Positions 1 to 64,000 of a stretch of DNA of 64,000 bases are shown piece after piece; within the stretch, counting starts at the first letter, position 1; the number at the start of each line of letters is the position of its first letter. This DNA is from Neisseria bacilliformis (GTDB lineage Bacteria > Pseudomonadota > Gammaproteobacteria > Burkholderiales > Neisseriaceae). The DNA lies in NCBI RefSeq assembly GCF_014055025.1, contig NZ_CP059571.1, forward strand, positions 2,356,001-2,420,000, in the 5' to 3' direction. The notes beneath the pieces are model-generated. The model worked only from the letters and a program-made list of their open reading frames with translations. It made no database searches and had not been told where the DNA came from. A program made the position numbers and the translations under genes.

Positions 1-1001
<1,001 letters not shown>

Positions 1002-1009
1002 GGTATTGC

Positions 1010-1072
1010 AGGCCGTCTGAAAACCGTGTTGCGGCGCGGAAAAACCATGCCGCCGCGTTTTTCAGACGGCCT
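1010..1072. terminator. Inverted DUS pair after purD
   Basis: An AG-DUS pair encloses a second GC-rich inverted repeat (TTGCGGCGCGG / CCGCCGCG). It sits just past the purD stop and is probably its terminator. Confidence 0.6.
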
Positions 1073-1087
1073 CTTTGCTTTATGCGC

Positions 1088-2356
1088 TCAACGGCCTATG
1101 GCTTTGGCGGCAATGTCTTTGCGGTACTGCATACCGTCGAAGCGGATTTTTTGCACGGCCTGATAGGCGGTTTGCTGCGCCTGTTCCACGGTGTCGCCGA
1201 GACCGACGACGCAGAGGACGCGCCCGCCGTTGCTGACGGTGTGGCCGTCTGAAAGGGCGGTTCCGGCGTGGAAGACTTTGCCGGTTTCGTTGGCCGCGTC
1301 TATGCCTTCGATAATGTCGCGTTTGCGCGGGCTGTCGGGGTAGCCTGCGGCGGCGAGGACGACGCCGACGGCGGTTTGCGGCTTCCATTGGGCGGTCGCT
1401 TCGTTCAGACGGCCTTCGATGCCGGCCTGCACGAGGGCGGCGAAATCGCTGTCGAGGCGGCTCATCACGGGCTGGGTTTCGGGGTCGCCGAAGCGGCAGT
1501 TGAACTCGATCACCGAAGGCGCGCCGGACGCGTCTATCATCAGGCCGGCATAAAGGAAGCCGGTAAACGGGATGCCGTCGGCCTTCATGCCGCGCACGGC
1601 GGGGAGGACGATTTCGTCCATCACGCGGCGGTAGACTTCGTCTGTTACCACGGGGGCGGGGCTGTACGCGCCCATGCCGCCGGTGTTGGGGCCTTTGTCG
1701 CCGTCGAGCAGGCGTTTGTGGTCTTGGCTGGTGGCCATCGGCAACACGTTTTCGCCGTCGCACATCACGATGAAGCTGGCTTCCTCGCCCTGCAAAAAGT
1801 CTTCGATCACCACGCGCGCGCCCGCTTCGCCCATTTTGTTGGCCAGCAGCATATCGTCTATCGCGGCGTGCGCTTCGTCTTCGTTCATGGCGACAATCAC
1901 GCCCTTGCCCGCCGCGAGGCCGTCGGCCTTGATGACGATGGGCGCGCCTTTTTCTTTCACATAGGCATGGGCTTCTCCGGCGTTTTCAAAGGTGCGGTAT
2001 GCGGCTGTGGGGATGCCGTGGCGTTGCATAAAGGCTTTGGCGAAGTCTTTCGAGCTTTCAAGCTGCGCGGCGGCGCGGGTGGGGCCGAACACCGGCAGGC
2101 CGGCGGCGCGGAAATCGTCCACAATCCCCGCCGCCAGCGGGGCTTCCGGGCCCACCAGCGTGAAGGCGATTTTTTCGGCGCGGCAAAAGGCAATCAGCCC
2201 CGCGTGCGGCAGGAGCGGCACATTGCGCAGCTTTGGCTCGACGGCCGTGCCCGCATTACCGGGCGCAACAAAAACGGTTTCCACATCGGGAGACTGCGCC
2301 AGCTTCCAGGCCAGCGCGTGTTCGCGGCCGCCGCCGCCGATAACGAGCAGTTTCAT
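1088..2356 (-). CDS. purD: Phosphoribosylamine--glycine ligase
   Basis: GAR synthetase, the second step of de novo purine synthesis, joining phosphoribosylamine and glycine with ATP. The protein is 422 residues, the usual PurD length. It starts MKLLVIGGGGREHALAW with the N-terminal nucleotide-binding loop, followed by ATP-grasp features such as VIKADGLAAGKGV and EFNCRFGDPETQ. The frame stays open upstream, but the ATG at 2356 gives the canonical N-terminus. An in-frame DUS near 1404-1415 encodes part of EGRLNEAT. It is divergent from lptB. Confidence 0.96.
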   Translation of the reverse strand: MKLLVIGGGGREHALAWKLAQSPDVETVFVAPGNAGTAVEPKLRNVPLLPHAGLIAFCRAEKIAFTLVGPEAPLAAGIVDDFRAAGLPVFGPTRAAAQLESSKDFAKAFMQRHGIPTAAYRTFENAGEAHAYVKEKGAPIVIKADGLAAGKGVIVAMNEDEAHAAIDDMLLANKMGEAGARVVIEDFLQGEEASFIVMCDGENVLPMATSQDHKRLLDGDKGPNTGGMGAYSPAPVVTDEVYRRVMDEIVLPAVRGMKADGIPFTGFLYAGLMIDASGAPSVIEFNCRFGDPETQPVMSRLDSDFAALVQAGIEGRLNEATAQWKPQTAVGVVLAAAGYPDSPRKRDIIEGIDAANETGKVFHAGTALSDGHTVSNGGRVLCVVGLGDTVEQAQQTAYQAVQKIRFDGMQYRKDIAAKAIGR

Positions 2357-2411
2357 GTTGCAACATCCTCTTGAAAACAGGGGGAACGCGCGATTATAGC
2401 CCATTTGCGAA

Positions 2412-2450
2412 AGGCCGTCTGAAAAGCCGCCGCAGGTTTTCAGACGGCCT
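2412..2450. repeat. Inverted DUS pair in the purD/lptB divergent gap
   Basis: AGGCCGTCTGAAAA and its reverse complement are separated by 11 bases. The pair lies between two divergent genes, so termination is not its obvious role. Its right arm overlaps the likely lptB promoter. Confidence 0.6.
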
Positions 2451-2466
2451 GAAAACACAGTACAAT
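2438..2466 (+). promoter_or_regulatory. Possible lptB promoter
   Basis: TACAAT at 2461-2466 is a good -10. The only hexamer at 17 bp spacing is TTTCAG, which belongs to the DUS arm and is a poor -35. Weak candidate. Confidence 0.3.
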
Positions 2467-2497
2467 AAAGACATATCAATAAAAAATCGAACAGCCT

Positions 2498-3232
2498 ATG
2501 CCAGCCGACACCAGCCGCCTGATTGCGCGCAATCTGCAAAAATCCTTCAAAAAACGCCAAGTCGTCAAAGATTTTTCGCTCGACATCGAAAGCGGCGAAG
2601 TCGTCGGCCTGCTCGGACCCAACGGCGCGGGCAAAACCACCAGCTTCTATATGATTGTCGGCCTGATTGCCGCCGACGCCGGCAGCATCACCCTCGACGG
2701 GCGAGAGCTGCGCCACCTGCCGATACACGAACGCGCGCGCTTGGGCGTGGGCTACCTGCCGCAGGAAGCGTCCATCTTCCGCAAAATGACGGTGGAACAA
2801 AACATCCGCGCCATCCTCGAAATCAGCATCAAAGACAAAGGCCGCATCGAAGCCGAACTCGAACGCCTGCTTTCCGACCTCAACATCGAACGCCTGCGCC
2901 GCAGCCCCGCCCCCGCCCTCTCCGGCGGCGAGCGGCGGCGCGTCGAAATCGCCCGCGTGCTGGCCATGCAGCCGCGCTTCATCCTGCTGGACGAACCCTT
3001 CGCCGGCGTCGACCCCATCGCCGTCATCGACATCCAGAAAATCATCGGCTTCTTAAAAGAACGCGGCATCGGCGTGCTCATCACCGACCATAACGTGCGC
3101 GAAACCCTGCGCATCTGCGACCGCGCCTTCATCATCAGCGACGGCGCGGTGCTCGCCACCGGCCGCCCCGAAGAGCTGGTGGACAACGAACAGGTGCGCG
3201 CCGTCTATCTCGGCGAAAACTTCAACTATTAA
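2498..3232 (+). CDS. lptB: LPS export ABC transporter ATPase LptB
   Basis: Cytoplasmic ATPase of the LptB2FGC machine, which extracts lipooligosaccharide from the inner membrane and drives it to the surface. The Walker A motif GPNGAGKTT is at residues 40-48, the signature is LSGGERRR, and Walker B ends [11 protein letters not shown] with the switch His in [10 protein letters not shown]. The length, 244 residues, is normal. It heads lptB-rpoN-hpf, an order shared with many proteobacteria; lptA and lptC are not upstream here because purD lies divergently. Confidence 0.95.
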
Positions 3233-3253
3233 AACAGTTATAAAAAACACATT

Positions 3254-4603
3254 ATGAGCGGACAATCCTTCCACCTCAAACTCAAACAAACGCAGCAGCT
3301 CAACCAGGGCTTGCAACAGTCGCTGCGCGTGTTGCAGATGTCCGGCCTCGAACTGGAACGCGAAGTGGACGACTGGTTGCAGGACAACCCCCTGCTCGAA
3401 AGGCGCGAACCGGCCGACGACGGCACACTCGAACCCGCCCGCCTCTCCGCCGCCGTCTCCTCCCGCAACCAAATCGGCGGCGACGAAGCCGAAGACGTGT
3501 GGGCGACCATCGCCGACGAAGAAGACTTCAACCGCTACCTGCATAACCAAGTCTGCGAACACCCCCTCAGCGACGAAGAAGCCGCCCGCGTCCACATCCT
3601 CATCGACTTCCTCGACGAACAGGGCTACCTCACCGACAGCATGGAAGAAATCATCGACCACACCCCCCTCGAATGGATGCTGGACGAAGACGACATGCAC
3701 GATGCGCTGGAAAAACTGCAAAGTTTCGACCCCGCCGGCGTGGGCGCGGCCGACCTGCGCGAATCCCTCCTGCTGCAACTGCAACGCCTGCCCGCCGACC
3801 CCGTGCGCCGCTGCGCCGGCAAAATCGTCAACCGCTTCCTCAACGAACTCAACGGCAGCCGCCGCAACATCGCCAAATTCAAAAAAGAACTGCCCGATTT
3901 TCCTGCCGCCACCATCGAAGCCGCCCTCGAACTCATCACCACCCTCAACCCCTACCCCGCCTACGGCTTCGCCGCCGCCGAGCCCACCGCCTTCGTCCAG
4001 CCCGACGTCTTCGTGCGCGAAGGCGAACACGGCTGGGAAGTGTCCGGCAACGAACGCGCCTGGCCCAGCCTCACCCTCAACACCGAGCTGGCCGACGCCC
4101 TCAAAGAAGACGGCATCAACGAAATCTGGCGCGAAAAAATCCAGGAAGCCCGCCAGAAAATCGACAGCCTCGAACTGCGCAAAAGCACCGTCGTGCGCCT
4201 GGCCGAATACATCGCCGCCAAACAGGAAGACTTCTTCGACTTCGGCGAAATCGGCCTCACCCCCATGCTGATGAAAGACGCCGCCGCCGCCCTCGGCCTG
4301 GCCGAAAGCACCGTCTCCCGCGCCGCCGGCAACAAATACCTCGCTTGCCCGCGCGGCCTGTTTCCGCTACGCTACTTCTTCACCCAGGCCGTCAACGCCG
4401 AAGAAGGACAGGAAGGCAACAGCCAAACCGCCGTCAAAGCCGTCCTCGCCCAACTCATCGAAAAAGAAGACAAAACCCGCCCCCATTCCGACGAAGCCCT
4501 CGCCGCCCTGCTCAAACTACAAGGCATAGACATCGCCCGCCGCACCGTCGCCAAATACCGCGAAGCCCTCGGCCTGCCCGGCGCGCACCGGCGCAAAATA
4601 TAG
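3254..4603 (+). CDS. rpoN: RNA polymerase sigma-54 factor, full length
   Basis: Alternative sigma factor for -24/-12 promoters that need an activator ATPase. All parts are present. Region I is LKLKQTQQLNQGLQQSLRVL and leads to DNPLLE; the core-binding domain follows; the helix-turn-helix contains GLAESTVSR. The RpoN box ARRTVAKYRE is at residues 428-437. The length is 449 residues with no internal stop. In N. meningitidis and N. gonorrhoeae the rpoN-like sequence is known to be defective, so an intact copy here is notable. No clear Shine-Dalgarno sequence precedes the ATG, 21 bases after lptB. Confidence 0.93.
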   Translation: MSGQSFHLKLKQTQQLNQGLQQSLRVLQMSGLELEREVDDWLQDNPLLERREPADDGTLEPARLSAAVSSRNQIGGDEAEDVWATIADEEDFNRYLHNQVCEHPLSDEEAARVHILIDFLDEQGYLTDSMEEIIDHTPLEWMLDEDDMHDALEKLQSFDPAGVGAADLRESLLLQLQRLPADPVRRCAGKIVNRFLNELNGSRRNIAKFKKELPDFPAATIEAALELITTLNPYPAYGFAAAEPTAFVQPDVFVREGEHGWEVSGNERAWPSLTLNTELADALKEDGINEIWREKIQEARQKIDSLELRKSTVVRLAEYIAAKQEDFFDFGEIGLTPMLMKDAAAALGLAESTVSRAAGNKYLACPRGLFPLRYFFTQAVNAEEGQEGNSQTAVKAVLAQLIEKEDKTRPHSDEALAALLKLQGIDIARRTVAKYREALGLPGAHRRKI

Positions 4604-4610
4604 TTTTCAT

Positions 4611-4638
4611 GCCGTCTGAAAACGGTTTTCAGACGGCC
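4611..4638. terminator. Tight DUS hairpin between rpoN and hpf
   Basis: GCCGTCTGAAAAC and its reverse complement abut with almost no loop. The left copy is preceded by AT, making ATGCCGTCTGAA at 4609-4620, the meningococcal AT dialect. Confidence 0.5.
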
Positions 4639-4661
4639 CAACCCACCGAAGGAGTAAAACT

Positions 4662-5009
4662 ATGAACCTGAAAATCACCGGTTTGAATTTCGATGTAACC
4701 GAAGCCGTCCGAGAGCACGTCGCCCTCAAACTCGAGCGCATCAGCCGCCACGCGGGCAACCTGATTTCCGTAACCGTTACCCTTTCGCTGGACAAGCCCA
4801 ACCACAAGGCCGAGGCCGACGCCCACCTTTCCGGCAAAAACCTGCACGTCGAAGCCGTCGAAGGCGAAAACATGTACGCCGCCATCGACGTGATGATGGA
4901 CAAACTCGACCGCGCCCTCATCAAACACAAAGAAAAAAGCCACAACGTGCGCGGCGCGGGCAAACCCGCCGCCGAAGAAGCCGACGCGGCGGAAAACGCG
5001 GAAGAATAA
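4662..5009 (+). CDS. hpf: Ribosome hibernation promoting factor, short form
   Basis: Binds the 30S decoding site and stabilises inactive 100S ribosomes in slow growth. At 115 residues it is the short HPF type, with the usual start MNLKITGLNFDVTEAV and YAAIDVMMDKLDRAL in the C-terminal helix. It is preceded by a clear AAGGAG. The lptB-rpoN-hpf order supports the name. The last 20 residues are rich in Ala and Glu. Confidence 0.92.
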   Translation: MNLKITGLNFDVTEAVREHVALKLERISRHAGNLISVTVTLSLDKPNHKAEADAHLSGKNLHVEAVEGENMYAAIDVMMDKLDRALIKHKEKSHNVRGAGKPAAEEADAAENAEE

Positions 5010-5024
5010 GCCGTAACACATCAT

Positions 5025-5058
5025 GAGGCCGTCTGAAAAACTGTTTTCAGACGGCCTC
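5025..5058. terminator. Inverted DUS pair after hpf
   Basis: GAGGCCGTCTGAAAA and its reverse complement, 15 bases past the hpf stop. Confidence 0.6.
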
Positions 5059-5127
5059 TTCCGCTGTTCCGAGTGCCCCGCTTTGATTAAAATCCCGCTT
5101 TTTTCCGCCAACCCGCCCCGTGCCGAC

Positions 5128-5991
5128 ATGCAACAGCCGCCGCAACCGCCCCAAACCCGCTACCGCCCCTACAAACCCCACACCCAACCCTTCTGGCAGG
5201 CCGACAAACCCTACCTGCACGACGGCCAGATCACCGACGGCCGCTTCCGCGCCCTCGGCTACATCATGTCCTTTATCGCCGGCGCCATCAACGCCGGCGG
5301 CTTCTTCGCCGTGCAACGCTACACCTCCCACATCACCGGCGCGATGTCCGGCGCGGCCGACGCCGCCTTTCTCGGCGACTGGGAAGGCGCGCTCGTCCCC
5401 CTCGCCGTCGTCATCGCCTTCCTCCTGGGCGCGGCGCATTCCAACTGGACCATCCTCTGGGCCAAACGCCACCGCTTCCGCAGCGGCTACGGCCTCTCCA
5501 TGTGGCTGGAAAGTTTCTACCTGCTCGTCTTCGGCCTGCTCGGCGTCGCCCTCTCCCACTACGGCAAAATCTTCGTCCCCCCCACCCTCCTTCTGCTCTG
5601 CTTCATCATGGGCATGCACAACACCGTCCTCACCGTCCTCTCCGGCAGCGTCATCCGCTCCACCCACATGACCGGCACCGTAACCGACCTGGGCATCGAA
5701 CTTGCCAAAGTCCTCTACTACCGCCGCAGCGACAACCCCCGCCTGCCCGACGTGCGCGTCAACAAACCCAAAATGCGCCTGCTGCTCACCCTCCTGGCCG
5801 CCTTCTCCTGCGGCGGCTTCATCGGCGCGTGGGGCTACCACCACCTCGGCTACCACTTCACCCTGCCCGTCTCCGCCCTCCTCCTCCTCTTCGGCGCAGG
5901 CTCGGTCGGCTACGACGTCAAACTGCGCTGGCGCATCTACTGGCGGCGCAAAAAACGCCCGAACGGCAAACACGGCGTAATATCAAGTTAA
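5128..5991 (+). CDS. DUF1275 (YoaK-like) membrane protein
   Basis: Integral inner-membrane protein of unknown function, 287 residues with about six hydrophobic segments. The signature YTSHITGAMSGAAD after the first segment is the family hallmark, and TGTVTDLGIELAKVL comes later. The frame is open back to 5023, but that stretch is the DUS pair. The ATG at 5128 begins a polar, proline-rich leader (MQQPPQPPQTRYRP) before the first conserved block. No Shine-Dalgarno sequence is evident, so the start is uncertain. Confidence 0.85.
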   Translation: MQQPPQPPQTRYRPYKPHTQPFWQADKPYLHDGQITDGRFRALGYIMSFIAGAINAGGFFAVQRYTSHITGAMSGAADAAFLGDWEGALVPLAVVIAFLLGAAHSNWTILWAKRHRFRSGYGLSMWLESFYLLVFGLLGVALSHYGKIFVPPTLLLLCFIMGMHNTVLTVLSGSVIRSTHMTGTVTDLGIELAKVLYYRRSDNPRLPDVRVNKPKMRLLLTLLAAFSCGGFIGAWGYHHLGYHFTLPVSALLLLFGAGSVGYDVKLRWRIYWRRKKRPNGKHGVISS

Positions 5992-6062
5992 GGCCGCTTA
6001 CCCGCCACGCTAAGTCCCGCTATATTCCGCAAGTTTTCAAACCCACCCCGAAAGGACAACCC

Positions 6063-6743
6063 ATGAAACCCTTCACCACCCTCACCGCCGCTGCCGTCGC
6101 CTGCACCCTCGCCCTCAGCGGCTGCATCACCTACGCCGACGGCACCCAGAAAGCCAGCAAAACCGCCATGTACGGCCTCGGCGGCGCGGCCGTGTGCGGC
6201 ATCATCGGCGCACTGAGCCACGGCAGCAAAGGCGCGCGCAACTCCGCCCTCGCCTGCGGTGCAGTCGGCGCGGGCGTAGGTGGCTACATGGACTACCAAG
6301 AGAAAAAACTGCGCGAAAACCTCGCCAACACCGGCGTGGACGTCCAACGCAGCGGCGACCAAATCAAACTCGTCATGCCCGAAAACGTAACCTTCGCCAC
6401 CGGCAGCGCCACCCTCAGCACCAACGCGCAAAACGCCCTCGCCGCCGCCGCGCAAACCCTCACCCAATACCCCGACACCACCCTGTCCATCAACGGCCAC
6501 ACCGACAACACCGGCTCCGACGCCATCAACGCCCCCCTGTCGCAACGCCGCGCCCAGGCCGTCGCCAGCTTCCTGCAATCGCGCGGCGTAAACGGCAGCC
6601 GCCTGGCCACCTACGGCCACGGCTCGCGCCAGCCCGTCGCCAGCAACGCCACCGCCGAAGGCCGCGCGCAAAACCGCCGCGTCGAAATCCTGATCAACCC
6701 CGACCAAAACGCCGTCCGCGCCGCCCAGCAGCAAATCCGCTAG
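6063..6743 (+). CDS. OmpA-family lipoprotein
   Basis: Outer-membrane lipoprotein that should bind peptidoglycan. The signal peptide ends in the lipobox LSGC with Cys21 as the lipidated residue. A glycine-rich segment (GLGGAAVCGIIGALSHG) resembles a glycine zipper. The C-terminal OmpA domain covers about residues 95-215, with NGHTDNTGSDAIN and LSQRRAQAV. The length is 226 residues, close to YiaD-like proteins. The Shine-Dalgarno sequence is GAAAGGA. The stop TAG at 6741-6743 is the first triplet of a repeat end (see 6741-6765). Confidence 0.9.
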   Translation: MKPFTTLTAAAVACTLALSGCITYADGTQKASKTAMYGLGGAAVCGIIGALSHGSKGARNSALACGAVGAGVGGYMDYQEKKLRENLANTGVDVQRSGDQIKLVMPENVTFATGSATLSTNAQNALAAAAQTLTQYPDTTLSINGHTDNTGSDAINAPLSQRRAQAVASFLQSRGVNGSRLATYGHGSRQPVASNATAEGRAQNRRVEILINPDQNAVRAAQQQIR

Positions 6744-6765
6744 GACGTGTTGACAATCAACATGC
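6741..6765. repeat. Solitary end of the foldback element
   Basis: TAGGACGTGTTGACAATCAA matches the ends of the 841 and 53145 elements with one change. No opposite end is found. Its TAG ends the OmpA-like gene. Confidence 0.55.
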
Positions 6766-6790
6766 CCCAGACCCGCGCCGCAAACGCAAA

Positions 6791-6830
6791 AGGCCGTCTG
6801 AAAACCTTGAAACGGGTTTTCAGACGGCCT
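6791..6830. terminator. Inverted DUS pair after the OmpA-like gene
   Basis: AGGCCGTCTGAAAACC and its complement around a short loop, followed by T residues. Confidence 0.6.
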
Positions 6831-6842
6831 TTTGACACTTAC

Positions 6843-6952
6843 GTAGGGTGTCGCCCCAAGGCGACGCACACGTTCCCCGCCGCATCACGGATTTCCGCCA
6901 TGCCACGGGCAACCCGCCGAAACCGCGTGCGTGGCTGCGCCACACACCCTAC
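6843..6952. repeat. Twin-palindrome repeat, full copy 1
   Basis: The left half GTAGGGTGTCGCCCCAAGGC is itself palindromic. The right half, with GCGTGCGTGGCTGCGCCACA, ends ACACCCTAC, so the whole is also bounded by inverted ends. The same ~108 bp unit recurs at 18147, 21120, 21378, 46597, 59403 and 62818. Confidence 0.75.
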
Positions 6953-6984
6953 TGATGCGCCGAACATGGGCGGCAGACAACAGG

Positions 6985-7046
6985 AGGCCGTCTGAAAACC
7001 TGAAAACGGGTTTTGGCTGCGCCGAAGCTACGCTTTCAGACGGCCT
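6985..7046. repeat. DUS-bounded stem-loop with conserved core
   Basis: A DUS pair encloses GGCTGCGCCGAAGCTACGC. The same core occurs in at least seven other DUS pairs in the window. It could terminate the toxin gene that reads leftward from the right. Confidence 0.6.
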
Positions 7047-7066
7047 TTTTCCGATACGGAGGCATT

Positions 7067-7485
7067 TCAGGCAAAAGGGTTAAACAACCGCACGCCCGTC
7101 CGCTCGAAATCTGCGGTGTTGCGCGTTACCAATATCAAACGGTGCTGTTTGGCCGTCGCCGCTATCCATGCGTCGTTTTCCGGGCTTTTGTCGGGAATGT
7201 GCAGGGCGGTGCATATGGCGGCGGTGTCGGCATCTATCGGGAGAATCCGCCCTGAAAATGCGGGTTTGACAACTTCGTCCAGCCAGCGGCGCAATACCGC
7301 CCCTTGCGTCTTGTCTTTGCGCTCCATGCCCAAAACACCTCGTTCCAATTCCATTATGACGACTGCGCTGGTGTAAAAGACATTTTGTCCTTTGCCTGCC
7401 AGCCAAGCCTTAAAGGCTGGATTCATGCGTTCGGACGGCGTGTTTCGCTGATGGCATTGGTATCCAGCAGATACATTAGATACAT
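7067..7485 (-). pseudogene. PIN-domain toxin (VapC/FitB-like), frameshifted
   Basis: PIN ribonuclease toxin in two frames. From the ATG at 7485 (or 7476) the product reads MYLLDTNAISETRRPNA and stops at 7423. The remainder, from the ATG at 7426, is MNPAFKAWL and onward, with the acidic motifs MELERG and NDAWIAATA and the ending FERTGVRLFNPF. A one-base shift at GCATGAA joins the two parts. The first catalytic Asp (LLDTN) is therefore separated from the others, so the toxin is probably inactive, unless reinitiation at the ATGA overlap or frameshifting joins them. The ATG at 7485 overlaps the antitoxin stop as TAATG, as in toxin-antitoxin operons. Confidence 0.75.
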
Positions 7486-7757
7486 TATTCAAACTCCGCA
7501 GGCCGGCGTTGCGCCCGGCTGCGCGGGCGGATTTCAAACTCTATGTCTGCCATTTCGGCAGCCAAATCCGCTGCCGGAGTCAGCGCATCCAGCATACTTT
7601 TGACGGTTTGCCCTGCCGCCAGCCGCGCATATTCCGCATGGCTCATCAATACCAAATCGGATTTGCCCCTGTTGGTTATCGGAACGGGAGCGGTATGCGC
7701 GGCCTTTTGTACTTGACCGGTACTCCGGCTAAATTCCCTACTGCTGTAAATCTTCAT
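7485..7757 (-). CDS. Phd/YefM-family antitoxin
   Basis: Likely antitoxin and autorepressor of the downstream PIN toxin. The ATG at 7757 gives 90 residues starting MKIYSSREFSRSTGQVQKAA, a Phd/YefM fold with PVPITNRGKSDLVLMS and EYARL. The C-terminal half, which would wrap the toxin, is acidic and then basic. The stop TAA shares its final A with the toxin ATG. If the toxin is broken, this gene may persist only as a DNA-binding relic. Confidence 0.8.
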   Translation of the reverse strand: MKIYSSREFSRSTGQVQKAAHTAPVPITNRGKSDLVLMSHAEYARLAAGQTVKSMLDALTPAADLAAEMADIEFEIRPRSRAQRRPAEFE

Positions 7758-7859
7758 GGCGCGGCCTTTCCGTATCAATGTCGGTACGGAATTATACGGC
7801 ATCCGACAGCGTGTAAAGCATTCAGGCGAAGCGGAGGGGCAGACGTTTGAAACGCTTAA

Positions 7860-7900
7860 AGGCCGTCTGAAAACCCGTTTTACCGGTTTTCAGACGGCCT
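7860..7900. terminator. Inverted DUS pair after rnr
   Basis: AGGCCGTCTGAAAACC and its complement with a short loop. It lies just past the rnr stop, in the gap to the antitoxin gene. Confidence 0.6.
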
Positions 7901-7923
7901 TTTTGCATGGCAGGGCGGCGGGT

Positions 7924-10578
7924 TCAGCGTTTTTTGCCGTCTGCCGTTTTGCCGCTGCTGCGGTTTTTGGCCGTGCTTTTTTTGCGGCGTTTGGCGGCGG
8001 GGTTTTGTTTCCCGCCGTCTGCAGGGGCGGTTTCGGCGGGGGGCGGGGTGGGGGCGGGTTTGCCCGATACAAGGGTGATTCTGCCGTTTACGGTGGCCAG
8101 TACGCGGGCGGTTTTTGCCGTTTGGCTGCTTGGTTCGGGCTCGCGGGCGGCGGGGGACGGGGTTTGCGCCGCGCCTTCGGCGGTTTTGGCTTTGCAGGGG
8201 CGGGTTTTGCCGCTTTGGTTTTCGGATTCGGCGGCGGGGGATTTTTCAGACGGCCTCTTGGTGGCGGTATCGGGCGGGGCGGCGGGAGTTGGGGCTTGGC
8301 CGCCGTTTTTGCTTTTTTCAGACGGCCTTTCTGTGTTTTCAGACGGCTTTTGTCTGCCTGCGGCGGCGTTTTTGTTTTTGCCGCGTTTGGTTTGGCCGCC
8401 GGTAACGAGGGTGAGGTCGATTTTGCTGGTGTCGAGGTCGGCGCGGGCGACGCGGACGGTTACGCGTCCGCCCATTTCAAAGCGGATGCCGCTGCGTTCG
8501 CCTTCGATGCGCATGGCTTCGGGGCGGTAGTTGAAATAGTCTTCGCCCAGGTCGCTGATGTGCACCATGCCTTCGATGTGGATGCCGTCGAGGGTTACGA
8601 AGAGGCCGAAGTTGGCCATGCCGGTGATGCGGCCTTCAAACACTTCGCCGACTTTGTCGCGCATGTAGTAGGTTTTGAGCCAGCTTTCCACGTCGCGGGA
8701 GGCTTCGTCGGCGCGGCGTTCGCAGGCGGAGGTGTGGACGGCGGCTTCGTTCCAGGAGGGCGGGGCGTATTCGCCGCCTTCGAGCAGGGCGCGGATGGCG
8801 CGGTGCACCATGAGGTCGGGGTAACGGCGGATGGGGGAGGTGAAGTGGGCGTAGTGTTCGTAGGCGAGGCCGAAGTGGCCTTGGTTTTCGGCTTCGTAAA
8901 CGGCCTGCTGCATGGAGCGCAGGAGCATGGTTTGGATGAGCTCGCGGTCGGGGCGGCCGGCGATTTTGTCGGAGAGTTCGGCGTAGTCTTTTGGGGTGGG
9001 TTTGTCGCCGCCGCCGAGGGCGAGGCCGAGCAGGGCGAGTTGTTCGCGCAGGGCGGCGAGTTTTTCGGGGGTGGGGCCGAGGTGGTTGCGGAACAGGGCG
9101 CGGCGTTTGTGCGCGAGCAGGAAGTCGGCGGCGCAGACGTTGGCGGCGAGCATGCATTCTTCGATGAGTTTGTGCGCGTCGTTGCGCTCTACGGGGATGA
9201 TGCGTTCGATTTTGCCGTTGTCGTCGAACAGCATTTGTGTTTCGACAGTTTCAAATTCCATCGCGCCGCGCTGGCGGCGTTTTTTGTGCAGGATTTGGAA
9301 GAGTTTGTAGAGGGTTTCGATTTGGGCTTTGTGCGGGTAGTCGCCGCCGGCTTCGATGTTTTGCCAGACTTGGTCGTAGGTGAGGCGGGCGTGGGAGCGC
9401 ATTACGGCGGGGTAGAAGCGGTAGGCTTTGATGTTGCCGGCGTAGGTTACGGTCATGTCGCACACCATGCACAGGCGTTCGACTTCGGGGTTGAGCGAGC
9501 AGATGCCGTTGGAGAGGTTTTCCGGCAGCATGGGGATGACGCGGCGGGGGAAATAGACGCTGGTGGCGCGTTCGTAGGCGTCGCGGTCGATGGAGCTGCC
9601 GGGGCGGACGTAGTGGCTGACATCGGCGATGGCGACGACGAGGCGGTAGTTGCGGCCTTGTTTTTCGGCGTACACGGCGTCGTCGAAGTCGCGGGCGGTT
9701 GCGCCGTCGATGGTGATCAGCGGCAGATCGCGCAGGTCTTCGCGGCCTTTGCGCTCGGCGGGGCGGACTTTGTCGGGGATTTTGGCGGCGGATGCGGCGC
9801 ATTCGGGCGAAAATTCGTGCGGCAGACGGTGTTTGCGCACGGCGATTTCGATTTCCATACCGCTGTCGGCATAGTCGCCCAGCACTTCCAGCAGTTTGGC
9901 CACGGCGGGCTGGTGGTTGTGCGGATAGCTTTCGATGCGGGCGGAAACGACCTGCCCGGGCTGCGGCTTGAACGCGGCCACGGAATCGGGTTCCAAAATG
10001 ACGGACTGGCACAGCCGCTTGTCTTCGGGCTCCATAATCGCCACGCCGTGTTCGATGTAGAAGCGGCCGACCACTTCGGTTTGCGCCCGTTCGATGATGT
10101 CGAGTACCTGCCCTTCGCGGCGGCCGCGCCGGTCGGTGCCGGCGGGGCGCACGGTGATAATGTCGCCGTGCATCAGGTCGCGCATTTCGCGCTCGTACAA
10201 CACGAAATCGGCCTGCTTGGGCTGCTTGTCGAGCGGCACGGCGAAACCGAAGCCGTCTTTGTGCGCTTCGACGCGGCATTTGACCAGTTCCAGCTTCTGC
10301 GCCGCGCACACCGCGCCGCGCCGGTTGATCAGCACCTGCCCGTCGCGCGCCATCGCTTTGAGGCGGCGTTCAAAGAAAACATATTCGTCTTCTTTCACCG
10401 ACAACATGGCCGCCAGCGCGGGCATGCCCAGTGGCACGCCTTCTTTTTCGATGATCTCGATGATCCATTCGCGGCTGGGCAGGGGAAATTCGTAACGCTG
10501 CCGCTCCCGCGCGAGGAAGGGGTCTTTTTCGCGCAGGTTTAATGCGTTATCTTTTTTCTTGGTTTTTCTCATTGACAT
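7924..10578 (-). CDS. rnr: Ribonuclease R
   Basis: Processive 3'-5' exoribonuclease of the RNase II family, able to degrade structured RNA. It has an N-terminal winged helix, cold-shock domains, the RNB catalytic domain with ARDFDDAVYAE, and an S1 domain (VGEVFEGRITGMANFGLFV). It is 884 residues from the ATG at 10578; the second ATG at 10572 has better spacing to GAAAG and may be the true start. About the last 165 residues are Ala/Pro/Lys-rich and disordered, with PSEN, RPSEK and RPSEK encoded by three in-frame DUS. The start overlaps the divergent tRNA-Leu promoter. Confidence 0.95.
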   Translation of the reverse strand: MSMRKTKKKDNALNLREKDPFLARERQRYEFPLPSREWIIEIIEKEGVPLGMPALAAMLSVKEDEYVFFERRLKAMARDGQVLINRRGAVCAAQKLELVKCRVEAHKDGFGFAVPLDKQPKQADFVLYEREMRDLMHGDIITVRPAGTDRRGRREGQVLDIIERAQTEVVGRFYIEHGVAIMEPEDKRLCQSVILEPDSVAAFKPQPGQVVSARIESYPHNHQPAVAKLLEVLGDYADSGMEIEIAVRKHRLPHEFSPECAASAAKIPDKVRPAERKGREDLRDLPLITIDGATARDFDDAVYAEKQGRNYRLVVAIADVSHYVRPGSSIDRDAYERATSVYFPRRVIPMLPENLSNGICSLNPEVERLCMVCDMTVTYAGNIKAYRFYPAVMRSHARLTYDQVWQNIEAGGDYPHKAQIETLYKLFQILHKKRRQRGAMEFETVETQMLFDDNGKIERIIPVERNDAHKLIEECMLAANVCAADFLLAHKRRALFRNHLGPTPEKLAALREQLALLGLALGGGDKPTPKDYAELSDKIAGRPDRELIQTMLLRSMQQAVYEAENQGHFGLAYEHYAHFTSPIRRYPDLMVHRAIRALLEGGEYAPPSWNEAAVHTSACERRADEASRDVESWLKTYYMRDKVGEVFEGRITGMANFGLFVTLDGIHIEGMVHISDLGEDYFNYRPEAMRIEGERSGIRFEMGGRVTVRVARADLDTSKIDLTLVTGGQTKRGKNKNAAAGRQKPSENTERPSEKSKNGGQAPTPAAPPDTATKRPSEKSPAAESENQSGKTRPCKAKTAEGAAQTPSPAAREPEPSSQTAKTARVLATVNGRITLVSGKPAPTPPPAETAPADGGKQNPAAKRRKKSTAKNRSSGKTADGKKR

Positions 10579-10599
10579 TCTTTCGGCGGAATATATAAT
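10572..10599 (+). promoter_or_regulatory. tRNA-Leu promoter
   Basis: TTGACA at 10572-10577 and TATAAT at 10594-10599, spaced by 16 bp, followed by a GC-rich discriminator as in stringently controlled stable-RNA promoters. The -35 lies inside the first codons of rnr on the other strand. Confidence 0.8.
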
Positions 10600-10650
10600 G
10601 CGCGGATTCGGTCGGACGTTACTTTAACGCAAGACGGTTCTTAAAGCAAA

Positions 10651-10737
10651 GCCCGGGTGGCGGAATTGGTAGACGCGCCAGCTTCAGGTGCTGGTATCCT
10701 CACGGGTGTGGAAGTTCGAGTCTTCTCCCGGGCACCA
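10651..10737 (+). tRNA. tRNA-Leu (CAG), copy 1
   Basis: An 87-base class II tRNA with encoded CCA. Acceptor GCCCGGG pairs with CCCGGGC; D arm GGCGGAATTGGTAGACGC; anticodon stem CCAGC/GCTGG around CAG; a long variable arm; and the T loop TTCGAGT. Confidence 0.95.
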
Positions 10738-10765
10738 AACGCTGCTTTAAGAAGAAAAACAGATT

Positions 10766-10852
10766 GCCCAGGTGGCGGAATTGGTAGACGCGCCAGCTTC
10801 AGGTGCTGGTATCCTCACGGGTGTGGAAGTTCGAGTCTTCTCCTGGGCACCA
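10766..10852 (+). tRNA. tRNA-Leu (CAG), copy 2
   Basis: Nearly identical to copy 1, 28 bases downstream. It differs by a compensated change in the acceptor stem (GCCCAGG/CCTGGGC). The tandem pair shares one promoter and terminator. Confidence 0.95.
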
Positions 10853-10854
10853 GA

Positions 10855-10891
10855 CATAAAAAACAGCCCCGCTTTGCGCGGCTGTTTTTTT
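10855..10891 (+). terminator. Intrinsic terminator of the tRNA-Leu pair
   Basis: AAAAAACAGCC and GGCTGTTTTTTT enclose a GC-rich loop segment; a classic stem with a T tract. Confidence 0.85.
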
Positions 10892-11365
10892 CGCCCGCCG
10901 TTTGGCCGCCGCTTTCGGACGGCCGTGTTTTATATTGCAACACAATAAAAGCACACACTTGCACCGGCAACAGGAACGCGGCTCATAAAGCAGGGCGTGC
11001 CGCTCCTGCGGCGCACGCGTTCTTTATTGCGCAGGCCGTCTGAAAACCGCGTTTTGCAGTTTTCAGACGGCCTTTTTGCTGCGTGCGGATTTGTGTTTGA
11101 AGCGGCCGTTATCGAAACGGAAACCGCGTGCGTGGCTTGCGCCGCCCACCCTACCTTGGCGGCAGAGGCCGTCTGAAAACCGCAAAACGGGTTTTCAACC
11201 AAGGCGGCTTGGGTCGAGACCCGACAATCGCGCATCCCGCCCCGCTGATGTTGGGTTTGCAACCCAAGCTACCTGCTGCTGTCCCAAAGCGGCGCGGTTT
11301 TTACCACACAAAGGCCGTCTGAAAACCGTAAAGCGGGTTTTCAGACGGCCTTTTCAAACGGCAAA
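10892..11365. repeat. Gene-free gap filled with short repeats
   Basis: No gene is seen. It holds an inverted DUS pair at 11033-11073, the right half of a twin-palindrome repeat at about 11121-11154, a single DUS at about 11167, two small palindromes (GGGTCGAGACCC near 11214 and TTGGGTTTGCAACCCAA near 11252), and another DUS pair at 11312-11351. The last pair is placed to terminate the lipoprotein gene that reads leftward to 11366. Confidence 0.65.
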
Positions 11366-11839
11366 TCAGTGCAGTGGCGGCAGTCCCATCAGTTCGTTGA
11401 GGAAGTTGGCGAAGGCGGGGTTGGCGGGTTTGTTCTGCATGTGCGGCCAGCGGGTCTGCCAGCCTTTGAGGGCGTTGCCGATGTATTGTTTGGACTGGCT
11501 GCTGTTGATTGCGCCGCGCTGGCTGTCTACGGCGGAGCGCAGGTACACGTCGTACACGCTGTCGTCGACGGGATTGTTGCCGACCAGGCGGATGCGGAAG
11601 CGGTTGAGCTGCTGGGCGGCCTGGACTTTAGTGATTTTGCCCTGCCCCACCTGGTCGCTGAGGCGGGTGGCTTCGTCGCGGATTTTGGCCACGTCCGCCC
11701 AGTGGCTCGCGGCGAGGCGGTAGGTGCCGGGTTGGCTTTGGACGGCGGGGGTCGGGCGTTTGCCCATGCCGGGGATGACGGTGGTTTCGCAGCCGACGAG
11801 GGCGGCGCAGGCAAGCAGGACGGGAAGGTATTTTTTCAT
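11366..11839 (-). CDS. Lipoprotein of unknown function
   Basis: 157 residues. The start MKKYLPVLLACAALVGCETT carries a lipobox (LVGC, Cys17), so export and lipidation are expected. The mature part has a charged helical segment (WADVAKIRDEATRLSDQVGQ) and ends with NPAFANFLNELMGLPPLH. I do not recognise the family. The ATG at 11839 is chosen because it gives the signal peptide; the frame stays open upstream without conserved content. Confidence 0.75.
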   Translation of the reverse strand: MKKYLPVLLACAALVGCETTVIPGMGKRPTPAVQSQPGTYRLAASHWADVAKIRDEATRLSDQVGQGKITKVQAAQQLNRFRIRLVGNNPVDDSVYDVYLRSAVDSQRGAINSSQSKQYIGNALKGWQTRWPHMQNKPANPAFANFLNELMGLPPLH

Positions 11840-11950
11840 GGCGTTATCGACTCTCTGTTGCAGGATGTTCCGGTGTGCGCCGCCGGCGGGCGCGCAGGCG
11901 GCGCAAAATACCATATTGCGCTGCGGGTTTACAAGTTTTATCAAACGAAG

Positions 11951-11980
11951 GCAGGCAGCCGGTGGGTTCCGGCTGCCTGC
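11951..11980. repeat. Perfect hairpin, 12 bp stem
   Basis: GCAGGCAGCCGG and CCGGCTGCCTGC around TGGGTT. There is no T tract on either side. It may be a terminator or a REP-like palindrome. Confidence 0.5.
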
Positions 11981-11998
11981 GTTGCGGCGGAATGCGTT

Positions 11999-12057
11999 AG
12001 AACCTGTTTGGTGTCTCTGACACGGCCGCTGCCGCGCAGAGACGCCGAACAGGTTCT
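11999..12057 (-). terminator. Long hairpin overlapping the cysK stop
   Basis: Arms of 21 bases, AGAACCTGTTCGGCGTCTCTG against a nearly identical complement, enclose a GC loop. The outer base is part of the cysK TAA codon. Probably ends cysK transcripts. Confidence 0.6.
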
Positions 12058-12989
12058 TATGCGAGGTCGGCAAACAGGGGGGTGGACAGGTAGCGTTCGC
12101 CGTAGGAGGGGATGAGCACGACGATGAGTTTGCCCCGGTTTTCTTCTTTGGCGGCAAGCTGCAACGCGCTCCAAATGGCCGCGCCGGAGGAAATACCGAC
12201 AAGGATGCCTTCTTTTTCGGCGGCGGCGCGGGCGGTGGCGAAGGCGTCTTCACCGGTTACGCGGATGACTTCGTCGTAGATTTTGGTGTTGAGGATGCTG
12301 GGGATGAAGCCCGCGCCCAAGCCCTGGATGGGGTGGGGGCCTTTTTCGCCGCCGCTCAATACGGGCGAGGCATCCGGTTCGACGGCAACGATTTTCACGC
12401 CGCTTTTGCGCGATTTGAGCACTTCTCCCACGCCGGTAACGGTGCCGCCGGTGCCGACGCCGGCCACGAAGATGTCAACCTGGCCGTCGGTGTCGCGCCA
12501 GATTTCTTCGGCGGTGGTTTTGCGGTGGATTTCGACGTTGGCAGGGTTGTCGAACTGGCGGGGCATGAAGTAGGTGTCGGAATTTTCTTCCACCAGGGCT
12601 TTGGCGCGGGCGATTGCGCCGTTCATGCCTTCGGCGGCGGGGGTGAGGATGAGTTCGGCACCGAAGGCACGCAGCAGCATTTTGCGCTCTTTGCTCATGC
12701 TTTCGGGCATGGTGATGACGAGTTTGTAGCCGCGCGCGGCGCAGACCATGGCCAGGCCGATGCCGGTGTTGCCGCTGGTGGCTTCGACGATGGTGGTGTT
12801 TTTGTTGATTTTCCCTTCTTTCTCAGCCGCTTCGATCATGGCTTCGGCGATGCGGTCTTTCACGCTGCTGCCGGGGTTGAAGAATTCCAGTTTGGCGACA
12901 ACGCGGCCGGGCAGGCCTTCGGTGAGGCGGTTGAGCTCGACCAGCGGGGTGTTGCCGATGAGGTCGGTGATGTTTTTTGCGATGTTCAT
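12057..12989 (-). CDS. cysK: Cysteine synthase A
   Basis: PLP enzyme that makes cysteine from O-acetylserine and sulfide. The length is 310 residues. The PLP lysine is Lys44 in SSVKDR; other motifs are [12 protein letters not shown], the phosphate loop GTGGTVTG and GISSGAA. The ATG at 12989 follows AAGGAA, so the 13 open codons upstream are not used. The gap to the next gene upstream contains a DUS. A CysK rather than CysM assignment rests on overall similarity. Confidence 0.94.
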
Positions 12990-13103
12990 GATGTTTCCTT
13001 GCGTTGAAAAAGGGGATTGGGGCGGCATGGTAAGAGAAGGCCGTCTGAAAACAAAATAATTTCTTGGCGCGGCGCGGCAAACTAAAAGTTATAAGAAGCG
13101 GTT

Positions 13104-13703
13104 TCAGAATGCGCCCGGCCACAGCGCGGCGGCAGCGTAAGCGGTTTGCGCCACGAGCGTCAGCAGCAGCCCGGCCTGTATCCCGCGCACGGAAAACGCG
13201 GCCATCGGGCGGCCGTCGAAGCGGCCGTGCAGGGCGGACACGGCCATCAGCAGCAGCTGCATGGCCAGCCAGTAAACGGGTTGCAGCAAGGCAAGGTCGG
13301 CAAGCACCGGCAGCAGGCGCGGCGACAGGCCGTCCGGCCAGGCCTGCCACACCAGCAGCAGCACAAGGGCGTGCGCCAGAGCCATCGCCACGCACGAGGA
13401 GGCGAACAGCACGGGCAGCGGGCGCACTCCGGCTTCGTAATACGCGCCGTCTGCCGCGCGGCGGCCGTTCAGCAGCAGGAACAGCAGGCAGGCGGGGGCG
13501 ATGTAAAGCTGCGGCATATAAAGGAAAACAGTGGAAGTCGGCGAGAGAAAGCCCGGCAGCAGCCACGCGCCCGCGCGCCCCGCCAGCAGCCAGAGGAACA
13601 ACGCCGCCAACAGCCACGAGAGGCGGCGGCTTTGCGCCACGGCGGCCAGAAACAGCAGCACATAGGCGGCGGCGCAGAACAAGTCGGGGCGGATGATGCT
13701 CAT
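13104..13703 (-). CDS. Multi-pass membrane protein, unknown
   Basis: 199 residues, mostly hydrophobic with about six membrane segments (for example [13 protein letters not shown] and LLFLLLNG). I do not recognise the family. The ATG at 13703 overlaps the dapF stop as ATGA, which implies translational coupling and supports this start over the longer open frame. A role linked to dapF is not implied by the sequence. Confidence 0.75.
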
Positions 13704-14563
13704 CGGCCGCTTTCTTGGTAGGAAATCACGCCGTCGAACACGGTTTGCGCCGGCCCGGTCATCATCACACTGCCGCCTTCCCGCCAGCTGATGCGGAGGC
13801 GGCCGCCCGGCAGCGACACTTCCACCGGCTCGCCCGCAGCCAGCAGGCCAAGGCGCACGCCGTGCACCACCGCCGCGCACGCGCCCGTGCCGCAGGCCTG
13901 CGTTTCGCCCACGCCGCGCTCGAACACGCGCAGGCGGATGCGGTGCGGGTCGAGCACCTGCATAAAGCCGATATTGGCTTTTTCGGGAAACTGCGGATGC
14001 GTTTCCAAAGCCGCGCCCAGCGTGGCGACGGGCGCGGCGTCGGTGTCGTCCACCGTCAGCACCGCGTGGGGGTTGCCCATGTTCACCAGCCCCACGGACA
14101 CGGCCGCGCCGTTGGCGGCGATGTCGTGGCGCAGCGCGTCCTCGGCCGCACCTTCGGCGGGCAGGAAGGGGATTTCAGACGGCCTCAGGCGCGGTTTTCC
14201 CATGTCCACCGTAACTAGGCCGCCCTCTTCCAGCTTGGGCACGATGATGCCGCGCGCGGTTTCCACCACGATTTCGCGCTTGTCGGTCAAGCCCTTGTCG
14301 GCCACGAAGCGGGCGAAGCAGCGCGCGCCGTTGCCGCACTGCTCCACTTCGCCGCCGTCGGCGTTGAAAATGCGGTAGCGGAAATCGGCCTCGGGCGAGA
14401 CGGGTTGTTCCACCAGCAAAAGCTGGTCGAAACCGATGCCGGTGTGCCGGTCCGCCCACGCGGCGATGGGCGCGGCGGCGGGGTCGAAGGGCTGCGAGAT
14501 GCCGTCGATAACGGCAAAGTCGTTGCCCAAACCGTGCATTTTGGTGAATTTCAAAACGGCCAT
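13700..14563 (-). CDS. dapF: Diaminopimelate epimerase
   Basis: Converts LL- to meso-diaminopimelate for lysine and peptidoglycan. It has 288 residues. The catalytic cysteines are Cys76 in QCGNGARC and the one in [16 protein letters not shown] is at the N-terminus. An in-frame DUS at about 14171-14182 encodes LRPSEI in a surface loop position. The stop overlaps the next ATG. The ATG at 14563 fits the family N-terminus. Confidence 0.95.
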
Positions 14564-14634
14564 AACGGATTCCTGAACGCCTTGTTGCAAACCGCACCGC
14601 AGGGTTGCCCGAACGGCGCGTGTGTCGGTACAAA

Positions 14635-14664
14635 AGGCCGTCTGAAAATATTTTCAGACGGCCT
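14635..14664. terminator. DUS hairpin between DUF465 gene and dapF
   Basis: AGGCCGTCTGAAAATA and its complement, nearly loop-free, between two leftward genes. Confidence 0.6.
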
Positions 14665-14682
14665 CAAAGCCTGATACGGAGA

Positions 14683-14913
14683 CTATTTGCCTGCGGCTTC
14701 GGCTTTTTTCAGCAGATCGAAAAGCTGGTCTTTCAGAGCCAGTTTTTTGATTTTCAGCGCGTCGATTTCGTCCTGCGCGGACACGCTGGCGACGGGGTCG
14801 TTTTCCAAGCCGGAGATTTTGTCGTCCAGCTCGTTGTGTTCTTCAAAAACACGGGCAAAATGGGGGTCTTCCTGTTTCAGTTTGGAAATCAGATCGCGGT
14901 ATTCGGGAAACAT
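14683..14913 (-). CDS. DUF465 (YdcH-like) small protein
   Basis: 76 residues, almost all charged helix: MFPEYRDLISKLKQEDPHFARV, then IDALKIKKLALKDQLFDLL. This is the short coiled-coil YdcH/DUF465 family, of unknown function. It has its own DUS terminator on the dapF side and probably its own promoter. Confidence 0.88.
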   Translation of the reverse strand: MFPEYRDLISKLKQEDPHFARVFEEHNELDDKISGLENDPVASVSAQDEIDALKIKKLALKDQLFDLLKKAEAAGK

Positions 14914-15134
14914 AATTCGTCCTCATTTATGTAATTGGCGGGAGATGACCCATTCTTTCGGGTTCGCGGCAATTATAACAAACCATACTGCCGCCGACAC
15001 GCAAATTTTAACCGTTCGCCGCGCGCGCATATGCCGTCGGCGTTTTCAGACGGCCTGTGCGTCTTTCCAAACAGGCCGCAGGCGGGGTAAACTCGACGCC
15101 GTTTTGTTTACGAACACGCCAAAGGAACACCGCC

Positions 15135-16007
15135 ATGCGCATTCTGCTCACCGGCGCGAAAGGCCAGCTCGGCCGCGCCGTCCGCGACCGCCTGCCCGAC
15201 GAGTGGGAACTCATCGCCACCGACTCGAAAACGCTCGACATCACCGACCGCGAAGCCGTTGCCAACATGCTGGAAAACTTCCAGCCCGACGCCGTCATCA
15301 ACACCGCCGCCTTCGCCGGCTCGGCCGCCGCAGAAGACCGCGCCGCGCGCTTTTTCGCCGTCAATGCCGAAGGCACGCGCAATCTGGCGCAGGCCGCCTT
15401 CGCCGTCGGCGCGAAATTCGTTCACCTCTCCTCCGACTACGTGTTCGACGGCAAAAGCCGCCTGCCCTACGCCGAAACCGACCCGCCCAACCCGCAATGC
15501 GTTTACGGCCGCTCCAAACTCGCGGGCGAGTTGCTCGCGCTGGCTGCCGAACCGGCCACCGTCGTGGTGCGCACATCATGGATATACAGCGCGCACGGCG
15601 GCAACTTCGTAACCCGTCTGCTCGACCGCGCCGCAGCGGGCGACGCCATCCGCCTCGCCGCCGACAACGCCGGCTGCCCCACCTACGCCCCCGACCTCGC
15701 CGCCGCCCTCATCGGCCTGCTGCGCCTGCCCCGCTTCCCGCAGGGGCTGCTGCACTACTGCGGCGGACAGGCGTTCAGCGAATACACCTTCGCCCAAGCC
15801 GTGCTGCAACTGGAAGCCGAACGCAACCCCGTCTTCAAAATGCCCGAGCTGATCCCCGTGCCCTCGGCCGAGCTGCACCAACACCGCAACGCCCCGCTCT
15901 ATTCCGTACTCGACTGCGCAAAAGCCCGCAGCCTCGGCTTCACCCCCGGCAGCTGGCAGAAAAACCTGGCTGAAACCCTCGCCGAGTGCGCCCGCGCCAA
16001 CCCATAA
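15135..16007 (+). CDS. rfbD: dTDP-4-dehydrorhamnose reductase
   Basis: Last step of dTDP-L-rhamnose synthesis (RmlD), an SDR-type enzyme. The Rossmann motif GAKGQLG is at residues 7-13, followed by VINTAAFAG, HLSSDYVFDG and the catalytic YGRSK. It has 290 residues from the ATG at 15135, preceded by AAAGGA. RmlC is about 12 kb away at 27859; RmlA and RmlB are not in the window, so the pathway genes are dispersed. Confidence 0.93.
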   Translation: MRILLTGAKGQLGRAVRDRLPDEWELIATDSKTLDITDREAVANMLENFQPDAVINTAAFAGSAAAEDRAARFFAVNAEGTRNLAQAAFAVGAKFVHLSSDYVFDGKSRLPYAETDPPNPQCVYGRSKLAGELLALAAEPATVVVRTSWIYSAHGGNFVTRLLDRAAAGDAIRLAADNAGCPTYAPDLAAALIGLLRLPRFPQGLLHYCGGQAFSEYTFAQAVLQLEAERNPVFKMPELIPVPSAELHQHRNAPLYSVLDCAKARSLGFTPGSWQKNLAETLAECARANP

Positions 16008-16028
16008 GGCCGCGCGGCAACAGAGGCC

Positions 16029-16253
16029 GTCCCCGCCGGTACTCCTTTGGAGCATAAACGCGGGGATGACGTTTCTGAAAAGCGCGATTTGTTTTTTCAG
16101 ACGGCCTCAAACACCGAAAATGCTGAGATGCCGTCTGAAAGCGCAGCTTCGGCGCAGCCAAAACCGCGTTGCCCGTCTTTCAGAAACGTCGCCCCCGCGT
16201 TTATACTCCGAAGGAGTGCCGGCGGGGACGGCCTCCCTCCCGACAAACCCCGC
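16029..16253. repeat. ~220 bp element with ~50 bp inverted ends
   Basis: The left arm (about 16029-16080, with GCCGGTACTCCTTTGGAG, AAACGCGGGGATGACGTTTC) is the near complement of the right arm (about 16189-16253). Between them lie a DUS, an AT-dialect DUS at 16128-16139 and the conserved GCGCAGCTTCGGCGCAGCC core. No protein is credible across it. It fills the rmlD-dgt gap. Confidence 0.65.
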
Positions 16254-16268
16254 CCCGAAAGCCCCGCC

Positions 16269-17624
16269 ATGACCGCCCGCATGAACTGGCCGCAGCTGCT
16301 CAGCACCCAACGCTTCCGCCCCAAAGACGGCGAAATCGTCCCCACCGTAACCCCCTCCACCCAGGAAGGCGCGGACGCCCTGCGCACCGACTTCCACATC
16401 GACTACGACCGCGTCGTCTTCTCCGGCGCGTTCCGCCGCCTCGGCCGCAAAACCCAGGTCCACCCCTTCGCCGAACACGACCTCACCCACAACCGCCTCA
16501 CCCACAGCGTCGAAGTCGCCAGCGTCGGCCGCAGCATCGGCAACCGGGTCGGCATGATGATGAAGGCCGGCGGCTTCCTGCCCGAAGGCAATACCCCGGG
16601 CGACATCGGCGCGGTCGTCCAAGTCGCCTGCCTCGCCCACGACCTCGGCAACCCGCCCTTCGGCCACACCGGCGAAGACGCCCTGCGCGACTGGTTCCGC
16701 AGCCCCGAAAACGCCGTTTACCTGCAACACCTCAGCCCCGCCGAACGCGCCGACGTGCAAACCTACGAAGGCAACGCCCACAGCCTGCGCATCCTCGCCA
16801 GCCTCGAAATGTACCCCGGCAAAGGCGGCATGCGCCTCACCGCCGCCACCGTCGGTGCGCTGCTCAAATACCCCTGGACCACGCAGCACCCCAACGGCAC
16901 AAAAAAATTCAACATCTACCAAACCGAGCTGCCCTACATCCGCTGCGTCGCCAACACCCTCGGCCTCGTCAGCCACGGCCAGGACCACTGGGCGCGCCAC
17001 CCCCTCTCCTACCTCATGGAAGCCGCCGACGACATCTGCTACGCCCTGCTCGACCTCGAAGACGCCGTGGATTTGGAGCTGCTCACCGACACCGAAGTCG
17101 AAACCGTTCTCTCCGGCCTCACCTTCATCGAACCCACCTTCCACGCCCAATCCGGCCGCCAACGCTGCGCCATGCTGCGCGGCATCGCCATCGGCCGCGC
17201 CATCGACGACGTCGCCCAAACCTTCATCACCCACCAGAGCGATCTGCTCGACGGCAGTTTCAAAGGCCGCGACCTTCTCGCCCTGTGCAGCCCCGAAGTA
17301 CAGGACACCCTCGAAAACGCCAAAGAACTCGCCCGCACCCGCATCTTCCGCCACCAAAGCAAACTGATGACCGAAATCGCCTCCTTCCCCTGCCTCGGCT
17401 CCATCCTCGGCCTGCTCGTCCCCGCCGCCTGCCAATATCTCACCGAAGGCCGCGCCGGCACCCGCCAGAGCCTTGCCCTCGAACTGCTCAAAAACGCCCA
17501 CCCCGTCAGCCCCGATGACAGCCTCTACACCGCCTACATGAAAATCCTCGACTTCGTCGGCGGCATGACCGACAACGCCGCCGCCAAAATGGCGCGCGAA
17601 CTCTCCGGCATCGGCATGATTTGA
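16269..17624 (+). CDS. dgt: Deoxyguanosinetriphosphate triphosphohydrolase-like protein
   Basis: HD-superfamily enzyme hydrolysing dGTP (or other dNTPs) to nucleoside and tripolyphosphate. It has 451 residues from the ATG at 16269. Motifs are FRRLGRKTQVHP, HNRLTHSVEVASVGRSIG near residue 75, and the metal-binding HDLGNPPFGHTGE near 124. The open frame upstream runs through the inverted-repeat element and is not coding. The ending GIGMI precedes DUS copies. Confidence 0.9.
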   Translation: MTARMNWPQLLSTQRFRPKDGEIVPTVTPSTQEGADALRTDFHIDYDRVVFSGAFRRLGRKTQVHPFAEHDLTHNRLTHSVEVASVGRSIGNRVGMMMKAGGFLPEGNTPGDIGAVVQVACLAHDLGNPPFGHTGEDALRDWFRSPENAVYLQHLSPAERADVQTYEGNAHSLRILASLEMYPGKGGMRLTAATVGALLKYPWTTQHPNGTKKFNIYQTELPYIRCVANTLGLVSHGQDHWARHPLSYLMEAADDICYALLDLEDAVDLELLTDTEVETVLSGLTFIEPTFHAQSGRQRCAMLRGIAIGRAIDDVAQTFITHQSDLLDGSFKGRDLLALCSPEVQDTLENAKELARTRIFRHQSKLMTEIASFPCLGSILGLLVPAACQYLTEGRAGTRQSLALELLKNAHPVSPDDSLYTAYMKILDFVGGMTDNAAAKMARELSGIGMI

Positions 17625-17806
17625 ACGCCCCCGCAAGCGTCCCGCCGTTTTTCAGACGGCCTGCACCGCAGCGCGTCAGGCCGTCTGAAAACCCCGTACC
17701 AACAAAATCAAAACGAAATCAACACGCCGCTGCGGCCAAAGCGCAAATAAATTCCCTTGCCCGCCAAACAACTAAACCCGACCGCCGCCGGAAAAACAAA
17801 AAACGC

Positions 17807-17835
17807 TGGACAGCCCTCCGCCCCCTCCCTATAAT
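17807..17835 (+). promoter_or_regulatory. Promoter of tRNA-Arg and tRNA-Glu
   Basis: TGGACA at 17807-17812 and TATAAT at 17830-17835, 17 bp apart, followed by GCGCG, 14 bases before the tRNA. Confidence 0.8.
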
Positions 17836-17848
17836 GCGCGTCTTTCTC

Positions 17849-17925
17849 GCACCCGTAGCTCAGTTGGATAGAGTATCTGGCTACGAACCAGAGGGTCGGG
17901 CGTTCGAATCGCTCCGGGTGCGCCA
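17849..17925 (+). tRNA. tRNA-Arg (ACG)
   Basis: 77 bases with encoded CCA. Acceptor GCACCCG/CGGGTGC, D arm GCTCAGTTGGATAGAG, anticodon loop around ACG (CTACGAA), T loop TTCGAAT. Confidence 0.95.
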
Positions 17926-17939
17926 AACAACTCATCGCC

Positions 17940-18014
17940 GCGCCCATCGTCTAGCGGTTAGGACATCGCCCTTTCACGGCGGTAACCGGGGTTCGATTCC
18001 CCGTGGGCGTGCCA
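17940..18014 (+). tRNA. tRNA-Glu (TTC)
   Basis: Anticodon loop CTTTCAC with TTC, D arm GTCTAGCGGTTAGGAC, T arm CGGGGTTCGATTCCCCG, encoded CCA. The 5' end is set by the acceptor stem GCGCCCA/TGGGCGT, with a G-U first pair. Confidence 0.93.
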
Positions 18015-18022
18015 GCTTTCCC

Positions 18023-18056
18023 AAACACCCTGCAAAAAATTGCAGGGTGTTTTTCC
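18023..18056 (+). terminator. Intrinsic terminator after tRNA-Glu
   Basis: AAACACCCTGCAA and TTGCAGGGTGTTT around AAAA, with T residues following. Confidence 0.9.
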
Positions 18057-18489
18057 GTTTTACGCCCGCCGCGCAGCGAATCCGCCGCACACCCTGCGCC
18101 TGCGCCCAGCTTGGAATTGTGCTTTCAGACGGCCTCTACTGCACAGGTAGGGTGTGTTGCCCCGAGGCGACGCATGCGTTCCCTGCCGCCCAACGAAAGG
18201 CTGTCTGAAAAACCAAATCCAATACCGCGTGCGCGGCTTACGCCACACACCCTACGTCTGCGCCCTGCTTGGAACTGTGTTTTTCAAACGGTCTCCGCCG
18301 CTAAGGTAGGGTGTGTCGCCCCAAGGCGACGCACGCGTTCTCCGCCGCCCAACGAAAGGCCGTCTGAAAACAAACCGCCAAACAGGTTTTTTCAGAAACG
18401 TCATCCCAGCGTAGGCGGGGACGGCCTTTCGCCTTGCCGCCGCCCGCGCCGGACGGCACAATCGCGCTTTCCGTTTCCGCCGCGCCGCC
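18057..18489. repeat. Gene-free gap of short repeats before glnD
   Basis: No gene is seen. It holds a DUS at about 18124, a full twin-palindrome repeat at 18147-18254 with a variant DUS (AGGCTGTCTGAA) inside, a left half copy from about 18306, another DUS near 18358, and a short GCGTAGGCGGGGACGGCCT repeat at 18387-18426. That last unit also occurs at 26188. Confidence 0.65.
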
Positions 18490-21042
18490 ATGACACCCGA
18501 CCCTTCCGCCGCCGCCCGCCTGCACCGGCTCAAACAGCAGGCCGCCGCCGATTACGCCGCGCACCGCCGCCCCGACCGCTATTTCCGCGCCGCCGTGCGC
18601 GCCGCCGACGAAGCCGTGCGCGCCCTATGGCCGCGTTTTTTCCCCGACGAAGGCTTCTGCCTGCTGGCCACAGGCGGCTACGGGCGCGGCGAACTTTACC
18701 CGTGTTCCGACACCGACCTCGTCCTCGTCTGCGCCGCCCCGCCCGATGCCGCGCGGCAGGAGCAGGCTACCGCGCTGGTGCAGGCGATGTGGGACGCCGG
18801 CCTTGCCCCCGCGCTGAAAACCGGCACGGCCGACGAGCTGTGCGACAGCGCGGCGCAGGATTTGACCGCCGACACCGCCTTTCTCGAAACCCGCCTCCTG
18901 TGCGGCGACGCGGCTTTGGCCTCCCGGTTCGTCCGAGCCTGCAACGCGCGGCGCGACCCCGCCGCCTTCGCCGCCGGCAAACTGCTGGAAATGCAGCGGC
19001 GGCACGACAAACAGCAGGGCGCGGGCGCGCTGCTCGAACCGAACGTGAAAACCTGCCCCGGCGGCCTGCGCGACATCCACACCATGCTGTGGCTGGCACG
19101 CTCGCAGGATCTGCCCGCCGGCATCCGCGCCCTCACCGCGCAAAACATCCTCACCCGCGACGAAGCCCTGCTGCTGGCTCACAGCCACCGCACCCTCGCC
19201 GGCATCCGCATCGGCCTGCATCTGGCGGCCGGGCGCGAAGAAGACCGGCTGGTATTCGACCTGCAAAGCCGCCTCGCCGCCGACATGGGGCTGCGCGACG
19301 AAGCAGGCCGTCTGAAAAGCGAACAGCTGATGAGCCTGTTCTACCGCGCCGTCAAAGCGGTGAAACAGCTTGCCGGCATCATCCCCGGCGTGCTGCAAAG
19401 CCGCGTCGCCCCGCCGCCGCCCGCCGCGCAGCCCGTCGACTGCGACTACCTGCGGCGCGGCACCCTGCTCGCCGCCCGCGACCCGCGCCTGTTTGCCCGC
19501 CAGCCGCAGCACATCTTCAAAATGGTGGAAATCCTGCAACGCAACACCGCCCTCACCGCCCCCGAACCCGCCACCCTGCGCGCCTGGTGGGCGGCCGCGC
19601 GCGGCATCGACGCCCGTTTTTACGCCGACGAAACCAACCGCCGCCGCTTCATCGGCTTCTTCCGCCACGGCCGCGGCCTCACCCACGCCATGCGTTTCCT
19701 CAACCTCTACGGCGTACTCGGCCGCTACCTGCCCGCGTGGGAACACATCACCGGCCTCATGCAGCACGACCTCTTCCACATCTACCCCGTTGACGACCAC
19801 ATCCTCACCGTCCTGCGCAACATGCGGCGGCTGGCGATGGAACAGCACGTGCACGAGCTGCCCTTCGCCTCCGCCCTCATGCACGCCTTCCCCCGTCCCC
19901 ACGTCCTCTACCTCGCCGCCCTCTTCCACGACATCGCCAAAGGGCGCGGCGGCGACCACGCCCGCCAGGGCATCGCCGACGCCCGCCGCTTCGCCGCCGA
20001 CCACTTCATGCCCCCCGAAGACACCGCCCTGCTCTGCTGGCTGGTCGAACACCACCTGCTCATGTCCCTCACCGCGCAAAAAGAAGACATCCAAGACCCC
20101 GCCGTCATCGCCCGCTTCTGCCGCACCGTGCACACCCCCGAACGCCTGTCCGCCCTCTACCTGCTCACCGTCGCCGACATACGCGGCACCAACCCCAAAC
20201 TGTGGAACTCCTGGAAAGACAGCCTGCTGCGCACTCTTTTTCAGACGGCCTCAAACCACCTCGCAGGCCGCTCCGACAACCGCGCCGCCCTCACAAGCCG
20301 CCGCCAGGCCGCCGCCGAAGCCGCCCTCGCCGCCGCCGGACACAGCGAAAAAGACCGCCGCGCCCTGTGGCAGGCACTGGGCGAAGCCTACTTCGTGCGC
20401 CACCGGAAAAGCGAAATCCTCTGGCACACCGCCTTCCTCGTCGGCAACACCGGCACAGCCCAGGCGCACATCCGCCCCCACCCCGCCGACCCCGCCGTCC
20501 TGCAAATCGCCGCCTACCTGCCCAACGCCCCCGGCATCTTCGTCGGCCTGTGCCGCATCCTCGCCCGCCACAGCCTCGACATCGCCGCCGCCCGCGCCTT
20601 CGTAACCGCCGGCGACTACGTCCTCGACACCTTCGCCGCCCGCCTCCCCGAAGGCGGCACCGAAGCCGACCGCCGCCGCATCGAGGCCGCCCTCATGCGC
20701 GAACTGCAACACTTCCTCGCCACCGGCCGGACACCCGCTCCCGCCCCCGCCCGCATCCCCAGCCGCCGCGCCCGCAGCCAGCCCATCGCCCCCGTCATCA
20801 CCGTCCGCGCCGAAGAAGACCCCGGCTGGCACACCCTCACCCTCACCGCCGTCAACCGCACCGGCCTCCTGGCCGACACCGCCGAAGTATTCAACCGCCA
20901 CGGCATCAGCCTGCGCTACGCCAAAATCAACACCAGCGACGAACGCGCCGAAGACAGCTTCCTGCTCTACGCCCCGCCCCTGTCCGACCCCAACCGCCAA
21001 CTCGCCCTGCAACACGACCTCGAAGCCGTACTCTCCGTGTGA
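18490..21042 (+). CDS. glnD: Bifunctional uridylyltransferase/uridylyl-removing enzyme
   Basis: Modifies the PII protein according to glutamine and so controls nitrogen assimilation. It has 850 residues. The nucleotidyltransferase motif GGYGRGELYP with DTD is at residues 62-76, the HD domain (HDIAKGRGGDH) is near 480, and two ACT domains occupy about the last 170 residues. In-frame DUS encode GRLKSE near 19312 and TLFQTASN near 20239. No Shine-Dalgarno sequence is visible; the ATG at 18490 fits the family N-terminus. Confidence 0.94.
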   Translation: MTPDPSAAARLHRLKQQAAADYAAHRRPDRYFRAAVRAADEAVRALWPRFFPDEGFCLLATGGYGRGELYPCSDTDLVLVCAAPPDAARQEQATALVQAMWDAGLAPALKTGTADELCDSAAQDLTADTAFLETRLLCGDAALASRFVRACNARRDPAAFAAGKLLEMQRRHDKQQGAGALLEPNVKTCPGGLRDIHTMLWLARSQDLPAGIRALTAQNILTRDEALLLAHSHRTLAGIRIGLHLAAGREEDRLVFDLQSRLAADMGLRDEAGRLKSEQLMSLFYRAVKAVKQLAGIIPGVLQSRVAPPPPAAQPVDCDYLRRGTLLAARDPRLFARQPQHIFKMVEILQRNTALTAPEPATLRAWWAAARGIDARFYADETNRRRFIGFFRHGRGLTHAMRFLNLYGVLGRYLPAWEHITGLMQHDLFHIYPVDDHILTVLRNMRRLAMEQHVHELPFASALMHAFPRPHVLYLAALFHDIAKGRGGDHARQGIADARRFAADHFMPPEDTALLCWLVEHHLLMSLTAQKEDIQDPAVIARFCRTVHTPERLSALYLLTVADIRGTNPKLWNSWKDSLLRTLFQTASNHLAGRSDNRAALTSRRQAAAEAALAAAGHSEKDRRALWQALGEAYFVRHRKSEILWHTAFLVGNTGTAQAHIRPHPADPAVLQIAAYLPNAPGIFVGLCRILARHSLDIAAARAFVTAGDYVLDTFAARLPEGGTEADRRRIEAALMRELQHFLATGRTPAPAPARIPSRRARSQPIAPVITVRAEEDPGWHTLTLTAVNRTGLLADTAEVFNRHGISLRYAKINTSDERAEDSFLLYAPPLSDPNRQLALQHDLEAVLSV

Positions 21043-21054
21043 AACAGGCAACAG

Positions 21055-21108
21055 AGGCCGTCTGAAAAGCGTTTTTGGCTGCGCCGAAACCGCGCTTTCA
21101 GACGGCCT
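21055..21108 (+). terminator. DUS-bounded stem-loop after glnD
   Basis: An AG-DUS pair with the core GGCTGCGCCGAAACCGCGC. It sits 12 bases past the glnD stop. Confidence 0.6.
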
Positions 21109-21119
21109 CCGCCGCTTGG

Positions 21120-21226
21120 GTAGTGTGTGTGGCGCAAGCCACGCACGCGGTTTCCGTTTTTTGGGCAACGCGCGGATTGCTTGCACGGCACAGACCGCGT
21201 GCGCCGCCTCGGGCGGCACACCCTAC
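21120..21226. repeat. Twin-palindrome repeat, copy at 21120
   Basis: Begins GTAGTGTGTGTGGCGCAAGC and ends GGCACACCCTAC; both halves are palindromic. Confidence 0.7.
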
Positions 21227-21243
21227 GCCGACCCTGCCCCACC

Positions 21244-21345
21244 GTCATTCCCGCGCAGGCGGGAATCTTAGCGGATACAGACAACCGTTTGTTTCTTCAA
21301 AATTTATCGAATGCCAAAAAAGATTCCCGCCTGCGCGGGAATGAC
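21244..21345. repeat. dRS3 pair flanking an RS segment (NIME)
   Basis: ATTCCCGCGCAGGCGGGAAT at 21247-21266 and ATTCCCGCCTGCGCGGGAAT at 21323-21342 are 20 bp dRS3 units, ATTCCC-N8-GGGAAT. They form the ends of a larger inverted repeat (25 bp arms) around ~50 bp of AT-richer sequence. This is the unit of neisserial intergenic mosaic elements; dRS3 is known as an integration target of neisserial filamentous phages. Confidence 0.88.
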
Positions 21346-21377
21346 GAAACAAGGGTTTTCAGACGGCCTCTGCCGCG

Positions 21378-21482
21378 TGTAGGTGTGTGGCACAGCCATG
21401 CACGCGGTTTGGGCTTTTAGGAAACCGCGCGGATTTGTTGGGCGGCAGGGAACGCGTGTGTGACTGTGCCACACACCCTACC
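21378..21482. repeat. Twin-palindrome repeat, copy at 21378
   Basis: Begins TGTAGGTGTGTGGCACAGCC and ends TGTGCCACACACCCTACC. Confidence 0.7.
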
Positions 21483-21510
21483 TTGGGTTCGTTATGGGTT
21501 GGGCGGAAAA

Positions 21511-21550
21511 AGGCCGTCTGAAAACCGTAATTCGGGTTTTCAGACGGCCT
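21511..21550 (-). terminator. Inverted DUS pair after the DUF945 gene
   Basis: AGGCCGTCTGAAAACC and its complement around a short loop, 30 bases past the stop at 21580. Confidence 0.6.
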
Positions 21551-21579
21551 CTGTGCCGTTTGCGGCGGTGTCGGTGATT

Positions 21580-23178
21580 TTAACGCACGGCCGATGCGGC
21601 CTGTTCCGTGCCGCCGTTGTCGGCGGCGGTTTCCGCATCGGCTTCTTCGTCGTCGAAATCCGTATCCGGCTCGGGTTCGAGGATTTTGCCGTTGAGGGTG
21701 AGTTTGCCGTTTTCCAGCCGCAGGCGGGTGGAGATGTCGTCGTCGTCGAGTTTCAGGTAGCCATCGGCGGCCATGGAGTTGACGGTGCTGCGCACCATGG
21801 CGCGCAGGGTTTCGTGGATGTCTTCGATGCCGGCGGTGCCTTCGGCTTCGTCTTCGGGGTTGACGGTGAACAGGCTGCGGGCGCGACTGACGGCGATGCT
21901 TTCGAGCAGGGGCTCGGGCAGGCTGAATTTGAAGTCGGCCTGCGTTTTTTTGAGGATGGAGCCGATGTCGTCCAAATCGCTGCGGGTGAGGCCGTTGAAG
22001 GTGATTTGCCCGTCGGCGTGGACTTTGCCCTGCGGCAGGGCGAAGTCGAAGGCGCGCAGTTTGATTTGGGGGTTGCCGGTGAAGAGGCCGGAGGCTTCGT
22101 TGCGGGCGGTGTCGAGCAGGGCGGCGCGGATTTCGTCTTCGCTCATGTTTTTCGCGGCCAGGGCGGCGAGTTTGTTTTTAAACGCCAGCAGCGATTCGGT
22201 GTGGAGGTGTTCGGCGGCGACGCTGATGTCGAGCGGGCCGTAGGTGTCGTCGCCGTAGGCCAGTTTGTCGAAACGGAAGCGGCCTTCGCTGTTGGCCCAG
22301 CCGTTTTCTTCGTTCATCTGTGTGTCGAAGCTGAGTTTTTCCACCGTGATTTTGGAGGGGGGGATGGTGCCGGTGGGATTGATGAACGCGCCGATTTGCA
22401 GGTCGGTTACGAGGTTGACCAGTTCGTTGAGGCGGAGGTTGTAGTCAATGCCCTGCTGCCATTGCAGGGAGAGGCGGCCGAGGGTGAGGCTGCTGCTGCC
22501 GAGGGCGAGTTTGCCCTGCCCTTCGCGGGTGTCGCTGCCGATGCGCAGGTCTTCCATGACGATGTCGCCTTTGTCGGCGAGCTTGATGTGCAGGAGCGGG
22601 GCGGTGTAGCCGCTTTTGAAGGTTTTCCAGCCGGCGGTGTAGTCGGTTTGGCCGGAGAGCCCTTTCCAGTTGAGGGCGATGCCGGAGAGTTCGTCGTAGT
22701 CGAAGGCGGGGATGTCGAGATTCAGGCGGCCGGAGCCGTCGAAGTTGATGGTGTTGCCGAGGGTGAGGGGGACGCGCTCGCCGAAGAAGCGTTTGAGCAC
22801 TTTTTCCGATTCGGGCGCGTAGTGGAACTCGCTTTGCGCGTGCGCGGCGGCGAAGCCGTCGGCAAAGGGGCCGTGCTTGATGCGGCTGACCACGGTAACC
22901 GGCTCGGAAAGCACGGTTTTCAGATTGTCGGGCAGGTAGTTTTGCGCGTTGTTCAGCAGGGTGGGTTTGAGCCGCACCACCAGCGTTTCGGTTGAAGAAA
23001 ACCAGCCGCGCTCGTAGCGGCGCGATTCGATGGTGATGACGCTGCTGTCTTGCAGCAGGCGGTATTGGTCATCCAACACTTTCTGCGCCTGCCCGCCGAA
23101 ATAATAAGGCAGGCCGCCGAACAGGGCGGCGGCGGACACGGCGGCGGCAGACAATCCCGCAATCAGTTTTTTCTTCAT
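21580..23178 (-). CDS. DUF945 (YdgA-like) exported protein
   Basis: 532 residues. It starts [20 protein letters not shown], a signal sequence or membrane anchor, and continues with GGQAQKVLDDQYRLL and the family-like RYERGWFSSTETLVV. Repeated beta-strand segments follow (LNLDIPAFDYDEL, GSSSLTLGRLSLQW), and the tail is acidic (EPEPDTDFDDEEADAE). The family's function is unknown; periplasmic or membrane-attached location is inferred. The ATG at 23178 is chosen for the signal sequence. Confidence 0.82.
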   Translation of the reverse strand: MKKKLIAGLSAAAVSAAALFGGLPYYFGGQAQKVLDDQYRLLQDSSVITIESRRYERGWFSSTETLVVRLKPTLLNNAQNYLPDNLKTVLSEPVTVVSRIKHGPFADGFAAAHAQSEFHYAPESEKVLKRFFGERVPLTLGNTINFDGSGRLNLDIPAFDYDELSGIALNWKGLSGQTDYTAGWKTFKSGYTAPLLHIKLADKGDIVMEDLRIGSDTREGQGKLALGSSSLTLGRLSLQWQQGIDYNLRLNELVNLVTDLQIGAFINPTGTIPPSKITVEKLSFDTQMNEENGWANSEGRFRFDKLAYGDDTYGPLDISVAAEHLHTESLLAFKNKLAALAAKNMSEDEIRAALLDTARNEASGLFTGNPQIKLRAFDFALPQGKVHADGQITFNGLTRSDLDDIGSILKKTQADFKFSLPEPLLESIAVSRARSLFTVNPEDEAEGTAGIEDIHETLRAMVRSTVNSMAADGYLKLDDDDISTRLRLENGKLTLNGKILEPEPDTDFDDEEADAETAADNGGTEQAASAVR

Positions 23179-23311
23179 ATAGGGCGCACACAAAATCAAA
23201 ACACGCAAAGGCGGCAAGCATAGCACCATTTGCCTGCTTTGTCTTTTCAGACAGCCTCACACGGGCGCGTATTCCGCTATAATGCCGCCTTCGCCAACAG
23301 GAGCAGCAAAC

Positions 23312-23500
23312 ATGTACGACTACCAGTCCGACGCCACCAAATTCCTCAACGACTACATCGAAAAACACCCCGAAGAAGCCGAACGCCGCCTGCAAAACCG
23401 CCACCTCTTGTGGGACGTGGAACTCAAACCCGAAGAGCAGGCCGACTTCGCCGCCGCCAAAGTCGCCAAAAAGCCCTACACCTATTACTCCTACGACTAA
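23312..23500 (+). CDS. DUF3460-family small protein
   Basis: 62 residues, MYDYQSDATKFLNDYIEKHP, ending KKPYTYYSYD. It resembles the small DUF3460 proteins of beta-proteobacteria, whose role is unknown. CAGGAG precedes the ATG. It is followed after 10 bases by the methyltransferase gene, so the two may be co-transcribed. Confidence 0.8.
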   Translation: MYDYQSDATKFLNDYIEKHPEEAERRLQNRHLLWDVELKPEEQADFAAAKVAKKPYTYYSYD

Positions 23501-23510
23501 GCCCTCCGGC

Positions 23511-24179
23511 ATGAGCACCCGTCCCGCCGCCGCCACGCCCGAGCTGGCCGCCTACCTGCGCGGCACCGGCGCGGCCGAACACCCTGTCCTCGCCCGCATC
23601 CGCCAAGCCAACGCCGCGCACCGCATGGGCAAAATGGCCGCTGCCCCCGAACAGGCCGCCCTCATCGCCTGGCTCGCCCGCCTCATCCGCGCCGAAAACT
23701 GCCTCGAAATCGGCGTATTCACCGGATACAGCAGCACCGCCCTCGCCCTCGCCCTGCCCGATTCGGGGCGCATCACCGCCTGCGACATCAACGCCACCTA
23801 CACCGCTCAGGCGCGGCAGGCATGGCTCGACGCGGGTGTAGCGCACAAAATCACCCTGCACCTGCAACCGGCGCTGATTACCCTGGACGAACTCATCGCC
23901 CGAGGCCGCAGCGGCCGTTACGACCTCGCCTTCATCGACGCCGACAAACCGCCCACCCCACAATACTACGAACGCTGCCTGCAACTCGTGCGTCCCGGCG
24001 GCATCATCGCCATCGACAACGTCCTCCTGCACGGCCGCGTCCTGCGCGAACCCGAAGCAGACGACCCGCCCGCCGTCGCCGTCATGCGCGCCTTCAACGC
24101 CGCCCTCACCCGCGACAGCCGCGTCCTCCCGCTCACCCTGCCCCTGGGCGACGGCCTCACCCTGCTTATCAGACAATAA
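23511..24179 (+). CDS. O-methyltransferase, SAM-dependent (family 3)
   Basis: 222 residues with a class I SAM fold: motif I CLEIGVFTGYSSTALA, acidic residue in ITACDIN, metal-binding FIDADKPPTPQYYE and the loop RPGGIIAIDNVLLHGRV. This is the catechol/caffeoyl-CoA-type O-methyltransferase family, usually Mg-dependent. The substrate cannot be told from the sequence. Confidence 0.88.
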   Translation: MSTRPAAATPELAAYLRGTGAAEHPVLARIRQANAAHRMGKMAAAPEQAALIAWLARLIRAENCLEIGVFTGYSSTALALALPDSGRITACDINATYTAQARQAWLDAGVAHKITLHLQPALITLDELIARGRSGRYDLAFIDADKPPTPQYYERCLQLVRPGGIIAIDNVLLHGRVLREPEADDPPAVAVMRAFNAALTRDSRVLPLTLPLGDGLTLLIRQ

Positions 24180-24232
24180 AGGCCGTCTGAAAGCGCAGTT
24201 TCAACAAAGCCAAACCCATTTTCAGACGGCCT
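24180..24232 (+). terminator. DUS-bounded stem-loop after the methyltransferase
   Basis: The DUS pair begins immediately after the TAA stop; the internal core is a variant of the conserved one (GCAGTTTCAACAAAGCC). Confidence 0.55.
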
Positions 24233-24263
24233 CCGCCGCAACCCCAACCCGACAAACACAACC

Positions 24264-24926
24264 ATGAAACACCCCGCCCGCGCCGCCGCCCTGCTCCTCC
24301 TCACCGCCTGCACCGCCGCACCACAGCCCACCCCCGCGCCCGCCGCAGCCCCCGCGCCGACCCCGTCCGCCGCCGACGACATCCCCTACCCTGCCCCCGA
24401 CCTGCAAAGCCAGATCAACGAAATGGGCGTGGAAAACGCCCGCCTGCGCCGGCAAATCGAAGAATTGCAGGAGCGCGTCAAACGCCTCGAACAAAATCCG
24501 CCCGCCCCGCGCACAACCCGCCCCGTGCACACCCCGCCCGCTCCCGCTGCAAGCACCCCCGCCGCAAGCCCGCTGGAAACCGCCCGCCGCCTCTACGCCC
24601 AGGGCAGCTACACCGCCGCCGCCCGCAGCCTCCAATACGCCGAGAGCGGCGGCAGCGGCAGCGACGCCGACCGCCGCGCCATGCACCTGCTGCTGCAAAG
24701 CCACCGCAAACTGGGCAACTGCGAATCCGTCATCCAAATCGGCAGCCGCTACGTCTCCCGCTTCGCCCGCAGCCCCGAAGCCGCCGACACCCTGTTCACC
24801 GTCGGCCAGTGCCAGTGGGACATGCAGCAGCGCGACGTCGCCCGCGACACCTGGCGCAAACTGATGCGCCTCTACCCCGCCAGCCCTGCCGCCCAAAAAG
24901 CCGCGCGGCACGCCGACAAATACTGA
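24264..24926 (+). CDS. Lipoprotein with coiled coil and TPR repeats (CpoB/YbgF-like)
   Basis: 220 residues. The signal ends in LLTAC with Cys16 lipidated. A Pro/Ala stretch is followed by a coiled coil (residues ~50-80, QINEMGVENARLRRQIEELQ), then a second Pro-rich linker and a C-terminal TPR region (YAQGSYTAAARSLQYA, then FARSPEAADTLFTVGQCQWD). The layout resembles CpoB/YbgF, which coordinates peptidoglycan synthesis with Tol-Pal, but no tol genes are adjacent. Confidence 0.75.
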   Translation: MKHPARAAALLLLTACTAAPQPTPAPAAAPAPTPSAADDIPYPAPDLQSQINEMGVENARLRRQIEELQERVKRLEQNPPAPRTTRPVHTPPAPAASTPAASPLETARRLYAQGSYTAAARSLQYAESGGSGSDADRRAMHLLLQSHRKLGNCESVIQIGSRYVSRFARSPEAADTLFTVGQCQWDMQQRDVARDTWRKLMRLYPASPAAQKAARHADKY

Positions 24927-25090
24927 ACGCGCGGCCGCAACGTTTTTCAGACGGCCTCAATACGGCGCGCAACCGTTTGAGGCCGTCTGAAAACGCAGTT
25001 TCAACGAAACCGAACACATCCATGCCACACACACGCAAAACGCCGCCGCCTCCGAACGGAGACGGCGGCGTTCCGGCAAACGGCCGCGCA

Positions 25091-25120
25091 TAAAAAAACA
25101 GCCCGGGAAGGCTGTTTTTT
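25091..25120 (-). terminator. Intrinsic terminator of tRNA-Leu (CAA)
   Basis: AAAAAACAGCC and GGCTGTTTTTT around CGGGAA; a T tract follows on the minus strand. Confidence 0.85.
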
Positions 25121-25125
25121 GCATT

Positions 25126-25210
25126 TGGTGCCCGGGGTCGGACTCGAACCGACACACCTTTCGGCGGGAGATTTTGAGTCTCCTGTGTCTACCAATTTCA
25201 CCACCCGGGC
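25126..25210 (-). tRNA. tRNA-Leu (CAA)
   Basis: Class II tRNA of 85 bases on the minus strand with encoded CCA. Acceptor GCCCGGG, D arm GTGAAATTGGTAGACAC, anticodon stem GGAGA/TCTCC around CAA, long variable arm, T loop TTCGAGT. Confidence 0.95.
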
Positions 25211-25226
25211 AGGTAGGAAAGCGCGC

Positions 25227-25254
25227 ATTATAACGGCAAAACGCCTGTTGTAAA
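25227..25254 (-). promoter_or_regulatory. Promoter of tRNA-Leu (CAA)
   Basis: On the minus strand TTTACA (25254-25249) and TATAAT (25232-25227) are 16 bp apart, followed by GCGCGC. Confidence 0.75.
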
Positions 25255-25466
25255 GCCTTATCGGGCGATTTGCGCCGCGCAAAGGCCAAGCGGATGAATC
25301 ATAAAAAGAAAAGATTTACAGCCCGCCCGCAGACCGGATGCCGGCACGCCCGCGCCCGGACCCATGTCAACTTTCCCGCGTTTTCCCAAGCCGTTGCATT
25401 CCACCGGCGGCCGAAACGCGGTAAGATTGCGCCCGAATTTTGTCCGCAACCGTAGAGGGGTTCACC

Positions 25467-26144
25467 ATGAAATACCGTTATCTCGCCCTGTTTGCCGCCG
25501 CCGCATTGTGCGCCTGCTCGCAACAGAACACCGCATCCGATGCCGCCGCGCCCGCCGCTTCCTCCGCCGCAGCGTCCCCCGCCTCCGCGCCCGCTGCCAA
25601 CGCGCCCGCCGCGCAGCCGAAAAACGGCGGCTTTTTCGGCACCAACGTCAGCAAAGACGACATCGGCGGCGACTTCACGCTCACCGACGGCAGCGGCAAG
25701 CCGTTCGCCCTCAGCAGCCTCAAAGGCAAAGTCGTGCTGCTCACCTTCGGCTACACCAACTGCCCCGACGTCTGCCCCACCAGCCTGCTGACATACAGCG
25801 AAGTGGTCGGCAAACTCGGCGAGCAGGCCAAAGACGTGGCCGTGGTGTTCGTCAGCGTCGATCCCGATCGCGACACGCCCGAAGTGGTGAGCAAATTCGC
25901 CAAAACCTTCAATCCCGACTTCATCGGCCTCACCGCCACCGGCGAGCAGAGCATCCCCGTGGTGAAACAGCAATACCGCGTGGTTTCGGCCAAATCGCAG
26001 GAACAGTCGGCCGACATCTACCTCATCGACCACACCGCCGGCACCTACGTCCTCGACAAAAACGGCAACACCGTGCTGATGGAAAACTACGGCCGCACCT
26101 CCGACGAAATCGCCGCCGACGTCAAACGCCTGCTCGCATCCTAA
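25467..26144 (+). CDS. Sco1/SenC-family copper chaperone lipoprotein
   Basis: Thioredoxin-fold protein that delivers copper to cytochrome oxidase or protects against oxidative stress. 225 residues. The leader ends LCAC (likely lipid Cys17), then an Ala/Pro linker to about residue 50. The copper motif NCPDVCPT has Cys99 and Cys103; the distal His is in LIDHTAGTYV. The ATG at 25467 gives the signal peptide; the GAGGGG before it serves as Shine-Dalgarno. Confidence 0.9.
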   Translation: MKYRYLALFAAAALCACSQQNTASDAAAPAASSAAASPASAPAANAPAAQPKNGGFFGTNVSKDDIGGDFTLTDGSGKPFALSSLKGKVVLLTFGYTNCPDVCPTSLLTYSEVVGKLGEQAKDVAVVFVSVDPDRDTPEVVSKFAKTFNPDFIGLTATGEQSIPVVKQQYRVVSAKSQEQSADIYLIDHTAGTYVLDKNGNTVLMENYGRTSDEIAADVKRLLAS

Positions 26145-26157
26145 CCCCCGCCGCAGA

Positions 26158-26222
26158 GGCCGTCTGAAAAACGGATTCCCGCTTTCGGAAACGTCATCCC
26201 CGCATAGGCGGGGACGGCCTCT
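26158..26222. repeat. DUS plus CATCCCCGCATAGGCGGGGA repeat
   Basis: A DUS is followed by a palindromic CCCCGC-GCGGGG unit ending GACGGCCTCTTT. The same unit occurs at 18387-18426 and in the arms of the 16029 element. Confidence 0.55.
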
Positions 26223-26236
26223 TTCAGGAAAACCGC

Positions 26237-26884
26237 ATGTCAGAAAACCACCTCACCATCGCGCTCTCCAAAGGGCGCATTTTCGACGAAACCCTGCCGC
26301 TCTTGGCCGCAGCGGGCATCGTGCCCGCCGAAGACCCCGAGCAGTCGCGCAAGCTCATCATCGGCACCAACCGCAACGACATCCGCCTCGTCATCGTCCG
26401 CGCCTCCGACGTGCCGACCTACGTGCGCTACGGCGCGGCCGATTTCGGCATCGCGGGGCGCGACGTGCTGGTGGAAGACGGCGGCGAAGGGCTGTATCAG
26501 CCGTTGGACTTGCAGATTGCCAAATGCCGCATGATGGTGGCCGTGCCGCAGGGTTTCGACTACACCGCCGCCTCCCAGCCCGGCTGCCGCCTGCGCATCG
26601 CCACCAAATACCCCAACATCGCCGCCGAACACTTCGCCGGCAAAGGCGTGCATGTGGACATCATCAAACTCTACGGCTCGATGGAACTCGCCCCGCTGGT
26701 CGGCCTCTCCGACGCGATTGTCGATCTGGTGTCCACCGGCGGCACGCTCAAAGCCAACCGCCTCGAAGCCGTCGAACACATCTGCGACATTTCCAGCCGC
26801 CTCGTCGTGAACAAAGCCGCCCTGAAAGTGAAACACGCCCTGTTGCAGCCCATTATCGAAGCCTTCGCCGCCGCATCCGCCTAG
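26237..26884 (+). CDS. hisG: ATP phosphoribosyltransferase, short form
   Basis: First enzyme of histidine synthesis. At 215 residues it is HisG-S, which lacks the C-terminal regulatory domain and needs HisZ. Motifs are [33 protein letters not shown] and the PRPP loop [14 protein letters not shown]. No other his gene is beside it. Confidence 0.94.
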
Positions 26885-26947
26885 CCGATCGCGCGGGGGA
26901 TGCGGATTTCGCTGTTTTTTGCTGTTTTTACCCAGGAGAAACAAAAC

Positions 26948-27796
26948 ATGGCACACCTGCTGATCGATACCGTCAAAACCAGCGTGGCAGGCAAATTCCT
27001 GCCCGCCTCCCGCCACACCGTGCGCCTGTTCGCCGGCAAACGCACGGCCAAACCGCTGCGCCGCCTGCTGCGCGTCGTGCAGAATTCAGACGGCCTGCCG
27101 CCGCCGATCGCCCTAACCGAACTGCCGCGCAAAAAAGACGTGCCCGCCGCCATCCTCGACCAAGCCCGCGCCATCCTCGCCGCCGACCCGCAGGCGAACA
27201 TTGCCGTCGTCAGCCCGCGCGGCAAACTGCGGCGCAAACTCGACAAACTGCAAACGCGTTACCCCGACGCGCAGATTTTTTCCGCCGGCAAACTGGGCAA
27301 AAAAACCCGCGCCTTCCTCGCGCAGGAAACGGCGTTCGTCATCACCGCGCCGGAAACGGACAAAACGGCGCACAGGCCGTCTGAAAACCCGCCCGCAGGC
27401 ACGGAACAGCCCGAAAGGCCGTCTGAAAACCCGACCGCCGCCCCGTCTCCCGCAGCTGCCGAAGCCGAACTGATAAACCGCGCCGCAGAAAACGTACAGG
27501 CCGCCGCAGCCGCCGTCCTGCCGCCCGCCGCTGCCGAAGCCGAACTGATAAACCGCGCCGCAGAAAACGTACAGGCCGCCGCAGCCGCCGTCCTGCCGCC
27601 CGCCGCGTCCGACCTCACCGGGCTGGAACAAGCCCTGCGCCTGCTGCACAAAAACCGTCCGAAAAAGAAAGCCGCCCTGCTGGCCATGCTGGCGCGGCAG
27701 CACGGCGGCGGCGCGGAGGAGTTGTTCGCCGCCCTGATAAAAAACGGCAATATCGCCGTTGACGCGGCGGAAACCGTGCGCTACATCCACCCGTAA
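26948..27796 (+). CDS. Unrecognised protein, possible degenerate PIN/NYN-like fold
   Basis: 282 residues from an ATG with AGGAG upstream. The N-terminal ~130 residues (MAHLLIDTVKTSV, VRLFAGKRTAKPLRRLL, NIAVVSPRGKLRRKLDKL) recall, loosely, PIN/NYN-like proteins with LLID, an F-G strand and a late S-x(2)-G motif, but the usual acidic residues are mostly missing. A linker holds RPSEN twice, both from in-frame DUS, and an exact 75 bp tandem duplication (27455-27604) coding AAEAELINRAAENVQA and so on. The C-terminal ~60 residues (KNRPKKKAALLAMLARQHGG) may be a small winged helix. The assignment is a guess. Confidence 0.6.
   Translation: MAHLLIDTVKTSVAGKFLPASRHTVRLFAGKRTAKPLRRLLRVVQNSDGLPPPIALTELPRKKDVPAAILDQARAILAADPQANIAVVSPRGKLRRKLDKLQTRYPDAQIFSAGKLGKKTRAFLAQETAFVITAPETDKTAHRPSENPPAGTEQPERPSENPTAAPSPAAAEAELINRAAENVQAAAAAVLPPAAAEAELINRAAENVQAAAAAVLPPAASDLTGLEQALRLLHKNRPKKKAALLAMLARQHGGGAEELFAALIKNGNIAVDAAETVRYIHP
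27455..27604 (+). repeat. Exact 75 bp tandem duplication in a coding linker
   Basis: The units 27455-27529 and 27530-27604 are identical, adding 25 residues per unit in frame. The lack of divergence indicates a recent event, and the copy number may vary between strains. Confidence 0.9.
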
Positions 27797-27803
27797 ACCG
27801 CAG

Positions 27804-27835
27804 AGGCCGTCTGAAAAGCAAGTTTCAGACGGCCT
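27804..27835 (+). terminator. Inverted DUS pair before rmlC
   Basis: AGGCCGTCTGAAA and its complement, just after the stop at 27796. Confidence 0.55.
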
Positions 27836-27858
27836 CATCCGCAAAACAAACGCCGCCT

Positions 27859-28398
27859 ATGAACATCACCGACACCGCCATCCCCGAAGTCAAAATCTTG
27901 GAGCCGCAAGTCTTCGGCGACGAGCGCGGCTTCTTTATGGAAACCTTCCGCGACGACTGGTTCAAAGCCCATGTGTGCGAACGCACCTTCGTGCAGGAAA
28001 ACCATTCCCAATCAGGCGGCGGCGTGTTGCGCGGCCTGCACTACCAAACCGAAAACACCCAAGGCAAACTCGTGCGCGTGGTGGCGGGCGCGGTGTTCGA
28101 TGTCGCCGTTGATCTGCGCCGCAACTCGCCGACCTTCGGACAATGGGCGGGCGCAATCCTCTCCGCCGAAAACAAACGCCAGCTCTGGGTGCCCGAAGGC
28201 TTCGCCCACGGCTTTTACGTCTTAGGCGGCGGTGCCGAGTTCGTTTACAAATGCACCGACTATTACAACCCCCGAGCCGAACACACGCTGCTGTGGAACG
28301 ACCCCGCAATCGGCATCGCATGGCCGCTGCACGGCGAACCGAAGCTGTCGGCCAAAGATGCGGCGGGTAAAACACTGGCCGAAGCGGCAAGGTTTTAA
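27859..28398 (+). CDS. rfbC: dTDP-4-dehydrorhamnose 3,5-epimerase
   Basis: RmlC, a cupin-fold enzyme of dTDP-rhamnose synthesis; 179 residues. Landmarks are DERGFFMETFRDDWF, NHSQSGGGVLRGLHYQ with the catalytic His, VDLRRNSPTFGQW, and the C-terminal YNPRAEHTLLWNDPAIGI. It lies next to the capsule-export genes; in meningococcus the rfb genes also sit in the cps locus (region D), so the link may be ancestral. Confidence 0.94.
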   Translation: MNITDTAIPEVKILEPQVFGDERGFFMETFRDDWFKAHVCERTFVQENHSQSGGGVLRGLHYQTENTQGKLVRVVAGAVFDVAVDLRRNSPTFGQWAGAILSAENKRQLWVPEGFAHGFYVLGGGAEFVYKCTDYYNPRAEHTLLWNDPAIGIAWPLHGEPKLSAKDAAGKTLAEAARF

Positions 28399-28409
28399 AA
28401 ACACGTTCA

Positions 28410-28446
28410 GGCCGTCTGAAAGCGCAGCTTCGGCGCAGCCAAAACC
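28410..28446. repeat. DUS plus conserved core, unpaired
   Basis: AGGCCGTCTGAAAGCGCAGC followed by TTCGGCGCAGCCAAAACCCG; the closing DUS is missing, perhaps cut off by the neighbouring inserted element. Confidence 0.55.
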
Positions 28447-28460
28447 CGTTTGCAAGGTTT

Positions 28461-28566
28461 TATAGTGAGACAAATAACAAGTATCCGATTTATGTAGGGT
28501 GGGTCTTGACCCACCGATAACATGCGCAGTCTGTATGCTGTATTTCTTATTTTGTGCCACTATAAC
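28461..28566. repeat. ~105 bp element with terminal inverted repeats
   Basis: The left end TTATAGTGAGACAAATAA matches the complement of the right end (TTATAGTGGCACAAAATAA). Inside is the palindrome GTAGGGTGGGTCTTGACCCACC. No gene. It resembles Correia elements in size and in the TATAGTG start but not in the rest of the end. It lies just upstream of kpsC. Confidence 0.65.
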
Positions 28567-28647
28567 TTCCCTGCCGCCGCACTTTCAGACGGCCTCAAAG
28601 CCCGCAGAGGCCGTCTGAAAACATCAAATCAAACCCGAACCCAAACC

Positions 28648-30699
28648 GTGAAAACCGCCTACATCCCCTCCGCCGGCATCCGCAACATCCCCGGCCTTGC
28701 CGACTTCCTCCCCGAGTTCCGCATCCGGAAAAAGCCCGCCGGCGCAGACATCGTCATCGGCTGGGGGCTGCGCCCGAGCACCCGCAAAGCGCGCGAATTT
28801 GCCGCCGCACAGGGGCTGCCGTTTGCCGCGCTGGAAGACGGCTTTTTGCGCTCGCTCGGCTTGGGCGTGGACGGCTGGCCGCCGTTTTCAATGGTTTTCG
28901 ACGACATCGGCATCTATTACGACACCACCCGCCCGTCGCGCTTGGAACAATTAATCCTCGCCGCCGACACCCTGTCGCCCGAAACGCTGGACGAAGCCCA
29001 CCGCGCCATCGCCCTGATTCTGGAACACCGCCTGTCCAAATACAACCACGCCCCCAGCCTTTCAGACGGCCTGCTGCAAGAAATGCGGCAGCGGCAAACC
29101 GTGCTGTTAATCGACCAGACTGCCGGCGACATGGCACTGCAATACGGCGGCGCGGACGCGGCCACTTTCGAGCGCATGTTTCAGACGGCCTTGGCGGAAA
29201 ACCCGCAGGCGCAAATCTGGGTCAAAACCCATCCCGACGTGTTGAGCGGCAAAAAACAAGGCTGCCTGACCGACTTGGCGCGGCAAAACCGCGTGCGCCT
29301 GCTGGCCGAAGACATCAACCCGATTTCACTGTTGCAAGCCGCAGACAAAGTTTATTGCGTTACCTCGCAGATGGGTTTTGAAGCCCTGCTGTGCGGCAAA
29401 TCGCCGGTTACCTTCGGCCTGCCGTGGTATGTGGGCTGGGGCGTGAGCGACGACCGCCACCCCGCCGCCGCCGAACTGGCGCGGCAGCAACGGCGCTCTC
29501 CCCGGACTTTGGATCAACTGTTTGCCGCCGCCTATCTGCAATACAGCCGCTACATCAACCCCAACACCGGCAAGGCGGGCACGCTCGCCGACGTGATCGA
29601 TTATTTGGCCGTCGCGCGGCGGCTCAACGAAAAACTGCGCGGCACCTTATACTGCGTGGGCATGTCGCTGTGGAAACGCGCCGTCGTCAAACCGTTTTTC
29701 AACGTGCCCTCATGCCGTCTGAAATTCGTCAAATCGGCGGACAAACTCGCCGCCGAGGCTCTGCCGCCCGACACGCGCCTGCTGGCATGGGGCAGCGGCA
29801 AAGACGAAATCACCCGTTTCGCCGAACAACACAACATCCCCCTGCTGCGCATGGAAGACGGCTTCATCCGCTCGGTCGGCCTCGGCTCCAACCTCGTGCC
29901 GCCGCTCTCGCTCGTCATCGACGACATGGGCATCTACTTCAACCCCGAAACGCCCTCCCGCCTCGAACACATCCTGCAACACCAAACTTTCAACCAACAG
30001 GATTTTCAGACGGCTTCCCTGCTGCAACAGGTGCTCACAGCAAACAAAATCAGCAAATACAACGTCGGCAGCGCAAATTTCAGCGTGCCGAAAACCGACA
30101 AAACCGTCATCCTCGTTCCCGGCCAGGTCGAAGACGACGCCTCTATCCGCCACGGCTCGCCGCAAATCCGCCGCAACCTCGACCTGCTCAAAACCGTGCG
30201 CGAACGCAACCCCGACGCCTACATCATCTACAAACCACATCCCGACGTCGTCAGCGGCAACCGCATCGGCCGCATCGCCCCCGAAGACGCCGCCCGTTAC
30301 GCCGACCAAACCGCACCCGAAGCCGACATCCTCACCTGCCTGCAACACGCCGACGAAGTGCACACCATGACCTCGCTCACCGGCTTTGAAGCCCTGCTGC
30401 GCGGCAAAAAAGTCTGCTGCTACGGCCTGCCGTTTTACGCCGGTTGGGGGCTGACCCAAGACACCCTGCCCATCCCCCGCCGCAACCGCCGGCTCGAATT
30501 GTGGCAGCTTGCCGCCGGCACGCTGGTTTACTACCCAAGCTACGTCCACCCCGAAACCCGCCGCCTCATCAACGTCGCCACCGCTGTGAAAATTTTAAAG
30601 CAACATAAAAATTTACAGAAAAAAAACAACAATCTGCGCAGAAGCTGGCTGAACAAAAAACTGGAAAAAGCAAAGCAGTTTTACCGTTCGCTTCGCTAG
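28648..30699 (+). CDS. lipA: Capsule polysaccharide beta-Kdo transferase KpsC (LipA/CtrE)
   Basis: Retaining beta-Kdo glycosyltransferase that with KpsS builds the poly-Kdo linker on lysophosphatidylglycerol, the anchor of ABC-exported capsules. The two tandem transferase halves are visible: GWGLRPSTRKAREFA, LPFAALEDGFLRSLGLG, KTHPDVLSGKK in the first; GSGKDEITRFAEQHNI, LRMEDGFIRSVGLG, YKPHPDVVSGNR in the second. It starts at GTG 28648 (683 residues), since upstream codons cross a DUS pair and a repeat element. Several DUS are in frame. The stop TAG is the first triplet of a repeat end at 30697. kpsS is not present. Confidence 0.9.
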   Translation: MKTAYIPSAGIRNIPGLADFLPEFRIRKKPAGADIVIGWGLRPSTRKAREFAAAQGLPFAALEDGFLRSLGLGVDGWPPFSMVFDDIGIYYDTTRPSRLEQLILAADTLSPETLDEAHRAIALILEHRLSKYNHAPSLSDGLLQEMRQRQTVLLIDQTAGDMALQYGGADAATFERMFQTALAENPQAQIWVKTHPDVLSGKKQGCLTDLARQNRVRLLAEDINPISLLQAADKVYCVTSQMGFEALLCGKSPVTFGLPWYVGWGVSDDRHPAAAELARQQRRSPRTLDQLFAAAYLQYSRYINPNTGKAGTLADVIDYLAVARRLNEKLRGTLYCVGMSLWKRAVVKPFFNVPSCRLKFVKSADKLAAEALPPDTRLLAWGSGKDEITRFAEQHNIPLLRMEDGFIRSVGLGSNLVPPLSLVIDDMGIYFNPETPSRLEHILQHQTFNQQDFQTASLLQQVLTANKISKYNVGSANFSVPKTDKTVILVPGQVEDDASIRHGSPQIRRNLDLLKTVRERNPDAYIIYKPHPDVVSGNRIGRIAPEDAARYADQTAPEADILTCLQHADEVHTMTSLTGFEALLRGKKVCCYGLPFYAGWGLTQDTLPIPRRNRRLELWQLAAGTLVYYPSYVHPETRRLINVATAVKILKQHKNLQKKNNNLRRSWLNKKLEKAKQFYRSLR

Positions 30700-30718
30700 G
30701 GTGTGTTAACAATCAGCT
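30697..30718. repeat. Solitary end of the foldback element
   Basis: TAGGGTGTGTTAACAATCAG closely matches the element ends at 841, 45158 and 53145; no partner end is seen. Its TAG is the kpsC stop codon. Confidence 0.6.
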
Positions 30719-31149
30719 TGTGATTTCGGAAATCATTAGGTCAAACAGCAGTCAAACCCAACTGCCTAACCATTCTGCCAAACCCAGAACAAACCGAGAT
30801 GCAATAAGCCACCGATTCGGGAATAAGAAAATACTGGTATAATTCAAAAAATTTTTTTCCAAAACACCTTGCGGCATCTATGCTTCTTCGCAAACATCAA
30901 AAATAAAAAGGAAATTTTTAGAAACGGCAATCAAAGATACAATGTCTCAAAATACAATCATAAAATCATATTGATCACATCATTTCTAAAATACTTCCAT
31001 TTAAGACACACTCTATTTCATAACCATAAAACATATCCCTAGTTGTTTTCCATATCAAGATATGTTTATAAATTTAAGTATTAGCAGCTTAATACTGGAA
31101 TAAAGTTAAAAAATAAATTATAGATATTGGATTTAAACCGAGTTTTCCT
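30700..31149. promoter_or_regulatory. AT-rich leader of ctrABCD
   Basis: 450 bases without a gene, far richer in A and T than the rest of the window. It holds the palindrome TGATTTCGGAAATCA (30721-30735), an extended -10 TGGTATAAT (30835-30843), CATATCAAGATATG (31051-31064) and AGTATTA/TAATACT (31077-31096). If transcription begins near 30850 the mRNA leader is about 300 bases. Regulation by protein binding or RNA structure is possible but unproven. Confidence 0.5.
30835..30843 (+). promoter_or_regulatory. Extended -10 promoter candidate for ctrA
   Basis: TGG-TATAAT fits an extended -10. The -35 at normal spacing is poor (ATTCGG or TTCGGG). Confidence 0.45.
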
Positions 31150-32304
31150 ATGAAAAAAATAAATTTATTATGGATATTGGTGCTGTCTGCCTGCTCCTTT
31201 ATTCCCGCCTCCGGCCCGCAAACCGGAAAAATTACCCGATTAGGCAAGCAAGCTGCCACGGCTCAAATTCCCGCTGTCGAGTTAATCGATGTGGACAATT
31301 CCATCACCCAAGCCCTCTACCAAGCCCAAAACAACCAATCCTTCGCCCAACTTGGCGACGGTTCTGCTTCGGGCGGCCTTATCCATACGGGGGATATGCT
31401 GGACATTACCATTTGGGAAGCCCCGCCTGCCGTGCTGTTCGGCGGCTCGCTCTCTTCCGCCGGTACCGGCAGCGCGCAGCAGACCAAGCTGCCCGATCAG
31501 ATGGTCAGCGCGAAAGGTACGGTTTCCGTTCCTTTCATCGGGGATATTGCGGTGGTTGGAAAAACGCCCGTTCAGGTTCAGGATCTGATTAAAGGCCGTC
31601 TGAAAAAAATGGCCAACCAGCCGCAGGCCATTGTCCGGATTATGCAAAACAACGCAGCAACAGTATCCGTTATCCGCGCAGGCAACAGCGTGCGCATGCC
31701 GTTGACCACGGCGGGCGAACGCGTGCTTGACGCAGTGGCGGCAGTAGGCGGCTCGACCGCCAACGTGCAGGACACCAATGTCCAACTGACGCGCGGCAAT
31801 CAGGTGAAAACGGTCGCCTTGGAAGATTTGGTTGCCAACCCGCGCCAAAACATTATGCTGCGGCGCGGCGATATTGTTACCATGATTACCAACCCGAGTA
31901 GTTTCACATCAATGGGCGCGGTCGGCAGAACCCAGCAAATCGGTTTTTCCGTCAAAGGCTTATCGCTGGCCGAAGCAGTAGGACGCATGGGCGGGCTGCA
32001 AGACAGGCGCGCCGACGCACGCGGCGTTTTTGTTTTCCGCTACGCGCCCTTGTCGGAGCTGCCGTCTGAAAAACAAGGCAAATGGGCCGCGCAAGGCTAT
32101 GGCGCAACAGCCGAAATCCCCGTGGTTTACCGCTTGAACCTGACCGACGCCAATTCGATGTTCTGGATGCAGCGGTTTCCGATAAAAGACAAAGACGTGG
32201 TGTACGTATCGAACGCACCCTTGTCTGAAGTGCAAAAATTCTTGTCGTTTGTGTTTTCTCCCGTGGTCAGCGGCGTAAACAGCATCAACAACCTGACCAA
32301 CTAA
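31150..32304 (+). CDS. ctrA: Capsule export outer-membrane protein CtrA
   Basis: Wza/KpsD-type OPX lipoprotein that forms the outer-membrane channel for capsule. 384 residues. The signal ends LVLSAC with Cys15 as lipid site. A polysaccharide-export domain follows (HTGDMLDITIWEAP, SVPFIGDIAVVGKTPVQVQD), then SLBB-like repeats (PLTTAGERVLDAVAAVGG; SLAEAVGRMGGLQDRRA). One partial DUS is in frame (LPSEKQG). It opens ctrABCD; no Shine-Dalgarno sequence is evident. Confidence 0.93.
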   Translation: MKKINLLWILVLSACSFIPASGPQTGKITRLGKQAATAQIPAVELIDVDNSITQALYQAQNNQSFAQLGDGSASGGLIHTGDMLDITIWEAPPAVLFGGSLSSAGTGSAQQTKLPDQMVSAKGTVSVPFIGDIAVVGKTPVQVQDLIKGRLKKMANQPQAIVRIMQNNAATVSVIRAGNSVRMPLTTAGERVLDAVAAVGGSTANVQDTNVQLTRGNQVKTVALEDLVANPRQNIMLRRGDIVTMITNPSSFTSMGAVGRTQQIGFSVKGLSLAEAVGRMGGLQDRRADARGVFVFRYAPLSELPSEKQGKWAAQGYGATAEIPVVYRLNLTDANSMFWMQRFPIKDKDVVYVSNAPLSEVQKFLSFVFSPVVSGVNSINNLTN

Positions 32305-32324
32305 CCATCCGCAAAGGCTACACG

Positions 32325-33497
32325 ATGTCCGAACAACCAGCCGCACCGGCCAATACCGCACCGCCCGAGACCCGGGCGGCAGCCGCGAAGAAAAAGAAAA
32401 AAAAGTTTTTCCGCAAATTCAACCCGCTGTTATGGCTTACCGTCATCATCCCCACGCTCTGTTCGACTGTATATTTCGGTCTGATCGCTTCCGACCAGTT
32501 TACCTCCCAATCGAGCTTTGTCGTCCGTTCGCCGAAAAACCAGGCATCCCTCAACGGCTTGGGCGCGATTTTGCAGGGAACGGGCTTTTCCCGCTCGCAA
32601 GACGATATTTACACCGTACAGGAATATATGCGTTCCCGCTCTTCGCTGGATGCGTTAAGCAAAAAAATGCCCGTGCGCAGCTTTTATGAAAATAAAGGCG
32701 ATATTTTCAGCCGTTTCAACGGGTTCGGTTTGCAAGGCGAGCAGGAAGCGTTTTACCAATATTACCGTGAAAAGGTAAACATTAATTTCGATGCCGTTTC
32801 CGGCATTTCCAATCTGAACGTCAGCTCGTTTGATGCGGCGGAATCGCAAAGAATCAACGCAGCCCTTTTGAAACAGGGCGAAATTCTGATTAACCAGCTG
32901 AACGAGCGCGCCAGACAGGACACCATACGCTACGCGGAAAGCGTGGTTGCGGCGGCGGAAGACAAGGTTAAGGAAGCCTCCGTCCAACTAACCAAATTTC
33001 GCGTGAAAAACGGCGTTTTCGATTTGAAGGCGCAGTCGGAAGTGCAGCTCGGGCTGGTATCCAAATTGCAAGACGAATTAATCGTCATCCAAACCCAATT
33101 GGATCAGGTAAAAGCCGTTACCCCGGAAAATCCCCAAATTCCCGGCCTCTTGGCTCGGGAAAAAAGCCTGAGAAAAGAGATTACGCAGCAAATCCGCGCC
33201 ATTTCAGGCGGAAGCGACCGTTCTTTATCCAACCAAGCCGCCGAATACCAGCGTGTCTATTTGGAAAACGAGTTGGCCGAAAAACAACTGGCCGCCGCCA
33301 TCACCTCGCTGGAAGGCGCGAAAGCCGAAGCCGACCGCCAGCAGCTTTATCTGGAAATCGTCTCACAGCCGAGCCGGCCGGATATGGCGCAAAAGCCGAC
33401 ACGGATTTACAACATTGTCGCCACCTTTATTATCGGGCTGATTGTTTACGGCATCGCCAGCCTCCTGACTGCCAGCATTCGCGAGCATAAAAACTGA
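32325..33497 (+). CDS. ctrB: Capsule export inner-membrane protein CtrB
   Basis: KpsE-type polysaccharide co-polymerase linking the ABC transporter to CtrA across the periplasm. 390 residues. A basic N-terminus (AAAKKKKKKFFRKFNP) precedes TM1 (LLWLTVIIPTLCSTVYFGLI); a long periplasmic coiled coil spans about 180-340; and TM2 lies near the end (YNIVATFIIGLIVYGIASLL). The lysine codons contain an A8 run at 32397-32404, a possible slippage site but currently in frame. The stop overlaps the ctrC ATG. Confidence 0.93.
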   Translation: MSEQPAAPANTAPPETRAAAAKKKKKKFFRKFNPLLWLTVIIPTLCSTVYFGLIASDQFTSQSSFVVRSPKNQASLNGLGAILQGTGFSRSQDDIYTVQEYMRSRSSLDALSKKMPVRSFYENKGDIFSRFNGFGLQGEQEAFYQYYREKVNINFDAVSGISNLNVSSFDAAESQRINAALLKQGEILINQLNERARQDTIRYAESVVAAAEDKVKEASVQLTKFRVKNGVFDLKAQSEVQLGLVSKLQDELIVIQTQLDQVKAVTPENPQIPGLLAREKSLRKEITQQIRAISGGSDRSLSNQAAEYQRVYLENELAEKQLAAAITSLEGAKAEADRQQLYLEIVSQPSRPDMAQKPTRIYNIVATFIIGLIVYGIASLLTASIREHKN

Positions 33498-34294
33498 TGA
33501 AAGAACTGCATAAAACTTCGTTCCGCGAATCCTTGGCGATTCAAAAACGGGTTATCGGTGCGTTGCTGATGCGTGAAATCATCACACGCTACGGCCGTAC
33601 CAATATCGGCTTTTTATGGCTGTTTGTCGAACCTCTGCTGATGACGCTTGTCATCGTGCTGATGTGGAAATTTTTTAAAGCCAACGAAGTTTCATCACTC
33701 AATATCGTTGCCTTCATCATGACCGGATACCCGATGATGATGATGTGGCGCAACGCCTCCAACCGCGCCATTGGTTCGATTAACGCCAATGCCAGCCTGC
33801 TTTACCACCGCAATGTGCGCGTATTGGATACCATTTTTGCCCGCATGCTGCTGGAAATTTCGGGAGCAACCATTGCGCAAATCGCCATTACGGCCATCTT
33901 TATCGTCATCGGCTGGATCAATCCGCCCGCCGATATTTTCTATATGTTGCTCGCATGGCTGCTGATGGCAATGTTCGCTGTCGGCTTAGGTTTGGTTATC
34001 TGCTCGATTTCATTCCATCTCGAACCCTTTGCCAAAATATGGAACACGCTCAGCTTCGTCATGATGCCCCTCTCCGGCGTGTTTTTCTTCGTTCACAATC
34101 TGCCCCAGCAGATACAGCATTATGTGCTGATGATTCCCATGGTTCACGGCACGGAAATGTTCCGCGCGGGTTATTTCGGCAGCAGCCAAATCACCCACCA
34201 TAATCCCTGGTTCATCCTGATGTGCAATTTGGTTTTGCTGTTAATCGGTTTGGCTATGGTGGACAGTTTCAGCAAAGGAGTCGAGCCGCAATGA
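33497..34294 (+). CDS. ctrC: Capsule export ABC permease CtrC
   Basis: KpsM-type ABC-2 permease with six expected membrane segments, 265 residues. It starts [20 protein letters not shown] and contains [19 protein letters not shown] and [13 protein letters not shown]. Overlaps at both ends (TGATGA with ctrB, ATGA with ctrD) show a tightly coupled operon. It transports lipid-linked capsule polymer with CtrD. Confidence 0.94.
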
Positions 34295-34941
34295 TTTCCG
34301 TCGAACATGTATACAAACAATACCAAACCCGCCAAGGGAAACGCACCGTTTTAAACGACATCAACTTCAAATTGAAAAAAGGGGAAAAAATCGGCATCCT
34401 CGGGCGCAACGGCGCAGGTAAATCCACGCTGATCCGCCTGATTAGTGGCGTAGAGCCGCCGACGCAGGGAGAAATCAAGCGCACAATGAGCATTTCCTGG
34501 CCGCTGGCCTTTTCCGGCGCATTCCAAGGCAGCCTGACCGGCATGGACAACCTGCGCTTCATCTGCCGCATTTATGATGTGGATATAGATTATGTAAAGG
34601 ATTTCACAGAAGAATTTTCCGAACTCGGCCGTTATCTTTACGAGCCGGTCAAACGCTACTCTTCGGGTATGAAAGCGCGCTTGGCCTTCGCCCTGTCCCT
34701 TGCAGTGGAGTTCGACTGTTATCTGATTGACGAAGTGATTGCCGTGGGCGACTCCCGCTTCACCAACAAATGCAAGTACGAACTTTTTGAAAAACGCAAA
34801 GACCGTTCGATTATTCTGGTTTCCCACAGCGACAGCGCGGTAAAACAGTATTGCGACAATGCGCTGGTTTTGGAAAGCGGCCGCATGTACTGCTTTGACA
34901 ATATGGTAGAAGCCTACAAATATTACAATTCGATGAACTGA
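34291..34941 (+). CDS. ctrD: Capsule export ABC ATPase CtrD
   Basis: KpsT-type ATPase, 216 residues. Walker [10 protein letters not shown] is at residues 38-46, the signature is [15 protein letters not shown], Walker [13 protein letters not shown], and the switch His is in [11 protein letters not shown]. The ATG at 34291 sits in the ctrC stop; the longer open frame is ctrC shadow. Last gene of the operon, followed by a DUS terminator. Confidence 0.94.
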
Positions 34942-34961
34942 AACCCATCCCATCACCAAAG

Positions 34962-35001
34962 AGGCCGTCTGAAAACCGTAAAAGTGGTTTTCAGACGGCC
35001 T
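34962..35001 (+). terminator. Inverted DUS pair after ctrD
   Basis: AGGCCGTCTGAAAACC and its complement followed by T residues. Confidence 0.65.
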
Positions 35002-35101
35002 CTTTTTGTCCGTTTTATCCGTGCCTGCTGCCAAACGGCATTCGGTTTCCGCCGCGCAAGAAAATTGCCGAGAAAACCCGGCATATTCCGATAAAAACCG
35101 A

Positions 35102-35686
35102 TCAATCGTCTTCGTCATCGTCATCGTCAGGCTCAAAGCCGCTGGGGAAGACTTTCAAAAACGCCGTTTCTTCCGGCGTATTCTGCCGCTTCAATATCGC
35201 ATTGCGGTGCGGATAACGGCCGAAACGGTCGATAACCGATTTGTGTTTTGCCTCCAAGCGCACCGCTTTGGACGTGCCGAAACGCTGGAACAAACCCATC
35301 GCCGTGGTATGGATGTTGCGGTTTTCGCTGTGCATAAAAGGCATCAGGATAAACTGCCGCTGCCGCGCTTCCATAAACGGAAAGGACTGGTGGCGCACCG
35401 CTTCCTGCGCCAGCAGCAAGGCCATGCGGTCTTGCGTGTAGGCATGGGGTTTGCCGCGAAAGATGGCGCGGGAAAACTGATCCAGAATGATGATTTCCGC
35501 CAGGCGGCCTTGGATGGTGTCGCGCCAGTCGGAAAGCTCGCAGTTGACGGCGTTGCGGAAAACGCGTTCATATGTGGTGCGGATTTTCAAGTCCAAATAC
35601 TGGCTTTCGGTAAACCAATGCCGCCGGGTGTCTTTATCAAACCAAAAGTCCAAAATTTCCTGCGGGGTAACATACAGCAGCTGCAT
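35102..35686 (-). CDS. DUF924-family protein
   Basis: 194 residues, a helical protein of the DUF924 family, of unknown function. Motifs are PQEILDFWFDKDTRRHWF, GRLAEIILDQFSRAIFRG and PFMHSENRNIHTTAM. The tail is extremely acidic (GFEPDDDDDEDD), coded by GAT/GAC repeats at 35102-35130. The ATG at 35686 follows AAGGAG; a GTG two codons earlier is less likely. Confidence 0.88.
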   Translation of the reverse strand: MQLLYVTPQEILDFWFDKDTRRHWFTESQYLDLKIRTTYERVFRNAVNCELSDWRDTIQGRLAEIIILDQFSRAIFRGKPHAYTQDRMALLLAQEAVRHQSFPFMEARQRQFILMPFMHSENRNIHTTAMGLFQRFGTSKAVRLEAKHKSVIDRFGRYPHRNAILKRQNTPEETAFLKVFPSGFEPDDDDDEDD

Positions 35687-35859
35687 TTGCACTCCTTCAA
35701 GGCAAAGAGGTCAAGTCGTGTAACAATAAGGCGATGATTATATTACAGGCGGTTTTTTACTTATACCGACTGGTTTTATCGGTTATTTTTGCAAACAGAC
35801 GGTCGTTTTTTTTGATTAACGCATTTACGCACCCTAGTGCCGCCGCTTGTCTGCTTTAA

Positions 35860-35892
35860 AGGCCGTCTGAAAAACGTTTTTTCAGACGGCCT
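35860..35892 (-). terminator. DUS hairpin after ileS
   Basis: AGGCCGTCTGAAAAACG and its complement with almost no loop, 24 bases past the ileS stop. Confidence 0.6.
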
Positions 35893-35915
35893 TTCCGCTT
35901 CAAATCAGGCGGGCG

Positions 35916-38702
35916 TCAAACGTAATGGCGGCTTTCCGCGCGGCCTTCGACATTTTCGGCGCAGCGGGCGCAGACGGTTTCGTGTCCGGCCATCGTGCCG
36001 ACATCGGCGGTGTAATGCCAGCAGCGTTCGCATTTTTCGCCGCCGCTCACTTTCACTTCCACCGACAGTTCCGCGCCCTCTTTCACCTCGGCTTTGGAAA
36101 CCAGCAGGGCGAAGCGCAATTCGCCGTCCAAGGCGGACAGGGCGGCGGCCAACTCCGCCGGCGCGGTAATCACCACTTCGGCCTGTAAGGAAGAGCCGAG
36201 GGATTTGTCCGAGCGCAAAGGCTCGATGGCGGCTGTTACCGCATTGCGCACTTCGCGCACGGCCTGCCATTTTCTGCTAAGGGCGGCTTCGCTTTCAGAC
36301 GGCATCTGCGGGAAATCGTGCCAAGTGTGGAACAACACGCTGTCTTCCTCGCCGCCGCCGATGATGTCCCACGCCTCCTCGGCCGTGAAGCACAAAATCG
36401 GCGAGACCAGCAGCACCAGGCTGCGGGTGATGTGGTAAAGCGCGGTTTGCGCGCTGCGGCGGGCGTGGCTGCCTGCGGGCGTGGTGTACAGGCGGTCTTT
36501 CAGAATATCGAGGTAGAACGCGCCCAAATCTTCGGAACAGAACGCAACAATATCCTGCACGGCAAAATGGAAGGCGTAGCGCGGATAGTAGTCGCCCGCC
36601 AGTTTTTCCTGCAACCGGCGCGCCATTACCAGCGCGTAGCGGTCGATTTCCACCATGTCGGCCTGCGGCACGGCATCTTCGATGGGATGGAAATCGCTCA
36701 GGTTGGCCAGCAGGAAACGCAGGGTGTTGCGCAGGCGGCGGTAGCTTTCGGTAACGCGTTTGAGGATTTCTTTGGAAATCGCCAGCTCGCCGCTGTAATC
36801 GGTGGTCGCCGTCCACAAGCGCAGGATGTCCGCGCCGAATTCGTTGTACACCTCCTGCGGGGCAACCACGTTGCCCAGCGATTTGGACATTTTGCGCCCG
36901 TCCTGATCGACAACGAAGCCGTGGGTCAGAAGCTGTTTGTACGGCGCGCGTCCCAAAGTAGCGCAGCCGGTCAGCATGGAAGACTGAAACCAACCCCGGT
37001 GCTGGTCGCTGCCTTCGAGATACAAATCGGCAGGCCAGGCCAGCTCTTCGCGCTGTTTCAGCACCGAATAATGCGTCGAACCCGAATCAAACCATACGTC
37101 CATCGTATCGGGCAGCTTGTCGTAGTGTTCGCAATCTTCTGCATCCAGCAGCTCGCTTTTATCGAGCGCGAACCATGCTTCGATGCCTTTTTCTTCGATG
37201 CGCTGCGCGATTTTTTCCAGCAGCGCGGCGGAATCGGGGTGCAGTTCGCCCGTTTCCTTATGGGCGAAAAAGGTCATCGGCGTACCCCAAAACCGCTGGC
37301 GGGACACCACCCAGTCGGGACGGCCTTCGATCATCGCCTGCAAGCGCGCCCTGCCCCATGCGGGGAAAAACTCGGTGTCGTCCACAGCCTGCAAGGCTTT
37401 GTTGCGCAGGGTTTTACCGTCCGCGCCGTTTTTGTCCATGCCGATAAACCATTGGCCGGTGGCGCGGTAAATCAGCGGGGTTTTATGCCGCCAGCAGTGG
37501 GCGTAGCTGTGTTCGATTTTTCCGTTTGCCAGCAGGCGGCCGTTTTCGGCCAGCCAGTCGATGACCAGCGGATTGGCCTCCCAAACGGTCATGCCCGCCA
37601 GACGCGGCGTGTCGGCAATATAACGCCCCTGCGCGTTGACGGGATTGATCAGTTCGATGCCGTATTTGATGCAGACAAAATAGTCTTCCAAACCGTGCGC
37701 GGGCGCGGTGTGCACCAAGCCCGTACCGGCTTCGGTGGTAACGTGTTCCCCGTTCAGCAGCGGGATGTCGCGTTCCAGGAAGGGATGGCTCAAATGCAGG
37801 TTTTCCAGTTTTTCGCCCGTGGTTTCGGCCAACACTTTGAGGCCGTCTGAAAAGCCGTAGCGTTCGAGCGCGGATTGCGCCAAATCTTTGGCCAGCACCA
37901 GCCTGCCTTTGGGCGTATCGATCAGTTGGTAAACAATTTCCGCTCCGGCGGAAACGGCCTGGCTGGCGGGCAGCGTCCACGGCGTAGTCGTCCAGATGAC
38001 GCCGTATGCTTCGCCTTCGATTTTGTCCAAACCGAAAGCCGCCGCCAGCGCGGCGGTGTCTTTGAACGGGTAGGCTACATCGATGGCAGAGGACACTTTG
38101 TCTTTGTATTCCACTTCGGCTTCGGCCAGCGAAGAGCCGCAATCTAGGCAGAACTGAACGGGTTTCGCGCCGCGATAGAGGTAGCCCGCCTTATAAATTT
38201 CGCCCAAGGTGCGCACGGTGTCGGCTTCGGTTTTGTAGTCCATGGTCAGATAGGGATGCTCCCAATCACCCAGCACGCCGAGGCGGATGAAGTCCTTTTT
38301 CTGGCGGGCAATCTGTTCGGCGGCGTAGCTGCGGCAGAGTTCGCGGAATTTGGCTTTGGGCATGTCGCGGCCGTGCAGTTTTTCCACCATCACTTCGATG
38401 GGCAGGCCGTGGCAGTCCCAGCCGGGAACGTAGGGCGCGTCGAAACCGGCCAGCGTTTTGCTGCGCAGGATGATGTCTTTGAGGATTTTATTGACGGCAT
38501 GGCCGATGTGGATGTCGCCGTTGGCATAGGGCGGGCCGTCGTGCAGGATGAATTTCGGGCGGCCTTTGCTGATTTGGCGCAGTTTCTGATAGCGTTTTTG
38601 TTCATACCAGCTTTTGAGCCATTGCGACTCGCGTTTGGCAAGGTCTCCGCGCATGGGGAACGGGGTGTCCAATAGGTTTACGGTTTTGCGGTAATCGGTC
38701 AT
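35916..38702 (-). CDS. ileS: Isoleucyl-tRNA synthetase
   Basis: Class I synthetase, 928 residues from the ATG at 38702. The HIGH motif is at residues 65-68 ([11 protein letters not shown]), KMSKS is near 603 ([11 protein letters not shown]), and a C-terminal zinc site has CERCWHY and CARCAENV. The N-terminus [19 protein letters not shown] is typical of bacterial IleRS. Codons upstream of 38702 read through a DUS. An AT-dialect DUS lies in frame at 36294-36305. Confidence 0.96.
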
Positions 38703-38813
38703 GTTGTATTCCGGCGTTGTTTTAAAATGGGAAACAGCCTCTGCAAAAGGCCGTCTGAAAACAAAAAACAATGGCCGCATTGTAGCCCAAACCGAGGCCG
38801 ATTATAAGGCCGC

Positions 38814-38876
38814 AGGCCGTCTGAAAAGCACGATGCGGGGTTTTGGCTGCGCCGAAGCCGTGCTTTCAGACGGCCT
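38814..38876. repeat. DUS-bounded stem-loop with conserved core
   Basis: DUS pair around GGCTGCGCCGAAGCCGTGC, lying between the porin terminator and the ileS start. Confidence 0.6.
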
Positions 38877-38885
38877 GAAATAAGA

Positions 38886-38911
38886 AAAGAGCCTGCTTTC
38901 GCAGGCTCTTT
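38886..38911 (-). terminator. Intrinsic terminator of the porin gene
   Basis: AAAGAGCCTGC and GCAGGCTCTTT around TTTC, a strong stem with flanking T residues on the minus strand. Confidence 0.9.
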
Positions 38912-38934
38912 CTATGCATTATCCAATCCGAAGA

Positions 38935-40038
38935 TTAGAATTTGTGGCGCAGACCAACCAAACCGGCTGTGGTTTCGGTTTTGTCGTTTTTCTTACCGGC
39001 TTTCAACCAACCGGCTTGCGCGAATGCGGTAGTGCGTTTGGAGAAGTCGTAATCCGCACCGACAACCACTTGGTTGTACTCGGTGGAGTTTCTCTCAGCG
39101 TCAGACAGGTTTTTGCCTTTGGCTTTGAAACCGTGAGCGTAAGACACTTTGGGAGTTACGTTGCCCATAGTATAAGCACCGCTTACAGCCAGCTCGTGAG
39201 TTTTAACGCCGGCAGAACCGTCAGTAGCTGCATCGTAGTCATCATCACCAGACAATGTTGCACGATAGCTATTGAGACTATCCCAACCGTTGGTGTACTG
39301 GTAAGTACCGCTTACAAACAGATTATTGGCATCGTAACCGGCAACTACACGGTGAGCCTGACCGGATTTTTTGCCGCTGGTGCCGACAGAAGCAGTTTTC
39401 TTATAGGCAAAACCATACTGGGCAAAGAAACCGGAGTTTTCGTAGTTCAAACCAGCGTAGTAGGAAGAAGTATCACCGCCATGGCCATCACGACCGTTAG
39501 TGTAACCTTCGCCACGAACATTAGTTGTGGCATTATCACGCGGAGAGAACTGAACGTTAGCACTGAAACCGGCAAATACAGGGCTGTCGTAACGTACGGA
39601 CAGGATTTTCTCGCTGGTACGTTTCAGAGTTTCCAAATCAAGGGCGTGGTTGTTGTTTTCCCATTTGCCACTTTGATCTTCCATATCATCCAACTGGGTG
39701 GACATTTTACCGGCGCGGATGGTACCGGCAGTAGTTTCCAAACCGATGTAAGCCTGACGATTACCCCAGCCAGTACTGTTGCCAGCTACGGAAGTTTTGG
39801 ATTCTACTTTCCAAATTGCGTTCAGGCCGTTACCCAAGCTTTCGTGACCTTTGAAACCGACACGGGAACCGAAGTCGGCAAGTTCGGTAGTAGTGTGGTC
39901 TTTGGTTTTAACACCGTTCTCGTGTATTTTAGTCTGGCTGACTTCGACACCGGCTTTAATCTGACCATAGAGGGTTACGTCTGCCATAGCGGCAGTGGAC
40001 AAACCAAACAGAGACAGAGCAATCAGGGTTTTTTTCAT
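38935..40038 (-). CDS. Trimeric outer-membrane porin (PorB-like)
   Basis: 16-strand general porin of Neisseria. 367 residues, with signal peptide MKKTLIALSLFGLSTAAMA cut before DVTLYGQIKAG. Landmarks are SRVGFKGHESLGNGLNAIWK, WGNRQAYIGLET and AGKMSTQLDD; the C-terminus ends LVGLRHKF with the terminal Phe needed for barrel assembly. Codon use is plainer and lower in GC than the neighbours, as is common for highly expressed genes. AAAGGA precedes the ATG. The paralogue type (PorA or PorB) cannot be settled from this window. Confidence 0.93.
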   Translation of the reverse strand: MKKTLIALSLFGLSTAAMADVTLYGQIKAGVEVSQTKIHENGVKTKDHTTTELADFGSRVGFKGHESLGNGLNAIWKVESKTSVAGNSTGWGNRQAYIGLETTAGTIRAGKMSTQLDDMEDQSGKWENNNHALDLETLKRTSEKILSVRYDSPVFAGFSANVQFSPRDNATTNVRGEGYTNGRDGHGGDTSSYYAGLNYENSGFFAQYGFAYKKTASVGTSGKKSGQAHRVVAGYDANNLFVSGTYQYTNGWDSLNSYRATLSGDDDYDAATDGSAGVKTHELAVSGAYTMGNVTPKVSYAHGFKAKGKNLSDAERNSTEYNQVVVGADYDFSKRTTAFAQAGWLKAGKKNDKTETTAGLVGLRHKF

Positions 40039-40419
40039 TGCTGTATTCCTTTTAACGTTTAAGAAAATCAGGCGAAACCGGATGACTCCGATTAAGCTGT
40101 TGCGTTGTCCGCCCTATTCGGGCGATTGCATGGGCGTAAATATAAATGCTTCACTGCAAAAAAACAAACTTTATCGGCGTTTTCCCGCCGGAATGCGGCG
40201 CAAAAGTGTGGGGTTTATCCAACACAATCCGAATTGTCTTTTTGTTTTCATGCTGTTATTCGGCAGCCTGTTTGATGCGGGACGGTAAAGCCGCCGCTGC
40301 GGGATTTGTTGCGTTTTCGCACTTGCGGCAGTTTGGCAGGCGAAGCGGGCGGTGCGCCGCACAATCAGGCCGTCTGAAAAAGCGGATTCGGCGTTTTTCA
40401 GACGGCCTCTACCGTAAGG
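40039..40419. promoter_or_regulatory. Gap between the SPOR operon and the porin; porin promoter region
   Basis: No gene is seen. On the minus strand TATATT and a run of seven T at 40158-40164 lie 100-125 bases before the porin ATG; a weak TTTGTT -35 at 18 bp spacing would put the T run in the spacer, as in some phase-variable neisserial porins. An inverted DUS pair at 40367-40408 ends the SPOR operon. Confidence 0.35.
40367..40408 (-). terminator. Inverted DUS pair after the SPOR gene
   Basis: AGGCCGTCTGAAAAA and its complement, 12 bases past the stop at 40420. Confidence 0.6.
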
Positions 40420-41325
40420 TTAGCGGCAGCGGTTGCGGGTGAGGCGGCCGTATTGTCCGACGATGTTTTGGATGGCTTTGGCATCGTTGTCGTTTACGGT
40501 CATGAAGGTTACCTGCATTTTGGCGACGCTCTGCCCGCCTCCGCCCGCCGAGTTGATTTCGCGCAGCTGGCCGTTGAAACCCGCGCCCTGCAAGCGGGAG
40601 AGGAGTGCCTGCGCCTGACCCCGGTCGGCGCGGATGCCGACGCTGATGCCGCCTTCCATCAATACGGTGTTGAAACCTTTTTCCTGCAATGCCTGCATTT
40701 GGCTGCCCGCGTCGATGTTGATGGGCGTCCACACGGCGTAGGTGGTTTTGCCTTTGGGGGCTTCGCGGCGTTCGACGCTGCGGTTGGCGGCGTGCGGCCA
40801 GCGGGCGAGCAGCCCTTTGATGCGGTGGTAGTCGTCTTCGGGTATGGTTACGCTGGCGGTGGCGGTGCATTGTCTGCCGCCGCGCGCGCCGGCTGCGGCG
40901 TCGTCCGTGGCGTAGCTGCCGTAGGGCGCGCTCTCGCCGGTGCGGCGGCGGCGTTCGGCTTCCTGTCGGATGGCAGTTTGGCGGGCTTTTTCGTCCTGCA
41001 TCCATTTTTCGCGCGCGGCGATGCGTTTGGCAGCGTCTTCTTCGGTGTCGGCGGGTTCGACGAACACTTCCTGCGCGCCGCCGTTGTCGTTCACCCAGTC
41101 GCCGTTTGTGCGGGCGGGGGCGGATGCGGGGGCTTGGGCTGCGCCGGCGTTTTTGGGTTTGACCATCGGCTCGGAGAGCTCGGAGGCGGTGCGGGCGAGT
41201 TTTTCGCCGGCTTCTTTGCGGCGGACGGCGAGATCGGCTTCCTGCTCGGCGATGATTTTGGTGAGCGTTGTGCCGCCGAACACGATGAGATTGAGCGCGA
41301 CGAGTGCGAAAAACAACCACTTCAT
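40420..41325 (-). CDS. Membrane-anchored SPOR-like protein
   Basis: 301 residues. One N-terminal membrane segment ([16 protein letters not shown]) precedes a charged, helical linker to about residue 150; the C-terminal ~110 residues look like a SPOR-type peptidoglycan-binding domain ([20 protein letters not shown] then [12 protein letters not shown]). SPOR proteins bind denuded glycan at the septum, so a cell-envelope role is inferred. Its ATG overlaps the coaX stop (ATGA). Confidence 0.72.
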
Positions 41326-43047
41326 TGATTTTGTCCTACCCAGTTTGCGAGGCCGTAAACGACCAAATTATCTACGATTTTGATATTGTTGTCTAAAACG
41401 AAGCCTTGCGGCAGCGCGTGCGCCACTTTGGCCGCGCCGCCGCCGGTGATGACGACATCGACGGGCTTTTCCCGCCCCACTTTTTCTTTCAGACGGCCGT
41501 GCATCAGGATGAGTGCGCCGCAGACGGCGTCCATCATGCCGCCGGCAATGGCGTTGGCGGTGGTGGTGGCGAAGGGGTAAACCTTGCCTGCGGGGCGGTT
41601 GAGGTGGGCGGTTTTGGCGGCCATGGCTTCTTTCATCAGGTGGAAGCCGGGCATGATGCTGCCGCCGAGGTATTGGTTATCGTCGGTAAGCGCGTCGATG
41701 GTTACGGCGGTGCCGCAGCTGACGATGACGCAGGCGTTGCCGCTGAAACTGCGGCTGCCGAGGGCGTTGAACCAGCGGTCTGCGCCGTGTTCGGCGGTGT
41801 TGCGGTAGTGGTTGCGGATGCCCAGTGCCTGCGGCATGGAGGCCAGCCATTCTATCGGCGCGGGGATTTGCGCGGCCACTTGGCGTTTTTTTTTCTTCGC
41901 CGCACACGGCGCAGCCGGTTACGGCCACGCCCGCGCCGCCGAAACGCCGCCAGTCGTCGGCCAGCGGCTGCAAATCGCGGTAGGGCGTGCCGGACACCGC
42001 GCCCGGTTTGCCGTTTTCCAGCCATGCCCATTTCAGGCGGCTGTTGCCGCAGTCGAGCAGCAGGCGGCGGGCGGGGGCGGCCTGCGGCGGGAGCGGGCTT
42101 TGGCGCAGGCTGATTTCGCCGCTGACGATTTGTTTTTCGCCCGTTTCGGTGCGCAGCCGCAATGCGCCCTGCACGGTAACGCCGGCCACGATGCCTTCTT
42201 CTATTATTTGGCCGTGGTGCAGCAGGCGGACGGCTTGGCCGTGGTCGCGGTTGGCCTGTTCGTAGGCGGTGGCGAAGGGGGCGAAACCCTGTTCGGCGAA
42301 TGCGGCCAGCGCGGTATCGAGTTGGCGCAGCATGGTTTGCAGCAGCAGCGGGGCGGGCGGCGGGGCGGTTTTGCAGACGGCCTGTACCGATGCGGCCTGC
42401 TCCACTTCTTTGGGCAGGACGTAGTTGAGGCCGATGCCGACCACGGTGGCGGTTTTGCCTTCGCCGCGCACGGTTTCAATCAGGATGCCGCCGAGTTTGC
42501 CGCCGCCGGACACCAAGTCGTTCGGCCATTTGACCTGCGCGGGAATGTTCAGGCTGTTCAGGGCGTTGCGACAGGCGAGGCCGGCCACCAGAGCCAGCGC
42601 GCCGAGTTCGGCCTGCGGTTTGTCGAACACCCAGCCGAAGCTGAATGTCAGGCATTCGCCGGTGCGGCTGTGCCATTTTTTCCCCTGCCGGCCGCGTCCG
42701 CCGGTTTGTTCGTGGACAAGGCACAGGCGGCGGTGGGCGGACGGGACGCTTTCGCGGGCGGCGGCGAGGATGATGTCGTTGCTGGACGGGTGGCTGTGGC
42801 GCAGTTCGGCTTGGAAACCCGATGCGGCGGCGGCCAGCGTTTCTTCGGAAAACACCGCTAGCGGGCGCACCAGCCGCCAATAGCCGTCGTGCTGGCGCAG
42901 CAGGCCGCGTATGTGCACGGGCATTTGCTGCCACAGGCCGTTGAGCTGAGGCGGCCGGACGCCGCCTGCCCGCGCCAGCGCGGTGATGTGCTGCGGCAGG
43001 CCGTCTGAAAGGGCGGCGAGCAGCAGCCAGTGCGCCTGCCGCATCAT
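41322..43047 (-). pseudogene. birA-coaX: BirA-CoaX bifunctional protein, out of frame at an A9 run
   Basis: Neisserial fusion of biotin-protein ligase (BirA) and type III pantothenate kinase (CoaX). The first ~320 residues are BirA (helix-turn-helix, GGRGRQGKKWHS, KWPNDLVSGGGKLGGILIE). CoaX begins with LLLDCGNSRLKWAW, then the frame is lost at nine A (minus strand of T9, 41886-41894) and runs on as Arg-rich nonsense to 41677. The next frame carries the rest of Coa[39 protein letters not shown], to 41322. Eight A would give one 574-residue protein. It may be phase variation, slippage, decay or a sequencing error. BirA should still be made. Neighbours overlap at both ends. Confidence 0.88.
41886..41894 (-). 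repeat. Homopolymer A9 in coaX
   Basis: Minus strand GAAG-A9-CGCC. Nine A leave the CoaX half out of frame; eight would restore it. Runs of this length are the usual phase-variation switches in Neisseria. Confidence 0.85.
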
Positions 43048-43544
43048 CCGCGCTCCGAGGCGCGGATTTTTTCCAGCGTTTTGGTGGTGGAGGTTTGGTG
43101 CAGGAAGGGGATGGAAAACACTTGGCCGCCGCGTGCGAGCGTCTGCGCCGCGCCGACGATTTTTTCCGGCGGCCAGTCGCCGCCTTTTATCAGGATGTCC
43201 GGTTTGACGGTTTCGATCAGTGCGGCGGGCGTGTCTTCGTCAAACCAGGTAACCAAATCCACGCAGGCCAGAGCCGCCGCCACGGCCGCGCGGTCGGCCA
43301 GCGGGTTAATCGGGCGGTCGGAACCTTTGCCGAGGCGGCGCACGGAGGCATCGGTGTTCAGAGCCAGCACCATCGCCGCACCGGCCGAACGCGCCTGCGC
43401 CAGATAGGTAACATGCCCCCGGTGCAGGATGTCGAAACAGCCGTTGGTGAACACCAGCGGGCGCGGCAGCGCGGCGATGCGCTGCGCCAGCTCTTGCGGT
43501 GGGCAGATTTTCTGCTCGAAATCGGGCTGCGACCATGTTTGCAT
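43044..43544 (-). CDS. rfaE2: D-glycero-beta-D-manno-heptose 1-phosphate adenylyltransferase
   Basis: Makes ADP-heptose for the lipooligosaccharide inner core; the separate C-terminal half of HldE. 166 residues with the nucleotidyltransferase start VFTNGCFDILHRGHVTYL, then ALNTDASVRRLGKGSDRP and DILIKGGDW. The ATG at 43544 is preferred over an upstream one. The stop overlaps the birA ATG. Confidence 0.92.
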   Translation of the reverse strand: MQTWSQPDFEQKICPPQELAQRIAALPRPLVFTNGCFDILHRGHVTYLAQARSAGAAMVLALNTDASVRRLGKGSDRPINPLADRAAVAAALACVDLVTWFDEDTPAALIETVKPDILIKGGDWPPEKIVGAAQTLARGGQVFSIPFLHQTSTTKTLEKIRASERG

Positions 43545-43685
43545 AGGTTTGACTCGGTTAAAAAACGAAAAGGCCAAATCATACCGAAAGCATGGGATTA
43601 GGGCAACGAGGGCGGCGGAAACAGGCCGCGCGGGGTGTTTTTCAGACGGCCTGCCGCTGCCTGAGGCCGTCTGAAAACGGCAACA

Positions 43686-43719
43686 GAAAACCCGCTTCCG
43701 AATAAAGGGAAGCGGGTTT
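43686..43719 (-). terminator. Terminator of the tRNA-Pro/Arg/His cluster
   Basis: AAAACCCGCTTCC and GGGAAGCGGGTTT around GAATAAA. Confidence 0.85.
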
Positions 43720-43725
43720 GTATGC

Positions 43726-43802
43726 TGGGGTGGCTGATGGGGCTCGAACCCACGACAACCGGAATCACAATCCGGGGCTCTACCAACTGAGCTACAGCCA
43801 CC
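43726..43802 (-). tRNA. tRNA-His (GTG)
   Basis: Minus strand, anticodon loop TTGTGAT, D arm GCTCAGTTGGTAGAGC, T loop TTCGAGC, encoded CCA, and the extra G at position -1 typical of tRNA-His. Confidence 0.95.
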
Positions 43803-43835
43803 ACAAAAAACTTTTACCGTATCAAACTGCCGTTT

Positions 43836-43912
43836 TGGCGCGCCCGACAGGAATCGAACCTGTAACCGCCCGCTTAGAAGGCGGGTGCTCTATCCGGTTG
43901 AGCTACGGGCGC
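43836..43912 (-). tRNA. tRNA-Arg (TCT)
   Basis: Minus strand, 77 bases, acceptor GCGCCCG/CGGGCGC, anticodon loop CTTCTAA, T loop TTCGATT, encoded CCA. Confidence 0.95.
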
Positions 43913-43950
43913 ATCAACCTTCGCGGGCTTTGTTTCGGCGTCGGGAGATT

Positions 43951-44028
43951 TGGTCGGGGCGGTGGGATTCGAACTCACGACCCTCTGCTCCCAAAGCAGA
44001 TGCGCTAACCGGGCTGCGCTACGCCCCG
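43951..44028 (-). tRNA. tRNA-Pro (TGG)
   Basis: Minus strand, acceptor CGGGGCG/CGCCCCG, D arm GCGCAGCCCGGTTAGCGC, anticodon loop TTTGGGA, T loop TTCGAAT, encoded CCA. Confidence 0.95.
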
Positions 44029-44042
44029 ACGAGAAGACGCGG

Positions 44043-44071
44043 ACTATACAGGCCGTCTGAAAAGCCGTCAA
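44043..44071 (-). promoter_or_regulatory. Promoter of the tRNA-Pro/Arg/His cluster with a DUS spacer
   Basis: On the minus strand TTGACG (44071-44066) and TATAGT (44048-44043) are 17 bp apart. The complete DUS at 44050-44061 occupies most of the spacer. Confidence 0.72.
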
Positions 44072-44263
44072 GCACCGCGCCGCGCATTTTTTCAGACGGC
44101 CTGTTTGTGCGTTATTTTTACAGTGTATTTTGAACCCGCGCTTTTTCAGACGGCCTAATGCCTCGGCGCGGATGAAAAACTGGGCGGGAAATGCCATAAT
44201 GCCCGCCTTTTCCGTCTCATCCGTTTCATCCGCATACTATACATATATATAGAAAGGACAGGC

Positions 44264-45136
44264 ATGGCCGCACAACTGATTAACGGCAAAGAGGTTTCGC
44301 AACAGCTTTTGGCCGATTTGGCGCAAAAGGTCGAACAACGAAAAAACCAGGGCTTGCGCGCACCCTGCTTAGCGGTGGTGCTGGTCGGCGCAGACCCCGC
44401 CAGCCAGGTGTACGTGCGCAACAAGAAAACCGCCTGCGCCAAAGTGGGCTTCGAGTCGCGCGCCTACGAGCTGCCCGAAAACACGCCGCAGGAGGGGCTG
44501 TTGGCTCTGGTGGACAAGCTGAACGCCGACGAGAGTGTGGACGGCATCCTCGTCCAGCTCCCGCTGCCACCGCACATCAACGGCCAGGCGGTGCTCGAAC
44601 GCATCCTGCCGCACAAGGACGTGGACGGCTTCCATCCCTACAACGTCGGCCGGCTGGTGGTGAAAATGCCGCTGATGCGCCCCTGCACGCCCAAGGGCGT
44701 GATGACGCTGCTGCAACACTACGGCGTCAATCCCGAGGGCAAAAAAGCGGTGGTGGTCGGCGCGTCGAACATCGTCGGCCGCCCGCAGCTCTTGGAACTG
44801 CTGCTTGCCCGCGCCACGGTTACCATCTGCCACAGCAAAACGCAGAACCTCGCCGCCGAAGTGGCGCAGGCCGACATCGTTGTCGCCGGCGTGGGCATTC
44901 CCAACTTCGTCAAAGGCGCGTGGATCAAGCCCGGCGCGGTGGTGATTGACGTGGGCATCAACCGCATGGACGACGGCTCGCTGTGCGGCGACGTGGAATT
45001 TGCCGCAGCCGCCGAACGCGCCGCGATGATCACGCCCGTGCCCGGCGGCGTCGGCCCGATGACCATCGCCACGCTGATGGAAAACACCCTGCGCGCCGCC
45101 GAGCTGCACGACGCGGCGGGCGCAGAGGCCGTTTGA
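44264..45136 (+). CDS. folD: Bifunctional methylenetetrahydrofolate dehydrogenase/cyclohydrolase
   Basis: Interconverts 5,10-methylene- and 10-formyl-tetrahydrofolate with NADP. 290 residues; catalytic Lys region [15 protein letters not shown], then [13 protein letters not shown], the dinucleotide-binding [13 protein letters not shown] and [26 protein letters not shown] precedes the ATG. The last codons and stop (GAG GCC GTT TGA) are a DUS with one changed base, so the C-terminus EAV comes from the repeat. Confidence 0.95.
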
Positions 45137-45157
45137 AAACCGGTTTGCACTCTTTAT

Positions 45158-45317
45158 GGTCTGTTGACAATCAGCTTGCGAGCGGTTTTTTGAGTAAAAA
45201 ATGCCCGAATGCAAGGAAAAAAGCGCAGCAAGGTTGGACACCTGCGGGCATTTTTGACGCGGCAGACGGGTATTTTTTGCCAAAAACACCGCCGCAAGGC
45301 TGATTGTCAACAGACCC
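45158..45317. repeat. ~160 bp foldback element, copy 2 (divergent)
   Basis: Ends GGTCTGTTGACAATCAGC and GCTGATTGTCAACAGACC are exact complements. The interior differs much from copies 1 and 3 but also folds back (GGTATTTTTTGCC, GCATTTTTGACGC). It fills the folD-lipoprotein gap. Confidence 0.75.
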
Positions 45318-45366
45318 TAAGCAAAGCTGAAACACAGTCCGCAAAACAAACGCAAACGGCAACCGT

Positions 45367-45717
45367 ATGAAACGGAAACTGTCCTTCATCCCCGTCCTGA
45401 TAGCCTTATCAGGCTGCGCCCCTACGCCGCGCATCGTCCGTATCCAAGCGCAAAACGACGATTTGGTGCTCAATCTCGCCACGGAAACCCATCCCTGCGG
45501 CACTATCAGCCTGGGTGCGGAACGCATCAGCTACATCATCGCCTGCACACAGGGAGGCAAAGCCAACCTGCCGCGCCACAGCGTCCGCCTGAACTGGCAG
45601 GCGGGCGAACTCGCCGCCACCCGCGCCGACAACGGCATACCGCTCTTCCGCGTCCGCTGCAACCGGACGCAGTTCGACCAAATCAAGGCATGGCAACACG
45701 CCGCGCCCAAACAATAA
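45367..45717 (+). CDS. Small lipoprotein of unknown function
   Basis: 116 residues; signal MKRKLSFIPVLIALSGCAPT has the lipobox ALSGC (Cys17). The mature part has four cysteines (HPCGTI, IIACTQ, VRCNRT and the lipid Cys). Not recognised. A DUS pair follows and separates it from the next gene. Confidence 0.72.
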   Translation: MKRKLSFIPVLIALSGCAPTPRIVRIQAQNDDLVLNLATETHPCGTISLGAERISYIIACTQGGKANLPRHSVRLNWQAGELAATRADNGIPLFRVRCNRTQFDQIKAWQHAAPKQ

Positions 45718-45769
45718 ACACAGGCCGTCCGAATGCCTTTCAGACGGCCTCACCACAGGAACCCCGCAC

Positions 45770-46513
45770 ATGGACGACCGCGATCTGCTGCGTTACAGCC
45801 GCCACATCCTGCTGGACGAAATCGGCATCGAAGGGCAGGAAAAACTCCTGTCCGCCACCGTACTGGCCGTCGGCTGCGGCGGCCTCGGCGCGGCCGCCCT
45901 GCCCTATCTGGCCGCAGCGGGCGTGGGGCGCATTATTCTAGCCGACGGCGACGCGGTGGACGACACCAACCTGCAACGCCAAACCGCCTTTAGCGAAGCC
46001 GACATCGGCCGCAACAAGGCCGAAACCCTTGCAGGCCGTCTGAAAAGCATCAACAGCCGCTGCCAAACAACCGCCCTGCCCCGCTTTCTCGACGCAGACG
46101 AACTCGACACGCAGACGGCGGAGGCCGACATCGTGCTCGACTGCTGCGACAACTTCGCCACCCGCCAGGCCGTCAACCGCGCCTGCGTGCGCCACAGAAA
46201 ACCGCTGGTTTCCGGCGCGGCGGTGCGCTTCGACGGCCAGCTCGCCACCTACCGCGTCGACCTGCCCGACGCGCCCTGCTACGCCTGCCTATTCGACGGC
46301 GAAACCGCCACCGACGGCGCGTGCGCCCTGTTCGGCGTGTTCGCCCCGCTGGTCGGCATCATCGGCACCATGCAGGCCGCCGCCGCACTGAACGTGCTGC
46401 TGGGCACCGGCGCGGCGGCGCACGGGGTTTTGCAGACTTACAACGCGCTGAGCGGCCAATGGCACAGCTTCGCCATCCCGAAAGACCCGAACTGCCGCGT
46501 CTGCGGCGGCTGA
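45770..46513 (+). CDS. MoeB/ThiF-family sulfur-carrier adenylyltransferase
   Basis: Activates the C-terminal Gly-Gly of MoaD or ThiS with ATP. 247 residues: ATP loop VGCGGLGAAALPYLAAAGVG, then LADGDAVDDTNLQRQTAF with the Arg-rich contact, GRNKAETLAGRL, and zinc ligands in PCYACLF and NCRVCGG. Whether it serves molybdopterin (moeB) or thiamine (thiF) synthesis cannot be decided, because neither pathway is adjacent. A DUS codes for GRLKS in frame. Confidence 0.9.
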   Translation: MDDRDLLRYSRHILLDEIGIEGQEKLLSATVLAVGCGGLGAAALPYLAAAGVGRIILADGDAVDDTNLQRQTAFSEADIGRNKAETLAGRLKSINSRCQTTALPRFLDADELDTQTAEADIVLDCCDNFATRQAVNRACVRHRKPLVSGAAVRFDGQLATYRVDLPDAPCYACLFDGETATDGACALFGVFAPLVGIIGTMQAAAALNVLLGTGAAAHGVLQTYNALSGQWHSFAIPKDPNCRVCGG

Positions 46514-46533
46514 ACGCGTGCAATAAACGGCAG

Positions 46534-46567
46534 AGGCCGTCTGAAAACTGTTTTTTTCAGACGGCCT
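46534..46567 (+). terminator. DUS hairpin after moeB/thiF
   Basis: AGGCCGTCTGAAAAC and its complement with T residues in the loop, 20 bases past the stop. Confidence 0.6.
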
Positions 46568-46596
46568 TTTCCCATCCAACCCATACCGAACCGAAC

Positions 46597-46702
46597 GTAG
46601 GGTGTGCCGCCCCGAGGCGGCGCACGCGTTTCCTGCCACCGACAAAATCCGTGCCCGCCCCGCCATCCGAAACCGCGTGCGTGGCTGCGCCACACACCCT
46701 AC
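46597..46702. repeat. Twin-palindrome repeat, copy at 46597
   Basis: Begins GTAGGGTGTGCCGCCCCGAG and ends GGCTGCGCCACACACCCTAC. Confidence 0.75.
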
Positions 46703-46729
46703 CTAAGGGCAGAGGCCGTCTGAAAAATA

Positions 46730-46802
46730 GTAGGTCGGGCATTCATGCCCGACACGGTTAAATTTTATCGATTTGCCCGTCGGGCATGAATGCCCGACCT
46801 AC
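46730..46802. repeat. 72 bp palindromic repeat GTAGGTCGGGCATTC
   Basis: GTAGGTCGGGCATTCATGCC at the left is the complement of the right end; each end is itself palindromic. Shorter relatives occur at about 56724-56748. Variant DUS AGGTCGTCTGAA follows at 46807-46818. Confidence 0.7.
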
Positions 46803-46816
46803 CTCTTTCAGACGAC

Positions 46817-49800
46817 CTACGCGCTTTCGGCCATTTTCAGGGCTTCTTGGATGTTGACGGCGACGATGCGCGATACGCCTTTTTCCTGCATGGTAACGCC
46901 GACGAGCTGTTCGGCCATTTCCATGGTGAGGCGGTTGTGCGAGATATAGAGGAACTGGGTTTGCGCGCTCATTTCTTTGACGAGGTTGCAGAAACGAGAG
47001 GTGTTGGCGTCGTCCAGCGGGGCATCAACTTCGTCTAAAAGGCAGAAGGGGGCGGGGTTGAGGCTGAACAGGGCGAACACGAGGCTCATGGCGGTGAGGG
47101 CTTTTTCGCCGCCGGAGAGCAGATGAATGGTGGCGTTTTTCTTGCCGGGCGGGCGTGCCATGATGGATACGCCTGCGGTGAGGAGGTCGTCGCCGACCAT
47201 GTGTAATGTGGCTTCGCCGCCGCCGAACAGGGTGGGGAAGAAGGTTTGTACTTTTTCGTTGACGGCATCGAAGGTGGCTTTGAAGCGTTCTTTGGTTTTG
47301 CTGTCGATTTGGGCGATGGCTTCTTCCAAAAGGGCGATGGCGGACTGTACGTCTTCGCTCTGGCTGCGGTAGTAGCCGTCGCGCTCGCGGGCTTCTTCGA
47401 GCTCTTGCAGGGCGGCGAGGTTGACTGCGCCGAGGGCTTCGATTTGGCGGGTAAGTTCGCTGATGCTGCTGCCCAGTGCGCTTGGGCGGCCTGCGCTTGC
47501 GGCGGCTTGTTCGAGTGCTTCCAAATCTGCGCCGCGCTCGCTGAGGTTTTGGTGGAAGCGTTTGGCGTTGATGAGGGCTTCCTGCTGTTGCAGCAGGGCG
47601 GCTTGGGTGGCGGCTTGGAGCTGCGGCAGTTTGGTTTGCAGGGTTTGCACTTTTTCATACTGCGCCCGCCCGCGCGTTTGGGTGTCGGCCAGCGCGGTTT
47701 GCAGGGCGGCGTATTCTTCGTCGAGGGTGTGCACGGCTTCGCCGAGGTGTTCGAGCTGGATATGCTGCTCGTCGCCCTGCATTTCGGTTTCGTAGGCGAG
47801 GGCAAGCTCCTGCTGGCGTTCCTGCAAATCGGCAGCCTGCTCTTCAAGGCGGTCGATTTGGGCCTGGTGGTTTTGTTTCTGCTGTTGGAGTTTGTGGACG
47901 GCGACTTCGGCGAGGCCGTAGCGGCGGTTGGTTTCCAGCAGGGCAAGCTGCGCCTGTTTCAGACGGCCTTGCTGGGTTTGGCGTTCGGCAGCGGCGTTTT
48001 GGTAGTGCTGTTCGAGTTCGGACACGGCTTGGGTGAGGGTGGCGATGTCGTCTGAAAGGCCGTCTGCGCTGTGGTGCAGCACCAGATTTTCTTCTTCGAG
48101 CCGCGCCAGTTCGCGCACGATGTGTTCGCGGCGGATTTGGCCTTGGTTGGTGCGGGCGAGCAGTTCGGCGGCGTGCTGCTGGGCGCGGCTGTGTTCGCGG
48201 CTGTGCTGCTGCTGTTGCTGGATGAGGGCGCGGTGCTGCGCTTCGGTGGCTTCGGCGGCGGTGCGGGCTTGGTTTTGCGCGGCTTCGGCGGCGGCCAGCT
48301 CGGGGGCGAGGGTTTCAAGCGCGGCGGCGAGGTCGTCCAAACGCGCTTTCTGCGCCATCAGGCTTTCCTGCGCGGGCTCGGCGTAAAGCAAAACGCTGAC
48401 TTTGTCGATTTGGTGGCCTTCGGGCGTGAGCCAGATTTGGCCGACAGCCAAGTCGGCTTGGTGCGCAAGGGCGTAGTCGAGATTGGAGGCGCACAATACG
48501 CCGTCGAGCCAGTAGTGCAGGGCGGTTTGAAACGGCGGCTGCGCTTGGATTTGGTTTAACAGAGCCTGCGCGGGCAGGGATTTTTTCAGGCCGCCCGAAA
48601 GGTCGTCTGAAAGCCATGCGGCCTGAGCCTGCGGCAGGGGCGCGGGCAGGGCGAAGGCGGCGGGGACGGCGCGGGCGTGCAGGCGTTCGGCGAGGACGGC
48701 GGCCAGCGCGTGCCGCCACTCGGCGGGGGCGGTGATGTGCTGCCAAAGCTGCGGTGCGTCGGCGCATTCGGTGTGCTGCCAGAAGTCGGCTGCGGGCTGC
48801 TGCGCCAAAAGCTGGGAAACGGCCTGCTGCTGCGCGGTGAGGGTGATGTGCTGCTGCTGTATGGTTTGAAAACGGGCGGAGGCCGTCTGAAAAGCCTGCC
48901 GCGCGGCGGCAAGGGCGGTTTCGGCGGCGATGATCTGCTCTTCGTAATGCTCCTGTTGGGTTTGCAGCAGGGCGGCGGTTTCCTGCGCGGCGGCGGTGTC
49001 GGCTTCGTCGGGCAGGTTGAGGGCCTGGCTTTCGGCGTTCAGACGGCCCTGCTGCGCTTCGTGTTGGCGCAGGGTTTGCTGCGTGTGGGCAAGCTGCTGC
49101 TGTTTTAAGGCCAGCTCGCGTTTGAGGCGGGCGGTTTCGTCGTGCTGCGACTGGTAGGCGGCGTTGAGCGCGGCTTGGGCTTCTTCGAGCGCGGGCAGGC
49201 TCTCTTCGTGTTCGGCCGCCTGCATGGCCAGTTCGGCCAACTCGGCCTGTTTTTCTTCGGTTTCGATGTCGTTTTCTTCTATCAGAACGCGAATCTGCTG
49301 CTGCTCTTGGCGGATGCGCTGCATTTGCGCCTGCGCGGCCTGTTTGTCGCGCTCGATGCGCTGGTGCAGGTTTTGGCGGTGGCGGATTTGCTCTTCAAGA
49401 CGGGCAATCTGTTCGCGCAACACGCCGCGCCGGTTGGCAAGGTCGTGGGCACTCTGCTGCTGCGCCTGTTCTTCGGTCTGCAGGGCGCGGATGTCGTCTG
49501 AAAGCGTTTGAATCTGCGCGGCGGTGTCGTCCTGCTGCGCCTGCAAGGCCTGATGTTGCGCGGTGGCTTTGTCGGCGGCGGCGAGCGAGTTCTGCCATTG
49601 GGCGTAGTCGAGCATATCCTGGCTGCGGTTGAGCTGCTCGGTAAGGGCGCGGTAACGCTCGGCGGTTTCGGCCTGTTTTTCCAGTTTTTCCACCTGCCGC
49701 GCGAGTTCGTTCTGCAAATCGCCCAGCCTTTGCAGATGCTCGCGGGTGTCTTTCAGACGGCCTTCGGTTTCCTTGCGGCGTTCTTTGTATTTGGACACGC

Positions 49801-50305
49801 CCGCCGCCTCTTCGATATAGGCGCGCAATTCTTCGGGACGCGCTTCGATAATGCGCGAAATCATGCCCTGTTCGATCACGGCATAGCCGCGCGCGCCCAC
49901 GCCCGTGCCGAGAAAAAGGTCGGTGATGTCGCGGCGGCGCACGGCCTGATTGTTGATGTAGTAGGTGGACTCGCCCTGCCGCGTGAGCTGGCGTTTGATG
50001 CTCACTTCGGCATACTGCCCCCACGCGCCCTGCAAGGAGTGGTCGGCGTTGTCGAACACCAGTTCCACCGAGGCGCGCGGCGCGGGGCGGCGGGTGGCCG
50101 CGCCATTGAAAATCACGTCCTGCATACTCTCGCCGCGAAGCTGCTTGGCCGACGCTTCGCCCAACACCCAGCGCACCGCGTCGATCACATTCGATTTGCC
50201 GCAGCCGTTGGGGCCGATCACGGCAACAAGCTGGCCGGGAACATGTATCGTGGTGGGGTCGGTAAAGGATTTGAAGCCGGAGAGTTTGATGTGGGTCAGG
50301 CGCAT
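46817..50305 (-). CDS. smc: Chromosome segregation protein SMC
   Basis: Condensin ATPase that compacts and resolves the chromosome. 1162 residues. Walker A GPNGCGKSN is at residues 31-39, the two coiled-coil arms lie at about 165-480 and 650-1000 with the hinge between them, and the C-terminal head has LLSGGEKALTAMSLVFAL and CLLDEVDAPLDDANT. Many DUS or near-DUS are in frame in the coils, including the AGGTCGTCTGAA form at 48600-48611. The start at 50305 fits MRLTHIKLSGFKSF. Confidence 0.96.
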   Translation of the reverse strand: MRLTHIKLSGFKSFTDPTTIHVPGQLVAVIGPNGCGKSNVIDAVRWVLGEASAKQLRGESMQDVIFNGAATRRPAPRASVELVFDNADHSLQGAWGQYAEVSIKRQLTRQGESTYYINNQAVRRRDITDLFLGTGVGARGYAVIEQGMISRIIEARPEELRAYIEEAAGVSKYKERRKETEGRLKDTREHLQRLGDLQNELARQVEKLEKQAETAERYRALTEQLNRSQDMLDYAQWQNSLAAADKATAQHQALQAQQDDTAAQIQTLSDDIRALQTEEQAQQQSAHDLANRRGVLREQIARLEEQIRHRQNLHQRIERDKQAAQAQMQRIRQEQQQIRVLIEENDIETEEKQAELAELAMQAAEHEESLPALEEAQAALNAAYQSQHDETARLKRELALKQQQLAHTQQTLRQHEAQQGRLNAESQALNLPDEADTAAAQETAALLQTQQEHYEEQIIAAETALAAARQAFQTASARFQTIQQQHITLTAQQQAVSQLLAQQPAADFWQHTECADAPQLWQHITAPAEWRHALAAVLAERLHARAVPAAFALPAPLPQAQAAWLSDDLSGGLKKSLPAQALLNQIQAQPPFQTALHYWLDGVLCASNLDYALAHQADLAVGQIWLTPEGHQIDKVSVLLYAEPAQESLMAQKARLDDLAAALETLAPELAAAEAAQNQARTAAEATEAQHRALIQQQQQHSREHSRAQQHAAELLARTNQGQIRREHIVRELARLEEENLVLHHSADGLSDDIATLTQAVSELEQHYQNAAAERQTQQGRLKQAQLALLETNRRYGLAEVAVHKLQQQKQNHQAQIDRLEEQAADLQERQQELALAYETEMQGDEQHIQLEHLGEAVHTLDEEYAALQTALADTQTRGRAQYEKVQTLQTKLPQLQAATQAALLQQQEALINAKRFHQNLSERGADLEALEQAAASAGRPSALGSSISELTRQIEALGAVNLAALQELEEARERDGYYRSQSEDVQSAIALLEEAIAQIDSKTKERFKATFDAVNEKVQTFFPTLFGGGEATLHMVGDDLLTAGVSIMARPPGKKNATIHLLSGGEKALTAMSLVFALFSLNPAPFCLLDEVDAPLDDANTSRFCNLVKEMSAQTQFLYISHNRLTMEMAEQLVGVTMQEKGVSRIVAVNIQEALKMAESA

Positions 50306-50863
50306 GGGCGGAAAGATGCAGACGGGAAAAAGGCGGCATTTTAATGGAAAACGCCATAAAAAACGGCAAAAGGCCGTCTGAAAAACGGTTTGCCGCAGCG
50401 GGAAACGGTTACACGCGGCAACAGACGCTTTCAGACGGCCTTTTGCCGCCGCCCGTCGCCGAAAATGCCCTTTTTTCCGTACCGCCGCCGCGCGTTATGC
50501 GTCGCCAAACGCGTTTGCGCAGCCGAAACCGCCGAAAAAAGCCAGCTTTCGGCAATTTTCCGCTTTTTATTAAGACAACAACGGCTTCCCGCTTGTCAAC
50601 CGTTACGATTTAAACTACATTGCGCTACAAACCGGTGCGGCAGCACCGCCCAAGCCAAGTTGGCAAAGGTAAAAAAATAGAATAGAGAAACCCGGGCGCA
50701 GCCCGAACAGCATAAGAAACAGGCCGTTTTGCAGAAAACGGCCTGTTTTGACGCGGGGGGCGGACGCATGTGGCGGCCGTCTGAAAACAAAAAAAAGGCC
50801 GTCTGAAAGCGTAGCTTCGGCGCAGCTACGCTTTCAGACGGCCTCTGTGTTCCCAAAGAACGT
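50306..50863. repeat. Gene-free gap between smc and the CcsA-like gene
   Basis: No gene is seen. It has an inverted DUS pair at 50371-50442, a perfect hairpin AAACAGGCCGTTTT/AAAACGGCCTGTTT at 50717-50748, and at 50796-50844 a DUS-bounded stem-loop with a 21 bp stem around TCGGCGC. The last is suited to terminate the CcsA-like gene. Confidence 0.6.
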
Positions 50864-51670
50864 TCAGCGGTTCAGCAGCACTTCCAGCACAAACTTGCTG
50901 CCCGCGTAGGCCAGCATCAGGCAGACGAAGCCGACAATCGTCCACACCGCCGGCCGTTTGCCGCGCCACGACATCATGCTGCGTTTGAGCAGCAGGCCGG
51001 CATAGATAAACCACGACAGCACGCCGAACAGGTTTTTATGCGTGAAAGTGAGCGGGCGGCCGAACACCGCCTCGGAAAAAAACGTGCCGCTCACCACCGA
51101 CACCGTCAGCAGCGCGAAGCCCGCCCACATCGACTGGAACATCATCTTTTCCAAACTCAACAGCGGCGGCAGGAAGGAGCGTGAGGGTGAGAGGCGGTGG
51201 CGGTGCAAATCGCGGCTCAGCCACAGAATCAGCACCGCAATCAGCGTGGTGATGCCGAACAGGCTGTACGCCAGCAGCGAGGACACGATGTGCAGCATAA
51301 ACGGCCAGTCGTCCAGCCGGTAGGCCGCCGAATGGCCGGGAAACAGCGCGGCGCAAAGCAGCAGGAAGGCCGACAGGGGATACAGCAAAAGCTGCAAGCC
51401 GCGCAGGCGGTAGAAAAAACTGCCCGCCAGATACAGCATCAGCATCAGCCACACCACCACCGCCGTGGCATAACCCAAGCCGAGTATCAACACATGGTCG
51501 GAGAGCACCGGCAACAGCAAAGCCGCGCCGTGCGGCAGCAGCGCGGCGGCCAGCACCGCCAGCTCGCGCCCCAGCGGATAATCCGCCGCCTCCCTTTTGA
51601 GCCGCCAAAACCACACGAAGGCGGCCAGCGCGGCGTAAACAAACGTCAGACAAATCAGCATAATCGGCAT
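50864..51670 (-). CDS. Cytochrome c assembly (CcsA/YpjD-like) membrane protein
   Basis: 268 residues, eight or nine membrane segments. It starts MPIMLICLTFVYAALAAFVW and has LHIVSSLLAYSLFGITTLIA and, further on, LTFTHKNLFGVLSW, typical of the CcsA/HemX family. Placement divergent to ffh matches ypjD-ffh in other proteobacteria; the function of YpjD-type members is unclear. Confidence 0.88.
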   Translation of the reverse strand: MPIMLICLTFVYAALAAFVWFWRLKREAADYPLGRELAVLAAALLPHGAALLLPVLSDHVLILGLGYATAVVVWLMLMLYLAGSFFYRLRGLQLLLYPLSAFLLLCAALFPGHSAAYRLDDWPFMLHIVSSLLAYSLFGITTLIAVLILWLSRDLHRHRLSPSRSFLPPLLSLEKMMFQSMWAGFALLTVSVVSGTFFSEAVFGRPLTFTHKNLFGVLSWFIYAGLLLKRSMMSWRGKRPAVWTIVGFVCLMLAYAGSKFVLEVLLNR

Positions 51671-51779
51671 GGCATTCTTCCGGCGGCGCAACAGTCCGTC
51701 AAAACCCGCCGCTTGGTGTAAAATGCGCCGATTTTATCAAACAACACCGCCCGCGTGGCGGCGTTCAATAAGGAATACC

Positions 51780-53147
51780 ATGCTCGACAACCTTACCGGC
51801 CGCTTCCGCTCCGTGTTCAAAAACATCAGCGGTGCGGCCACGCTCAACGAAGACAACATCAAACCCGCCCTGCGCGAAGTGCGCCTCGCCCTCTTGGAAG
51901 CCGACGTCGCCCTGCCCGTGGTGCGCGATTTCGTCGCCAAAGTGAAGGAAAAGGCACTCGGCCGCGAAATCAGCGAAAACCTCACGGCGGAACAGGCATT
52001 TATCACCGTCGTCAACCAAGCCCTCGTCGAACTGATGGGCGGCGCGAACAGTAGCCTCAACCTTGCCGCCGCCGCGCCAGCCGTGGTGCTGATGGCCGGT
52101 TTGCAGGGCGCGGGCAAAACCACCACCGTCGGCAAACTCGCCCGCCTGCTCAAAACGCAGGACAAAAAGAAAAAAATCCTGCTCGTTTCCACCGACGTGT
52201 ACCGCCCCGCCGCCATCGAGCAACTGCGCCTGCTCGCCGAACAGGTGCAGGCCGATTTCTTCCCCTCCAACGTCTCGCAAAAACCGGTCGAAATCGCCCG
52301 CGCCGCCCTCGCCCAAGCCAAACGCGGCTTCTACGACGTGCTGATGGTCGATACCGCCGGCCGGCTGGCCATCGATCAGGAAATGATGGACGAAATCAAA
52401 GAGCTGCACGCCGCGCTCGATCCGGTGGAAACCCTGTTTGTCGTCGACGCCATGCTCGGCCAGGACGCGGTGAACACCGCGCAGGCGTTCAATGAAGCCC
52501 TGCCGCTCACCGGCGTCATCCTCACCAAGATGGACGGCGACTCGCGCGGCGGCGCGGCCTTGTCGGTGCGCAAAATCACCGGCAAGCCGATTAAGTTTTT
52601 CGGCACGGGTGAAAAAACCGACGGCCTCGAAGCCTTCCACCCCGACCGCATCGCCTCGCGCATTCTGGGCATGGGCGACGTGCTGACGCTGGTGGAGGAC
52701 GTGCAAAAAGGCATAGACGAAGAGGCCGCCGCCGAAATGGCGAAAAAGCTGCGGCGCGGCAAAAGTTTCGACCTCAACGATTTCAAATTGCAGATCCAGC
52801 AGATGCGCAATATGGGCGGACTGGAAAACCTGATGTCGAAAATGCCCGGCGAAATCGGCCAGCTTTCCAAACAGATTCCCGAAGGCACGGCGGAAAAGGC
52901 GATGGGGCATGTGGAAGCCATCATCAATTCGATGACCCCGAAAGAGCGCGCCAACCCCGCGCTCATCAAAGCCTCGCGCAAACGCCGCATCGCCGCCGGC
53001 GCGGGCACGACGGTGCAGGAAGTGAACAAAATGCTCAAACAGTTCGAGCAGTCGCAGCAGATGATGAAAATGTTCAGCGGCAACAATATGCGCAAGCTGA
53101 TGAGCCTGGCCAAAGGCATGAAGGGCGTGTTCCCCGGCATGAAGTAG
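51780..53147 (+). CDS. ffh: Signal recognition particle protein Ffh
   Basis: SRP54 GTPase that targets nascent membrane proteins with 4.5S RNA and FtsY. 455 residues: N domain, G1 GLQGAGKTTT at residues 107-116, DVYRPAAIEQL, LVDTAGRLAID, TKMDGDSRGGAALS, and a Met-rich M domain ending GMKGVFPGMK. AAGGAA precedes the ATG at 51780. The stop TAG (53145-53147) is the first triplet of the foldback element that follows. Confidence 0.96.
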   Translation: MLDNLTGRFRSVFKNISGAATLNEDNIKPALREVRLALLEADVALPVVRDFVAKVKEKALGREISENLTAEQAFITVVNQALVELMGGANSSLNLAAAAPAVVLMAGLQGAGKTTTVGKLARLLKTQDKKKKILLVSTDVYRPAAIEQLRLLAEQVQADFFPSNVSQKPVEIARAALAQAKRGFYDVLMVDTAGRLAIDQEMMDEIKELHAALDPVETLFVVDAMLGQDAVNTAQAFNEALPLTGVILTKMDGDSRGGAALSVRKITGKPIKFFGTGEKTDGLEAFHPDRIASRILGMGDVLTLVEDVQKGIDEEAAAEMAKKLRRGKSFDLNDFKLQIQQMRNMGGLENLMSKMPGEIGQLSKQIPEGTAEKAMGHVEAIINSMTPKERANPALIKASRKRRIAAGAGTTVQEVNKMLKQFEQSQQMMKMFSGNNMRKLMSLAKGMKGVFPGMK

Positions 53148-53309
53148 GGTGTGTTGACATTCAACTTTTGAAGCGGATTTTGCGGCAGAAAACGGCAGAT
53201 GCAAGGCGGAAACACGAGCCTATGCCGTCCATAGGAGAGTGTTTTCAACGCGGCAGATGCCGTTTTATGACGGAAAAGCCGCCAAAATGTTGATTGTCAA
53301 CACACCCTA
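53145..53309. repeat. ~165 bp foldback element, copy 3
   Basis: The ends TAGGGTGTGTTGAC and GTCAACACACCCTA are exact complements. The inner sequence (AGCGGATTTTGCGGCAGAAA ... GCGGCAGATGCCGTTTTA) folds back and matches copy 1. It supplies the ffh stop codon. Confidence 0.8.
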
Positions 53310-53326
53310 AGACACGACACGACAAA

Positions 53327-53367
53327 AGGCCGTCTGAAAACCCTGCATGCAGGTTTTCAGACGGCCT
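53327..53367 (+). terminator. Inverted DUS pair after ffh
   Basis: AGGCCGTCTGAAAACC and its complement around TGCATGCA, with T residues following. Confidence 0.6.
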
Positions 53368-53369
53368 TT

Positions 53370-53538
53370 CCGATTGATGCGCGGGCGGAATGCGGGCAAA
53401 AAAAATACCATCTATACCAAGGGGAAAGTATAGATGGCCAAACACATTACGGGGAAAACGTCTTACTCACATGTCTGCCCGAAGGCAAACGTTGTCAGAC
53501 GGGCGCATATTAAAACCGCCGCATCGGAGGCCGTCTGA
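53370..53538 (+). other. Lower-GC island, possible gene remnant
   Basis: One frame without a start reads KKYHLYQGESIDGQTHYGEN, then VLLTCLPEGKRCQTGAY and stops near 53512; its look is that of a real protein end. Another frame has ATG at 53434 for 34 residues, stopping in a DUS at 53538. A hairpin CCATCTATAC/GTATAGATGG is at 53408-53437. I cannot say whether any of it is translated. Confidence 0.3.
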
Positions 53539-53587
53539 AAAAAGCACAAGCGGCTGGAAAACGGAACAAACGGTTTGCCGCACCCGT

Positions 53588-54274
53588 TTATCCGATTGAA
53601 ACAAAACGCCATTCTCCCACCGCCAAATCCTCGGCCGACCAGCTGCCGAAGCGCAGGCGGTGCAGCTTTTCGACGCGGTTGCCCGCCGCCGCGACCATGC
53701 GTTTGACCTGGTGGTATTTCCCCTCGCCGATGGTCAGCAGCAGCGTGTGCGGGTCGGCAAGCTCCGCCGCGTCGGCGGCCACGGTTTCATTGTCGTCGTG
53801 CAGCAGCACGCCGTTTTGCAGCGTTTCGCACAAGGCCGCGTCGGCGGCGTGTTTGAGCGTGGCGCGGTAGAGTTTGGCGACATGGTGCTTGGGCGAAGTC
53901 ATGCGGTGGTTGAACTGGCCGTCGTTGGTAATCAGCAGCACGCCGGTGGTATCCGCGTCCAGCCGGCCGACCGCCTGCATATCGAGATTGCGCAGGTTGG
54001 CGGGAAACAGCGTAAACACGCCCGGCCAGTCGCGCGGCTTGTGCGACGTTTCGTAGCCTGCGGGCTTGTTCAGCACAATATAGAAATAAGGCAGCGGCAC
54101 AACGCACACCGCCGCGCCGCCGATGCGCAGCGTGCGCACCGAATCCGGCGCGATTTCCGTTTTCGCGCCGGACACCGTTTCGCCGTTCACCTCCACACCG
54201 CCGCATTCGGCGAGCCTTTCGCACTGCCTGCGGCTGCCGACGCCCTGCGCCTGCAAATATTTGACCAGCTGCAT
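53588..54274 (-). CDS. rsuA: 16S rRNA pseudouridine-516 synthase (RsuA-like)
   Basis: 228 residues. An S4 RNA-binding domain (MQLVKYLQAQGVGSRRQCER) precedes the catalytic domain with Asp106 in GRLDADTTG; other motifs are VLNKPAGYETSH, KLYRATL and GKYHQVKRMVAAAGNRV. RsuA and RluE families are close; the S4 domain favours RsuA. A DUS lies just before the start. Confidence 0.88.
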   Translation of the reverse strand: MQLVKYLQAQGVGSRRQCERLAECGGVEVNGETVSGAKTEIAPDSVRTLRIGGAAVCVVPLPYFYIVLNKPAGYETSHKPRDWPGVFTLFPANLRNLDMQAVGRLDADTTGVLLITNDGQFNHRMTSPKHHVAKLYRATLKHAADAALCETLQNGVLLHDDNETVAADAAELADPHTLLLTIGEGKYHQVKRMVAAAGNRVEKLHRLRFGSWSAEDLAVGEWRFVSIG

Positions 54275-54293
54275 ACCGATACACCGATAAAGT

Positions 54294-54376
54294 TTTCAGA
54301 CGGCCTATTCTCACAGAAAAGGCCGCCTGAAAAAAGCCGCGCAAAAAAAACCGCCCCTGACAACAGGGGCGCAAAA
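54294..54376. terminator. DUS pair (one variant) and CGCCCCTG hairpin
   Basis: The right DUS reads AGGCCGCCTGAA, one base off. Then CGCCCCTG-ACAA-CAGGGGCG at about 54352-54371 with A/T flanks; on the minus strand it follows the stop at 54427 and could terminate that gene. Confidence 0.55.
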
Positions 54377-54426
54377 GGAACACAAACCACTACCAAAAAT
54401 GCTGGTCTTTCAACCCTCCTTCCCTT

Positions 54427-54912
54427 TTAAGAAGCTTCTCTCATGAAAACCAACTGTTGCGCCGCCGGATACAGAGCGCGTTGCAAAAGCTGCGGCGATA
54501 ACGCAGCGTCGTATTTGCCGCCTATGCTCAAATGCCCCTGCTCGGGACAAAACTCCACCAGGCGGCAGTTTTCTTCCAGATTGGCCGCGTGGCGGCAACG
54601 GCGTTGCAGCACGGCGCAGGCGTCGCGGTACACGCATTCCTTGCAGGACACCTCCCGCGCCTGACCCACCCAGCTGAGCCGAATGTCGGACTCCTCACTT
54701 TCAATCAGCACAATGCCGTTTTGACTGGCGGCGGCCGGGCACTGCTCGGGCACGGCGAAATAATAATGGCCGTCGATATGGGCGTATATGCTGCTGAACA
54801 CGGCCGGTTCGCCGTCATCCTCTGCCCTTGGAACAGCCAGCCAAGACGAAAACGTGTGTTGGTGAAGCTGCAAAATATCCGAGGCAAAGAGTTTGAACAT
54901 CGTTTCTGACAT
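54427..54912 (-). CDS. HugZ-like FMN-binding split-barrel protein, Cys-rich
   Basis: 161 residues from the ATG at 54912, which follows GGGAGGAT. It looks like the pyridoxamine-phosphate-oxidase split barrel of HugZ/HutZ haem-utilisation proteins: FSSWLAVPRAEDDGEPAVFS, IYAHIDGHYYFAVPEQ, IVLIESEESDIRLSWVGQAR and late EQGHLSIGGKYDAAL. Unusual are six cysteines within about 40 residues (SCKECVYRDACAV, RRCRHAA, ENCRLVEFCPE), which could bind metal. The haem role is inferred. Confidence 0.55.
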   Translation of the reverse strand: MSETMFKLFASDILQLHQHTFSSWLAVPRAEDDGEPAVFSSIYAHIDGHYYFAVPEQCPAAASQNGIVLIESEESDIRLSWVGQAREVSCKECVYRDACAVLQRRCRHAANLEENCRLVEFCPEQGHLSIGGKYDAALSPQLLQRALYPAAQQLVFMREAS

Positions 54913-55273
54913 CTTATCCTCCCTGCTGGGTGCCGTAGCGGGCGTTGCGCCCGACTCAATGGAGGGAATCATACCCAATTGCAGAGACGGAATCAAACGT
55001 TAATTGTTACTATTAATTAACTTACCCACAATCAGATTGAATATAAACGCAAAAAAGTTTGCAGAAAAATCAGATTCTGCCTGTATTTTAGGCAAAAAGG
55101 CCGTCTGAAAGCGCAGCTTCGGCGCAGCCAAAACCCGTTTCAGACGGCCTGCGAACCCGTTTCCCGCCCAAAGCCCCGCAATACGCAGACCGCAAACGGC
55201 TTCCGTTGCCCCGCCCCCGCCCCTCCCGTAAAATGCCGCCCGAAAACAGCCCGAGAAACCCCAAGGAAAACCC
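54913..55273. repeat. Gap upstream of dnaQ
   Basis: No gene is seen. An AT-rich stretch (about 54995-55060) is followed by a DUS-bounded stem-loop with the conserved core at 55098-55150. Promoters for both flanking genes should lie here, but none is clear. Confidence 0.5.
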
Positions 55274-56017
55274 ATGGCACGCGAACGCCAAATCATCCTC
55301 GACACCGAAACCACCGGCCTCTACTCCGACCGGGGCGACCGCATCCTCGAATTTGCCGGCATCGAAATGCGCAAACGCCGCCTCACCGAGCGCACCCTCC
55401 ACCTCTACATCCACCCCGACCGCGACATCCCCGAAGAAGCCGCGGCCGTACACGGCATCACCCTCGACACCCTCGCCGAAAAAAACGCCCCAAAATTCGC
55501 CGCCGTCGGCCAAGAAATCGCCGACTTCCTGCGCGGTGCCGAACTCATCATCCACAACGCCCGCTTCGACGTCGGCTTCCTCGACATGGAATTCGAGCGC
55601 ATGGGGCTGCCCACCATCGAAGAACTCGGCTGCGAAGTAACCGACACCCTCGCCATGGCGCGCGAAAAATACCCCGGCCAGAAAGCCAGCCTCGACGCCC
55701 TGTGCGGCCGCCTCGACATCGACCGCAGCAAACGCGTCTACCACGGCGCACTCATCGACTGCGAACTCCTCGCCGAAGTCTACCTCGCCATGACCCGCGA
55801 ACAATTCGACCTCGTCGGCGGCAGCGACGACAACAACGGCGACACCCCCGCCCAAAACACACGAACCGCCGCCCCCCTCGTGCGCACAGGCCGTCTGAAA
55901 GTCATCAAAGCCGACGCAACCGAACTCGCCGCCCACGCCGCCATCCTCGACGAAATCAACCAAGCCACCGGCGGCCACTGCCTCTGGCAGCCCCAAGCGC
56001 GGGAACACGCCGAATGA
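55274..56017 (+). CDS. dnaQ: DNA polymerase III epsilon subunit
   Basis: 3'-5' proofreading exonuclease of the replicative polymerase. 247 residues, DEDDh type: DTETTGLY at residues 10-17, HNARFDVGFLD and HGALIDCELLAEVY. It has the C-terminal tail for binding the alpha subunit, with a DUS-coded GRLK. The stop overlaps ispD (ATGA), so the two are translated together. Confidence 0.95.
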   Translation: MARERQIILDTETTGLYSDRGDRILEFAGIEMRKRRLTERTLHLYIHPDRDIPEEAAAVHGITLDTLAEKNAPKFAAVGQEIADFLRGAELIIHNARFDVGFLDMEFERMGLPTIEELGCEVTDTLAMAREKYPGQKASLDALCGRLDIDRSKRVYHGALIDCELLAEVYLAMTREQFDLVGGSDDNNGDTPAQNTRTAAPLVRTGRLKVIKADATELAAHAAILDEINQATGGHCLWQPQAREHAE

Positions 56018-56700
56018 GCCCCCGCAACATCGCCCTCATCCCCGCCGCCGGCAGCGGCAGCCGCTTCGGCGCGGCCAAGCCCAAACAATATCTCGAAATC
56101 GGCGGCAAAACCGTCTTGCAGCACACCATAGACATCTTCCTCGCCCACCCGCAAATCCACTACACCGCCGTCATCCTCGCTCCCGCCGACCACATTTTTC
56201 AGACGGCCTCATCCAAACGCCTCGGCATCTTCCGCGCCGGCGGCGCAAGCCGCGCCCAAACCGTGCGCAACGGCCTGCACGCCCTCTCCGCCCAAGGCAT
56301 CGCCGCCCCGCACGACAACATCCTCGTCCACGACGCCGCCCGCTGCTGCCTCCCCCCCGAAGCCCTCACCCGCCTCATCGAAGCAGCCGGCGGCACACCC
56401 GAAGGCGGCATCCTCGCCATGCCCGTGGCCGACACCCTCAAACGCGGCGACGGCGCAAACCGCATCGCTGCCACCGTCCCCCGCACCGCCCTCTGGCAGG
56501 CGCAAACCCCCCAGCTTTTCCAAACCGCCCTACTCCTACGCGCCCTCTGTGCCGCCGACAGCGACGGCTTCACCGACGAAGCCTCCGCCGTCGAAGCCCT
56601 CGGCATCCGCCCCCAGCTGGTCGAAGGCGACGCCCGCAACCTCAAACTCACCCTGCCGCAGGACGAAACCCTCGTCCGCCTCCTGCTCGCGGCCGTCTGA
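56014..56700 (+). CDS. ispD: 2-C-methyl-D-erythritol 4-phosphate cytidylyltransferase
   Basis: MEP pathway of isoprenoid synthesis. 228 residues: IPAAGSGSRFGAAKPKQYLE, LVHDAARCCL, TVPRTALWQAQTPQLF and TDEASAVEALG. The stop codon TGA belongs to the sequence GGCCGTCTGAAA, so a DUS ends the gene. IspF, which often follows, is absent. Confidence 0.93.
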   Translation: MSPRNIALIPAAGSGSRFGAAKPKQYLEIGGKTVLQHTIDIFLAHPQIHYTAVILAPADHIFQTASSKRLGIFRAGGASRAQTVRNGLHALSAQGIAAPHDNILVHDAARCCLPPEALTRLIEAAGGTPEGGILAMPVADTLKRGDGANRIAATVPRTALWQAQTPQLFQTALLLRALCAADSDGFTDEASAVEALGIRPQLVEGDARNLKLTLPQDETLVRLLLAAV

Positions 56701-56823
56701 AAACGCAGCTCCGGCGAAGGCCGTAGGCCGGATACTCGTATCCGACACATCCCACGCGACGGGATATTCCTGCGGAAAACACCGCATTCAAACATCCGGC
56801 CTGCAACACTGCCGCGCAGGCAA

Positions 56824-56855
56824 AGGCCGTCTGAAAACAAATTTTCAGACGGCCT
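56824..56855 (+). terminator. DUS hairpin downstream of ispD
   Basis: AGGCCGTCTGAAAAC and its complement with an AAA loop, 124 bases after the stop. Confidence 0.5.
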
Positions 56856-56943
56856 CTTATCTTCTGTTTTCCCACACCGCCGCCCGCCGCCGCCCATAAA
56901 CCGCGTGCGTCGCCCGGGCGGAACACCCTGCCTGAACGGCAAC

Positions 56944-56981
56944 AGGTCGTCTGAAAACACCATGCGATTTTCAGACGGCCT
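56944..56981 (-). terminator. DUS pair, one of variant AGGTCGTCTGAA
   Basis: Just past the stop at 56999 on the minus strand. The left copy has the N. mucosa-type base. Confidence 0.5.
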
Positions 56982-56998
56982 CAAACTGCCCGCCGCAT

Positions 56999-57514
56999 TT
57001 ACGCCTGCCGTGCCGTTCTGCCCAAGCGGCGGCGCAGCAGGAAGTCGGCGGCGGCGTAGAGGACGAAGGTGATGAAGAACGCGGCGGCGGCGTGGGCAAC
57101 GGTGAACATTTTGAAATACAGCGGCACGGCGCGGCCGTTTTCGAGGCGGTAGCGGGTGGTCATCGTCCAGCCGCCGCCGCTGTCGCGCATCTCGTACACG
57201 CCGCCGCCGAGGGCGCACAGGCGCATTTCGCGCTCCGGCCAGTCGCGGCAGGCGGGTGCGGCAGAGGGCGCGGGCGGCGGCAGGGTGCAGGGCGCGGCGC
57301 GGGCATTTTTCAGCGGCTCGCTGCGGCAGCCGCCTCCGCCGTTTTGCGTAACGATGAGAAAGCGCGCATCGGCCGCGCTGCCCGCCGCGTAGTGTTCGGC
57401 AGACAGCGCGGACAGGCCGAGGGTGAACGCCATGGCCAGCGGGACGAACAGGACAAGTTGCAGCAGCCGCCACCAGAGCGGCAGGTTCGGGCGCGGCGCG
57501 CGGGGGCAGTGCAT
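56999..57514 (-). CDS. Membrane protein of unknown function
   Basis: 171 residues. One segment near the N-terminus (LLQLVLFVPLAMAFTLGLSA) and one near the C-terminus (AHAAAAFFITFVLYAAADFLL) enclose a periplasmic-looking part with five cysteines. AAAGGAA precedes the ATG at 57514. Not recognised. Confidence 0.65.
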   Translation of the reverse strand: MHCPRAPRPNLPLWWRLLQLVLFVPLAMAFTLGLSALSAEHYAAGSAADARFLIVTQNGGGGCRSEPLKNARAAPCTLPPPAPSAAPACRDWPEREMRLCALGGGVYEMRDSGGGWTMTTRYRLENGRAVPLYFKMFTVAHAAAAFFITFVLYAAADFLLRRRLGRTARQA

Positions 57515-57652
57515 GGCGTTTCCTTTCGGCAGTCCGCCCGCCTTCACGGGGACGGTATTCCTGAAAATGCGGCGATTATACGCGGCGGCCGGTGTTTTCA
57601 AGCCGTCTTCTTTTTCAGACGGCCTGTTTGCACCCGACTGTGCTGCCCCGCC

Positions 57653-57690
57653 GTAGGGTGTGTGGCACAAGCCGCGCACGCGGTTTGCGC
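57653..57690. repeat. Half copy of the twin-palindrome repeat
   Basis: GTAGGGTGTGTGGCACAAGC, then GCGCACGCGGTTTGCG, left half only; a DUS follows. Confidence 0.55.
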
Positions 57691-57939
57691 CGTTGAAAGG
57701 CCGTCTGAAAACAAGGTTTCCTTTTCCCACTTGCATTTTTACCGGCATAAAATGCCGTTTTTCTGTTTTCAGTAAAACTATCCGTCTTTTTATTCCAGTG
57801 TTCGGCCTGATGCTGCCGCTTCCCGACTAAAGCGCACACGAAAGCTGCATAATCGCCGCTGCGGGCGGCGGCGCGGTTTTTTCAGACGGCCTTTTTGTTA
57901 AAATCGCGCGCTTGTTTTTAACCGAAGTTGGCAAATTTT

Positions 57940-59304
57940 ATGAAAACCCCTTCCAGCTGGTCGTCGAAGATCGGCTTTATTTTGTCCGCCGCCGGTTCGG
58001 CCATCGGGCTGGGCGCGATTTGGAAATTCCCCTACACGGCGGGCACGAACGGCGGGGCGGTGTTTTTCCTGCTGTTTCTGATATTTACCGTGCTGGTTGC
58101 CCTGCCGGTGCAGCTGGCCGAGTTTTACATCGGCTGCAAGAGCGGCAAAAACGCGATCGATTCGTTCAAAGCCCTCTCGCCGAGCAAGGTGTGGCCGTGG
58201 GTGGGGCGGCTGGGGGTGTTCGCCTGCTTTGTGCTGCTGTCGTTTTACAGCGTGGTGGGCGGCTGGGTGCTCAATTACGTGGTGCACGCCTTTACCGGCC
58301 AAATCCACACGGGCGCGGATTTTGAGGCACTGTTCGGCGCGACGATTGCCAGCCCCGCCGGTTCGATCGCCTATCAGGGGCTGTTTATGCTGATGACGGT
58401 GTGGGTGGTGAAAAGCGGGATTTCCAACGGCATCGAAAAGGCCAACCGCTATATGATGCCCGCGCTGTTTGTGCTGTTTGTGCTGCTGGCGGTGCGCTCG
58501 CTGACGCTGCCGGGCGCGATGGCGGGGGTGTCCTTCCTGCTGAAACCGGACTGGTCGTACATCCGGCAGGAAACCATGCTCACCGCGCTGGGGCAGGCGT
58601 TTTTCGCGCTGAGCATCGGCGTGTCGACGATGATTACCTATGCGGCCTATCTCGACAAAAAACAGGATTTGTTCCGCTCGGGCAACAGCATTATGTGGAT
58701 GAACCTGTTTGTGTCGCTCTTGGCCGGGCTGGTGATTTTCCCCGCCGTGTTCGCCTTCGGCTTCGAGCCCAGCCAGGGGCCGGGGCTGATTTTCGTGGTG
58801 CTGCCGGCGGTGTTTATGAAAATGCCGCTGGGCACGCTGCTGTTTGCAGTGTTTATGCTGCTGGTGGTGTTCGCCACCCTCACCTCGGCGTTTTCGATGC
58901 TGGAAACGGTGATTGCGGCGGTGATCCGCGAAGACGAGGGCAAACGCGAGAGCCGCACCTGGATTATCGGCACGGCGATTTTCCTGGTCGGCATTCCGTC
59001 CGCGCTGTCGTTCGGCGTGATGGCGGAAGTGAAATTTTTCGGCAAAACGCTGTTTGATTTGTGGGATTTCATGATTACCGCGCTGATTATGCCGCTCAGC
59101 GCACTGAGCGTGTCGGTATTCGTCGGCTGGCTGCAAAACCGCGCCACAGTGCTGGAACACATGCGCGAGGGCAGCACCGTGCCGCAAACCGTGCTGATCC
59201 TGTGGCTCAACACCCTGCGCTTCATCGCGCCGGTGGCCATCGTGCTGGTCTTTCTCAACGCGCTGGGCATCGATTTCACGGCTTGGATTACCCAAGCGAA
59301 ATAA
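57940..59304 (+). CDS. Sodium-dependent transporter (NSS/SNF family)
   Basis: LeuT-fold symporter, 454 residues with about 11-12 membrane segments. The family start is SSWSSKIGFILSAAGSAIGL, followed by GAIWKFPYTAGTNGG, the Na and substrate site. Further LLSFYSVVGGWVLNYV and ALGQAFFALSIGVSTMITY are typical. The substrate is probably an amino acid but cannot be named. The ATG at 57940 is chosen; a TTG four codons earlier is possible. Confidence 0.9.
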   Translation: MKTPSSWSSKIGFILSAAGSAIGLGAIWKFPYTAGTNGGAVFFLLFLIFTVLVALPVQLAEFYIGCKSGKNAIDSFKALSPSKVWPWVGRLGVFACFVLLSFYSVVGGWVLNYVVHAFTGQIHTGADFEALFGATIASPAGSIAYQGLFMLMTVWVVKSGISNGIEKANRYMMPALFVLFVLLAVRSLTLPGAMAGVSFLLKPDWSYIRQETMLTALGQAFFALSIGVSTMITYAAYLDKKQDLFRSGNSIMWMNLFVSLLAGLVIFPAVFAFGFEPSQGPGLIFVVLPAVFMKMPLGTLLFAVFMLLVVFATLTSAFSMLETVIAAVIREDEGKRESRTWIIGTAIFLVGIPSALSFGVMAEVKFFGKTLFDLWDFMITALIMPLSALSVSVFVGWLQNRATVLEHMREGSTVPQTVLILWLNTLRFIAPVAIVLVFLNALGIDFTAWITQAK

Positions 59305-59319
59305 CACAAACAAGCATAG

Positions 59320-59373
59320 AGGCCGTCTGAAAACCAGTTTTGGCTGCGCCGAAGCTCCACTTTCAGACGGTCT
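59320..59373 (+). terminator. DUS-bounded stem-loop after the NSS transporter
   Basis: The first DUS is complete; the closing one is GGTCTG-altered. Conserved core GGCTGCGCCGAAGCTCCAC. Confidence 0.55.
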
Positions 59374-59402
59374 GTTTTGTCCGCGCCGATAGCGAATCCT
59401 GC

Positions 59403-59510
59403 GTAGGGTGTGCGGCGCAGCCACGCACGCGGTTTCGGACTTTGGGGGAAAGACACGGATTTGTCGGGGAGCAGGAAACGCGTGCGTCGCCTTGGGGCGA
59501 CACACCCTAC
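59403..59510. repeat. Twin-palindrome repeat, copy at 59403
   Basis: Begins GTAGGGTGTGCGGCGCAGCC and ends TTGGGGCGACACACCCTAC. Confidence 0.75.
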
Positions 59511-59521
59511 CTTAATGTCGG

Positions 59522-59561
59522 AGGCCGTCTGAAAACGTGAAACACGATTTTCAGACGGCCT
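59522..59561 (-). terminator. Inverted DUS pair after pgi
   Basis: AGGCCGTCTGAAAAC and its complement, about 55 bases past the pgi stop. Confidence 0.55.
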
Positions 59562-59616
59562 CTTGCTTTTTGTTTCTTCAAGCAAAACCGCTGCCGCGCA
59601 TGGTATGTGCGCTGCG

Positions 59617-61203
59617 CTAGGCGGACTTGTCCTGCTGGCGGAAGCGGGCAATCAGGGCGGCGGTGGAGTGGTCGTGGGGGCGGTTTTCGCCGCCGTCGAG
59701 TTCGGAGAGGATGGTTTGCGCCAGGGTTTTGCCGTATTGCACGCCCCATTGGTCGAAGGGGTTGGTGTCCCACACGGCGGCCTGGACGAAGGTGCGGTGT
59801 TCGTACAGGGCGATGAGCAGGCCGAGGGTGAAGGGGTCGAGGCGGTCGATGAGCAGGGTGTTGCTGGGGCGGTTGCCCTCGAAACGGCGGTGGGGGGCGG
59901 GGTCGGTTTTGCCGAGCATCAGGGCTTCGGCCTGGGCGAAGGCGTTGGCGGCGGTGAAGCGGCGGTTTTGCGCGGCTTCGGGGGTGTTGACGGGAACGAT
60001 GAAGTCCACCGGCACCAGCCGCGTGCCCTGGTGCAGGAGTTGGAAGAAGGCGTGCTGGCTGTTGACGCCTTCGCCGCCCCAGAAGATGCTGCCGGTGTCG
60101 CAGGCAACGGGTTCGCCGGATTGGGTTACGCTTTTGCCGTTGCTTTCCATGTCGAGCTGTTGCAGGTGCGCGGGCAGGTGGCGCAGCAGGTGGGTGTAGG
60201 GGACGACGGCATGGGTTTGCGCGCCGTGGAAGTTGTTGTACCAGATGCCGATGAGGCCGAGGATGGCGGGGAGGTTGCGGCGCAGCGGGGCGGTGAAGAA
60301 GTGTTCGTCCATCGCGTGCCCGCCGGCGAGGAAGGCGCGGAAGTGTTCGGAGCCGACGGCGGCCATCAGGGGCAGGCCGACGGGCGACCAGACGGAGTAA
60401 CGCCCGCCCACGCCTTCGGGCATGGCGAAGCGGTTTTCGGCGGCGATGCCGAAGGCGGCGGCGGCTTCGGCGTGGGCGGACACGGCGGCGAAGTGGCGCG
60501 GCAGCTCGTTTTCGCCCACGCCGCCTTGGCGCAGCCAGTCGCGGGCGGCGTGGGCGTTGAGCAGGGTTTCGGGGGTGGTGAAACTTTTGCTGGCGAGGGC
60601 AAACAGGGTGCGGCGGGGGTCGAGGCCGGCGAGGGCGGCGGAGAGTTCCGCGCCGTCGGCGTTGGCGGCGAAATGCACGCGCAGGCGGGTGTGGTAGGGG
60701 GCGAGGGCGGCGGCGGCCATGCGCGCGCCGAGGTCGGAGCCGCCGATGCCGATGTTGACCAGATCGGTAAACGGCAGGCCGTCTGCATTGGCGTATGCGC
60801 CGCTGATGAGGCGGTCGGCGAAATCGAGGGCGCGTTCGCGTTCGCGCCGTATTTCGGGCAGGACGTTTTCGCCGGACGCGCAGACCGGCGGGGCGTCGGG
60901 CGGCAGGCGCAGGGCGGCGTGCAGGGCGGGGCGGCCTTCGCTGGCATTGACGGGTTCGCCGCGCCGCACGGCCTGCATTTTTTGCGGCAGGCGGGCGGTT
61001 TCGGCCAGGGAAACCAGCAGGGAGAGGGTGTCTTCGCCGATGCGGTTTTTACTGTAATCGGCCAGGAGGCCGTGTATCTGCCCGTGCATGCGCGCGAAGC
61101 GGTCGGGCTCGGCGGCGAAGCGGTCGCGGATGCTGATGCCCGCCGTATCGCGGCGGTGTCGTGCGAGTGCCTGCCAGGCGGCGGTTTGGGTGATGTCGGG
61201 CAT
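59617..61203 (-). CDS. pgi: Glucose-6-phosphate isomerase
   Basis: Interconverts glucose-6-P and fructose-6-P. 528 residues, somewhat short but complete: VNIGIGGSDLGARMAAAAL, FALASKSFTTPETLLNA, GGRYSVWSPVGLPL and WDTNPFDQWGVQYGK near the end. A DUS-like GLPF region is coded at 60780. In Neisseria pgi feeds the Entner-Doudoroff and pentose routes. Confidence 0.95.
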   Translation of the reverse strand: MPDITQTAAWQALARHRRDTAGISIRDRFAAEPDRFARMHGQIHGLLADYSKNRIGEDTLSLLVSLAETARLPQKMQAVRRGEPVNASEGRPALHAALRLPPDAPPVCASGENVLPEIRRERERALDFADRLISGAYANADGLPFTDLVNIGIGGSDLGARMAAAALAPYHTRLRVHFAANADGAELSAALAGLDPRRTLFALASKSFTTPETLLNAHAARDWLRQGGVGENELPRHFAAVSAHAEAAAAFGIAAENRFAMPEGVGGRYSVWSPVGLPLMAAVGSEHFRAFLAGGHAMDEHFFTAPLRRNLPAILGLIGIWYNNFHGAQTHAVVPYTHLLRHLPAHLQQLDMESNGKSVTQSGEPVACDTGSIFWGGEGVNSQHAFFQLLHQGTRLVPVDFIVPVNTPEAAQNRRFTAANAFAQAEALMLGKTDPAPHRRFEGNRPSNTLLIDRLDPFTLGLLIALYEHRTFVQAAVWDTNPFDQWGVQYGKTLAQTILSELDGGENRPHDHSTAALIARFRQQDKSA

Positions 61204-61261
61204 AAGGTGTTTCGGGCAAAAGGGCGGGATTATATAGGGATGCGGGGCGGCGGGAAGCTGT

Positions 61262-61281
61262 GCTTAGGGTGTGTTGACAGG
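61262..61281. repeat. Solitary end of the foldback element
   Basis: TTAGGGTGTGTTGACAGGCC; matches the element end for 15 bases, no partner found. Confidence 0.45.
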
Positions 61282-61294
61282 CCGGAGGCTGTAA

Positions 61295-61333
61295 AGGCCG
61301 TCTGAAAACCGCCAACGGGTTTTCAGACGGCCT
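61295..61333 (-). terminator. Inverted DUS pair after asd
   Basis: AGGCCGTCTGAAAACC and its complement, 20 bases past the asd stop. Confidence 0.6.
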
Positions 61334-61353
61334 GTTTGCGTTTGCGTCGGGGT

Positions 61354-62472
61354 TTAATCAAGGTTGCCCAGCACGATGCGCAATACGCGGCGGACGGGTT
61401 CGGCCGCGCCCCAGAGGAGCTGGTCGCCGACGGTGAACGCGCTGATGTATTCGCCGCCCATGCCGAGTTTGCGGATGCGGCCGACGGGCACGGTGAGCGT
61501 GCCGGTTACTTTGGCGGGCGTCAGCTCGTGAATGCTGGCTTCTTTTTCGTTGGGCACGACTTTCACCCAGTCGTTTACGCCGGCCAAGATGGTTTCGATT
61601 TCGGCGACGGGCAAGTCTTTTTTCAGTTTCAGGGTGATGGCCTGACTGTGGCAGCGCATTGCGCCGACGCGCACGCACAGGCCGTCGATCACGGTGGGGT
61701 TGTCGCTGCGGCCGAGGATTTTGTTGGTTTCCGCGCCGCCTTTCCATTCTTCTTTCGACTGGCCGTTGCCCAAATCCGCGTCAATCCACGGAATCAGGCT
61801 GCCGGCGAGCGGCACGCCGAAGTTGGCTTTGGGATAGTCTTCGCTGCGCAGAAAATCGGAAACTTTGCGGTCGATGTCGAGAATCGCGCTGGCGGGGTCG
61901 GCTAGCTCTTCGGCCACTTGGCTGTGGATCGCGCCCATGCCGCTGATGAGTTCGCGCATGTTTTTCGCGCCCGCACCGGATGCGGCCTGGTAAGTCATGC
62001 TGGTCGCCCATTCGACCAAGTCGTTTTGGAACAGGCCGCCCAGCGCCATCAGCATTAGCGAAACGGTGCAGTTACCGCCGATGTAGTTTTTCACGCCGTT
62101 TTTGAGGCCGTTGTCGATCACGTTGCGGTTGACGGGGTCGAGCACGATGATCGCGTCGTCTTTCATGCGCAGCGCGGAGGCCGCGTCGATCCAGTAGCCA
62201 CTCCAGCCGGAATCGCGCAGGGGTTGGAACACGGATTTGGTGTAGTCGCCGCCCTGGCAGGTTACGACGATGTCCATTTTCGCCAGTTCGGCGATGTCGT
62301 TTGCGTCAAGCAGCGTTTTGGCTGCCTGACCGAAATCGGGGGCTGCGCCGCCGACGTTGGATGTGGTGAAGAAATACGCTTCGGGGATGCGGGCGAAGTC
62401 ATTTTCTTCGCGCATACGCTGCATCAGCACCGAGCCGACCATGCCGCGCCAGCCGACAAATCCTACTTTCAT
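61354..62472 (-). CDS. asd: Aspartate-semialdehyde dehydrogenase
   Basis: NADPH-dependent, common step to lysine/DAP, threonine and methionine. 372 residues. The Rossmann start is [16 protein letters not shown]; the catalytic Cys135 lies in [10 protein letters not shown], and the late motif [12 protein letters not shown] contains the catalytic His. The length is that of the Gram-negative enzyme. The start is clear. Confidence 0.95.
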
Positions 62473-62998
62473 GTGTGTCTCCGTGTGTTTGTCTGTTAAA
62501 AAAAGAAACGCGCGTTTTAAACCTGCGCGGGGGAAAAGTAAAGTTTTTTATGCGCGGCGGGGTTTTGGCTGCATCGAAGTAGTGTTTTCAGACGGCCTGT
62601 ATGGGATTTGAGGCCGTCTGAAAACCGTATTGCGTGGGTTTTGGCTGCATCGAAGCTGCGCTTTCAGACGGCCTCTGCCGCATAAAGTATCCGTGTCTTG
62701 CGCTCAAACCGTAACCGCGTGCGCGGCTGCGCCACACACCTACCTTAGCGGCGGAGGCCGTCTGAAAAAAACAGTTTTTCAGACGGCCTGTTCCATCCGA
62801 CCCATGCAGAACCTAAGGTAGGGTGTGCCGCCCCGAGGCGACGCACGCGTTCTCTGCTGTCCAACAAATCTGCGCGTTTCACCCAAAAATCCAAACCGCG
62901 TGCGTGGCTTGCGCCACACACCCTACCTAAGAGGCAGAGGCCGTCTGAAAAGATGTTTTCGGTTTTTCAGACGGCCTCTGCATATCCGTTTTGTCTGT
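62473..62998. repeat. Gene-free gap filled with repeats
   Basis: No gene is seen. In order: a core-plus-DUS piece to 62598; a DUS-bounded stem-loop at 62611-62674; a right half of the twin-palindrome repeat near 62707-62744; an inverted DUS pair at 62755-62789; a full twin-palindrome repeat at 62818-62926; and a DUS pair at 62938-62977 that should terminate hemN. Confidence 0.7.
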
Positions 62999-64000
62999 TT
63001 ACACGGTTTGCGAGTATTGCGCTTTGGTTTCGCGGTGGCGCAGGTGGTAGTCGAACACCATGGCGATGTTGCGGATGAGGAAGCGGCCTTTGGGGGTTAC
63101 GGCGAGGCTGCGGGGGGTGAGGGCGACGAGGCCGAGTTGTTCCATCTGCCGCAAGTCGGCCAGCTCGGCGGCGAAGTAGCGGGCGAACGGGATGCCGAAG
63201 GCGGCTTCGTAGTCGCGGTAGTCGAGGGCGAAGCGGCACATGAGGTCTTGGATGATGTTGCGCCGCAGGATGTCGTCGCGGTTGAGGCGGTAGCCGCGCA
63301 TGACGGGCAGGCGGCCGGCGTCGAGGGCGGCGTAGTAGTCGGTGATGTTGCGCTCGTTTTGTTCGTAGGTGCCGCCGATTTTGCCGATGGCGGACACGCC
63401 CAGGGCGACGAGGTCGCAGTCGGCATAGGTGGAGTAGCCTTGGAAGTTGCGTTGCAGCAGGCCTTCGCGCAGGGCGATGGCGAGTTCGTCGTTCGGTTTG
63501 GCGAAATGGTCCATGCCGATGAAGACGTAGCCGGCTTCGCTGAGGCGGCGCACGGCGTATTGCAGGATGTCGAGTTTTTCTTCGCTGGACGGGACGGCGG
63601 CTGTGTCGATGCGCCGCTGGGGTTTGAAGATGTGCGGTAGGTGGGCGTAGTGGTAGAGGGCGAGGCGGTCGGGGTCGAGCGAGAGAACGGTGTCGATGGT
63701 GGGCTTGATGCTGTCGAGCGTTTGGTGCGGCAGGCCGTAAATCAGGTCGACGCTGACGGATTTGAAGCCGGCTTCGCGGGCGGCTTCGATGACGTTGCGG
63801 GTTTCTTCCACGCTTTGGATGCGGTTGACGGCGGCCTGCACTTTGGGATCAAAATCCTGTATGCCGACGCTCATGCGGTTGAAGCCGAGGCGGCCGAGGT
63901 GGTGCACGGTGTCGCGGCTGACTTTGCGGGGGTCGATTTCGATGGAGTATTCGCCTTCGCCCAGGAGGGTGAAATGGCGGCGTATCATGGCGAACACGCG
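62999..64000 (-). CDS. hemN: Oxygen-independent coproporphyrinogen III oxidase, 5' end beyond window
   Basis: Radical-SAM haem-pathway enzyme for low oxygen. The visible 333 residues match HemN after the cluster: SIEIDPRKVSRDTVHHLG, GFNRMSVGIQDFDPKVQ, VSVDLIYGLPHQT and the HemN-specific IGMDHFAKPNDELA, RNFQGYSTYADCD. The CxxxCxxC cluster and N-terminus lie right of base 64000. HemN rather than HemW is supported by the C-terminal HemN domain. Confidence 0.94.
   Translation of the reverse strand, partial: RVFAMIRRHFTLLGEGEYSIEIDPRKVSRDTVHHLGRLGFNRMSVGIQDFDPKVQAAVNRIQSVEETRNVIEAAREAGFKSVSVDLIYGLPHQTLDSIKPTIDTVLSLDPDRLALYHYAHLPHIFKPQRRIDTAAVPSSEEKLDILQYAVRRLSEAGYVFIGMDHFAKPNDELAIALREGLLQRNFQGYSTYADCDLVALGVSAIGKIGGTYEQNERNITDYYAALDAGRLPVMRGYRLNRDDILRRNIIQDLMCRFALDYRDYEAAFGIPFARYFAAELADLRQMEQLGLVALTPRSLAVTPKGRFLIRNIAMVFDYHLRHRETKAQYSQTV

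Follow-up and report, generated by a model that had tools for sequence, protein, structure and literature searches.

Small hairpin elements in Neisseria bacilliformis that insert at TA and turn stop codons into TAG

Elements and stop codons in the window

The window analysed here is a 64-kb stretch of the N. bacilliformis genome (the host genome; 2.49 Mb, single contig). Genes in the window and in 63 fetched loci were called with a simple purpose-made caller based on codon-usage scores, and elements were scored with R1, a model built from an alignment (A1) of 37 full copies from the host genome. The features that concern us are:

840..1002, + strand: full-length element with decayed flanks CA/TG (R1 159.1 bits)
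6741..6763, + strand: apparent remnant of one end, its TAG the stop of an OmpA-like lipoprotein gene, 6063-6743 (NF053611)
30697..30725, + strand: apparent remnant of one end, its TAG the stop of a KpsC-like gene, 28522-30699 (Pfam Capsule_synth, 5e-113)
45155..45319, + strand: full-length element with TA/TA flanks (R1 179.7 bits)
51780..53147, + strand: ffh, signal recognition particle protein (TIGR00959, 2.3e-173), stop TAG at 53145-53147
53145..53309, + strand: full-length element 53147-53307 with flanking TA at 53145-53146 and 53308-53309 (R1 177.8 bits)
61265..61279, + strand: solitary end of sequence TAGGGTGTGTTGACA, lying between two called genes and not at a stop

An earlier note on this DNA had described three fold-back elements of ~160 bp with inverted ends, and all three are full copies that do have inverted ends and fold back, lying 0–3 bases from where it had placed them. 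It had also noticed that the TAG of an end is the stop codon of three genes, which we could reproduce for the OmpA-like lipoprotein (6741-6743), the KpsC-like gene, whose product is a capsule protein (30697-30699), and ffh (53145-53147). The ffh stop is made up of the left flanking TA and the first G of the element, and the restored empty site reads TAA. The element at 45155-45319 lies 18 bp past a TGA stop. Two of the solitary ends listed in the note were found again at 6741 and 30697, where they look like remnants of about 20–25 bases; the third starts at 61265 and not at 61262. Across the window there were 16 matches to the 12-base end with up to 2 mismatches, vs 4.5 expected. The note had seen no transposase in the window, and the two transposase families covered here, PF01609 and PF13358, gave no match there.

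The window holds a second repeat family, with GTAGGGTGTG-type ends and a length of about 100 bp where these are paired (10 near-matches vs 0.12 expected). It occurs at 6844-6952, 18147-18255, 18306-18326, 21120-21226, 46597-46617, 57653-57673, 59490-59510 and 62818-62926, and it looks like a set of GTAG-tagged palindromes distinct from the TAG-end hairpin element.

Copies across the N. bacilliformis genome

A genome-wide search for the end sequence, one of the checks that the note had proposed, returned 78 exact ends (GGGT[CG]TGTTGAC) and none with the reversed pattern, and a profile search with R1 found at least 62 copies. We read 60 full copies of 162–179 bp, including the flanking dinucleotides. 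The hairpin element is short and dispersed in many copies, as a MITE should be, and it has terminal inverted repeats, the outer stem being 95.7% paired over 30 sequences. A1 contains two subtypes, and in 18 of its 47 predicted pairs both sides have changed with pairing kept. Two of the three reading frames of an end contain a stop: TAG, and AGG GTC TGT TGA.

Some copies measure just 25 bp (L037 1580-1608, L026 3640-3668 and L027 5546-5574); nothing but the two ends is left of them, as a near-perfect palindrome, probably through loss of the hairpin interior. Elements are also found abutting in pairs with one TA in common (L094 261-586 in G038; L016 near 1431-1434, i.e. G000:547430-547433 of the host genome). 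Their junction, CCCTAGGG, is a CTAG target in its own right, which would favour tandem insertion.

Target site and the excess at stop codons

Of the 60 full copies, 18 have an end whose TAG is the exact stop of a called gene. Stop TAs make up 7.9% of the non-coding-plus-stop TAs outside elements, so that 4.7 of the 60 would be expected at stops (binomial p about 5e-7). The note had suggested counting how often an end closes a gene, and a chance frequency, which would have spoken against its idea, is not what we found. Relative to the gene, 8 of the 18 elements point with it and 10 against it, with no strand bias.

The copies also reveal the insertion site. TA was present on both flanks of 30 of the 60 host copies, the other 30 having at least one decayed flank. 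Among 67 copies from other genomes (N. dentiae, 25; MAG S28M_Sa_33, 23; MAG S5R_Sa_39, 14; five others, including Eikenella), a set picked by the exact core pattern and not a random sample, 56 had TA/TA flanks and 9 lay at a stop TAG, where stops account for 4.0–4.8% of TA sites. In addition, relatives have the stop with a single TA. Taken together, restored sites and relatives identify TA as the insertion site, with YTAR preferred and the TA duplicated. This preference bears out one of the note's suggestions, that the target is TAG-like.

Thirteen of the 30 TA/TA host copies were at stops. When the element and one TA were removed, the codon became TAA in 8, TAG in 5 and a tyrosine codon in none; the remaining 5 of the 18 stop cases have a decayed flank, which makes restoration impossible. 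The clean cases from other genomes restored TAA (5) or TAG (3) in 8 of 8, so a prior stop codon was recovered in all 21 (13 host and 8 other). The note had proposed that insertion creates or replaces stops; replacement (TAA to TAG) stands, whereas creation is not supported, since every clean case had a stop codon at the site before the element arrived.

To account for the YTAR preference, we derived target weights from 17 non-stop sites. Over all non-coding TA, the weighted expectation was 8.2–8.3 of 60 at stops, and the excess remained (18 vs 8.2). It disappeared only when the comparison was confined to the stop codon and the following 50 bp, where 18 of 29 insertions were in the stop codon and 17.0 are predicted from the motif (p 0.42); the same comparison without motif weights gave 12.0 of 29 (p 0.02). 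The motif and a tolerated position therefore suffice for the share of stops, and insertion aimed at stop codons as such is not supported.

There is also an excess in gene tails themselves (the stop or up to 50 bp after it), where 29 of the 60 copies lie and the target weights predict 14.0. Where the nearest stop is over 50 bp away there were 9 copies vs 23.9 expected, and within 50 bp of starts 11 vs 8.3 expected, so no depletion. The gene-tail excess can reflect either selection or preference, two causes that these counts do not separate. A transposition machinery that prefers gene ends, for instance by homing on terminator hairpins or on RNA polymerase or ribosomes as they terminate, and hits stops as a by-product, would explain both the crowded tails and the sparse distant class. 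However, selection against insertion elsewhere yields the same pattern, the distant class may be inflated by uncalled small genes, the motif alone covers the stop share within tails, and there is no depletion near starts. We regard such active targeting as distinctly improbable.

The same loci in relatives

We found ffh in 46 of 46 Neisseria genomes and could read 28 of the 29 loci fetched from relatives. The stop was TAA in 22, TAG in 3 and TGA in 3, and the element was absent from the ffh stop in all 28. In one relative, G012, ffh has the same last residues, FPGMK, followed by TAA and no element. The 17 other stop loci were searched in G012 and a second relative, G016, with usable matches for 13 (18 rows). 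For 8 of them, one relative or both stop at the same codon; for 2 the relative's stop is one codon later (in one of which the alignment spans part of the query only), and for 3 it is at a different position (the relative being longer by 4–9 and 11 codons, or shorter by 5). With ffh included, the 14 loci divide into 9 with the same codon, 2 within one codon and 3 that differ. Comparison with element-free relatives, as the note had advised, thus gives the same stop or one within a single codon at 11 of 14 loci. Relatives with the same stop and no element, which the note had named as evidence against itself, tell against the creation of stops (9 of 14).

These data also bear on the possibility that elements insert upstream of the original stop and truncate genes, the new stop coming from the frames of the end. 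This could describe surE, the stop of which is in the second frame of a copy, 11 bases inside the element, and 3 of the 14 loci differ in length from their relatives, two being shorter in the host. Nevertheless, truncation is contradicted at most compared loci by the prior stop recovered in all clean cases and by the positions of the relatives' stops. Single loci may fit, but as a general account we consider it very unlikely indeed.

A longer subtype of the same hairpin family, about 190 bp, occurs in N. dentiae and S28M_Sa_33 (L262, L266, L270, L292 at 246-436, L293 and others).

A candidate mobilising transposase

In the host genome there were no matches to the IS630 transposase (PF13358) and 19 to PF01609. 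The 8 PF01609 loci that we read had other ends or none, and none of the 19 had an exact element end closer than 4 kb. Wide pairs of ends at genome positions 547433-548574 (which contains surE), 998728-1000865 and 1440343-1441624 had no recognised transposase among their reading frames. By these searches (PF13358, PF01609 and proximity of ends), an IS with the element's ends was not found in the host genome; one remote homologue, at 2324875, is without inverted ends. IS630 was rejected as a partner: it is missing from the host genome and has different ends in relatives.

The note had also suggested looking for an IS with the same ends, and in related genomes we did find IS5-family ISs (NF033580, about 810–875 bp) with ends of this kind and TA flanks. 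NF033580 corresponds to the IS427-like group, and IS5-group elements target TA/YTAR. One type is present in G010 (11 loci, TAGGGTCTGTCGACATTCAAGTTT and slight variants), G028 and G043, and a second in G034, G038 and G015 (TAGGGCTTCCTGACAATT and variants). The transposase was sampled in one G010 and one G034 copy, parts of which gave matches to NF033580, PF13340 and PF01609. An NF033580 transposase bounded by the same ends was therefore found in related genomes and not found in the host genome. The G010 IS has 114 plasmid records at 60–80% identity; phage collections gave no match to the element, and plasmid collections none to an N. dentiae copy.

We scored an end as matching when it was within 3 of the 18 bases of an IS end. 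In S28M_Sa_33, 35 of 46 MITE ends match the genome's own IS and none of 46 the S5R IS; in S5R_Sa_39, 27 of 28 match its own IS and none of 28 the S28M IS; and in G038, 7 of 8 match the local IS (vs 0 of 8). In the host genome, 80 of 120 ends match the S28M/G010 type and 0 of 120 the S5R, G038 or G015 types. MITE ends are unlike the resident IS in G010 (0 of 6 sampled match) and G043 (0 of 2 sampled), and 1 of 2 match in G015. In N. dentiae, 10 of 50 match the nearest IS type, and G020 and G012 (0 of 2 each) match no IS found. Ends common to the MITE and an autonomous element were thus seen in 3 of the 6 genomes that have both, all of them relatives. No intact IS partner was found for GTAGTCA-type ends, and G023 has a 282-bp stretch with such ends. 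A PF13340 search in four other genomes of the order gave 9 loci, all in G089 and without convincing ends; therefore, the matching of ends to transposases is shown only inside Neisseria.

A 209-bp piece in G028 (L242 1474-1682) is an IS that has lost its interior and kept both ends. It makes a second sort of miniature element, one without the hairpin core.

A conserved hairpin core

R1 matches 26 of 46 Neisseria genomes. A second model, R2, built from 30 diverse Neisseria copies (alignment A3), matches 34 of 83 Neisseriaceae genomes (6 of 12 genera) and 69 of 300 genomes in a sample of the order, 64 of these outside Neisseriaceae. In a phylum sample it matches 39 of 398. Twelve of these belong to the order and two, both weak, to other orders of the class, while 25 are more distant; the best of the 25 has 3.8e-11 and many come from a single family, and they may be related or may be chance hits.

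In A3, both sides have changed in 35 of 57 pairs, and 96.8% of cells pair, vs 38–46% when slid. A further alignment, A4, covers 14 other families of the order with 20 loci from 17 genomes. It has both-side changes in 54 of 57 pairs and 95.1% pairing vs 36–41% slid, in loci picked by R2 score; their alignment to R2 biases these figures towards pairing. In A3, identity between genomes is 0.78 for the core and 0.58 for the outer stem; between A4 sequences it is 0.68 and 0.35, where the match is full-length in 10 of 20 only, which leaves about 10 sequences for the outer stem. With pairing kept and the core more alike than the outer stem, it follows that the outer stem has been replaced while paired and that the core persists.

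On the modelled strand, G-U pairs outnumber A-C mismatches (62 to 18 in A3, 41 to 8 in A4 and 40 to 24 in A1; the cells are non-independent), which hints at selection on one of the RNA strands. That asymmetry, along with pairing preserved through compensatory change, would suit elements retained at gene ends as an RNA hairpin terminator or RNase III site, as has been reported for NEMIS. The near-even orientation of the 18 stop cases indicates no preferred transcript strand, and we think such a role unlikely to explain retention at stops.

It is possible, though we would not yet favour it, that these elements form an order-wide mobile hairpin family set by its conserved interior (gCAAGGCGCaaA.nCgcA.GC - stem - GCgAGnaTttGCAACGCcGc) and not by its ends. 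The core would have been repeatedly given new self-complementary ends matching IS5-type transposases, and would be selected as a hairpin, either RNA or single-stranded DNA. A conserved core with differing ends would permit tests of transposase switching by MITEs and of the role of an internal hairpin.

A model for insertion at stop codons

We propose that the elements are very probably MITEs that insert at TA/YTAR, are moved by an IS5-family transposase, are neutral at stops and later decay to solitary ends, a reading drawn from comparison of sequences. The non-coding hairpin elements, about 160 bp, would be mobilised in trans. They enter at TA, with YTAR preferred, and duplicate the TA, as restored sites and relatives show. 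Both TAA and TAG consist of TA and a purine, which makes stop codons good targets. Since the element starts with G, any insertion into TAA or TAG gives TAG again and leaves the protein as it was. Insertions at stops would be neutral and survive, while most others within genes would be lost. Later decay would strip the rest of the element, but the TAG end would stay, being needed as the gene's stop; the solitary ends at 6741 and 30697 would be examples. The model would account for the TAG stops, and the solitary repeat ends, of several genes, and shows how an element can have a harmless landing site built in (target TA plus first base G).

Comparison with known systems

A MITE with an IS partner is a known kind of system; for this element itself, we found neither an Rfam family nor a paper. 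No Rfam model reached the gathering score over copies (31 sources or stretches searched). The hits were miRNA models only (L328), far below gathering, and a Neisseria sRNA match (IR_84) below gathering at 53392-53500 is outside the element. No paper containing the element sequences or describing the element was found in open-licence PMC; one of the short sequences occurs in 8 papers, and the titles of 6 of these concern unrelated subjects.

Correia is the Neisseria element named in passages of two reviews (PMC2229807, PMC10969869). As described in PMC2229807, Correia/NEMIS resembles the host element in being a small hairpin MITE with TA termini, a TA duplication and many copies. In contrast, the host element has TAGGGTCTGTTGAC ends, a different interior and a candidate partner of IS5 type. 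The Correia end sequence is TATAGTGGATTAA, and the consensus ends of the hairpin element differ from that repeat. The IS5-family ISs (NF033580) of related genomes have terminal inverted repeats and TA flanks of the same kind, but are about 810–875 bp with a transposase, and the ends alone were seen in common, not the hairpin core. The pneumococcal RUP and IS630-Spn1 are comparable in that the MITE ends match the IS, the target is TA and mobilisation in trans is inferred (PMC2229807); this likeness is by description, and RUP differs in its organism and in having an IS630 and not an IS5 partner. ERIC/IRU is, according to a table of that review (PMC2229807), a TA-terminated MITE with a long stem-loop. 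It is enterobacterial, and its sequence is not known to resemble that of the host element.

G010 additionally carries an IS630-type IS (PF13358; L146, L150, L163 and L168). It measures about 920 bp, and its ends, of the form TATAGTGAATTAAAATAAGAA, resemble the Correia end. Judged by those ends, it could be a partner of Correia elements.
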